From: an uncultured bacterium
GTDB taxonomy: Bacteria > Desulfobacterota > Desulfobaccia > Desulfobaccales > 0-14-0-80-60-11
Length of the DNA stretch: 37,607 nt
Direction of reading: 5' to 3'
Assembly: GCA_937943575.1 (NCBI GenBank)
Contig: CALEAV010000034.1
Span: 1-37,607, forward strand
Of this stretch, positions 1-37,607 are shown piece by piece (position 1 is the first letter of the stretch; each line of letters opens with the position of its first letter). Position numbers and translations under genes: made by a program. The notes under the pieces were generated by a model. It saw nothing but the letters and a program-made list of their open reading frames with translations, was not told the origin of the DNA and searched no databases.

Positions 1-171
1 CCCCCTGCGGGCCGACTTTCCGGTCACTTGAAAAATTATCTGTGTAGCAATGATTATGTAAATATTTCCTTGGGGAAGGTCAATCGGGGGAGCCCTGATT
101 TTTCCGGGCGGATTTCCCTGGGCAGCGGAAGGGGAACCTGATTTTCGGCCGCCCTCCCCACCCAGCCAGGG

Positions 172-993
172 TCAGAGCTCCGCCTCCGGCTCCGGCAGCG
201 CCAAGGCCTCCAGGCCCTCGGGGAGAGAGAGGCTCACCGCCGGGGCGGGGTCGCTTAAGACCCGGCCCCCCGCCGCCAGGCGGGCCGCGGCCCTCAGCTC
301 CCCGGTGAGGGGGACCCAGCCGGGAGCCAGGGGGCGCTCCGGGGGCGGGCCTGCCAGGCTGAGGCGCAGACGGTTCACCTCCCCGGCACCCAGGGGCGGC
401 AGCCGCCAGCGCCGGGGGGCGGCGACCAGGGCCTCCGGGGCCCCTTTGGCCTGCACCACCCCCTCCGCCACCTCCACCCCGGCCGTCAGCGCCAAGGTGA
501 GCTGCCAGGCCCCCAGCCCGTGGGGCCCCACCTCACCGTCGCCGGCGGCGTGGACCACCCCCAGCTCCACCGGCGGCCCGGCATAATCCTTGACCACCAG
601 GGGCAGGGCGGGGCTCACCGCCGGGGCGAAGCTGAGGCCCCTGGCCTCGCAGCCGTGATAGCGGGCCCGGAACCACACCAGGCCGGGGGTGAGGGGGCTC
701 ACCCGGTCAATGAGGGCAAAGGCGCCCTGGGCATCGGGGGAGTCCTCGGCCAGCAGCAGCCAAGGCCCCTCCGGCGACTCGGCCCGCTCCAGGGCCAGCA
801 TCCCGGCGCCGACGGGGGCGCCGGTGCCCCGCTCCCGGATGTGGGCGGTGAGGGTCACCGCCTCGCCCAGGGCCACGGGGTTGGCGGAGACACTCACCCC
901 GGCCACGGTGGGGACGATGAGGGGGAGCTCTCCGGCCCCGGCCGGTGGGGGGGCGAGGAGGCTTAAGGCGACAAGGATGACACAAGCGGTCAT
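172..993 (-). CDS. Secreted protein of unknown function
   Basis: I do not recognise a specific family. From the ATG at 991-993 the protein has 273 residues. It opens with a short hydrophobic segment rich in Leu and Ala and an Ala-Gly-Ala stretch, so it looks like a cleavable signal peptide (export inferred). The next about 100 residues (SANPVALGEAVTLTAHI, then a charged loop and FALIDRVSP) have the alternation of an Ig-like beta-sandwich. No catalytic motif is visible. An upstream ATG at 1015-1017 is possible, but the internal ATG has a GGAGG five bases before it, so I chose that one. The gene stands alone, reading away from folD. Confidence 0.6.
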   Translation of the reverse strand: MTACVILVALSLLAPPPAGAGELPLIVPTVAGVSVSANPVALGEAVTLTAHIRERGTGAPVGAGMLALERAESPEGPWLLLAEDSPDAQGAFALIDRVSPLTPGLVWFRARYHGCEARGLSFAPAVSPALPLVVKDYAGPPVELGVVHAAGDGEVGPHGLGAWQLTLALTAGVEVAEGVVQAKGAPEALVAAPRRWRLPPLGAGEVNRLRLSLAGPPPERPLAPGWVPLTGELRAAARLAAGGRVLSDPAPAVSLSLPEGLEALALPEPEAEL

Positions 994-1149
994 GGCACCC
1001 TCCGGGGTCAGCAGCATCTGCCCCGGAAGAGAGCCAGAGCCATGCCATATCGCTTATTTAATTGATTTTATTTAATAATATTGATTTCCAGTCGGGCTTG
1101 ATGTCCAGAAATTGAAACATTGGGACAAGGGAATGGTCTGGCGCTGAAA

Positions 1150-1174
1150 CAAAAAACCCGGGACGAGCCCGGGT
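1150..1174 (-). terminator. Rho-independent terminator of folD
   Basis: On the minus strand a seven-base-pair stem (ACCCGGG / CCCGGGT) with a five-base loop is followed at once by a run of six T. It lies about 50 bases past the folD stop codon, in folD's direction. Confidence 0.85.
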
Positions 1175-1226
1175 GAGGGGGGGACAGAAGGGAGGGCCGG
1201 AGGGCCCGGCGCCTCCCTGAGGGGGG

Positions 1227-2129
1227 TCAGATCTTGATGAGGCCGGCGGCCAGCTTGGCGGCCATGACCGTGTTCTTCATGAGCATGGTGATGGTCATGG
1301 GGCCCACTCCGCCGGGCACCGGGGTGATGAAGGCGGCCTTTTCCTTCACGGCGTCGAAGTCCACGTCGCCGCAGAGGATGGCCTTGCCGGTCTTTTCGCT
1401 GACGCCGATGCGGTTGACGCCCACGTCGATGACGCAGGCCCCTTCCTTGACCCAGTCGCCCTGGACGTATTTGGGCACGCCGGCGGCCACGATGAGGATG
1501 TCGGCCCGGCGGCAGTGCTCAATGAGCCTGTCTTTGGGGGTGCCGGTGTGGACGCAGGTGACGGTGGCGTTGGCGCCGGCCTTTTTCTGGATCATGATGG
1601 CCACCATGGGCTTGCCCACGATGTTGGAGCGGCCCACCACCACGCACTCCTTGCCCTTGGGGTCACCGTAGGCGCGCACGATGAGCTCCTGGCAGCCCGC
1701 CGGGGTGCAGGGCAGGAAGGCATAGTTGCCGATGAGGATGCGGCCCACGTTCACCGGATGGAAGGCGTCCACGTCCTTGTTGGGGTCGATGGCGTAAAGG
1801 ACCTTGTTGGTATCGATGTGCTTGGGCAGGGGCAGCTGCACCAGGATGCCGTGGATCTTGGGGTCCTGGTTGTATTTGTCCAGGAGCTTGAGGAGGGCCT
1901 CTTCGGTGATGTCCGGGGGCTGGTTGTCCTGGACGGAATAAAAGTCCAGCTCATGGGCGGTCTTCTGCTTGGCGGTGACATAGCTCACCGAGGCCGGGTC
2001 CTCCCCCACCAGGATGGTGACCAGGCCCGGGGTGACGCCGTGCTTCTCCTTGAGCTCCTTGACTTCCTGCTTCAGCTCTTCGCGGATCTGGGCCGCGACT
2101 TCGGCCCCTTTGATCAGCTGGGCGGCCAT
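1227..2129 (-). CDS. folD: Bifunctional methylene-THF dehydrogenase / methenyl-THF cyclohydrolase
   Basis: FolD interconverts 5,10-methylene-, 5,10-methenyl- and 10-formyl-tetrahydrofolate in the cytoplasm using NAD(P). At 300 residues it has the usual length. The catalytic Tyr50-x3-Lys54 pair lies in SYVTAK, the substrate loop reads VQLPLP near residue 98, the Rossmann half carries GRSNIVGKP, and the C-terminal signature PVPGGVGPMT is intact. The ATG is preceded by AAGGAGA at good spacing. It is a single-gene unit with its own promoter-like sequence and terminator. In an organism with metV-metF (29.6-30.3 kb) it probably also serves the methyl branch of the acetyl-CoA pathway, which is inference from gene content. 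Confidence 0.97.
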   Translation of the reverse strand: MAAQLIKGAEVAAQIREELKQEVKELKEKHGVTPGLVTILVGEDPASVSYVTAKQKTAHELDFYSVQDNQPPDITEEALLKLLDKYNQDPKIHGILVQLPLPKHIDTNKVLYAIDPNKDVDAFHPVNVGRILIGNYAFLPCTPAGCQELIVRAYGDPKGKECVVVGRSNIVGKPMVAIMIQKKAGANATVTCVHTGTPKDRLIEHCRRADILIVAAGVPKYVQGDWVKEGACVIDVGVNRIGVSEKTGKAILCGDVDFDAVKEKAAFITPVPGGVGPMTITMLMKNTVMAAKLAAGLIKI

Positions 2130-2168
2130 GGATGGGTCTCCTTGTTTGTGATATTTTTCGCGTATTCC

Positions 2169-2198
2169 CTTTTACCATCACTTTTGCAGGGAGGTCAA
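2169..2198 (-). promoter_or_regulatory. Probable sigma-70 promoter of folD
   Basis: Read on the minus strand, TTGACC (2193-2198) is followed after 18 bases by TAAAAG (2169-2174), about 40 bases before the folD ATG. The -35 is close to consensus and the -10 moderate. Confidence 0.45.
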
Positions 2199-2292
2199 CG
2201 GAAAAAAGCAGCAGGGGGGCCAAAAAGGCTCTCCCCCGCTTGACAGAACCGCAGAGGATGTGAAAAAGTGGTCTCCGACACGGGAGGACGGA

Positions 2293-2628
2293 TTGCCCAA
2301 GAAGATTATCCAACGCCGGGTCAAGCGCTATCCGGTGCGGCTGCCGGTTCTGGAGCTCAACGGCCAGCCGGTGGCCGACACCCTGGTGGTGGACGTGAGC
2401 TCCCTGGGCGCCCGGCTGGAGAGCACCACCCCCCTGGCGCCCCGGAACCCGGTGGAGTTTGTGGTCCCCCTGCCCGGTTATGCCGACCCGGTGAAGCTCT
2501 CGGGGACGGTGGTGTGGATGCGGCCCCTGGTCCACGCCCCGGGGCGCTTCCACTTGGGGGTGCAGTTTTTCGCCCCCTGCTGGCAGATTGAGAAACTGGC
2601 CCAGGAGGGCCTGCTGGCCCCCTCCTGA
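2293..2628 (+). CDS. PilZ domain protein
   Basis: A one-domain PilZ protein of 111 residues, a likely cyclic-di-GMP receptor. Near the N-terminus the arginine-rich stretch RRVKRYPVRL resembles the RxxxR motif, and DVSSLGARL about 20 residues later matches the (D/N)xSxxG motif; both contact c-di-GMP in the family. The rest (FVVPLPG, LSGTVVW, FHLGVQF) fits the PilZ beta-barrel. A GTG at 2260 extends the frame, but its SD-like bases sit only one base away. The TTG at 2293 has GGGAGG five bases upstream, so I place the start there. No output domain is attached, so it should act on a partner, not identifiable from the window. Confidence 0.8.
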   Translation: MPKKIIQRRVKRYPVRLPVLELNGQPVADTLVVDVSSLGARLESTTPLAPRNPVEFVVPLPGYADPVKLSGTVVWMRPLVHAPGRFHLGVQFFAPCWQIEKLAQEGLLAPS

Positions 2629-2764
2629 TTTCCCCCTTTGCCCCTGCCCCCTTCCTTCCGGCGGCTCTTTGAGGCCACCAGGTGGGGGGCCAGCTGAGCT
2701 GCATCCGTCCGTGGCCCTGCCCCCTTCCCCCCCGCCACCCCACCCGGCTGAGGCCGCGGACGGC

Positions 2765-2793
2765 TTGTCAATCTTTTTCTATTACGATAATAT
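2765..2793 (+). promoter_or_regulatory. Sigma-70 promoter of lysC
   Basis: TTGTCA (2765-2770), a 17-base spacer, then TAATAT (2788-2793). It sits in a short AT-rich patch and leaves a leader of about 30 bases before the lysC GTG. Confidence 0.8.
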
Positions 2794-2831
2794 GAAACAC
2801 CGCATCTTGTTTTGTCAGGAGTGGTATTTTT

Positions 2832-4052
2832 GTGGCCCTGATTGTGCAAAAGTACGGGGGCACCTCGGTGGCCGACCCTGACCGCATCGCCAATGTGGCC
2901 AACCGGGTGCTCAAGAGTTACACCGAAGGGCACCGCATGGTGGTGGTGCTCTCCGCCATGGCGGGGGAGACGGACCGCCTCATCCGCCTGGCCAAGGAGA
3001 TGAGCGACCCCCCGGACCCCCGGGAGCTGGACGTGCTGTTGGCCACCGGCGAGCAGGTCACGGTGTCCCTGTTCAGCATGTTTCTGCGCTCCCAGGGGGT
3101 GCCGGCGGCCTCCCTGCTGGGACATCAGGCCCGCATCTACACCGACCGGGCCTACGGCCGGGCCCGCATCATCGGCATCGACACCACCCGCATCCGGGAG
3201 GAGCTCAAAAAAGGCCGCATCGTCACCGTGGCCGGCTTCCAGGGGGTGGATGAGGTGGGGAACATCACCACCCTGGGCCGGGGCGGCTCGGACACCACCG
3301 CGGTGGCGGTGGCCGCGGCCCTCAAGGCGGATCTGTGCGAGATCTACACCGACGTGGAGGGGGTCTACACCACCGACCCCCGCATCTACCACAAGGCCCG
3401 GCTGCTGCCCAAAATCTCCTACGACGAGATGCTGGAGATGGCCTCCCTGGGGGCCAAGGTCCTGGAGATCCGCTCGGTGGGTTTTGCCAAACAATACCAG
3501 GTGCCCCTGAGAGTCCGCTCCACCTTCAGTGAGCATCCCGGCACCCTGGTCTGCAAGGAGGACGCAGAGATGGAAGCCATCCCGGTCTCCGGGATCGCCT
3601 ACAGCCGCAACGACGCCCGGGTGAGCATCCTGGGGGTCCCCGACCGGCCGGGCATTGCGGTGAAATTCTTCAAGCCGGTGGCCGACGCCAACATCGTGGT
3701 GGACCTCATCATCCAGAACACCAGCGTGGACGGTTTGGCGGACATCACCTTCACCGTGCCCAAGGGCGACCTGCCCCAGACCCTGAAGATCGTTCGGGAG
3801 GTGGGCCGGGAGGTGGGGTCCCGGGACATCCTCAGCGATGAGAATATCGCCAAGGTCTCCATCGTCGGGGTGGGGATGCGCAACAACGCCGGCATCGCCG
3901 CCCGCATGTTCGAAGCCCTGGCCGCCGCCGGCATCAACATCCTGATGATCAGCACCTCGGAGATCAAGATCTCCTGCGTCATCGAAGACAAATTCACCGA
4001 ACTGGCCGTGCGCGTCCTCCACGACGCCTTTCAGCTGGACCAGCCCCGGTGA
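2832..4052 (+). CDS. lysC: Aspartate kinase, monofunctional with two ACT domains
   Basis: Phosphorylates L-aspartate, the first step to lysine, threonine and methionine. The kinase domain (about 1-240) begins with the ATP-loop KYGGTS at residues 7-12 and carries LGRGGSDTTA. Two ACT regulatory domains follow (about 265-335 and 345-406), expected to bind lysine and/or threonine as feedback inhibitors. The length of 406 residues is normal. The GTG start has AGGAG ten bases upstream and a good promoter. Met247, at the kinase/ACT boundary, has its own strong ribosome-binding site (separate entry), suggesting an alpha/beta enzyme. cimA, 131 bases downstream, also serves amino-acid synthesis. Confidence 0.97.
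   Translation: MALIVQKYGGTSVADPDRIANVANRVLKSYTEGHRMVVVLSAMAGETDRLIRLAKEMSDPPDPRELDVLLATGEQVTVSLFSMFLRSQGVPAASLLGHQARIYTDRAYGRARIIGIDTTRIREELKKGRIVTVAGFQGVDEVGNITTLGRGGSDTTAVAVAAALKADLCEIYTDVEGVYTTDPRIYHKARLLPKISYDEMLEMASLGAKVLEIRSVGFAKQYQVPLRVRSTFSEHPGTLVCKEDAEMEAIPVSGIAYSRNDARVSILGVPDRPGIAVKFFKPVADANIVVDLIIQNTSVDGLADITFTVPKGDLPQTLKIVREVGREVGSRDILSDENIAKVSIVGVGMRNNAGIAARMFEALAAAGINILMISTSEIKISCVIEDKFTELAVRVLHDAFQLDQPR
3555..3572 (+). promoter_or_regulatory. Internal in-frame start for an aspartokinase beta subunit
   Basis: Inside lysC an AAGGAGG (3555-3561) lies eight bases before an in-frame ATG (3570-3572), codon 247. Translation from here would give the 160-residue ACT-only part. Nested starts at about this place make the beta chains of the Bacillus and Corynebacterium alpha2beta2 aspartokinases. 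The site is seen; its use is inferred. Confidence 0.6.
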
Positions 4053-4061
4053 GGAGGGCTG

Positions 4062-4165
4062 AGAGGTGTGGGGGGGCCCTCCCCCACATAACCCTTTGGG
4101 GAGTTGGGGGTGGGGCTTGAGGAGGGGAAAGGGCCCGCGGCCCCTGGCCCCCTCCCCAAGAATCC
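4062..4165 (+). repeat. GC-rich intergenic palindromic repeat, copy A
   Basis: A run of G- and C-rich inverted segments between lysC and cimA. It ends in CTGGCCCCCTCCCCA (4144-4158), nearly identical to the ends of copies B and C, and opens with a stem made of GTGGGGG and CCCCCAC. There is no T-tract, so it is not a standard terminator. Confidence 0.55.
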
Positions 4166-4183
4166 CCAGAAAAGGAAACCGCC

Positions 4184-5869
4184 ATGCGGATGGTGAAGAT
4201 TTACGATACGACGCTGCGGGATGGCACCCAGGCGGAGGAGTTCACCCTGTCGGTGGCGGACAAGATCCGGGTGGCCCGCAAGCTGGCGCAGCTGGGGGTG
4301 CACTACATTGAGGGCGGCTGGCCGGGCTCCAACCCCAAGGACAAGGAGTTCTTCACCGAGATCCGCAACTACGAGCTGGGCCAGACCAGAATCGCCGCCT
4401 TCGGGGCCACGCACCACAAGGACAGCGCCCCGGAGCAGGACTTCAACCTCCAGGAGCTGGTGAAGAGCCGGGCGCCGGTGGTCACCATCTTCGGGAAGTC
4501 CTCCCTCTTTCAGGTGCGGGAGATCCTGCAGACCACTCCGGAGCGCAACCTGGAGCTCATCACCCACTCCCTGGCCTATCTCAAGCCCCGGGTGGAGGAG
4601 CTCTTCTACGACGCCGAGCATTTCTTTGACGGTTTCAAGGAGGACCGGGAGTATGCCCTCAGGACCCTGGAGGCGGCCCTGGCCGGCGGGGCGGACTGCC
4701 TGGTGCTGTGCGACACCAACGGTGGCACCCTGACCTCGGAGCTGGTGAACATCATCAAGGCGGTGAAAAAGCGCCTGCCCCAGGCCCCCCTGGGGATTCA
4801 CGCCCACAACGACTCAGAGCTGGCGGTGGCCAACTCCCTGGCCGCGGTGGAGCTGGGCTGCAGCCAGGTGCAGGGCACCATCAACGGCGTGGGGGAGCGC
4901 TGCGGCAATGCCAACCTCATCTCCATCATTGCCAATCTCAAGCTGAAGATGGGGGTGGACTGCATCAGCGACGACAATCTTCGCAAGCTCAAGGAGGTCT
5001 CCACCTTCATCTATGAGCTGGCCAACCTGAGGCCCAACCGCTACCAGCCCTTCGTGGGCCGCAGCGCCTTTGCCCACAAAGGCGGGGTGCATGCCGCGGC
5101 GGTGAAGCGCAACCCCCGGGCCTATGAGCATATCGATCCGGAGAAGGTGGGCAATGTGCGGCGCATCCCGGTCTCCGACCTCTCGGGCAAGGGGAACATC
5201 CTCCTCAAGGCCCAGGAGCTGGGGCTGGAGCCGGCGGCGCACGACTCCCTGGTGCGGGAGGCCTACCAGAAGCTGCGCCCCCTTCTGGGGTTGGGGGACA
5301 AGGACCTGCCGCCCCACGACACCAACGTGAAGTTCATCCTGGACCGGGTGAAGGAGCTGGAGGCCCAGGGCTATCAGTTCGAGGCCGCCGAGGCCTCCCT
5401 GGAGCTGTTGGTGCGGGCGGCCCTGGGGCACCACAAGGAGTTCTTCCGCCTGCAGGGCTACCGGGTCATTGACCAGAAGGCGGGGCAGGACGAGCCGCCC
5501 CTGCCGGAGGCCACCATCCGGGTGCACGTGGGGCTCCATGAGGTGCACACCGCGGCGGTGGGCAACGGCCCGGTGGACGCCCTCTACAACGCCCTCCTCA
5601 AGGCCCTGGTGCGCTTCTATCCCCGCCTCATGGAGGTCACCCTGGAGGACTACAAGGTGCGGGTGCTCCCGGGGATGCACGGCACCAGCGCCAAGGTGCG
5701 GGTCTTTGTGGAGTCCCGGGACGCCACCGACTGGTGGAGCACCATCGGGGTCTCCCATGACATCATCGAAGCCTCCTGGCAGGCCCTGGTGGACAGCATC
5801 ACCTACAAGCTTTTCAAGGACGAGGAGCGGTCCCGGCGGCCGGGGGGAGCGGAGGGCCACAGAGGCTGA
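4184..5869 (+). CDS. cimA: (R)-citramalate synthase
   Basis: Condenses acetyl-CoA with pyruvate to citramalate, opening the threonine-independent route to 2-oxobutyrate and isoleucine. The N-terminal TIM barrel starts with IYDTTLRDGTQAEEF (residues 6-20), typical of the CimA branch and differing from 2-isopropylmalate synthase; the HAHND metal-binding motif lies near residue 207. After a linker, about residues 400-545 form the LeuA-type dimerisation/regulatory domain, where isoleucine feedback is expected. The length of 561 residues is slightly above usual, with a short basic Arg/Gly tail. An AAAGGAAA precedes the ATG; a second ATG two codons later is possible. It follows lysC and may share its transcript through repeat copy A. 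Confidence 0.93.
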   Translation: MRMVKIYDTTLRDGTQAEEFTLSVADKIRVARKLAQLGVHYIEGGWPGSNPKDKEFFTEIRNYELGQTRIAAFGATHHKDSAPEQDFNLQELVKSRAPVVTIFGKSSLFQVREILQTTPERNLELITHSLAYLKPRVEELFYDAEHFFDGFKEDREYALRTLEAALAGGADCLVLCDTNGGTLTSELVNIIKAVKKRLPQAPLGIHAHNDSELAVANSLAAVELGCSQVQGTINGVGERCGNANLISIIANLKLKMGVDCISDDNLRKLKEVSTFIYELANLRPNRYQPFVGRSAFAHKGGVHAAAVKRNPRAYEHIDPEKVGNVRRIPVSDLSGKGNILLKAQELGLEPAAHDSLVREAYQKLRPLLGLGDKDLPPHDTNVKFILDRVKELEAQGYQFEAAEASLELLVRAALGHHKEFFRLQGYRVIDQKAGQDEPPLPEATIRVHVGLHEVHTAAVGNGPVDALYNALLKALVRFYPRLMEVTLEDYKVRVLPGMHGTSAKVRVFVESRDATDWWSTIGVSHDIIEASWQALVDSITYKLFKDEERSRRPGGAEGHRG

Positions 5870-5889
5870 AGGGTGCAGGGAGGCGCCCG

Positions 5890-6513
5890 GTGAGGCTTCG
5901 GACTTTCCGCTGGGAGCAGACAGGCATCCTGGTGCTTCTGGGTGCGGCCCTTCTGGGGCTCTACCTCTATCGGGAATCTCCCCCTTACCGACCCCCGTCG
6001 CCAGTTCCCCCCTCCGTCTTCGTGGAGATTCTGGGAGAAGGCGTGCTTTCCCCGGGGGTCTACGCCTTTGACCGGGAGCCCACCCTGGCAGAAGCCCTGC
6101 TCCGGGCCGGGATGACGGCGCCTCCCCGGGAGGAGGGTCAGCCCCTGCCGTCCGGCAGCCGGGTATGGGTGGACCAGGCCGGACGGGTGCAGGTGGGCCG
6201 CATGGAGGGCGCCCGCCTCCTCACCCTGGGCCTGCCCGTGGAGCTGAACACCGCCACCGCCCGGGACCTGGAGCGCCTGCCCGGTCTGGGGCCGGAGCTG
6301 GCCCGGCGCATCGTGGCCTTCCGGGAGGAGCGGGGGCCCTTCCGGCGCCTGGAGGACCTGGCCCAGGTGAAGGGGATCGGCCCCCAGAAACTGGCCCGCC
6401 TGGCAGCCCATCTCACCGTGGCCCCCCCTGCCGGCGGCGGGGAGGGGGAAGGGGGCCGCCGCCAGGCGCCCCGGCAGCGCCCCCCCTTTCCCATGTCTTC
6501 ATCGGGAGAATGA
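5890..6513 (+). CDS. Membrane-anchored ComEA-like helix-hairpin-helix protein
   Basis: Residues 11-28 form one membrane anchor, followed by a Pro-rich linker (30-42), a small beta-rich region resembling an SLBB domain (43-113) and a ComEA-type helix-hairpin-helix region (117-176) with two hairpins, LPGLGPELA (130-138) and VKGIGPQKLA (160-169). The tail is Gly/Pro/Arg-rich and probably disordered. By family it binds double-stranded DNA outside the inner membrane, as ComEA does in DNA uptake. No comEC or comF is in the window, so a competence role is unproven. The GTG start has GGGAGG six bases upstream and lies 20 bases after cimA; the next gene begins two bases after its stop. Confidence 0.85.
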   Translation: MRLRTFRWEQTGILVLLGAALLGLYLYRESPPYRPPSPVPPSVFVEILGEGVLSPGVYAFDREPTLAEALLRAGMTAPPREEGQPLPSGSRVWVDQAGRVQVGRMEGARLLTLGLPVELNTATARDLERLPGLGPELARRIVAFREERGPFRRLEDLAQVKGIGPQKLARLAAHLTVAPPAGGGEGEGGRRQAPRQRPPFPMSSSGE

Positions 6514-6515
6514 CC

Positions 6516-6920
6516 ATGACCCGGACGAGCAGCACGGCGGTTCGCTGTCCGGAATGCGGCCGCCAGCAGGAAGTTGTCTTGTGGGACTCCCTTAACGTGA
6601 CTCTTGATCCTGAGCTGAAAGAGAAACTCTTTGAGGGAAAGATTAATATCTTTGAATGCATATTTTGTCATTTCACCACGATGATTGATTATCCTCTGCT
6701 TTATCATGATATGGATAGGCGTTTCATTGTACAGTATTATCCATTTTCTTCTCTCATGGTCAACGAAGATTATTTAAAAATGTTTAGAAAAAACGGAAAA
6801 ATACGGGAAATTCCTCTTTCGCGAACGTATCTTGAGGAGCCGCATATCGTTTTTGACATGAATGAAATGCTGCGCTACATCCTTTTCCGGGAAAAAATCT
6901 TCCAAATAGGGCAGGACTAG
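6516..6920 (+). CDS. CpXC domain protein, AT-rich
   Basis: Predicted 134 residues. The N-terminus has CPEC and, about 38 residues on, CIFC: a four-cysteine zinc-ribbon arrangement fitting the CpXC family, whose biochemical role is unknown. The rest is rich in Phe, Tyr, Ile and Met (YYPFSS, MFRKNGK). Two ATGs compete; GGGAGA abuts the first (6510) but is six bases before the second (6516), so I use the second. From about 6580 the DNA is strikingly AT-rich compared with genes on both sides, suggesting acquisition from elsewhere. It nevertheless sits neatly between the ComEA-like gene and tsaD, eight bases from tsaD. Confidence 0.75.
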   Translation: MTRTSSTAVRCPECGRQQEVVLWDSLNVTLDPELKEKLFEGKINIFECIFCHFTTMIDYPLLYHDMDRRFIVQYYPFSSLMVNEDYLKMFRKNGKIREIPLSRTYLEEPHIVFDMNEMLRYILFREKIFQIGQD

Positions 6921-6927
6921 GCGCAGC

Positions 6928-7926
6928 ATGCTGGTCCTGGGGCTGGAGACCTCCTGCGATGAGACGGCGGCGGCGGTGGTGGCGGACGGCCGCCGGGTGC
7001 TGTCCAGCGTGGTGGCCACCCAGTTCGAGCTCCACGCCCAATACGGCGGGGTGGTGCCGGAGCTGGCCGCCCGCCGCCATCTGGAAAATCTCCTCCCCGT
7101 GATTTCGGGCGCCCTGGACCAGGCCGGGGTGAGGCTTGCGGACCTGGACGGGGTGGCCGTCACCCAGGGGCCGGGGCTCATCGGCGCCCTGGTCATCGGC
7201 ATGGCCGCGGCCAAGAGCCTGGCCTGGGCCCTCGGTCTCCCCCTGGCCGGGGTGCATCATCTCCAGGCCCACATCGCCGCCATCCTCCTCACCGAGACCC
7301 CCCCGGAGTTCCCCCTGGTGGCCCTGGTGGTCTCCGGCGGCCACACCAACCTCTACGAGGTGCGCAGCCTGATGGACATGAGGCTTTTGGGCCGCACCCG
7401 GGACGACGCCGCCGGCGAGGCCTTTGACAAGGTGGCCAAGCTCATGGGCCTGGGCTATCCCGGGGGGGTGGTGCTGGAGGGCCTGGCACGGGCTGGCGAC
7501 CCGGCGGCCTTTCCCCTGCCGCGGCCCCGCATTCCCGAGGAGCCCCTCACCTTCAGCTTCAGCGGCCTCAAGACCGCGGTGGCCACCCTGGTGAAAAAGG
7601 AGCCCGCCCTCCTCCACGAGATGCAAAGCCGGGCGGATTTGGCGGCCAGCTTCCAGGAGGCGGTGGTGGAGAGCCTCACCGTCCGCTGCCTGGAGGCCTT
7701 GCGCCGGACGGGCTGCCGAAGGCTTTTGGTCTGCGGCGGCGTGGCGGCCAACGGGCGGCTGCGCCAGGCCCTGGGGGTGCTCTCCCAGGCCGAGGGCTTC
7801 CGGCTCTATCTGCCCCCCCTCAGCCTGTGCACCGACAACGCCGCCATGGTGGCCGCCCTGGGCTGGCATCACCTGCGGGCGGGCCGCACCCTGTCTCTGG
7901 ACGCCGACGTCTTTGCCCGGGGCTGA
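6928..7926 (+). CDS. tsaD: tRNA threonylcarbamoyladenosine transferase TsaD
   Basis: TsaD (Kae1/Gcp family, ASKHA fold) transfers the threonylcarbamoyl group to A37 of ANN-decoding tRNAs with TsaB and TsaE. At 332 residues it is full length. It begins LGLETSCDETA, has the metal-binding His111-x3-His115 in HHLQAH, the phosphate loop VVSGGHTN near residue 130, the FSFSGLKTA segment, and C-terminal CGGVAAN and TDNAAM motifs. The partner genes tsaB, tsaC and tsaE are not in the window. The start follows CpXC closely and has only a weak Shine-Dalgarno, so coupling to the upstream gene is likely. Confidence 0.97.
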   Translation: MLVLGLETSCDETAAAVVADGRRVLSSVVATQFELHAQYGGVVPELAARRHLENLLPVISGALDQAGVRLADLDGVAVTQGPGLIGALVIGMAAAKSLAWALGLPLAGVHHLQAHIAAILLTETPPEFPLVALVVSGGHTNLYEVRSLMDMRLLGRTRDDAAGEAFDKVAKLMGLGYPGGVVLEGLARAGDPAAFPLPRPRIPEEPLTFSFSGLKTAVATLVKKEPALLHEMQSRADLAASFQEAVVESLTVRCLEALRRTGCRRLLVCGGVAANGRLRQALGVLSQAEGFRLYLPPLSLCTDNAAMVAALGWHHLRAGRTLSLDADVFARG

Positions 7927-8058
7927 AGATTTCCCTGATGCATCCCGCGTTTTTTGGGGCATAATGTGAGCACAGGATGAGGAGACCCCCCTCCCCCTAA
8001 AAGGGGGCCGGGCGGGGTTTCCCTCCCGAACCAGATCCATAGCACCTGGGAGGCGGCC

Positions 8059-9462
8059 ATGTCGGACCAGCCCGTGGGGAAGCGCTACGCCCTGCTCACC
8101 GACCTCTACCAGCTCACCATGGCGGCCTGTTATTTCACCGAGGGTATGGCGGAGGAGGCCACCTTCAGCCTGTTTATCCGCAAGTACCCGGACAACCGGG
8201 GCTATTTTGTGGCCGCCGGGCTGGCCGAGGCCCTGGAATATCTGGAGAGCCTGGAGTTTGCCGAATCCGACCTGGCTTACTTGGACTCCACCGGGCTGTT
8301 TCCGCCGGATTTCCTCCATTATCTCAAGGGGGTGCGCTTCACCGGGGAGGTGTTTGCCCTCCCGGAGGGCACGGTCTTTTTCAAGGATGAGCCCATCCTG
8401 GAGGTGACTGCGCCCATCCTGGAGGCCCAGCTGGTGGAGACCTTCATCATCAATGCGGTGAGCCTCCAGACCCTCATCGCCTCCAAGGCGGCCCGCTCCA
8501 TCCACGTGGCCGCAGGGCGGCCGGTCATCGATTTTTCCCTCCGGCGCACCCAGGGGACCGACGCCGGCCTGAAGGTGGCCCGGGCCTCCTATCTGGTGGG
8601 CTTCATGGGCACCAGCAATGTGCTGGCGGGGAAGCTCTACGGCATCCCCATCTTCGGCACCATGGCCCACTCCTACATCAGCAGCTTTCCCCATGAAATC
8701 GACGCCTTCCGGGTCTTTGCCCGCACCTTTCCCGGGATCGTCACCCTGCTCATCGACACCTATGACAATCTGGCCGGGGCCCGCAAGGCCGCCCAGGTGG
8801 CCCGGGAGCTGGCGGCAAAGGGCCACCGGCTGCGCTTCGTGCGCCTGGACAGCGGCGACATCGCCGCCATCAGCAAGGAGGTGCGGGCCATCCTGGATGA
8901 GGAGGGCCTGCCGGAGGTGAAAATCCTGGCCAGCGGCGGCTTCGATGAGTTCAAGATCGCCAAGGTTCTGGAGGCGGGAGGCCAGGTGGATGCCTTCGCG
9001 GTGGGCACGAAAATGGGGGTGTCCGCCGACGCGCCGTATTTCGACATCGCCTACAAACTGGTAAAATACGGCGAGCGCCCCATCATGAAGCTCTCCACCG
9101 GCAAGGTGACCCTGGTGGACCAAAAGCAGGTGTGGCGCTTTTTTGATGCCGGCGGGCGCATGGCCCGGGATGTCATCAGCCTGCGGGAGGAGCAGGCGGC
9201 CGGGGGTGAGCCTCTGCTGCGCCGGGTGATGGCCGGGGGGCGGCGGACGGGGCCCCTCCCCAGCCTGGGGGAGAGCCGGGACTACTGCCGGGAGCAGTTG
9301 GCCCGCCTGCCGGAGGAGTTCAAGGCCATCGTCTCACCGGCCCGCTATCCGGTGGAACTGAGCCCGGGACTGGCCGCCTTGCAGGCGAAGGTGGAGGAGG
9401 AGCTGCGCCATCGGGAGATCGAAGAGGCGGCCTACCATCATCACGAATTGGGAGAATCCTGA
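8059..9462 (+). CDS. pncB: Nicotinate phosphoribosyltransferase
   Basis: Makes nicotinate mononucleotide from nicotinate, PRPP and ATP for NAD salvage. The protein starts with YALLTDLYQLTMAACYF, has FSLRRTQGTDAG near residue 165 containing the phosphoribosyl contacts, FGTMAHSYI around residue 195, LLIDTYDN near 232, RLDSGD near 263 and the ASGGFDE phosphate loop near 292. This is the PncB type found in Gram-positive bacteria and mammals. The length of 467 is normal. GGGAGG lies five bases before the ATG. It heads a run of five plus-strand genes; dedA starts directly after its stop codon, which indicates translational coupling. Confidence 0.95.
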   Translation: MSDQPVGKRYALLTDLYQLTMAACYFTEGMAEEATFSLFIRKYPDNRGYFVAAGLAEALEYLESLEFAESDLAYLDSTGLFPPDFLHYLKGVRFTGEVFALPEGTVFFKDEPILEVTAPILEAQLVETFIINAVSLQTLIASKAARSIHVAAGRPVIDFSLRRTQGTDAGLKVARASYLVGFMGTSNVLAGKLYGIPIFGTMAHSYISSFPHEIDAFRVFARTFPGIVTLLIDTYDNLAGARKAAQVARELAAKGHRLRFVRLDSGDIAAISKEVRAILDEEGLPEVKILASGGFDEFKIAKVLEAGGQVDAFAVGTKMGVSADAPYFDIAYKLVKYGERPIMKLSTGKVTLVDQKQVWRFFDAGGRMARDVISLREEQAAGGEPLLRRVMAGGRRTGPLPSLGESRDYCREQLARLPEEFKAIVSPARYPVELSPGLAALQAKVEEELRHREIEEAAYHHHELGES

Positions 9463-10074
9463 GTGGGACTCACCGAGACCCTGTGCCATTACAACACCCT
9501 CCTCATTCACAAGTGCAGCTATGTGGGGGTGTTTGTCCTGATGACCCTGGAGAGCATGATTGCGCCGGTGCCCAGCGAACTGGTGATGCCCTTTGCCGGC
9601 TTTCTCATCTATACCGGGCAGTTCGACCCCTTCTGGGTCATGGCCGCCAGCAGCCTGGGGTCCATCACCGGCTCACTCTTGTCCTACGGCATGGGCACCC
9701 TGGGGGAGCCGGTGGTGCTGCGCTACGGGCGCTATCTGCTCCTCAATCCCCACCACCTGGAGTGGACCAGGAACTTTTTCGCCCGCCACGGCGGCAAGAC
9801 CATTTTTATTTCCCGGTTCATCCCGGTGGTGCGCCATCTCATCTCCATTCCCGCCGGCACCGCCCGCATGCCGCTGACCCCCTTCATCCTTTACACCCTG
9901 GTGGGCGCCACCCTGTGGAACGGCTTCCTCACCTATGCCGGGGTGCGCCTGAAGGAGAACTGGCGGCTCATCCAGCAATACACCCACGTGGTGGACGTGC
10001 TGGTGGTGGCAGCCCTGGTGCTGGGGGCCTTGTGGTTTCTGTGGAAGCTGAAGAATTCCCGGGTGGCGGCGTAA
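9463..10074 (+). CDS. DedA family membrane protein
   Basis: An integral membrane protein of 203 residues with the DedA/VTT fold. Visible family marks are the acidic LESMIAPVPSE segment (about 30-40), a glycine-rich GSITGSLLSYGMG re-entrant segment (about 66-78) and ISRFIPVVRHLISIPAG (about 114-130) with the conserved Arg-x3-Pro-x2-Arg. The C-terminus has one more membrane helix and a basic end. Some family members act as flippases for polyprenyl-phosphate or phosphatidylethanolamine; the substrate here cannot be read from sequence. The GTG start immediately follows the pncB TGA and uses a GGGAG inside the end of pncB. Confidence 0.9.
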   Translation: MGLTETLCHYNTLLIHKCSYVGVFVLMTLESMIAPVPSELVMPFAGFLIYTGQFDPFWVMAASSLGSITGSLLSYGMGTLGEPVVLRYGRYLLLNPHHLEWTRNFFARHGGKTIFISRFIPVVRHLISIPAGTARMPLTPFILYTLVGATLWNGFLTYAGVRLKENWRLIQQYTHVVDVLVVAALVLGALWFLWKLKNSRVAA

Positions 10075-10106
10075 GCGGCCCCCGCCGCGGTGGAGGAGGG
10101 AGGGGG

Positions 10107-10874
10107 GTGGAAGAGAGGGCCGTCCCGGCGCCGGAGCCGGCCCTCATCCAGCCGGTGCGCCTCCCCGGGGAGGCCCCGGCGCCCTCCCGGGTGCTGCTTG
10201 TGTGCACCGAGCCGGATGTGAAGCTGGCCAGCTCTCTGGTGGAGGCGGACGGGGGGCCCCGGCGGCTGTGGCTGAGTCAGATGCTCCGGGGCACCTTCCA
10301 GGGCCGGGAGCTGCTGGTGGCCGGGCCGGTGCTGGGCGGGCCCCAGGCCGCCATGGTGCTGGAAAAACTCATTGCCCTGGGGGCACGGGAAGTGGTGCTC
10401 CTGGGCTGGTGCGGCTCCCTGAACCCGGGGCTCCCGGCCGGCTCGGTCCTGCTTCCCACCCTGGCCTGGCCCGGGGACGGCACCTCCCCCCATTATCTGG
10501 CCCCGGGGGAGCTCCCGGCGCCCCATGCGGCCCTGGAGGCCCGGCTCCGCGGGCAACTTGGGACTCTGGCGGCGGCAGGGGGCTTGGTCTGGCAGGCCGG
10601 GCCGGTGTGGAGCCTCGACGCCATCTATCGGGAAACGCCGTCGCTTCTCCGCCGGGCCGAGGCCGCCGGGGCCCGGGCGCTGGATATGGAACTGGCGGCG
10701 GTCCTGGCGGTGGCGGCCTTCCGGGGCATGGCCGCCGCGGGGCTTTTGGTGGTGAGCGACGAGCTTTTCGGCGGGGTCTGGCGCAACGTGAGCCGCAGCC
10801 CCGAGGTGGCCCGGGCCCGGGAGCTGGCCGCACGCCTGGCCCTGGCCGGTTTGACCTCCCTGGAGGATTCCTGA
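10107..10874 (+). CDS. Nucleoside phosphorylase family protein
   Basis: A 255-residue member of the PNP/UDP phosphorylase superfamily. The N-terminal half has the phosphate-binding GPVLGGPQAAMVLEKL and VVLLGWCGSLNPGLPAGSVLLP, matching the G-x-G-G-L segment of the fold. The C-terminal half has ALDMELAAVLAVA, with the Met-Glu that contacts ribose, and VVSDEL, with the base-binding Asp. The substrate is open: uridine, purine nucleosides, MTA/SAH or futalosine are all family options. A GTG at 10107 follows a strong GGAGGAGGGAGG. The stop TGA overlaps the next ATG by one base, so it is coupled to the DUF1786 gene. Confidence 0.8.
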   Translation: MEERAVPAPEPALIQPVRLPGEAPAPSRVLLVCTEPDVKLASSLVEADGGPRRLWLSQMLRGTFQGRELLVAGPVLGGPQAAMVLEKLIALGAREVVLLGWCGSLNPGLPAGSVLLPTLAWPGDGTSPHYLAPGELPAPHAALEARLRGQLGTLAAAGGLVWQAGPVWSLDAIYRETPSLLRRAEAAGARALDMELAAVLAVAAFRGMAAAGLLVVSDELFGGVWRNVSRSPEVARARELAARLALAGLTSLEDS

Positions 10875-11941
10875 TGCTGCAGGGGGCCCTCTTTGCCCTG
10901 GATGTGGGGGGCGGGACCCAGGACCTCTTTCTCTGGGAGCCGGGCGAGCTGGTGGAGAACGCCGTCAAGCTGGTGCTCCCCTCCCCCACCCGGATTGTGG
11001 CCCGGCGCCTGGCGGAGCTGACGGCCGCAGGCCGGGCGGTGTACCTCGCCGGCCGGCAGATGGGAGGCGGCCCCCTGACCCAGGCGGTGCGGCGCCATCT
11101 GGCCCGGGGGCTCACGGTCGCGGCCCATCCGGCCGCGGCCCTGACCCTGCACGACAACCTTTCCCGGGTGGCCCAATGGGGGGTGGAGATCACCGAGACC
11201 CCCCCGCCGGAGGCGGTCACGCTGGTCCTGGGCGATGTGGACCTGGACACCTGGCAGGAGCTCTGCCGGAGATTCGCGGTTCCCTGGCCGAAGCATTTCG
11301 CGGTGGCGGTGCAGGACCACGGCTTCAACCCGGAAGGCAGCAACCGCCGCTTCCGCTTCCAGCACTGGGAGACCTTTCTGGCCGCCGGCGGCCTTCTCAG
11401 GGATCTGGCCACCGGCGAGCCCCCGGCCTCCCTCACCCGCATGCGCACGGTGGCGGAGGTGCTGCCCGGGGTGCTCCTTATGGATACCTGCGCTGCCGGG
11501 GTCAGGGGGGCGCTGTTGGATCCGGTGGCCCAAGAGCACCTGGACGAGGGCCTGACGGTGGTCAATCTGGGCAATGCCCACACCTTTGCGGCCCTGGTCC
11601 AGGGCGAGCGCATCTTCGGCCTTTATGAGCACCACACCGGGCTGCTCTCCGCCGCCAAGCTGCTGGAGCACCTCCGGCGTTTTCAGCGGCGGGAGCTCAC
11701 CAATGAGGAGGTCTTTGAGGACGAAGGGCACGGCTGCGCCTTTGCGCCGGATTATCCGCCGGGGCGTGAGTTCACCTTCACGGTCATCACCGGGCCCCGG
11801 CGGCGGCTGCTCATGGGCTGGCGGGAAGGGGTGATGGCGGCGCCCTTCGGGGATATGATGCTCACCGGGGCCTTCGGACTGGCAGAGGCCTTCCTGGAGC
11901 GGCGGGGGCTGAGCCTGACCCGGGACGCCACCGGCGGCTGA
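10874..11941 (+). CDS. DUF1786 protein with ASKHA-type nucleotide-binding start
   Basis: 355 residues. The first strand FALDVGGGTQDLFLWEP has the glycine-rich phosphate-1 loop of the actin/hexokinase/Hsp70 fold, and VVNLGNAHTFAAL around residue 230 could be the second phosphate loop. The sequence matches what I know of DUF1786, sometimes annotated as pyruvate formate-lyase activating protein without experimental support. No radical-SAM cysteine motif is present, so that name should not be taken as function. ATG overlaps the upstream TGA, and GGAGGA lies six bases before it. The tight link to a nucleoside phosphorylase suggests a shared nucleotide-related job, which is inference. Confidence 0.75.
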   Translation: MLQGALFALDVGGGTQDLFLWEPGELVENAVKLVLPSPTRIVARRLAELTAAGRAVYLAGRQMGGGPLTQAVRRHLARGLTVAAHPAAALTLHDNLSRVAQWGVEITETPPPEAVTLVLGDVDLDTWQELCRRFAVPWPKHFAVAVQDHGFNPEGSNRRFRFQHWETFLAAGGLLRDLATGEPPASLTRMRTVAEVLPGVLLMDTCAAGVRGALLDPVAQEHLDEGLTVVNLGNAHTFAALVQGERIFGLYEHHTGLLSAAKLLEHLRRFQRRELTNEEVFEDEGHGCAFAPDYPPGREFTFTVITGPRRRLLMGWREGVMAAPFGDMMLTGAFGLAEAFLERRGLSLTRDATGG

Positions 11942-12048
11942 CGTCCGCCGGATGAAAGATCCGCTCCGGACAGAGGGGCGGCGACTTGGGGCGGAGGGGC
12001 CGCTCCTTGCCTGGAGGAACGAGATTTGGAGCCCAAGGGGGCGAGTTG

Positions 12049-12885
12049 ATGCAGGTCCGATTTTGGGGCACCCGGGGGTCCATCCCGGCCCCGGGGCCCG
12101 AGACCCTGGAGTACGGCGGCAACACCACCTGTGTGGAGGTGACCCTGGCCAGCGGCCGCCGGATCATCATTGACGCCGGCACCGGGCTGAGGCTTTTGGG
12201 AAAGACGTTGCAGGCCGCGGGGGAGCCGGTGCACTGCCACCTGCTCCTGACCCACAACCACTGGGATCATCTGCTGGGACTCCCCTTTTTCCGGCCCCTC
12301 TACCGGGAGGAGACGGAGATTCTGGTGGACGGCTGGCCCCTGGCCTTTCAGGCCATGACCCGGGTCTTCGATGATCACATGGGGGATGGCTTCTTTCCGG
12401 TGGCCTTCGATCAGCTCCAGGCCCGCATCACCTTCATCAACCGGGTGGCCCGGGGCCCCCTGGTGCTGGACGGGGTGCATATCGAGGCCCTGCCTCTCAA
12501 TCACCCCCAGGGCTGCTTGGGCTTTCGGTTCCGGGAAGACGGCCGCACCCTGGTCTTTATCACTGACAACGAACTGGGACAGAAAGGCGGACGGCCCTGG
12601 CAGGATTTTGTCCGCTTTGTGGAGGGGGCGGACCTTCTGATCCACGATGCCCAGTATCTGCCGGAGGAGATTGAGGAGCACCGGGGCTGGGGACACTCCA
12701 CCTTTGCCGAGGCGGTGCGGCTGTCCCGGGAGGCGGGGGTGCGGCGGGTTCTGCTCACCCACCACGATCCCGGCCGCAGCGACGCCCAGGTGCAGGAGCT
12801 GGTGGCCCGGGCCCGGGAGCTGACGCAGGGCGGCGCCCCCGAACTCCTGGATGCCGCCCGGGAAGGCGCCGTATATCGGGTCTGA
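12049..12885 (+). CDS. Metallo-beta-lactamase-fold hydrolase
   Basis: 278 residues. It begins VRFWGTRGSIPAPG with YGGNTTC shortly after, a start typical of the cAMP-phosphodiesterase/RNase Z-like subgroup. The metal site is complete: THNHWDH (His69, His71, Asp73, His74), an Asp in ITDNE, HDAQY near residue 200 and LTHHDP near 237-241. By subgroup it may be a phosphodiesterase, but the substrate cannot be assigned. The frame is open upstream to 11986, but the conserved start VRFWGT places translation at the ATG at 12049. It is the last gene of the pncB run, 107 bases after the DUF1786 gene. Confidence 0.82.
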   Translation: MQVRFWGTRGSIPAPGPETLEYGGNTTCVEVTLASGRRIIIDAGTGLRLLGKTLQAAGEPVHCHLLLTHNHWDHLLGLPFFRPLYREETEILVDGWPLAFQAMTRVFDDHMGDGFFPVAFDQLQARITFINRVARGPLVLDGVHIEALPLNHPQGCLGFRFREDGRTLVFITDNELGQKGGRPWQDFVRFVEGADLLIHDAQYLPEEIEEHRGWGHSTFAEAVRLSREAGVRRVLLTHHDPGRSDAQVQELVARARELTQGGAPELLDAAREGAVYRV

Positions 12886-13019
12886 GGGGCGGGGGTGCAA
12901 AATAAACTCCGTCAGAGCCCGGCCCGGCGTGAGAAGCCTGGAGGGAGATTGACGGTGGATTCAGGGAGAGGGCCCAAAGGGCGTCGGCTTCCGCTTTCAA
13001 CCCCTCTCCCCCGATTTTT

Positions 13020-13037
13020 CCGGGGTCCTGACCCCGG
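13020..13037. repeat. Perfect hairpin in the gap before the UPF0016 gene
   Basis: CCGGGGT and ACCCCGG form a seven-pair stem with the tetraloop CCTG, flanked by CCCCTC-rich sequence like the intergenic repeats. The T-run lies on the 5' side for the plus strand, so it does not read as an intrinsic terminator either way. Confidence 0.4.
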
Positions 13038-13107
13038 TCACCCCTCCAGGAGTGCAGGTGAGGGCGGTCACTGTAGTGTTTAAGGTCAGTTCTCTGCGAG
13101 TTGACTC

Positions 13108-13380
13108 ATGAAATGGCAGGTCTTCTGGCTCACCTTCGGCACGGTGTTTCTGGCGGAGATCGGGGACAAGACCCAGTTGGCCGCCCTCTCCATGACTGCG
13201 GACACCAAGGCCCCCCTGGCGGTGTTTCTGGGGGCCAGCTTCGCCCTGATTTTGGCCACCCTCCTCGGGGTGTCCGTGGGAAGCCTCCTCACCCAATACA
13301 TTCCCGAACATCTCATCAAGAAGGCGGCGGGCCTGGCCTTCATTGCCATCGGGGTGCTCATCCTGCTGGGGCGCTGGTAG
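13108..13380 (+). CDS. Half-size UPF0016/Gdt1 family cation transporter
   Basis: 90 residues with three predicted membrane helices (about 5-25, 35-58, 68-88). The first helix carries the family motif EIGDKTQ (residues 17-23), whose acidic residue binds the cation. Family members with two such repeats export manganese or calcium (MneA, Gdt1, TMEM165). This gene holds one repeat, so the protein probably works as a homodimer or with a partner encoded elsewhere; no second half lies next to it. I looked for a yybP-ykoY manganese riboswitch in the 222-base upstream gap and did not see one. Shine-Dalgarno is weak. Confidence 0.85.
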   Translation: MKWQVFWLTFGTVFLAEIGDKTQLAALSMTADTKAPLAVFLGASFALILATLLGVSVGSLLTQYIPEHLIKKAAGLAFIAIGVLILLGRW

Positions 13381-13429
13381 GGAGAGGGAGGGGGCTGTTC
13401 CCGCTGTGGGGGTGCCGGGCGGTCCGGCG

Positions 13430-13458
13430 TTTCCAGTCCGTCGGATTTCTGTTACAAT
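13430..13458 (+). promoter_or_regulatory. Probable promoter of the aroK-aroC-tyrA genes
   Basis: TTTCCA (13430-13435), a 17-base spacer and TACAAT (13453-13458), with TG one base before the -10 hexamer (an extended -10). It lies about 45 bases before the aroK ATG. Confidence 0.55.
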
Positions 13459-13505
13459 GTGGCGCAGTTAACATCCCTGCACCCTCGTGACCGGTGCCTC
13501 GTCCT

Positions 13506-14060
13506 ATGACTCTCACCTCCCCCCAGGCTTCCCGCGCCATTGTGCTCATCGGCTTCCGGGCGGCGGGGAAGACGGCGGTGGGCCGGCTGCTGGCCCAGGC
13601 TCTCGGATGGCCCCTGGTGGACCTGGATGAGGAGCTTATGCGGGAGGCGGGGCAAAGCATTGCGGAGATTGTGGCCGCCGAGGGCTGGGCGGGGTTCAGG
13701 CGCCGGGAAAAGGAGCTGGTGCGGCGCTATGCCGGCCGCCCCGGCCTGGTGCTGACCCCCGGCGGCGGGGTGGTCCTGGACCCGGAGAATGTGGCCCGGC
13801 TGAAACACCACGGGGTGCTGATCTGGCTCACGGCGCCGGCGGCGGTGATCCGGGACCGCCTGGCCCGGGATGCCGGCACCGCGGTGAGCCGCCCCGGCCT
13901 GCAGGGCGGCGATCCCCTGGCGGAGGTGGAGGCCATCCTGAGAGAGCGGGAGCCCCTCTACCGGGCCGCGGCGGACCTGATTGTGGACACCGCGACCCTG
14001 ACGCCGGAGGAAGTGGCGGCCAGGATTCTGAGGGCTCTGGGGGGGGCGGCGCTCCCCTAG
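13506..14060 (+). CDS. aroK: Shikimate kinase
   Basis: Phosphorylates shikimate at the 3-OH, the fifth step of the shikimate pathway. From the ATG at 13506 it has 184 residues. The Walker A loop is GFRAAGKT (16-23), a DLDEE element with the shikimate-binding Asp follows near residue 41, the substrate loop GWAGFRRREKEL lies near residue 60, and TPGGGVV near residue 85 is the glycine-rich shikimate-binding segment. A GTG four codons earlier (13494) is also possible; neither start has a clear Shine-Dalgarno. It begins the aromatic set aroK, aroC, tyrA, with a promoter-like sequence just upstream. Confidence 0.93.
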   Translation: MTLTSPQASRAIVLIGFRAAGKTAVGRLLAQALGWPLVDLDEELMREAGQSIAEIVAAEGWAGFRRREKELVRRYAGRPGLVLTPGGGVVLDPENVARLKHHGVLIWLTAPAAVIRDRLARDAGTAVSRPGLQGGDPLAEVEAILREREPLYRAAADLIVDTATLTPEEVAARILRALGGAALP

Positions 14061-14289
14061 ACTTGCCGGGCTGGGGGCGGCCCCTTCGGGGCGGCCGGTT
14101 TACGGGCAGATCCCCGTCGAAGTGTGGGAGCGGACCCGGCCATGAGTATCTTTCCCGGAATGGCCCGGGGACCCGGGTCTTGGCTCTGCACCGGCTTTCG
14201 GGGGAGAGATAAGGGGGGCCGGGCGAAGCCGGGAGGAGCGCCCCGGAGCCCCTCTGCACCTATCACCGGAATATGGCGACGAAAATCCC

Positions 14290-15345
14290 ATGGCGGGGAA
14301 CACCTTCGGCAGGCTGTTCCGGGTGACCACCTGGGGGGAATCCCACGGGCCGGCGGTGGGCGCGGTGATTGACGGCTGCCCCCCGGGCCTGGAGCTCTCC
14401 CCGGCGGACATCGAGGCGGAGCTGGCAAGGCGGCGTCCCGGCGTCCAGGCCCATGCCAGCGCCCGCCGGGAACCGGATACAGTGGAGATCCTCTCCGGCG
14501 TCTTTGAGGGGCGCACCACCGGCACCCCCATCAGCCTGCTCATCGCCAACCGGGATGTGCGCAGCCAGGATTACGACGAGCTGGCGGAGGTCTTCCGGCC
14601 CGGGCACGGGGATATCACCTATCTGGCCAAGTATGGCATCAGGGACCATCGGGGCGGCGGCCGGGCCTCGGCCCGGGAGACCGCGGCCCGGGTGGCCGCC
14701 GGCGCGGTGGCCAAAAAGGTGCTGGACCGGGAAGGCATCACGGTGTTGGCCTATACAGTGGAGCTGGGGGGCGTGCCCGCCGCTTTGCGGGACGAGGCCT
14801 TCATCTGGGACAATCCCTTTTTTTGCGCCGACCCGGAGGCGGTGGCCCCCATGAGCGCCCGGGTGGAGGAGGTCCGTCGTCAGGGGGATTCCCTGGGGGG
14901 CATTGTGGAGGTGCGGGTGCGGGGCTGTCCGGCGGGATTGGGGGAGCCGGTCTTTGACAAGCTGGATGCGGTGCTCGCCCAGGCGGTGATGAGCGTGGGC
15001 GCGGTGAAAGGGGTGGAAATCGGCTCCGGCTTCGCCGCCGCCCGGATGCTGGGCTCGGAGCATAACGACCCCATCCTCCCCGGGGGCCGCTTTGCCAGCA
15101 ATCATGCCGGGGGAATTTTGGCGGGCATCTCCAGCGGTCAGGAGATTGTGCTGCGGGCCGCGGTCAAGCCCATCCCCTCCATCGCCCGGGAACAGGAGAC
15201 CATTGACCGGAAAGGCCGGCCCCGGCGGCTCAAGGTCCGAGGACGGCATGACATCAGCGCCATTCCCCGCATCGTGCCGGTGCTGCTGGCCATGGTGCGC
15301 CTCACCCTGGCCGACTTTCTCCTCAGGCAGAAGGCCATCACATGA
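14290..15345 (+). CDS. aroC: Chorismate synthase
   Basis: Converts 5-enolpyruvylshikimate-3-phosphate to chorismate with reduced FMN, the last step of the shikimate pathway. At 351 residues it is full length. Family signatures are visible: [20 protein letters not shown] (about 14-33), [29 protein letters not shown] (about 103-131) and the C-terminal basic/phosphate region. The 229-base gap after aroK holds GC-rich inverted segments but no convincing leader peptide or attenuator. No clear Shine-Dalgarno precedes the ATG. Its stop overlaps the tyrA start by four bases (ATGA), so the two are translationally coupled. Confidence 0.97.
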
Positions 15346-16100
15346 CCCCCACCATCGCCCTCATCGGCGGCGCCGGCCAGATGGGCCGCTGGCTGGAGCG
15401 CTTCTTCAGCGCCCGAGGCTTCCCGGTGCTCATCTCTGACGTGGATACTGGCCTCAGTGCCCCGGAGGCCGCGGCCCGGGCCGAGGTGGTCATCCTGTGC
15501 GTGCCCATTCCGGCGGTGGCTCAGGTGGCCCGGGAGGTGGGGCCGCACCTTAAGCCCGAGGCCGTGCTCATGGACATCGCCTCGGTGAAGCAGCGCCCTC
15601 TCACGGCCATGCTGGAGGCCTTCCCCGGGGAGGTGGTGGGCACCCACCCCCTGTTTGGCCCCGGGGAGCCGGACATCCGGGGGCTCACCGTGGTCCTGTG
15701 CCCCGGCCGGGGGGAGCGCTGGCTCCGCTGGTTCAAGGAGCTCCTGGAGGAGGCGGGCGCCCGGGTGCGCATCACCAGCGCCCGGGAGCACGACCGCCTC
15801 ATGAGCGTGGTGCAGGGGCTGGCCCACTTCATCCTCATTGCCCTGGGGGCCACCCTGCGGCAGATGGGGGTGACGGAAGAAGACGTGGCGGATTTTGCCA
15901 CCCCCACCTTCGGGACGCTTTTGGGCCTCACCCGCAAGCTCCTGAGCCAGGACGCCAAGCTGTACGCCTGCATCCAGGTGCAGAATCCGGCCAACCGCCT
16001 GGCCCTGAGGGCCTTCAACGAAGCGGTGGAGGATATTCTCTATTACATTCAGCGCCAGGATGTGGCCGGGCTGGTGCGGCTGCTGGAGGAGATCAAATAG
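15342..16100 (+). CDS. tyrA: Prephenate dehydrogenase (TyrA family)
   Basis: Oxidatively decarboxylates prephenate to 4-hydroxyphenylpyruvate for tyrosine, or arogenate to tyrosine. 252 residues. The Rossmann loop reads GGAGQMGRW (residues 8-16), the nucleotide-binding domain runs to about residue 145 with MDIASVK and THPLFGPG (the substrate-site histidine), and a helical dimerisation domain follows. There is no chorismate mutase or ACT domain, so it is a short, monofunctional form; feedback control by an ACT domain is absent. It overlaps aroC by four bases, completing chorismate to tyrosine in one unit. Confidence 0.9.
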
Positions 16101-16242
16101 GCCGGCCTGCCCGAAAGGGGTTTATGAGATGGAGGGAAATCAATCGGGGGAAAGGGCGGAGGCCGCCTGCCCCCGGCTCCCCTGGGAATGAGGAAACCTT
16201 CCCGGGGCGGGCGATGACCTTTATCCCTGACAGGAGAACACC

Positions 16243-17526
16243 ATGCTGGACCTGCGCTTTGTCCGGGAGCATCCGGAGCTGGTGGAACAGGCGCTGCGAC
16301 ACCGGGGCCTGGACCTTTCCCTGAGCGAATTCCTGGAGAAGGACGCCGCCCGGCGGGCCGCCCTGACGGAGCTGGAAGGCCTGCGCCACGAGCGCAACAC
16401 CCTCTCGGAGCAGGTGGGCCGCCTGAAGAAAGCCGGCCAGCATGGAGAGGCTGAAGAGATCATCCGCCGGGTGAAAGAGATCAACCGCCACCTCAAGGAA
16501 TTGGAGGAGAGGGTGGAGGCTTTCGAGCCCTGGGTGCGGGAGTTTCTCCTGGGTCTCCCCAATCTGCCCCATGAGTCGGTGCCTTTGGGCGCCTCCGCCG
16601 AGGACAACCCGGTGCGCCACACCTGGGGGGAGCCGCCCCACTTTGATTTTGAACCCCGGCCCCATTGGGACATCGGCGAGGCCCTGGGGATCCTGGACTT
16701 CGAGCGGGCCGCCAAGATCACCGGGGCCCGCTTCGCCCTGCTGAAGGGCGCCGGCGCCTTGATGGAGCGGGCCCTCATCAACTTCATGCTGGACCTGCAC
16801 ACCCGCCGCCACGGCTACACTGAGGTCTGGCCGCCCTTCATGACCAACCGGGCCGCCATGATCGGCACCGGACAGCTCCCCAAATTTGAGGCCGACCTCT
16901 TCAAGCTGGAAGGCTGGGATTATTTCCTGGTGCCCACCGCCGAGGTGCCGGTGACCAACATCCACCGGGAGGAGATTCTCAGGGCCGAGGATCTGCCGCT
17001 GCGCTACACCGCCTACACCCCCTGCTTCCGCTCCGAGGCGGGCTCCTACGGCAAGGATGTCCGGGGGCTCATCCGCCAGCACCAGTTCGACAAGGTGGAG
17101 CTGGTGAAATTCTCCCTGCCCGAGACCTCCTTTGAGGAGCTGGAGAGCCTTTTGGCCGACGCCGAGGAGGTGCTGCAGGAGCTGGGGCTGCACTACCGGG
17201 TGGTGGAGCTGTGTACCGGGGACCTGGGTTTTGCCGCAGCCAAAACCTACGACATCGAGGTCTGGCTGCCGGGCCAGGGGCTGTATCGGGAGATCTCTTC
17301 CTGCAGCAACTTCACCGATTACCAGGCCCGGCGGGCCGGCATCCGCTTCCGGCGCCCCGGGGGACATGGCACTGAGCTGGTGCACACCTTAAACGGCTCC
17401 GCTCTGGCCGTGGGCCGCACCATGGTGGCCATCCTGGAGAACTGCCAGCAGGCGGACGGCAGCGTGGTGATTCCGGAGAAACTCAGACCCTATATGGGCG
17501 GGATGGAACGGATCAGCCCTGCGTGA
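16243..17526 (+). CDS. serS: Seryl-tRNA synthetase
   Basis: Charges tRNA-Ser, and tRNA-Sec where present, with serine. 427 residues, class II. The N-terminal coiled-coil arm (about 28-100, rich in Glu/Lys/Arg) is the tRNA-binding arm. The core has motif 2 [21 protein letters not shown] and motif 3 with [18 protein letters not shown] near the C-terminus; TAEVP near residue 232 binds the serine substrate. AGGAGA lies shortly before the ATG. It follows tyrA at 142 bases with no terminator between. Because SerS makes the precursor for selenocysteinyl-tRNA, it is relevant to the candidate selenoprotein at 25.9-28.5 kb, though it is an essential gene in any case. Confidence 0.98.
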
Positions 17527-17527
17527 A

Positions 17528-17700
17528 TGGTCGAGAGGGGGCCGCGGGGTCCATGAGGGGCCTCCACCCCTCTCTCCGGCCCCCAAGGGGGTCGGGAGGA
17601 AGAGCTTGAGGGGAGGGCGTGGGGCTCGTAAACCGGCCCCCCCTCTCCTATTCGGGGAGGGGGGCCAGGAGGTACTGACCCCTCTCCCAGGTCCCCTCTT
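17528..17700 (-). repeat. GC-rich intergenic palindromic repeat, copy D (inverted)
   Basis: Lies between the convergent serS and lipoprotein genes. On the minus strand 17654-17668 reads CTGGCCCCCCTCCCC, the same end motif as copies A-C. A long imperfect hairpin spans 17635-17666 with the loop TATTC. No T-tract follows, but its place between convergent genes may still limit read-through. Confidence 0.5.
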
Positions 17701-17713
17701 CAACTCCGGAGCT

Positions 17714-18856
17714 TCAATTTGCGGCCTTGACCTTGTCGTTGGGCTTGAAGGGCCCGCCCCTGAGCGCGGTGGCCACCGCGCCGGTGGTCCCCAGAAGCTC
17801 CGTCACTTTGAGCTCGCCCACGGTCTCATCCGCGGTGTATCCCAGGACGGCCCCGGTCTGGGGGTTGACCACCTCTTTTCCGGGCGTCACCACCCTCAGG
17901 CGGTCCCCCACCTTGAGGCCGGCGTTCTGGCCCAGGTTCAGATAGACCTTGCCCTCCTTCAGGAACTCCACCCGGCCGAACCAGTCCACCTCCATGAGGC
18001 TGGCGCTGAGGCGCAGACCGTTGTCCCGCACGAACCTGGCGGCGCCGTCGGGTTTGAGGCCGTCGCTCCCTGCCGGGGCCACCACCGAGTCCACCTTGTT
18101 CCCCAGGAAGGCGTCATAGATCTCTGCGGCATAAAAGCCGGAGGTGCCCTTTTCCGGGGGCACCACCCCCGCCAGGATCACCGCCTGCACCCCCAGGTGG
18201 TCACCCAGGGCCTGGATATTGCGGCGCAGGCTGAGTTTCCCGTGGATGCCGGCCTTGGCCACGGCCTCCCGCACCCGCTCCTGGGGCACCACCTTGATGT
18301 CCCGGGTGCGGCTTAAGGTATCCGCCAGGGCGGTGGCCAGGGTGAGGTTCAGGCCCTGGTAGGAGGCGGGGGTCTCCGGGTTGGCGATGACCGCCACGGC
18401 CCGGCCGCTGTAGGGGGCCTTGTCCCGGGTGCGGGAGACATACCCCCCCAGGCCCTGCTCCCGGAGGATGCGGTCCACCTCGGCCCGCACCATCTCCTGG
18501 AGCTTGTCCGGGGGGATGGCCTTGCCGGCGGCCTTCTGCTGCTGGGCCGCCACCCGCTTGGCCAGGGCGTCCATGAGGTAGGCCTGCATGCCCTTGAACT
18601 CCCGGCCCTTCTCCACATAGATGTATTCCGGCTGGTCGGGGTAGGTGAGCCAGTAGGGGTTTTTGCTGCGCACGTAGGGCTTGCCGTCCACCATGACGGT
18701 TTCCTGCTGGGCTTCGGGTGGCACCAGTTCTTCGGCCACGTCTTCGTCCTTGCCGTAGCCGGCCCAGCTCTTCATGCGCTCCCAGGCGCCGCAGCCGCAG
18801 GCGGCAAAGAGGAGAAAGGTCACGGAGACAATGAGGGCAACCAGGTCTTTCTGCAT
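17714..18856 (-). CDS. Lipoprotein with FlgO/CsgG-like and FlgT-C-like regions
   Basis: 380 residues. The start MQKDLVALIV... runs to a lipobox FAAC with Cys20, so the protein is probably lipidated and anchored in the outer membrane or periplasm. Residues about 30-140 are charged and helical. The middle (AVAVIANPET, then ATALADTLSRTRDIKVVPQERVREAVAKAG and AQAVILAGV-like strands) resembles the CsgG/FlgO-type nucleotide-free fold. The C-terminal segment YLNLGQNAGLKVGDRLRVV and the VGELKVTEL strand resemble FlgT C-terminal domains. No flagellar genes are nearby, so function is unassigned. GGGAG lies six bases before the ATG at 18856; longer upstream frame is not needed. Confidence 0.7.
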   Translation of the reverse strand: MQKDLVALIVSVTFLLFAACGCGAWERMKSWAGYGKDEDVAEELVPPEAQQETVMVDGKPYVRSKNPYWLTYPDQPEYIYVEKGREFKGMQAYLMDALAKRVAAQQQKAAGKAIPPDKLQEMVRAEVDRILREQGLGGYVSRTRDKAPYSGRAVAVIANPETPASYQGLNLTLATALADTLSRTRDIKVVPQERVREAVAKAGIHGKLSLRRNIQALGDHLGVQAVILAGVVPPEKGTSGFYAAEIYDAFLGNKVDSVVAPAGSDGLKPDGAARFVRDNGLRLSASLMEVDWFGRVEFLKEGKVYLNLGQNAGLKVGDRLRVVTPGKEVVNPQTGAVLGYTADETVGELKVTELLGTTGAVATALRGGPFKPNDKVKAAN

Positions 18857-19041
18857 GGGAAGCTCCCGGACAGGTGTGGTGGCAGGGTGACAATCATTCC
18901 CTTGGGTTATCCTTGGGCCCAGCCTCGGCGCAGTTGGGGGATATGCGCCTGAACCGGAGGTCTCCTGCCGCCGGGCTGGGAAGCGGGGCCGGGGTGACGG
19001 CGTTAGCCGGGCCGGGATCGGGCCATCCGGCCCCGGCCATG

Positions 19042-19076
19042 AAAACAAAAGCCCACGGGGATGATACCCCGTGGGC
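19042..19076 (-). terminator. Rho-independent terminator of the porin gene
   Basis: A perfect ten-pair stem (GCCCACGGGG / CCCCGTGGGC) with a six-base loop, followed on the minus strand by TTTTGTTTTC. It lies about 28 bases after the porin stop codon. Confidence 0.92.
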
Positions 19077-19103
19077 CGCGGTCATGTCAACCGGTTCGGC
19101 GGC

Positions 19104-20447
19104 TTAGAAGAAGAACCAGGCGCCGAAGCGCACCGAGTGGACGTCACCCCAATTGTTGACCGGATTGAAAAAGCTTACTTGGCCGTTGGCAGGGTTGAAG
19201 GTTTCAGCCCGATAGTAATTGGCCCGGGTGTAGGTGTACTGCAGCCCGAACTTGAGGGCCGCGATGGGCCGGTAGTAGAGGGCCGGGGAGACTTCCCACC
19301 AATGGTGCACCGGCCGGGTGCCCACAGCCATATCGGTATAGGTATCAAAATCAAAGTTGGAGCCCAGGCCGGCGGCCACATTCATGAACCACTGGTTGGT
19401 GAAGTAGTAGTTGGCCTGGAGATAGCCGCCCCAGGTCTTCAACAGATGGCGGTCAAAACGGCCATTATGGAAGTGAAGCAGAGAGTTGAAACCCGTCTCG
19501 TTGCCGATGAAGGCCAGCCCCTGGCCCACATAGGCCTGCACGGTGAGGGCCGCGGTCCCCGCCAGGTTGGCGGTGGTGGTGGGAATGACGGGGATGAACA
19601 GGGTGCCCTGGATCACCCAGTTGTTCAGATATTCTTGGTCATTAATAATATTAATATTGTCCCGCATCAAGGCGCGATACCGGCTGCGCTGCCAGCCGCC
19701 GGCCAGCTGGGCCACAAAGCCCCGGGGCCGGCCATAGAAACCGGCCTTGCCCCAGAGGTCGCCCTCATACTGGATCTTGGCCTGGAGCTGCGGGGTCTCA
19801 GAAGTCTGGCCCTCCAGGGGCGAGTCGCTGATGGGGTAATTGACGTTGCCGGAATCGTTGGAATCAGTGGGCTTGCCGATCAGACCGGAGAGGATCAGCT
19901 TGCCCGGGCCCATGGTGAACTCCTGGGTCACCCGGATCTGGGGCAGCCGGTGGGTGGCGCAGCCATGACCCTGGAAGGGGCCGTCCTGCACCAGCTCGGG
20001 GTAGAATTCGCTGAAGTAGCTCCAGTACTGGCCGAAGAGGAGCTCGGTGCCCGGCCAGTTCAGGCGGAAGAAGGCATGGCGCAGCCGGAACCGGTAGGCA
20101 TGGCTGGCGGACTGCCGGTCATCGGCCTGCTCATCAAGGTCGGCTTCCAGGAAGCCGGTGATGGTGGCGCCCCAGAGCTTGGGCCCCTTGATGGTGAAGT
20201 TGAACCGGGACGACTGGGCCGTCATGTTGAAGCGGCCGTGGGTGGCGCCAACGGTGGCGTCACGGGTGGCGTCACGGTCCCCCAGAACAACGGGCGGGCG
20301 GTTGATATTTTTGGACATGGCGGCGGAATCCCAGAAGGATTCCAGCTTGATGTAGCCGCCCAGGGTGAACTCGGTCTGGGCCAGCGCCACGACGGGCACG
20401 GCCAGGAGAGCCACCATTGCCAGCGCGAAAAATGCGTGCTTTTTCAT
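19104..20447 (-). CDS. Outer-membrane porin-like beta-barrel
   Basis: 447 residues from the ATG at 20447, which is preceded by AAGGGGGGA. It has a classical signal peptide (MKKHAFFALAMVALLAVPVVALA) cleaved before QTEFTLGGYIKL. The mature protein alternates aromatic and polar residues as in beta-barrels (FNFTIKGPKLWGATITGF, LQANYYFTNQWFMNVAAGLGSNF) and ends in RFGAWFFF, the terminal aromatic needed for BAM recognition. It most resembles alginate/carbohydrate- or phosphate-selective trimeric or monomeric porins of unknown specificity. It is a single-gene unit with a strong promoter, long leader and strong terminator, so probably highly expressed. Confidence 0.85.
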   Translation of the reverse strand: MKKHAFFALAMVALLAVPVVALAQTEFTLGGYIKLESFWDSAAMSKNINRPPVVLGDRDATRDATVGATHGRFNMTAQSSRFNFTIKGPKLWGATITGFLEADLDEQADDRQSASHAYRFRLRHAFFRLNWPGTELLFGQYWSYFSEFYPELVQDGPFQGHGCATHRLPQIRVTQEFTMGPGKLILSGLIGKPTDSNDSGNVNYPISDSPLEGQTSETPQLQAKIQYEGDLWGKAGFYGRPRGFVAQLAGGWQRSRYRALMRDNINIINDQEYLNNWVIQGTLFIPVIPTTTANLAGTAALTVQAYVGQGLAFIGNETGFNSLLHFHNGRFDRHLLKTWGGYLQANYYFTNQWFMNVAAGLGSNFDFDTYTDMAVGTRPVHHWWEVSPALYYRPIAALKFGLQYTYTRANYYRAETFNPANGQVSFFNPVNNWGDVHSVRFGAWFFF

Positions 20448-20559
20448 CGTTCCCCCCTTAGGTGATGAGATAGTACCCATTTCTCCTTTCGTGCTGCCTA
20501 ACCCTTGGTTTTCCCTGTGTTTTCCTCACCTCCTTCTGTCGATTTCAAAGCCCAGGGCC

Positions 20560-20588
20560 ATCATAAAGGCGCCCGGGGTGTTTGTCAA
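20560..20588 (-). promoter_or_regulatory. Strong sigma-70 promoter of the porin gene
   Basis: On the minus strand consensus TTGACA (20583-20588), a 17-base spacer and TATGAT (20560-20565). It predicts a leader of about 105 bases before the porin ATG. The rest of the 307-base gap (20448-20754) holds an AT-rich stretch around the -35 and a GC-rich run with no gene. Confidence 0.9.
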
Positions 20589-20754
20589 TAAAAAAATTTG
20601 CAAACATGCGGAAATGAGTTCCCCCTCCTTCACGTCGGCGGCGGGCGGAAAAAACTTGAGCTGCAAAGGCAGAAGCGGGGCGACGGGACCTTCCTCCTCC
20701 CCGCCCCCGGCGGGAGAGGGGACGGAAAAAGTCCCCCTCCGCCCCGGCGGCGCC

Positions 20755-22485
20755 TCAGCCGGGGTAAATGTCCCAGAAAAAGGCCAGCAGCCCCGCCAGC
20801 ACCATGTTGCCCTCCACCAGGGACTCGAGGATGAGACCGGACTCCATCACCTCCCGGCGGTATAAGGTGAGGTAGACCAGGGCATAGAGGCCGCAGAGGC
20901 TCAAAACATAGCCCAGGGAGGGCACCAGCCCCAGGGCGGCGGCCAGAAGCAGGGCGGCGGCGAAGAAGACGCTGCCCAGGGAGAGCAGGTTGAGGGTGTG
21001 GCGGCGTCCCAGGGCGATGGCCAGGGTCTCCTTGCCCACCACCCGGTCGCCCTCGATGGCCAGGATCTCAAAGAGGCCGGAGCGGATGAAGACCAGCCCG
21101 AAGACGAAGAGGAAGGCCACCACCGTGGCCCAGGTGAGGGGGCGCTCGGAGCAGACCACCGGGATGAGGGCAGCCAGCACCCCCCAGGCCAGGGAGGTGA
21201 AGACGGTCTTGGAGCCGGGGATTTCCTTCAAAGCCGTGATGCGGGTGAGGGCGGCCAGCCGCTCCGGCATGAGCTTGAGATTGTACAGGAGCCCGAGAGC
21301 GCTCATGGCCAGAATGAAGGCGAAGGGCACCGGCCCCAGGACGAGGCCCAGGGCCAGGGCGGCCAGGGCGGACAGCGCCCCGCTCACCAGCAGAAAGGTG
21401 CGGTGCCGGCCGTAGAACATGGTCTGCACCGGGTCGTTGAGCTTGCTGGCGGCATCGGTGAAGTGGTTGAGGAGATGCATGGCGTAGATGTAGAAGAAGG
21501 CCACGAAGAAGTATTTCCACTGAGGCTCCACCTGCTGCAGGAGGGAGGAGGTGTAGCTCAGGCAGCCGGCCCCCAGGGCCACATAGAGGTTGGACTTGAG
21601 GAAGAAGCGCCAGACGCGGTAGAGGTAGTTGGCCAGGGACCCCGGCCGAAAGGCCCAGGCGTGCTTCAGGGTGCTCACCACGTTGCTGATGAGCCAGTGG
21701 GGGGTGGAGGCCCCGGCGGTGACCCCCACCACCTGGTAGCGGCTCATCTCCGCCAGGTCCAGCTCCTGTTCCGTCTCCACGTGGTAGGTGGGCACGCCCG
21801 TGGCCCGGGAGATCTCCACCAGGCGCTGGGTGTTGCCGCTGTTTCTGCCGCCCACCACCACGATGGCCTCCACCCGGCGGGCCAGGTGCTGGATCTCCCC
21901 CTGACGGGAGGCGGTGGCGTCGCAGATGGTGTTGAAGACCTTGGCTTCCGGGAAGCGGGAGCGGATCAGGGAGACCAGGGCGTTGAACTGGGCTTCGCTC
22001 TGGGTGGTCTGGGCCACCACGATGACCCTCTCCAGCTCCGGGAGGCCGGCCACATCGGCGGGGGTGGAGACCACGTAGCCCCTGCCCTCGGTGTGGCCCA
22101 GCAACCCCCGCACCTCGGGGTGGTCGGCGTCCCCCACAATGAGGGTGGCGTGCTCCTGGCGGGCCCAGCGGCGGATGATGGCCTGCACCTTGGCCACCCG
22201 GGGGCAGGTGGCGTCGATGATGCGCACCCCGGCCGCCTCCAGCTCCCGGCGCTCCTGGGGCGGGATGCCGTGGGCCCGGATGACCACCAGTCCCCGGGGG
22301 GTCTGGCCCCGCTCCAGGACCCTGATGCCTCGCTCCCGCAGGAGCTCCAGCACCTGGGGGTTGTGGATCAGGGGCCCGTGGGTGTAGATTTCGCCCTGGT
22401 TCTGGTTGATGGCCTGCAGCACCAGCTCCAGGGCCCTTTTGACCCCCATGCAGAAGCCGGAGGTCTTGGCGAGGATGACCTTCAT
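20755..22485 (-). CDS. ispH: IspH (HMBPP reductase) fused to a UbiA-family prenyltransferase
   Basis: 576 residues in two parts. Residues 1-283 are IspH, the 4Fe-4S enzyme that reduces HMBPP to IPP and DMAPP: cluster ligands Cys12, Cys94 and Cys188, His41, His72 and His122, Glu124, Ser216/Asn218 in NSGN and Ser260 are all in place. Residues about 290-576 are a multi-helix membrane domain of UbiA type, with N340-x3-D344 in the first acidic region and LAIEGDRVVGKETL (476-489) as the second. IspH is normally a separate soluble protein of about 300 residues. The acceptor of the prenyl transfer is unknown; divergent CruF-like and nearby HpnG-like genes suggest carotenoid or hopanoid lipid synthesis. 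Start ATG at 22485, Shine-Dalgarno weak. Confidence 0.92.
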   Translation of the reverse strand: MKVILAKTSGFCMGVKRALELVLQAINQNQGEIYTHGPLIHNPQVLELLRERGIRVLERGQTPRGLVVIRAHGIPPQERRELEAAGVRIIDATCPRVAKVQAIIRRWARQEHATLIVGDADHPEVRGLLGHTEGRGYVVSTPADVAGLPELERVIVVAQTTQSEAQFNALVSLIRSRFPEAKVFNTICDATASRQGEIQHLARRVEAIVVVGGRNSGNTQRLVEISRATGVPTYHVETEQELDLAEMSRYQVVGVTAGASTPHWLISNVVSTLKHAWAFRPGSLANYLYRVWRFFLKSNLYVALGAGCLSYTSSLLQQVEPQWKYFFVAFFYIYAMHLLNHFTDAASKLNDPVQTMFYGRHRTFLLVSGALSALAALALGLVLGPVPFAFILAMSALGLLYNLKLMPERLAALTRITALKEIPGSKTVFTSLAWGVLAALIPVVCSERPLTWATVVAFLFVFGLVFIRSGLFEILAIEGDRVVGKETLAIALGRRHTLNLLSLGSVFFAAALLLAAALGLVPSLGYVLSLCGLYALVYLTLYRREVMESGLILESLVEGNMVLAGLLAFFWDIYPG

Positions 22486-22580
22486 ATGACCTGGGCGGCC
22501 GGCACCGGTGAGAAAGCCCCAGTCCCGGCGGGGCGAAATCTCCGGGACAGCCGGCCTGCTTTTTGTTAATCTGGGCTGGT

Positions 22581-22708
22581 GGTGAGGGGAGGGCCGGGGG
22601 GGTCCCCGTGCCTTCCCCTCGAGCTCCTCTTCCCCATATGGGGTTGGGGGAGGCGGGGCCGGGAGGGGGGCAGACATCTGTGATCTCTGGCCCCCTCTCC
22701 CAGAATTT
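22581..22708 (+). repeat. GC-rich intergenic palindromic repeat, copy B
   Basis: Fills the gap between the divergent ispH-ubiA and CruF-like genes. It aligns with copy C along its whole length: GAGGGGAGG start, a CCTTCCCC segment, GGGGTT then GGGGGAGG, and the end CTGGCCCCCTCTCCCA (22687-22702). The last third folds as a hairpin (GGGAGGGGGGCAG against CTGGCCCCCTCTCCC). Confidence 0.65.
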
Positions 22709-22752
22709 ACCCTCAAATCTGCGGCAGGGAAACCCCTTGTCCGGGACAGGCC

Positions 22753-23550
22753 ATGGAGATCCCAACGCTTTTGTGGGGCACCCTGATTTTAAGGCCCTAT
22801 GTTTTTGTGTTTCTGGCCTGTTATCTGGCCATGGCCACCCTGGAGGCGGGCCTGGGCCGGGCGGTGTTCTTTCTGGTGCTGGGGTATCTCATCGCCTGGG
22901 CGGCGGAGTTCTCCTCCATCCACACCGGCTTTCCCTTCGGGCTGTATATCTACATCCCCGCCACGGTGGACCGGGAGCTGTGGGTGGGGGGCGTGCCCTT
23001 CATGGATTCGCTGTCCTATGTCTTCCTGACCTACGCCGGCTATGCCACCGCCCGCCTGGCCCTGGGGGGCCTGAAGCCCGACCCGGGGCTCAGCCGCTCC
23101 TGGGGGCTCACGGTGCTCTCCGCCACCTGCATCATGACCCTGGACATCATCATCGACCCGGTGGCCTTAAGGGGCTACCGCTGGTTTCTGGGGCAGATCT
23201 ACGGCTATCCGGAGCCCGGGGTCTACTTCGGCATTCCCGTGAGCAATTTCGCCGGCTGGTGGCTGATGGGGGCGGTCCTCACCCGGCTGTGGCAGACTCT
23301 GTCCATACGCCTTCCCTCCCGGCCGCCCTGGAACTGGGGCCAAAGGCAATTCCGGTGGCAGCCTCTCCTGGGCCCCACCCTGTATATGGGCATCCTGGCC
23401 TTCAACCTGGCGGTGACCTTTGCCATCGGCGAGGCCCTGCTGGGCTGGGCGGGCCTCTTTATCGTCACGCCCTTTCTCACCTGGCTGGTGGTGCAGACGC
23501 TCCGGGAAAGGCAGGGAAAAAGCCACGCGAGGGCAGACCGGGACACCTGA
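22753..23550 (+). CDS. CruF-like carotenoid biosynthesis membrane protein (DUF422)
   Basis: 265 residues with about seven hydrophobic segments. Family motifs are EFSSIHTGFPFGLYIY (about 56-71), PFMDSLSYVFLTYAGY (about 85-100) and a long conserved stretch DIIIDPVALRGYRWFLG with GVYFGIPVSNFAGWW (about 133-168). CruF members hydrate the ends of acyclic carotenoids: gamma-carotene 1',2'-hydratase in cyanobacteria and the bacterioruberin hydratase in haloarchaea. In haloarchaea cruF is clustered with a UbiA-type lycopene elongase; here the UbiA domain is in the divergent neighbour. The start at 22753 has a weak AGG; the gene ends 12 bases from the convergent HpnG-like gene. Confidence 0.8.
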   Translation: MEIPTLLWGTLILRPYVFVFLACYLAMATLEAGLGRAVFFLVLGYLIAWAAEFSSIHTGFPFGLYIYIPATVDRELWVGGVPFMDSLSYVFLTYAGYATARLALGGLKPDPGLSRSWGLTVLSATCIMTLDIIIDPVALRGYRWFLGQIYGYPEPGVYFGIPVSNFAGWWLMGAVLTRLWQTLSIRLPSRPPWNWGQRQFRWQPLLGPTLYMGILAFNLAVTFAIGEALLGWAGLFIVTPFLTWLVVQTLRERQGKSHARADRDT

Positions 23551-23562
23551 CGGGCCTTCCGC

Positions 23563-24330
23563 TTAAACGCCTGCCATCTCCAGGGCCACCCCCACCCCCT
23601 TGGCCAGCCGGCGGGCCGCCCGAAAGCTCTGACGCCCCAGCCTCAGCAGCACCGGAAGGCGCCGGGGGTCCGCCCTGAGCCAGCGGGCGGCATCCCTGAG
23701 GGTGGGGGGGCGGCTTTTCGCCACCGCCTGAGCGATGAAGGGCGGCATCTCCTCATGGGCAGGGTCGCTGACGGCCCGGAGCGCCAGGAAGGGGAGGCCC
23801 CGGGTGGCGGCCAGCTCCGCCAGGGAGGCGCTTTCCAGGTCCACCACCGGGCATGAGAGCCCGGCGGCAAGGTCCCGGAGGACCTGTTTGGGCAGGAGGG
23901 CCGGGGGCCCCAGACAGGCGCCTGCCCAGGCGGCCAGGCCGGCGAGGCGCAGGGAGGCAACCAGAGGCGCCACCGCCCGGAAAGCCGGGGGGCCCGGGAG
24001 TCTCTCCGGCCCCCCTGCACTTCCCAGCCGGTAAAAGGCCTCGCCCACCACCAAGTCCCCCAGCCTGAGGTCCGGCGTCAGGGCGCCGGCAAAGCCCACC
24101 GACAGGAGAGCGCCTGGAGCGTATCGGGGGAGGAGCTCTTCGGCTACCGCCAGGGCCGCCTCCGCCCCCATGCCTGCCAGGGCCACCAGGCCCCGGAGCC
24201 TGCCGGTGCGAAACTCCCAGGCCGGAAAGGGAAAGGCTAGGAGACGGCGAGCCCGCAGCCGGCGCAGCAGCGGGCCCACCTCCTGGGGCAGGGAGGCTAT
24301 CAGGGCAATGGGCCGCAGGGCTGGGGGCAT
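23563..24330 (-). CDS. HpnG-like hopanoid-associated nucleoside phosphorylase
   Basis: 255 residues in the PNP/UDP phosphorylase fold. It begins IALIASLPQEVGPLLRRL, has VALAGMGAEAALAVAEEL and SVGFAGALTPDLRLGDLVVG for phosphate binding, and VVDLESASLAELAATRGLPFLALRAVSDPA with the ribose-binding Glu and base-binding Asp. The C-terminus (RRLPVLLRLGRQSFRAARRLA) resembles that of HpnG, which converts adenosylhopane to phosphoribosylhopane. The residues alone do not exclude futalosine or MTA/SAH hydrolases. Neighbouring isoprenoid genes support the hopanoid reading. No Shine-Dalgarno is obvious before the ATG at 24330. Confidence 0.65.
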   Translation of the reverse strand: MPPALRPIALIASLPQEVGPLLRRLRARRLLAFPFPAWEFRTGRLRGLVALAGMGAEAALAVAEELLPRYAPGALLSVGFAGALTPDLRLGDLVVGEAFYRLGSAGGPERLPGPPAFRAVAPLVASLRLAGLAAWAGACLGPPALLPKQVLRDLAAGLSCPVVDLESASLAELAATRGLPFLALRAVSDPAHEEMPPFIAQAVAKSRPPTLRDAARWLRADPRRLPVLLRLGRQSFRAARRLAKGVGVALEMAGV

Positions 24331-24512
24331 GGATGAAAGATGAGCCGCCAGGGGGGCCGAGGCATTCGGTCAGGCTCCCCCTTCATCCTCCTCACGGGGG
24401 GAACCGGCCGAGGGGGGGAGGCGGAAGGGCGGTTTGGCCACAGGTGGCTTGAGTATTTTTCCGCTTTCCCCTCCCCTCCTTAACCCGGGCTCCTCTCAGG
24501 ACCGGGAGATGC

Positions 24513-25253
24513 TCAGCGGGATTTGGGCACCGGATAGGAAGACGGGGAGCTGCCGGAATCCGGAGGCGGCGGCAGCTCCGGCTCGACGGGCAGAGGCTCC
24601 CCCACCTGCCGGGGGCGGCCGAAACGGGCGCCCTGCACCAGGAGATTGCCGCTTTTGTGGATGACGGTGCGGTCGTCCAGGATGATGAGGCCGTGCCGCT
24701 CCGAAATCTCGGTATAGTATTGATATTTCATCTGTTTCTGGTTAAGGCGGTATTTAAAGAAGAGGAAAAAGATCATGTAAACGGTGACGATGACCCCCAA
24801 GCCCGCCAGGATCCAGCTCAGCAGGATGAAGGTGTTGTGGCCCAGGGAGGCCAGCCAGGTCATGATGTAGTCCAGGTGGTAGATGGCAAAGATCGTCACC
24901 AGCAAGAGAAAGAGGATGGCGAGAAAGGGCAGCCGCCGCACCTGGCGCACCACCGCGTCCAGCTGGTTTTCCGCCTCGCCCTCCAGGGCGGCGGGCTGCT
25001 CCTCGCCGAGGAAATAGTTGAACCCGGTGATGATCAGGCCCATGAGAAAGGTGAGGACGATGGGGAAGGCGAAGGCCACAAAGAGGTATTCCTTCCAGGG
25101 GAAGGGGGTGTAGACCCGGTGGTATTTGTCGTCTGCCGACCACAGGGCCACCACGATGAAGATGACAATCTCCAGGATGCCCAGGAGCTTGAGATAATCG
25201 AAGAAAAGCTTTTTGCGGTCGGCTTTGGTGAAGTACGAGGCAAGCTTGGACAT
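24513..25253 (-). CDS. Four-helix membrane protein of unknown function
   Basis: 246 residues from the ATG at 25253, which has GGGAG at good spacing; a longer open frame upstream is unlikely to be used. Four hydrophobic segments are visible: about 20-40, 55-80, 108-128 and 135-160. A charged loop with Glu/Ala (EEQPAALEGEAENQ) lies between the second and third. The soluble C-terminal part has YYTEISERHGLIILDDRTVIHKSGNLLVQ and ends in a Pro/Ser-rich tail. I do not recognise the family. It has its own promoter and is followed by the convergent HpnG-like gene after a gap of about 180 bases. Confidence 0.7.
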   Translation of the reverse strand: MSKLASYFTKADRKKLFFDYLKLLGILEIVIFIVVALWSADDKYHRVYTPFPWKEYLFVAFAFPIVLTFLMGLIITGFNYFLGEEQPAALEGEAENQLDAVVRQVRRLPFLAILFLLLVTIFAIYHLDYIMTWLASLGHNTFILLSWILAGLGVIVTVYMIFFLFFKYRLNQKQMKYQYYTEISERHGLIILDDRTVIHKSGNLLVQGARFGRPRQVGEPLPVEPELPPPPDSGSSPSSYPVPKSR

Positions 25254-25285
25254 GGGACTCCCTCGGGGGCAGGTCTGCCAGCTAC

Positions 25286-25314
25286 ACCATATCAAAGGGC
25301 CCCCGAGGGGTCAA
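25286..25314 (-). promoter_or_regulatory. Sigma-70 promoter of the membrane-protein gene
   Basis: On the minus strand TTGACC (25309-25314), 17-base spacer, TATGGT (25286-25291), about 33 bases before the ATG at 25253. A GC-rich stem (CTGCGGCC / GGCCGCAG, 25322-25347) lies just upstream, beyond the DsrE-like gene; it is followed by A and not T, so it is not a standard terminator. Confidence 0.65.
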
Positions 25315-25365
25315 TGATTTTCTGCGGCCGCCCCGGCCGGGCCGCAGGGCCGAAGCGTGCGGGCC

Positions 25366-25731
25366 TCAGAAGGTGAAGACCTTGTAATCCGGGTCGGCCA
25401 TCAATTCCACCAGTTTGGTGGCCGGGGAGATGACCGCCCCGGGGATGAGGTCATCGGGCCCCACCAGGCGTTTGTCGGCGCAGGCCTTGCAGACATGGAT
25501 GGGGGTGTTGGCGGCCACCAGGCCGTCCAGCATCTCCTTCATGTGCTCGCCGGTGGCGGCCCGGATGCCTTCGGCGATGCCGATCTGGGCCCAGTGGATG
25601 GAGTCGTCGATGAGGAAGATCTCCACCGCCTTCCCGGCCTGGACCATGAGGTTGGCGAGCTGCATGGCCCTGACGGCCCCGCCGGCCTTTTCAAAGCCCT
25701 TGGACATGATGAAGAGAAATTTCTGCGCCAT
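25366..25731 (-). CDS. DsrE/DsrF-like family protein
   Basis: 121 residues with the DsrE fold: FLFIMSKG start, a first helix with GGAVRAMQLANLMVQAGKAVEIFLID, and a C-terminal HVCKACADKR with Cys81 and Cys84. In the family such a cysteine carries sulfur (as DsrE and TusD do); here two cysteines in a CxxC could carry persulfide or bind a metal. Family members act in sulfur relay and in dissimilatory sulfur metabolism. It lies between two membrane proteins and may be transcribed with the cytochrome gene upstream, through repeat copy C. Start ATG at 25731 with GGAGG shortly before. Confidence 0.8.
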   Translation of the reverse strand: MAQKFLFIMSKGFEKAGGAVRAMQLANLMVQAGKAVEIFLIDDSIHWAQIGIAEGIRAATGEHMKEMLDGLVAANTPIHVCKACADKRLVGPDDLIPGAVISPATKLVELMADPDYKVFTF

Positions 25732-25750
25732 GGCGTCCTCCTTGCCAAGC

Positions 25751-25880
25751 TGTGAGGGGAGGATCGGGGGAGGGGTGGCTCCCCCGTCCTTCCCCCGCTT
25801 GCCTCACAAATTTCCAGACAAGGGGTTTGGGGGAGGGGGAGAGAGGGCAGGGGTCGGTGATCCCTGGCCCCCTCTCCCAC
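25751..25880 (+). repeat. GC-rich intergenic palindromic repeat, copy C
   Basis: Between the DsrE-like gene and the cytochrome gene. It aligns with copy B over its length, ending in CTGGCCCCCTCTCCCA (25864-25879). Internal hairpins: GGGGGAG against CTCCCCC, and GAGAGGG against CCCTCTC with AGGG/CCCT inside. Confidence 0.65.
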
Positions 25881-25892
25881 GTCATTACTCCA

Positions 25893-28472
25893 TCAGGCTT
25901 TTTCCTCCGGCGGCACCGCGCCCTTTTCCTTTTCTTCCCGGGCCATGATCTCCTTGTACCATTCCGAGTGGTGCTTCTTGGCCCAGGAGCGGCTCACCTT
26001 ACCGTCCACCAGGGCCCGCCAGGTGCCCGGGTTGGCGATGGTGCCCAAATAAGCGTGGGCGATGACCGCAGCCACAAAGATCACCGCAAAGAAGCCGTGG
26101 ATGGTGGAGAGCAGGCAGCTCAGGCTCAGCGGCAGGCTGGTCTTGAAGATGAGCAGGATGCCGGTGACACCCATGATCAGGGTGAGGGCGGCGGTGAACC
26201 AGAGGAAGATCTTCTGGCCGGCGTTCAGCCGCCCGGCGGGCACCTCCACCTCCTTGCCGCCCAGATAGCCGCCCCGTTTGGCCAGCCATTCCCGGTCATA
26301 GGGGGCGAATCTGGCGTCCCTGGCCCACAGGGCCACCGCCACGATGCCGGCGGCCACAAAGATGAGGCCTGCCACCCAGTGGACCACCACCGCGGTGGCG
26401 GGGGTGCTGAAGAACATCCGGAGCATGGTGACGTTGTTGAAGAAGAAGATGTAGCCGGTGAAGGCAAGCAGGAAGAAGGACAGCATGCGGATGAGGTGCG
26501 TCCACCGCTCCGTGAGGTTGAAGCGCTCAATGGTCGCCGGCTCATAGGTGAAGTCGGCGCCCTTGGGCCCCTGGCCGGTGTAGTGCAGGGTGAGGCCGAA
26601 GACCAGGAGCAGGAGCAAAAGGCTCACATAAGGAGTCAGATAGGTCTGGTGGAACTGGTTGACATAGAAGACCCAGGGCTGGCAGCCGAAGAGGCGGCCG
26701 GAGCTGATGGTCACGGGTTTGCCCTCGGGGCCGAACATGTCGGTGACGATCTGCCCCTTGAACATGTGGGCCTGGGGGGAGTGGCAGTCGCCGCAGCCGT
26801 TGGCGCCCAACGCCAGGCTGGCGGGGGCGACGTTGTGGTTGATGTTGAAGCCCTCGGAGTGGCCGGCCCAGGTGGTGTCGGGGCCGCTCACCAGCTCGCC
26901 CTTCCCGTCCAGGTAATACATCATGCCGCCCTTGTGGAAAAAGGGCCTAATCTGCTGGAAGCGCTTGTTCCCTTGGAGGGTCTCCTTGAAAGCCAAGAGG
27001 GCGATCTTGATCTGCTCCGGGGTGTGGAGCTCGGGTTTCTGGGGATTTTTGGGCTTGAGCTGCTCTTTGGCCTTCTCATAGCCCTTCTTCAGCTCCCGGG
27101 CGAAGAGGGGGTAGTGAATACCGTCCTTGTCCTGGTTGGTGAAGAAGATGCTTTTGAAGCGGTTCACCGGCCAGAGCTTGCCCTTCTCATCCCGCTGGTA
27201 GGAGGGCCGCCAGGTGAATTCATCGCCGAGCTTCCCGGCCCCGGGGGCGGGGAGCATGGTGGGGTAGTTCACCATGGCGCCGGTGGTGACGTCGAAGCCC
27301 TCAAAGCCGGCCCGGTGCACCGCCGGGATGTGACAGACCTCGCAGGCCAGCTTCTCCAGGTGGTTGGGGCGGATGGAGAGGTGCTGCGGCCGGGGTGCGC
27401 CCATGTAGCCCTGGTCGTGGCAGGACTGGCAGTTTCTGAAGCCCACGTGGTCCAGGTCATCCCGCACGGTGGAGACGTTTTCATCCCCTTTGGCGAACTG
27501 GTGCTGCAGCCTGGTGATCCTGCGGGCCGGGTCCTCGATGGCGGGGTGGCAGTGGGCGCAGTTCATCCCCTGGGCGTTGTGCACATCGTGATTGACCCGG
27601 TCGTTCCAGGAGAAGCCCCGTTTCTTGACGTCGGAGATGCCGTGGCAGAAGACGCAGTTCTCCGCCGGGGGCGGATAGGAGAGATCCAGGACGATCTTGC
27701 CGTCTTCGTTGAACAGGCGCCGGTTGTAGGTCACCTTGGGCTGCTGGCCGTCCCGGACAAAGCCGCTCACCAGGCCGATGCCGGAGGCCGCGGTGCCGGC
27801 CCACTTGTAGTTGAGCATCTTGAGCTGCCGGGTGCGCTCATTGAAATTGTAGCCCGGCAGGTGGCAGAGGAGGCAGTCGGCCTCCACCACGCCAGTCTTG
27901 TCCCACTGGCTCTGGTAGTAGTCGCCGTCCAGGGTCTGGGCCAGCTGGGGCTCGGCCTTGAGGCGCTGGTCATAGCGCTTGCCGTCCCGGTCGAACTCCA
28001 GGCCGCCACCGCCGGGATGGCAGGAGCCGCAGGTGGGCAGGTTCATCCCCTGGGGGTCCCGGGGGCCCACACTGATCCACTCAAAGGTGGTGAGGTCGAT
28101 CTGGTCCGGATGCTCGTTTTTCTTTTTCGCCAACTGGCGAAACGAGGGCGGTCAGAACTTCCCCATCATGCCGTCGGACAACACCCAGGGCTTGGCCCTG
28201 CTGTAATCGTCCCGGATGCGGTCCCAGCCCTGCTGGAAGTGGAAGCCCTTGGTGATTTCATCGTAGTTGTGGCAGGCCCCGCAGGTCTGCCGGGGGCTGT
28301 AGGGCTGGTCGGCGTTCTCCCCGGTAATGGGGTTGATGATTTTGCCGTCCTCGGTTTTGAGGTGAAAGGGCACACAGGCCCGCTCCCGGGCCTGGAGCTC
28401 CGGGGGCAGAGAGAGAAGCCAGGCGGCAATGAGGGCCAGGCCGCCTCCGGAGATGATGAGCAGTCGTTTCAT
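25893..28472 (-). CDS. CbcL-like eight-haem cytochrome c / cytochrome b, with in-frame TGA (candidate selenocysteine 107)
   Basis: Read through one TGA (28152-28154), the protein has 859 residues. Signal peptide about 1-28; eight CxxCH c-haem sites at Cys64, 148, 200, 273, 305, 348, 377 and 560; then, from about 613, a membrane cytochrome b of formate dehydrogenase gamma type with ERWTHL, HGFFAVIF, HAYLG and NPGTWRALVDGKVSRSWAKKHHSEWY. This layout matches Geobacter CbcL (c-type haems plus HydC/FdnI-type b domain), a quinol oxidase of low-potential respiration. Codon 107 is TGA, in frame, followed by PPSFRQLAKKKNEHPD. The second half alone lacks a signal peptide and a Shine-Dalgarno (a TTG at 28131-28133 is the only start), so a separate cytoplasmic protein is implausible for c-haem attachment. 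Start ATG at 28472, with GAGGAGG nine bases upstream. Nonsense mutation or sequencing error remain possible. Confidence 0.72.
28113..28154 (-). promoter_or_regulatory. Candidate bacterial SECIS element after the in-frame TGA
   Basis: Just after the TGA, on the minus strand, TTTCGCC and GGCGAAA form a perfect seven-pair stem with apical loop AGTT. The loop starts 17 bases past the TGA and has a G in its second position. A lower helix CTCGT/ACGAG closes it over an A-rich 3' bulge. Stem length, loop G and the 16-base distance fit the published bacterial SECIS rules (at the lower edge for distance). Confidence 0.6.
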
Positions 28473-28680
28473 GGCGCACCGCCTCCTCATATGGCAGATG
28501 TTTTCCGACCATGCCCCTGGGCCCCCGGGCCATATGAGCAGGGAAGCCGGGGGCCCGGCTCAGGCAGCGGCGGCCAGAGAGCCGGAAACCCCCGGTGGGG
28601 GGAGCAGGATGGCAGCCCTCCCCCCGCCGTTGACCTCTCCCCTTGGGCACCCTGTCCCGGCATCGCTGCACCTTACAGGG

Positions 28681-29604
28681 TTACCCGGCCCCACCCCCTG
28701 CCCCGGGGACTCCCTTGCCCCTGAGCTCCTGCACCACCGGCGGGATGAGGTCCGACCAGCCCAGGGGCATGAAGTGGATGCCCTGGACCATGGGGGCCAT
28801 CTCCCGGGCCAGCCGCAGGGTGATCTCCAGGGCCTTGTCCTTGCGGCCCTCGGGGGGCACGCTCTCCAGCTCCCGGACAAGCCAGGTGGGCACCGTGATG
28901 CCGGAGATGTTCCGGTTGATGTAGTGGGCCATCTCCGGGGATTTGACGATGAGGAGCCCGTACATGACGGGCACCCCGAACCTTTCGGCCTTTTTGATGA
29001 AGCTCTCGAAGATGATGGGGTCGAAGACCGCCTGGGTCTGGAAGAACTGGGCGCCCTGCGCCACCTTCTTCTCCATTTTGATGAGCTGCAGGTCCAGGGG
29101 CTCGAAGCCGGGGTTGACCACCGCGCCCAGGGCCAGGTCGGTGGGCTGGGTGAGGGGGTTGCCCATCATGTCCCGGCCCTCGTTTAAGCCTCTGGCGATC
29201 TTGAGGAGCTGCACCGAGTCCACGTCGAAGACGGGCTTGGCGGAGGCATGGTCCCCCAGGCGGATGTGGTCACCGGTGAGGCAGAGGACGTTGTCGATGC
29301 CCAGGGTGCAGGCGCTCATCAGGTCGCTCTGCAGGGCGATGCGGTTGCGGTCCCGGCAGGTGAGCTGGAAGATGGGCTCCACGCCGGCCTGTTTGAGGAG
29401 CACACTGGCGGCCAGGGACCCCAGGCGCATGAGGGCGCTCTGGTTGTCGGCCACGTTCACCGCATGGACATAATCCTTGATGGCGACGGCCTCCCGGACG
29501 AAATCCGGAGGCGGCCCGCCGTTGGTCCGGCAGCAGCCCTTGACCGGCCCCACCTCGCCGGTGAAGACGAAGGTGCCCTTGGCAAAGAGTTCCGTGAGCT
29601 TCAT
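28681..29604 (-). CDS. metF: Methylenetetrahydrofolate reductase
   Basis: 307 residues, MetF TIM barrel. It reduces 5,10-methylene-THF to 5-methyl-THF with FAD. Visible segments are FTGEVGPVKG (start), NVADNQSALMRL near residue 50, PIFQLTCRDRNRIALQSDL near residue 77, NVLCLTGDH with the Thr/Gly/Asp loop near residue 105, and AQFFQTQAVFD near residue 185. It lacks the regulatory domain of eukaryotic enzymes. It overlaps metV by four bases (ATGA), the arrangement used in acetogens and sulfate reducers, where MetV and MetF form one complex for the methyl branch of the Wood-Ljungdahl pathway. It is 208 bases upstream of the cytochrome gene, same strand. Confidence 0.95.
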   Translation of the reverse strand: MKLTELFAKGTFVFTGEVGPVKGCCRTNGGPPPDFVREAVAIKDYVHAVNVADNQSALMRLGSLAASVLLKQAGVEPIFQLTCRDRNRIALQSDLMSACTLGIDNVLCLTGDHIRLGDHASAKPVFDVDSVQLLKIARGLNEGRDMMGNPLTQPTDLALGAVVNPGFEPLDLQLIKMEKKVAQGAQFFQTQAVFDPIIFESFIKKAERFGVPVMYGLLIVKSPEMAHYINRNISGITVPTWLVRELESVPPEGRKDKALEITLRLAREMAPMVQGIHFMPLGWSDLIPPVVQELRGKGVPGAGGGAG

Positions 29605-30281
29605 GAGGCCACCCTCCCTTCCTTGATGTAGAGCGTCCGGGGTTTGGCCATCTTGCTGAAGTCCTTGGGCTCCAGGAAGCGCTTCAGCTTGTCCGTCTCC
29701 CCCAGGGCCTTAAGGCGCTCGTAGATGAGGATCCAGGCGCAGTCCCGGGTGTGGTCCACTTCGCATTTGCCGGCCTCGGCGCCGCCGCAGGGGCCGTTTA
29801 AGAGGCTCTTGGCGCAGCGGGTCACCGGGCAGATGCCGCCGGTGTCGTTGAGCAGGCACTCCCCGCAGTCGGAGCACTCCTCCAGCGCCACCGCCCCGGG
29901 CACCAGGGTGTCCAGGTGGCCCACGGAGTTGCACCCCACCTTTATGGGTTTGATGAGGCCGTAGGTCTCGGTGAGGTGGCGGGTGATCTGCACCGCGCCG
30001 CCGCAGCCCAGGACCAGGAGGGCGTCGGCTTCCTCGATCTTGTCGGTGAGGGGTTGGAGGACCGGGTCGGATTTGGCCACGTTGCAGGTGCGCTCCGGGG
30101 CGGCCTGAAAGACGACCTCCTTGCCGTGTTCCTCCAGGGTCCGGGCCATCTCCGCCACTTCGTCCACCCCGCCGGTCCGGCAGACCTTGGCGCAGCCGTC
30201 GCAGCCCACCAGGGCCACCTTGCGGTAGGGCGCCAGGGCCGCCAGGACCTCCTCCAGGGGTTTTTTGATGGTACCGATCAT
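29601..30281 (-). CDS. metV: MetV-type zinc-finger partner of methylene-THF reductase
   Basis: 226 residues, cysteine-rich, of the family named methylenetetrahydrofolate reductase C-terminal domain. The N-terminal half has GCDGCAKVC (Cys27, Cys30, Cys34), TCNVAKS and LGCGGAVQ; the C-terminal half has ECSDCGECLL, CPVTRC and GPCGG, likely zinc or Fe-S ligands. MetV forms a complex with MetF in acetogens and in related anaerobes, where electrons can come from other carriers than NAD(P)H. GAGGAGA lies six bases before the ATG. It is first in the operon metV-metF, with a promoter about 105 bases upstream. Confidence 0.93.
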   Translation of the reverse strand: MIGTIKKPLEEVLAALAPYRKVALVGCDGCAKVCRTGGVDEVAEMARTLEEHGKEVVFQAAPERTCNVAKSDPVLQPLTDKIEEADALLVLGCGGAVQITRHLTETYGLIKPIKVGCNSVGHLDTLVPGAVALEECSDCGECLLNDTGGICPVTRCAKSLLNGPCGGAEAGKCEVDHTRDCAWILIYERLKALGETDKLKRFLEPKDFSKMAKPRTLYIKEGRVAS

Positions 30282-30385
30282 GGGCTTCTCCTCAGACGAT
30301 GGAATGGCTCGAGGGGCCTGGGGTCAGGGAGTCCGGCCCCCCGGACGGGCGGGGGGCGCTGCCCTCCTGCCCGGGTGCCATCGCC

Positions 30386-30394
30386 ATTATAGCA
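30386..30394 (-). promoter_or_regulatory. Extended -10 promoter of metV-metF
   Basis: On the minus strand TGCTATAAT: a consensus TATAAT (30386-30391) with the TG extension one base before it. No good -35 hexamer is visible at 16-18 bases, as usual for extended -10 promoters. The leader to the metV ATG is about 98 bases. Confidence 0.65.
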
Positions 30395-30571
30395 AAAGTT
30401 CAATTACGAAGAGCCTGGCAAAAACATTTCCACCACCGGAAGGAGTGCCCTGCTCTCCAGGCCTCCTGCCTATGAAGAAGCAAAAAGCCTGCCAGGGGGA
30501 TAAGGGCCCATGACAATTATATTTCAGTAATTTCAGTGGGTTTTCTGTATGGCCGGGAGGGATTGCGGGAA

Positions 30572-30594
30572 TTAGTGTTAACGTTTAACATTAA
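30572..30594. promoter_or_regulatory. Operator-like dyad before the sigma-54 regulator
   Basis: A near-perfect inverted repeat: TTAGTGTTAA and TTAACATTAA around CGT, ten-base arms with one mismatch and a perfect six-base core. It lies 33 bases before the regulator's ATG and overlaps a weak promoter-like pair (TTGCGG at 30563-30568, TAACAT at 30586-30591), so an autoregulatory site is plausible. In the 345-base gap (30282-30626) it and the metV promoter are the only signals I see. Confidence 0.6.
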
Positions 30595-30626
30595 GGCAAC
30601 AGATTAACGCTTTCAGGCAGGCGCCC

Positions 30627-32015
30627 ATGAAATCCCCCCTGCACCTCCCCCACCTGGACGACTACTGGGCCACCGTGCTGAACACCATGACGGACGGCCT
30701 GATGATCGTGGACCCCCGGGGCACCATCCTGGCGGTGAACCGGGCCATGGAGACCCTGACGGGCTACGCCGCGGCGGAGCTGGTGGGGCAGCCCTGCTCG
30801 ATTCTGGACTGCGACGCCTGCAGGGGCCTGAGACCCCAGAGCCCCGGCCGGCAGTGCAACCTCTTCCGCCTGGGTCAGGTGAACCGCATCCGCTGCACCC
30901 TGCGCCGCAAGGACGGCACCCCCCTCATCTTTCTCAAAAACGCCGCGGTGCTGAAAGATGCCGGCGGCCGGGTCCTGGGCGGGGTGGAGACCCTGACCGA
31001 CCTCACGGAGATCCTCAGCCGGGAGGAGGTCATCTGCCGGCTGCGGCGGGAGCTGGCCCGGGAGGACTCCTTTCACGGGCTGGTGGGACGCTCGCCTCAG
31101 ATGCTGCAGCTCTTCCGGTTGCTGCAGAATGCCGCCGCCTCGGACGCCCCGGTGCTCCTCACCGGGGAGTCCGGCACCGGCAAGGAGCTGGCCGCCGCGG
31201 CCCTGCACCGCCTGAGCCCCCGGGCCAGAGGCCCCTTCATCCGGGTGAACAGCGCCGCCCTCACCGAATCTCTGCTGGAGAGCGAGCTCTTCGGGCACGT
31301 CAGGGGGGCCTTCACCGGCGCCGACCGCACCCGGGTGGGGCGCTTCGAGGCCGCCCACGGCGGCTCCATCTTCCTGGATGAGATCGGGGACCTGCCCCTC
31401 ACCACCCAGGCCAAGCTGCTGAGGGTGCTGCAGGAGAAGACCATCGAGCGGGTGGGGGACCACCAGCCCATTGCGGTGGATGTGCGCATCATCACCGCCA
31501 CCAACCAGGATCTGGCCCGGCTCATGGCCCTGGGGCGCTTCCGGGAGGACCTCTACTACCGCATCGGCGTCATCCCCATCCCCCTGCCGCCCTTGAGGGA
31601 GCGCCGGGAGGATATCCCCCTGCTGGCCGAGACCTTCATCCGGCGGGCCGCCTTAAAGAGCGGCAAGGACATCACCGGCCTCAGCAAGGCCGCCCTGGAC
31701 AAGCTGTTGGCGTATGAGTGGCCGGGAAACGTGCGGGAGCTGATGAACGTCATCGACTACGCCTTTGTGCTCTGTCCCGGGGGCCTCATCGAGCCGGAGC
31801 ACCTGCCCCCCCACCTGGGGAGCGGCCCCGTGCCGCCCCTGCGGCCGGCAGTCCCCCGGACCCGGGAGGAGAGGCGGGAGCTGCTCCTCCAGGCCCTCCT
31901 CCGGGCCGGCGGCAAAAAGGCGGAGGCCGCCCGCCTGCTGGGGGTCAGCCGGGTGACCCTGTGGAAATGGCTGAAGGAGCAGGACCTGGCCGCCGGGGTC
32001 AGGGGAGGGAGCTGA
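30627..32015 (+). CDS. Sigma-54-dependent activator with cysteine-rich PAS domain
   Basis: 462 residues in three parts. The N-terminal PAS domain (about 10-130) carries Cys57, Cys62, Cys65 and Cys77 (C-x4-C-x2-C-x11-C), which could bind an Fe-S cluster or other metal and sense redox state. The central AAA+ domain has Walker A GESGTGKE (180-187), the sigma-54-contacting GAFTGA (227-232), Walker B FLDEIGD (249-255) and an arginine-finger region. The C-terminal Fis-type helix-turn-helix reads [20 protein letters not shown]. There is no receiver domain, so it is not a classical two-component response regulator. Targets are unknown; metV-metF lies divergently upstream, and a good sigma-54 promoter sits at 37.4 kb. 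Confidence 0.93.
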
Positions 32016-32147
32016 CGAAGGACCCAGAGCGGGAGCCGGGGGGCGGTCGCCTCCGGGAGCTTGCCCCTCGTCCACTGTGGTGACCTCTGAGGGGGGAGGA
32101 ACCCCGGGGGTGGGCCGGGGGCTTGGAGAGCCCCGGCACCTTTGCCT

Positions 32148-32888
32148 TCACGGGGCGGCTTTTTTGGGCTTGGCGGTTGGTGCAGGTCTGTCGGGCTTGG
32201 CGGCCGCCGCCTGCGGAGCGGTCTCCCCGGCGGGGTTGGGGCGCACCACGGCGTAATACACGCCTTTCTGGTCCCGGCCTTCCTTCAGGGCCACCTTCTG
32301 GCCCTGCTTTTTGAGCTCCGCCAGTTTGGCCTGGGCCTGGGCCTTGTCCCGGAAACGGGCCACGGTCACCGGGGCCGGGGCGCCCTGGGGGGCGGGCCTT
32401 TCCCCCTCCTTCCCCTTTCCTTTGCCGGACCTGACGTTGGGGCGGGAATGATCCTGGCTGTTGATGAATCTGGCCTTCCTGGCCAGCTCCTCCCGCAGTT
32501 TGCGGAGCTCCTCCTCCTTCTGCTTCTGGAGGGACAGGGGATTTTTGGCGGCGGGTTTCCTGGCGGCCGCAGGGGCCGGCGAGGAGGAAGTGCCCGGGGG
32601 GGCATTGCTGACGGGAGGGGCGGGCGCAGCCGCCGGCGGGGTGATGGCCGCCACCTGGGGGGGCACCGGTGGCAGCATCGGCGCCTGGGCCACCTTGGCC
32701 GCCTCCGGCCCCATCAGCCCCCAGCGGTGGGCCATGACAAAGATATCGCCCCGGCCGGCCAAAGCCCCCAGGGCGAAGCTCATCATCATCAGCCCGGCGA
32801 TCCCCAGAAGCCCAAAGAGGATCTCCTTGACCCCCAGGCTCACCTGCCAGGCCGGTTTTTTACCCCTTTTCCCCCGCAGGTCCGCCAT
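32148..32888 (-). CDS. Membrane-anchored SPOR-like protein
   Basis: 246 residues. A short basic start is followed by one membrane helix (about residues 22-46, ILFGLLGIAGLMMMSFALGALAG). The middle is Pro/Ala-rich and then highly charged (KQKEEELRKLREELARKARF). The C-terminal region TVARFRDKAQAQAKLAELKKQGQKVALKEGRDQKGVYYAVV has the repeat of a SPOR domain, which binds denuded peptidoglycan at division sites in many proteins; a degenerate one is the best match. It lies downstream of argS on the same strand, a common order in this phylum. ATG at 32888 preferred; a GTG two codons upstream is possible. Confidence 0.7.
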   Translation of the reverse strand: MADLRGKRGKKPAWQVSLGVKEILFGLLGIAGLMMMSFALGALAGRGDIFVMAHRWGLMGPEAAKVAQAPMLPPVPPQVAAITPPAAAPAPPVSNAPPGTSSSPAPAAARKPAAKNPLSLQKQKEEELRKLREELARKARFINSQDHSRPNVRSGKGKGKEGERPAPQGAPAPVTVARFRDKAQAQAKLAELKKQGQKVALKEGRDQKGVYYAVVRPNPAGETAPQAAAAKPDRPAPTAKPKKAAP

Positions 32889-33019
32889 CTTCACCCCCCC
32901 GGCGGATAGTGAGACTGTGGCAGAGGCGTTTTTCCCACCGGGCAGGGGAAAGCCCGCAGGCCCCGCCCGCCCTCAGGCCCCGGGGCATTGAGGCCCCCGG
33001 GCCTTGGGGTGGGGGGAGA

Positions 33020-33039
33020 GGGACGGACGCCTCCGTCCC
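33020..33039. repeat. Perfect hairpin in the argS-SPOR gap
   Basis: GGGACGGA and TCCGTCCC form an eight-pair stem with loop CGCC, inside a longer GGGGGGAGA / TCTCCCCC imperfect palindrome (33011-33054). Its C-rich half resembles the start of intergenic copies B and C, so it may be a diverged copy. No T-tract. Confidence 0.45.
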
Positions 33040-33167
33040 TTCCCCGTCTCCCCCGGCATCTGCCCCGGTCCCAGATGGACCCGCCCCGGGAAGGGCAGGC
33101 CCGTCCTTTACGGCCCGCTCCACCCGGTGCGTCTTCCGGCAGCGGCCTCCCCTCCCCTGCCGGTGCG

Positions 33168-34835
33168 CTACATGCTCTCCGGCGCCGTCACCCCCAGCAG
33201 AGCCAGCCCCCGGGCCAGCACGGTCTTTACCGCCGCCACCAGCCACAGCCGGGCCCGGGAGAGCTCCCGATCCTCGGAAATGAAGCGGTGCTTATAATAG
33301 TAACTATGCAGCTGCCCGGCCAGCTCCGTCAAGTAATAAGTGAGGCGGTGGGGCTCCAGCAGCCGGGCCGCGGCCTCCACCGTCTCCGGGAAGGCGGCCA
33401 GCCTTTTCACCAGCTCCAGCTCCTCGGGCTCCTTCAAAAGGGGCCACAGGGCCGGGTCGGGTTCCGCCCCCATGAGATCCGGCGCCTCGGGCTGGCGAAA
33501 GACGCTGGCCAGCCGGGCATGGGCATACTGCACGTAATACACCGGGTTTTCGGCGTTCTGCTGCTTGGCCACCTCCAGGTCGAAGTCCAGGTGGGCGTCG
33601 GCCCGCCGGGTAAGGAAGAGGAAGCGGGCGGCGTCCTTGCCCACTTCCTCCAGCACCTCCCGCAGGGTGACGAAGGTTCCCCCCCGGGTGGTCATAGCCA
33701 CCGGCTCCCCGTGCCGGAGCAGACTCACCAGCTGCACCAGCAGGATGCGCAGGCGCTCGGAAAAACCCAGGGCCTCCGCCGCGGCCCGGAGCCGGGGCAC
33801 ATACCCGTGGTGGTCGGCGCCCCACAGGTCCACCATGAGGTCATACCCCCGGGTCGCCTTGTGCAGGTGATAGGCGATGTCCGAGGCAAAGTAGGTGGTG
33901 GCCCCGGTGCGGCGGCGCACCACCCGGTCCTTGTCATCCCCGAAGCGGCTGGCGGCGAACCACAGGGCGCCGTCCTGCTCATAGAGAAAGCCCGCCTCCT
34001 TGAGGGCGGCAAAGGCCCGCTCCACCCAGCCCTGTTCATAAAGCGAGGTCTCGCTGAACCAGGCGTCGAAGTGCACCCCGAAGTCGTCCAGGTCCTGGCG
34101 GATGCCCGCAAGGATGGCGTCTGCGGCCCAGCGCCCCAGGGCCAGGAGGTCCTCCTCCTCCGGCTCCGGCCCGGGCAGGGGATGGCCGGCCTCCCGGTAC
34201 TGCCGGGCCAGGTCGAAGATATACTCCCCCCGGTAGCCGTCTTCGGGGAACTCCAGCTCCTCGCCCAGAAGCTGCCGGAGGCGCACATACAGGGAGCGCC
34301 CCAGGGTCTGGATCTGGTTGCCCACGTCGTTGATGTAGTACTCCCGCTCCACCTGGTAGCCCACCGCGGCCAGGAGGTTGGCCAGCACGTCCCCCAGGGC
34401 GGCCCCCCGGCCGTGGCCGATGTGCAAAGGGCCGGTGGGGTTGGCGCTGACGAACTCCACCTGCACCCGGCGGCCGGCGCCAAGCTCTGCGGAGCCGTAG
34501 GTGGACCCCAGGCGGTGAATCTCCTCAATCACCTGGAACCACCAGGAGTCCCGGATAAAGAAGTTGATGAACCCGGGGCCGGCGACCTCCACCCGGGCGA
34601 GGAGGCCCTCCGGCGCCTCAAGATGCTGAATCAGCGCCTGGGCGATCTGGCGGGGGGGCTTTTTGGCCCGGGAGGCCAGCACCAGGGCCAGGTTGGCGGC
34701 CACATCGCCGTGCTCGGGGAGCTTGGGGGTCTCCAGCTCAAAAGGCGGCAGCTCCGGGAAATCCAGGGCTCCCGCCGCCTTGGCCTGCGCCGCCGCCTGG
34801 GTGAGCAGACGGCGGATGATCTCTTTCACCTGCAT
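33168..34835 (-). CDS. argS: Arginyl-tRNA synthetase
   Basis: Charges tRNA-Arg. 555 residues, class I. An N-terminal Add-1 tRNA-binding domain is followed by FVSANPTGPLHIGHGRGAALGD with the HIGH signature, the Rossmann core with WGADHHGYVPRL, the degenerate KMSKS equivalent TTRGGTFVTLREVLEEVG, and a C-terminal alpha-helical anticodon-binding domain (DALRY type). The ATG at 34835 gives the family start MQVKEIIRRLL; a TTG twelve codons upstream is in frame and has a better SD-like GGGGGAG, so the start is a little uncertain. It heads a unit with the SPOR-like gene. Confidence 0.97.
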   Translation of the reverse strand: MQVKEIIRRLLTQAAAQAKAAGALDFPELPPFELETPKLPEHGDVAANLALVLASRAKKPPRQIAQALIQHLEAPEGLLARVEVAGPGFINFFIRDSWWFQVIEEIHRLGSTYGSAELGAGRRVQVEFVSANPTGPLHIGHGRGAALGDVLANLLAAVGYQVEREYYINDVGNQIQTLGRSLYVRLRQLLGEELEFPEDGYRGEYIFDLARQYREAGHPLPGPEPEEEDLLALGRWAADAILAGIRQDLDDFGVHFDAWFSETSLYEQGWVERAFAALKEAGFLYEQDGALWFAASRFGDDKDRVVRRRTGATTYFASDIAYHLHKATRGYDLMVDLWGADHHGYVPRLRAAAEALGFSERLRILLVQLVSLLRHGEPVAMTTRGGTFVTLREVLEEVGKDAARFLFLTRRADAHLDFDLEVAKQQNAENPVYYVQYAHARLASVFRQPEAPDLMGAEPDPALWPLLKEPEELELVKRLAAFPETVEAAARLLEPHRLTYYLTELAGQLHSYYYKHRFISEDRELSRARLWLVAAVKTVLARGLALLGVTAPESM

Positions 34836-35005
34836 GGCGCGCCCGTATGCAAGGAGTCCCGGGGGGCCCAAGCCTAAGGCTCCCCCCCGGGCGGGGTCAC
34901 GAGGGAGGCAGGAGGGCCCGATTGGCCCCTCTCCTTATCCCTATGGAAAAATATTAATTTACCCGACGGCGGGGAAATGGGAAGGGCACAGAGGAAATTT
35001 TCCCC

Positions 35006-35185
35006 TTACGGGGCGGCGTTTTTCGGGGGCGGCTCCGGTTCGCCCTCCTCCCGGGGCTTGAGGGTGAGGTCCCGGGTGAACTCCAGGCATTTCTGGCCGT
35101 GGGCCAGGGAATATTTCTTCTGGCAGTCCTTGCGCCAGGCGCAGATGACGCAGATATTCTTCTCTTCCACCGGCGTGGCCGGCAT
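35006..35185 (-). CDS. Small cysteine-rich protein
   Basis: 59 residues. Four cysteines lie in CVICAWRKDC and KCLEF (spacing C-x2-C-x5-C, then a fourth about 14 on), followed by FTRDLTLKP and a Pro/Glu-rich end. This could be a small zinc-binding module; I know no function. The ATG at 35185 is preceded by GAGGAGG with five-base spacing, strong for such a short gene, and supports real translation. It stands between argS and the membrane-protein gene, reading the same way as argS. Confidence 0.7.
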   Translation of the reverse strand: MPATPVEEKNICVICAWRKDCQKKYSLAHGQKCLEFTRDLTLKPREEGEPEPPPKNAAP

Positions 35186-35412
35186 GGCCACCTCCTCAGC
35201 AGGGCTGGAGGGGAGGGAGCGGTTGGCGGCATCCCCTCCATGCTTGTCCTGATGGCAGATTTTCCTGACGGCCCGGACCCCGCCCCCCCGAAGTCTCCCC
35301 CCTCGGGGACCGGGGCGAGGGCACCGGGGAAAGGCAGGGGGGAGCCCTTTTGAACCTTATCGTTGTTTAATTTATCATGGCCCGGGACCCGGAGACAAGG
35401 CGGCAGGGAAAT

Positions 35413-35509
35413 GTTCAGTTATCTGAACCATCGGGGAAAATTTTTTGGCTAGACCGGAAGAAGTTATAAGTGACGCGGGCGGCCTTTGTTTCAAAAACTG
35501 AACATTCAG
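35413..35509. promoter_or_regulatory. Two TTCAG/CTGAA dyads with a promoter-like -10 between
   Basis: GTTCAG-TTAT-CTGAAC (35413-35428) is a perfect dyad. CTGAA-CA-TTCAG (35498-35509) has the same half-sites in opposite order. TATAAG (35465-35470) lies between them as a possible -10 for the plus-strand gene at 35631, with no good -35. The 445-base gap 35186-35630 holds nothing else I can support. Confidence 0.45.
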
Positions 35510-35630
35510 GGGCAGGCAGCCCCGTCCCTGCCGCCGGGGCGGGACCGGCACCCGGGGCGGGCCGCTGCCGGTGCAAAATCTGCTAAAATCCCGGAGGAGG
35601 CGCAGCGCATCTTCAATATCGGGGCATCGC

Positions 35631-37129
35631 ATGACGACCTGGCTTTCCCCCCGCAGCTGGAAGGTGGTTCTGGGGGCCTTCATTACGGCCTATGCCCTCA
35701 ATTTTTTGGCCGCCACCACCGCCGACCCGGACCTCTGGGGCTTCCTGGCCTTCGGCCGGCTCTTCTGGAACAGCCCATCGTTCCCGTACGAGGACGTCTT
35801 CTCCTTCACCCCCACCCTCAAGCCCTGGGTCTATCACGAATGGCTCTCCGGGGTGATCTTTTACCCCATCTACCAAGCCTTCGGGGCTGCAGGCCTGCAG
35901 ACTCTCAAGTATGGCGTGGGCCTGGCCACCGTCTTTTTCCTCTACCGCACCGCGGTGCTCCGGGGCGCCCACCCCCTGGCGGTGGTGGTGATCTTTCTGC
36001 CGTTGCTCCCTTTGTTCCGAGCCTTTTACAACCCGGTGCGGCCCCAGGTCTTCACCTTCCTGTTTGTGGCCCTCTTTCTGTACCTGCTGGAGCGGGCCCG
36101 TCTCTTGGGGCAGAACCGGTCCCTGGTGCTGGTGCCCGTCGTCATGCCCCTGTGGGCCAATCTGCATGGCGGCTTTGTGGCCGGGCTGGGGCTGCTTCTC
36201 CTTTATGGAGTGGGGAAGCCCTGGCCCGCCGAATGTTCCGGCCTTATCTCCTGGCCCTGGGCGCAGGGCTGCTGTCCACCCTGGCAAACCCCTACGGCCT
36301 GCAATACTGGCATTATATGTACCAGGCCCTTGCCATGCCCCGCCCCATGATCACGGAATGGATGTCGATGCTTGGTTACGCCCTTCATGTGAAAAAGGAG
36401 CATTCCTTCACAGCCGCGGTATCCTTCCCGATCCTGTTTTCCATTTTATTGCTGTTTTTGGGGTTTCTCATGTGGCGCAGCCGCTGGCGGGAGATCACCC
36501 CCTCTGTGGTCTTATTGACCGGGGTGACCCTGGCCGTGAAACATGTGCGGCACCTGATGCTCTTTTATGTGTTTGCGGCGGTCTATCTGCCGGTGTGCCT
36601 GCGACTGTATGTGGCGGACCTGTCCTCCCGCCCCGGCCTGCGCGCCTTCTGGCAGCGGCCCCGGGTGCAGCCGACGGTTTTCGCCCTCATGCTGGCGACC
36701 ACCCTCTCCTTGGGGGTGAATTTTGTCTGGCGCGGCCCCCTGCAACTTTCCTTGCCCGCCTACGCCGAAAGAGGGGTGACCGGCATGTATTACCCTCACA
36801 GCATCTTCGCCTACCTGGAACGGGAGAAGCTCTCCGGCAGACTGCTGGTGGAGTTTGTCTGGGGGGAATATGTCCTGTGGCGCTTCCATCCCCGGCTCAC
36901 CGTGGCCCTGGACGGCCGCTTTGAGACCGTCTACCCCCCGGAGGTCATTGACGATTACTTCACCTTTTATTATGCCCGGCCCGGCTGGCAGCGCTTCCTG
37001 GAGAGATACCGGCCGGACCTGATCCTCATCAAGGACGGGGGCAGACTGCCGCAGCTGCTGCAAGGCCAGGGCGCCTGGCGGGTGTTGCACCAGGAACCCG
37101 GAGCGGTGCTGTTGGGTCCCTCTCAGTAA
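35631..37129 (+). pseudogene. Multi-helix membrane protein, frameshifted (possible GT-C glycosyltransferase)
   Basis: Two overlapping frames carry one protein. The first (from ATG 35631) reads MTTWLSPRSWKVVL, then DPDLWGFLAFGRLFW and VYHEWLSGVIF, typical of GT-C-type enzymes with acidic residues in the first loop, and seven or so membrane helices. At about 36212-36215, in a run of four G, the frame must shift by one base: the second frame continues EALARRMFRPYLLALGAGLLSTLANPYGLQYW and further helices, ending in a soluble C-terminal part (LLVEFVWGEYVLWRF, RFETVYPPEVIDDYF). One added G gives exactly 1500 bases, 499 residues. Sequencing error, true mutation or slippage cannot be separated here. 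Glycosyltransferase identity is inferred from topology and the DPD/HEW elements only. Confidence 0.7.
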
Positions 37130-37406
37130 ATCCCTTAGAATATTATCAGTATAATCCTGAGAGTTGTCTCGGTTAAAACGTCGCGATTCGAATAATCGTG
37201 CGCAGCTCAAGGATAGGGATTAAGTTTGATTTTCAGAAAATAACGATTAATTTTTTTTATTTTAATTACTAGTGATGCCGGGAGAACCGGCTGTGGTTCA
37301 GAAATTTTGCTGCAGGCACCGCTTTGAGTTCAGCTGGTGGAACATCGAGGCCGGCCGGCGGCGGCCCAAGGGCTCCCCGGGGCCCGAAAGCCCCCCTGCC
37401 AGAAGG

Positions 37407-37422
37407 TGGCACAGGGATTGCG
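37407..37422 (+). promoter_or_regulatory. Sigma-54 (-24/-12) promoter of the Flp pilin gene
   Basis: TGGCAC, five bases, TTGCG: the RpoN consensus with correct spacing, ending about 80 bases before the pilin ATG. The rest of the gap 37130-37406 is AT-rich at first (several short A/T dyads, e.g. ATTAT-CAGT-ATAAT), then GC-rich, with no gene seen. Confidence 0.8.
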
Positions 37423-37503
37423 TATTGTTTGGGCACACCCCCGTCAGGCGGCCCGGGACCCCGGCGGGGAGACCAGAACACCCTCATAAGGGAGGACGAG
37501 GTG

Positions 37504-37607
37504 ATGGAACTGCTGAAGCGTTTCTGGTACGGGGAGGAGGCCGTGTCAGCGGTGGAATACGCCATCCTCCTGGCATTCCTGGTCTTGCTGGTGTCCGCGG
37601 CAATGAC
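37504..37607 (+). CDS. Flp-type IVb pilin (5' part, cut by the window end)
   Basis: The 34 visible codons read a short leader MELLKRFWYGEE, then AVSAVEYAILLAFLVLLVSAAM. This matches the Flp/TadE-like class of type IVb pilins: a basic start, Gly-Glu region with the prepilin cleavage site near GEEA, and the hydrophobic helix with Glu and Tyr (VEYAI) conserved at positions 5-6 of the mature pilin. Such pilins form adhesive Tad pili. GGAGG lies eight bases before this ATG; a GTG directly upstream (37501) is a second possible start. Expression from a sigma-54 promoter suggests control by an NtrC-type activator. Confidence 0.85.
   Translation, partial: MELLKRFWYGEEAVSAVEYAILLAFLVLLVSAAM

Follow-up and report, generated by a model that had tools for sequence, protein, structure and literature searches.

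A multihaem cytochrome gene located in the window, i.e. the whole stretch of DNA that was analysed (37,607 nucleotides, from an uncultured bacterium of the sulfate-reducer type), is interrupted by a single in-frame TGA. Does this codon inactivate the gene, separate two genes or encode selenocysteine (Sec)? A previous reading of this DNA made without database searches (hereafter the sequence-only reading) had proposed read-through as Sec near the first haem of a quinol-linked cytochrome. The residues found at this position in homologues, a hairpin located just after the TGA and the Sec machinery of the genome all support this proposal, and comparative sequence analysis indicates that Sec is almost certainly inserted at codon 107.

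One reading frame interrupted by one TGA

According to the list of open reading frames and their translation, a single frame of the minus strand (28472-25893) encodes an 859-residue fusion of an octahaem cytochrome c and a cytochrome b. It begins with an ATG (28472-28470) and comprises 106 sense codons, a TGA at codon 107 (28154-28152), which is its sole interruption, and 752 further sense codons in the same frame, as had been claimed for the two pieces. Its terminal stop is also a TGA (25895-25893). The features of the locus are the following:

28482-28487, minus strand: Shine-Dalgarno sequence AGGAGG located 5' of the ATG at 28472 (direct reading)
25893-28472, minus strand: read-through gene of 859 residues with predicted Sec at 107, including the terminal TGA (25893-25895); full-length homologues carry the same internal TGA
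28389-28472, minus strand: predicted N-terminal signal peptide or membrane helix, residues 1-28, ending in LQA (direct reading; helix 2-21 in the structure model)
28152-28154, minus strand: in-frame TGA, codon 107, probably read as Sec; TGA in 25 genomes, TGT or TGC in 11 more distant homologues
28125-28142, minus strand: bSECIS-like hairpin TTTCGCC-AGTT-GGCGAAA, with its apical loop at 28135-28132, 16 nt after the TGA; AGTTGG invariant in 26/26 Sec-form sequences and found in none of the 11 Cys forms
26673-28388, minus strand: octahaem cytochrome c domain, residues 29-600, with CxxCH at 64, 148, 200, 273, 305, 348, 377 and 560; profile match to octahaem tetrathionate reductase (OTR)
25923-26534, minus strand: FdnI-type cytochrome b, residues 647-850 (TIGR01583, 134.1 bits for a cut-off of 115.85; 1kqf_C)
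25366-25731, minus strand: adjacent downstream gene of the DsrE/DsrF family with a CKAC motif (PF02635, E 1.8e-15)

An alternative upstream frame is longer (112 aa, from 28490) and overlaps the Shine-Dalgarno sequence; therefore, the start at 28472, preceded by AGGAGG at 28487-28482, is preferred, in agreement with the sequence-only reading.

Annotation programs will predict two genes here, as each piece is an open frame, and the locus could encode two proteins: a monohaem peptide of 106 residues, and a protein with its own start that carries the seven other c haems and the cytochrome b. The distribution of motifs is the one that had been described: the signal peptide and the first CxxCH (residue 64) lie upstream of the TGA, whereas the seven other CxxCH and the cytochrome b domain lie downstream. 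All eight motifs are invariant across our alignment of the family (A1, 33 rows). Inspection of the start codons nearest downstream of the TGA (TTG114, GTG135 and ATG143) revealed no signal peptide, although the haems of the second piece need export, and no clear Shine-Dalgarno sequence. The claim that the downstream piece lacks both thus stands for the signal peptide but is to be restricted to a clear Shine-Dalgarno sequence, since a weak CAGGGG immediately precedes ATG143. Moreover, relatives having Cys at the site are single uninterrupted proteins across the junction, and full-length homologues align across it, which bears out the view that the protein continues past the TGA. Export, starts and continuity of the Cys forms led us to reject the two-protein reading, whose probability appears negligible.

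Conservation of the TGA and exchange with cysteine

The TGA is found at codon 107 in 26 Sec-form sequences and is never replaced by TAA or TAG. These sequences originate from 25 genomes, because loci L009 and L021 correspond to a single contig. All close homologues, which belong to the same order and share about 70-95% identity, carry the TGA at exactly this position. A second clade of TGA forms, found in other families of the phylum, shares about 31-35% identity with the window protein over long alignments and has the context GGR(W/Y)-TGA-(S/T)(P/A)AP.

Furthermore, 11 more distant loci have a TGT or TGC (Cys) in this column, within the contexts GGNW-C-SPAPLYRQLAPKKN and GGRW-C-P, and four homologues have T, S, Q or F. 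Alignment A1 includes 20 Sec, 9 Cys and these 4 other forms; two Cys loci, L037 and L038, are additional to it. Hence, the comparison of homologues at position 107 that had been proposed with the sequence-only reading yields TGA or Cys in most cases. In the tree of the 33 members, the window belongs to one Sec clade and the second Sec clade is sister to a Cys clade; at least two changes are needed to account for the Sec forms, the root being arbitrary and some branches long. Taken together, the distribution of TGA and Cys codons gives strong signs of Sec/Cys replacement.

Could the TGA be a nonsense mutation in a decayed gene, or a miscalled base? Some of the assemblies are draft metagenome bins and one match (L010/L041) is split between frames by a frameshift near residue 385, which could favor such an explanation. 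However, independent assemblies show the same TGA, and homologues from 25 genomes, with identities as low as about 31%, maintain it and never have TAA or TAG instead. In addition, codon changes downstream of the TGA are largely synonymous (109 synonymous and 50 non-synonymous between the window and its homologue in genome G009), and the hairpin described below is kept at the nucleotide level. This conservation leads us to reject both a sequencing error and an isolated pseudogene, and we consider that there is practically no chance that either explains the locus.

Three of the four homologues with other residues (L062, L064 and L066) are relatives of about 610 residues from one family (f8), with S, Q or F replacing Sec/Cys. 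Two of them (L064 and L066) also have an Arg instead of the counterpart of Lys284, a residue discussed below. These relatives perhaps constitute a subfamily that would have lost a Sec/Cys-Lys chemistry.

A hairpin downstream of the TGA

Bacterial SECIS elements (bSECIS) are hairpins located just downstream of the UGA, with a G among the first bases of their apical loop. Here, the TGA is followed by TTTCGCC-AGTT-GGCGAAA (28142-28125), whose loop, with a G among its first bases, starts 16 nt after the TGA, or 22 nt after it in the second clade, some members of which have a register-shifted hairpin (CCGC-AGTTG-GCGG). Outside the Sec forms, AGTTGG recurs only in L066, one of the four homologues with other residues. 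This stretch encodes a Gln-Leu dipeptide that is common to the Sec forms and several Cys forms. Its Leu is encoded by the rarer codon TTG in 26/26 Sec forms, while 3-30% of all Leu codons of these genes are TTG; no Cys form uses TTG at this position, and the single non-Sec exception is again L066, which has Phe at the site.

In 26/26 Sec forms, the hairpin has a lower fold energy than its synonymous recodings have on average (z -0.7 to -2.9), whereas z is scattered about zero in the Cys forms. Sec-form sequences of a same clade are kin, so that these 26 are not 26 independent events. For single sequences, the hairpin is moderately better than its synonymous recodings in many cases (p up to 0.24). 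The count of the longest stem is weak, since a stem of this length is attained by 317 of 50,000 synonymous recodings and by 69 of the 847 windows of the gene; the argument for the hairpin therefore rests on joint conservation and codon choice. A Rfam scan of the window was negative, which is the expected outcome for a scan that included no general model of bacterial SECIS elements.

Selenocysteine machinery of the genome

The genome that includes the window (2.58 Mb, 95.8% complete) encodes tRNA-Sec (73.8 bits), SelB (351.9 bits), SelA (618.6 bits) and SelD (365.2 bits, with one in-frame TGA of its own). The search for selA, selB, selC and selD that had been suggested thus retrieved all four. 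Among 26 sampled genomes that carry the TGA form, tRNA-Sec is found above the cut-off in 22 and SelB in the other four. As tRNA-Sec is nearly as frequent in genomes with Cys forms (15/17), co-occurrence with the machinery is necessary but not discriminating.

The TGA might also be read without Sec, because of a reassigned code or through near-cognate suppression, which would insert Trp, Cys or some other residue. A C or an A following a TGA is a context prone to leaky reading, and one of these bases follows it in all Sec-form sequences but one. However, the gene itself ends with a TGA, related clades use Cys instead at this position, and the hairpin is accompanied by a complete Sec system. Read-through of this type is therefore very improbable, and insertion of Sec remains the preferred explanation.

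Domains of the protein and kinship with octahaem tetrathionate reductase

The C-terminal domain (residues 647-850) matches the formate dehydrogenase gamma subunit model (FdnI, TIGR01583) over residues 648-850 with 134.1 bits, above the cut-off of 115.85. A sequence search of the PDB retrieved FdnI from E. coli (1kqf_C, E 5.7e-25) and did not retrieve OTR. His659, 698, 792 and 806 align with His18, 57, 155 and 169 of E. coli FdnI, which we take to be haem ligands. No gene encoding the alpha or beta subunit of a formate dehydrogenase was found in the immediate neighbourhood of the cytochrome gene. The fold search with the predicted model also retrieved 1kqf_C (TMt 0.84), which confirms the cytochrome b part alone. 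Structure prediction reached a pLDDT of 61.7 for the whole protein and of 66.0 (pTM 0.69) for the c domain; both models are without haems and too poor around Sec. The fold search with the c-domain model gave no meaningful match, the proteasome rows being noise, and a search of a plasmid collection gave matches to cytochrome b only.

None of the NCBIfam models covers the c domain above its cut-off. The window protein scores 22.4 bits against the OTR model (TIGR04315), below the cut-off of 375; 28 of 33 relatives match this model at E<=0.001, with a best value of 1e-14. Moreover, the alignment of the family profile with that of OTR covers haems 3-7, with a probability of 99.2% and an E of 8.7e-20, and a forced global alignment of profiles pairs all eight haems with those of OTR. 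The octahaem cytochrome is, on these profile comparisons, a collinear and distant relative of OTR. Lys153 of OTR (numbering of the 1SP3 alignment), presumably the ligand of the active-site haem in 1SP3, aligns with K284, found in 31/33 rows. The two rows with Arg at this position (L064 and L066) also lack Cys or Sec at the site.

Among OTR homologues from Desulfobacterota, TGA forms are frequent, many of them about 540-560 residues long, and other homologues have Cys. For instance, in the following loci, which match TIGR04315, the TGA often lies at the position of Cys64 of Shewanella OTR:

L082, L085, L086 and L090: OTR homologues

In the alignment, this TGA lies in the interval from haem 1 to haem 2, within the motif NNF-[C/U]-I, i.e. 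at Cys64 of 1SP3. The distance from the His of haem 1 to the Sec/Cys site is 39-45 residues in the window family versus 36-37 in the three OTR proteins measured. Since the stretch between haems 1 and 2 cannot be aligned confidently (the confident profile alignment skips it and forced alignments put a gap there), we infer from order and spacing that the Sec107 site would correspond to that of OTR Cys64.

The genome of the window also carries an OTR-like octahaem gene (G000:C20:8075-9259, plus strand) that scores 190.5 bits, below the cut-off, and has no internal TGA.

Gene neighbourhood

The gene located downstream of the cytochrome gene on the same strand (25366-25731) belongs to the DsrE family. 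Such a gene adjoins the cytochrome gene in several other genomes: it follows the cytochrome gene in G008, G009 and G006 and precedes it in G014, G019 and G020. In G006 (L093) and G014 (L095), the second Cys of its CKAC motif is replaced by a TGA (CKA-TGA), after which the protein continues and a hairpin follows:

L093, 6314-6559, minus strand: DsrE gene with TGA at the second Cys; continues after the TGA
L095, 4535-4780, plus strand: DsrE gene with TGA at the second Cys; continues after the TGA

The DsrE protein of these two loci is a predicted CxxU selenoprotein, whereas the DsrE selenoprotein of published lists is UxxC (PMC13188914). As adjacency is observed in two gene orders and DsrE is sometimes Sec-encoded, this suggests that the cytochrome and DsrE share a function in sulfur or selenium chemistry. 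Upstream of the cytochrome gene lie genes encoding MTHFR and its partner protein, a linkage limited to the genus among the genomes checked.

Elsewhere in the window, an IspH (HMBPP reductase, residues 1-274) is apparently fused to a UbiA-type prenyltransferase (weak match, residues 295-541; 20755-22482, minus strand). Homologues are found in G008, G009 and G006.

Proposed function

The gene thus very probably encodes an exported selenoprotein in which an octahaem cytochrome c is followed by a dihaem cytochrome b of the FdnI type and Sec107 is inserted by means of a bSECIS. We propose that this protein is an OTR-like reductase. UGA 107 would be decoded as Sec via the hairpin by the SelA, SelB, tRNA-Sec and SelD of the same genome. 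Quinol would be oxidised at the cytochrome b, where electrons would enter, pass through the eight periplasmic c haems and be used at an OTR-like active-site haem with the assistance of Sec107, which may act as a nucleophile or as a haem-proximal selenol. Such a role as a quinol-linked reductase is rather likely. A sulfur-type (sulfur- or selenium-containing) substrate, to which OTR kinship and DsrE linkage point, is plausible while falling slightly short of an even chance. Candidate substrates might include polythionate, thiosulfate, sulfite or sulfane species, perhaps with exchange with a DsrE sulfur relay.

Sec107 may instead be non-catalytic (a haem ligand, a redox switch or a means to resist over-oxidation) in a CbcL-like quinol:cytochrome unit that would deliver electrons to periplasmic or extracellular acceptors. 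The architecture of the c/b fusion suits a quinol-cytochrome hub, the homologue of genome G044 is encoded directly upstream of an ExtKL selenoprotein, and T, S, Q or F occupies the site in four rows. On the other hand, kinship with OTR and the conserved counterpart of Lys153 point to a catalytic octahaem enzyme, and both rows having Arg instead of K284 are devoid of Cys or Sec at the site. A non-catalytic Sec107 is a real possibility, although we would not call it probable. As for a catalytic Sec107, we suggest, quite tentatively, that the catalytic site of this quinol-driven octahaem reductase may be made up jointly of Sec and a c-type haem. This would be a new class of respiratory enzymes, with Sec/Cys exchange in two distantly related octahaem families (that of the window and OTR) and a linked DsrE selenoprotein.

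Novelty and significance

A 2026 review of prokaryotic selenoproteins lists 119 families and subfamilies. Its cytochrome entries are ExtKL and, on the basis of GenBank annotation, the OTR family (TIGR04315); the cytochrome family of the window is absent from this list (PMC13188914). In a read-through survey of 2007, ExtKL was the sole cytochrome found (PMC1914089). In the open-access literature, we found no description of an octahaem or multihaem cytochrome selenoprotein like that of the window; unpublished RefSeq annotation may exist. The sequence-only reading knew of no described case in this family: this holds for the family itself, whereas Sec in multihaem cytochromes has precedents in ExtKL and OTR. 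The octahaem c/cytochrome b fusion thus appears, from its sequence, to be a new selenoprotein family that is not in the published lists searched.

This would be a family of large, membrane-bound, quinol-linked multihaem selenoproteins spread across Desulfobacterota, with natural Cys counterparts. To our knowledge, the known selenoproteins are, with few exceptions, thiol-type oxidoreductases or molybdenum or nickel enzymes. As automatic annotation turns the gene into a short peptide plus a cytochrome that lacks a start, the family has probably been overlooked in many genomes. If the proposal is true, selenium and haem work side by side in an anaerobic respiration whose substrates are probably sulfur compounds, which would bring selenium-dependent haem catalysis into the sulfur cycle.

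Comparison with known systems

Like the window protein, ExtKL from Geobacter (NF040886) is a multihaem c cytochrome with an in-frame TGA found in Desulfobacterota. However, ExtKL has five haems and its Sec lies near the C-terminus in an AGHxxPDGU motif, whereas that of the window protein is at 107. The window protein does not match the ExtKL model (NF040886) at E 1, and an ExtKL search of its own genome gave no match. Membership of this family was rejected, since the model does not match and Sec is absent from the C-terminal motif. Selenite reduction is associated with the ExtKL family, which is increased on Fe(III). In one genome (L100, G044:C10), a member of the window family (63856-66381) lies directly upstream of ExtKL (66650-67840), both genes having an in-frame TGA.

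The sequence-only reading had suggested a comparison with CbcL-like homologues; the kinship demonstrated here for the haem-c part is with OTR. In CbcL from Geobacter, a cytochrome b of the HydC/FdnI type is joined to a multihaem c domain. The window protein resembles it, by description only, in overall architecture and in a likely quinol:cytochrome role. CbcL is listed as a membrane-bound quinol:cytochrome c oxidoreductase (PMC9012536), and we found no paper tying it to Sec in the open-access literature.

The C-terminal domain resembles E. coli FdnI, with a score above the curated cut-off and four aligned haem-ligand His. FdnI is a stand-alone subunit, whereas the cytochrome b of the window protein is fused to an octahaem c domain.

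Finally, the window protein shares with OTR (TIGR04315; Shewanella OTR, PDB 1SP3) eight c haems in the same order, a Lys after haem 4 and a Sec or Cys located about 36-41 residues beyond the His of haem 1 and ahead of haem 2, and Sec forms of OTR occur in the same phylum. It differs from OTR by the distance from the site to haem 2 (31-41 residues in most rows of the window family versus about 10 in OTR) and by its fused FdnI-type cytochrome b.
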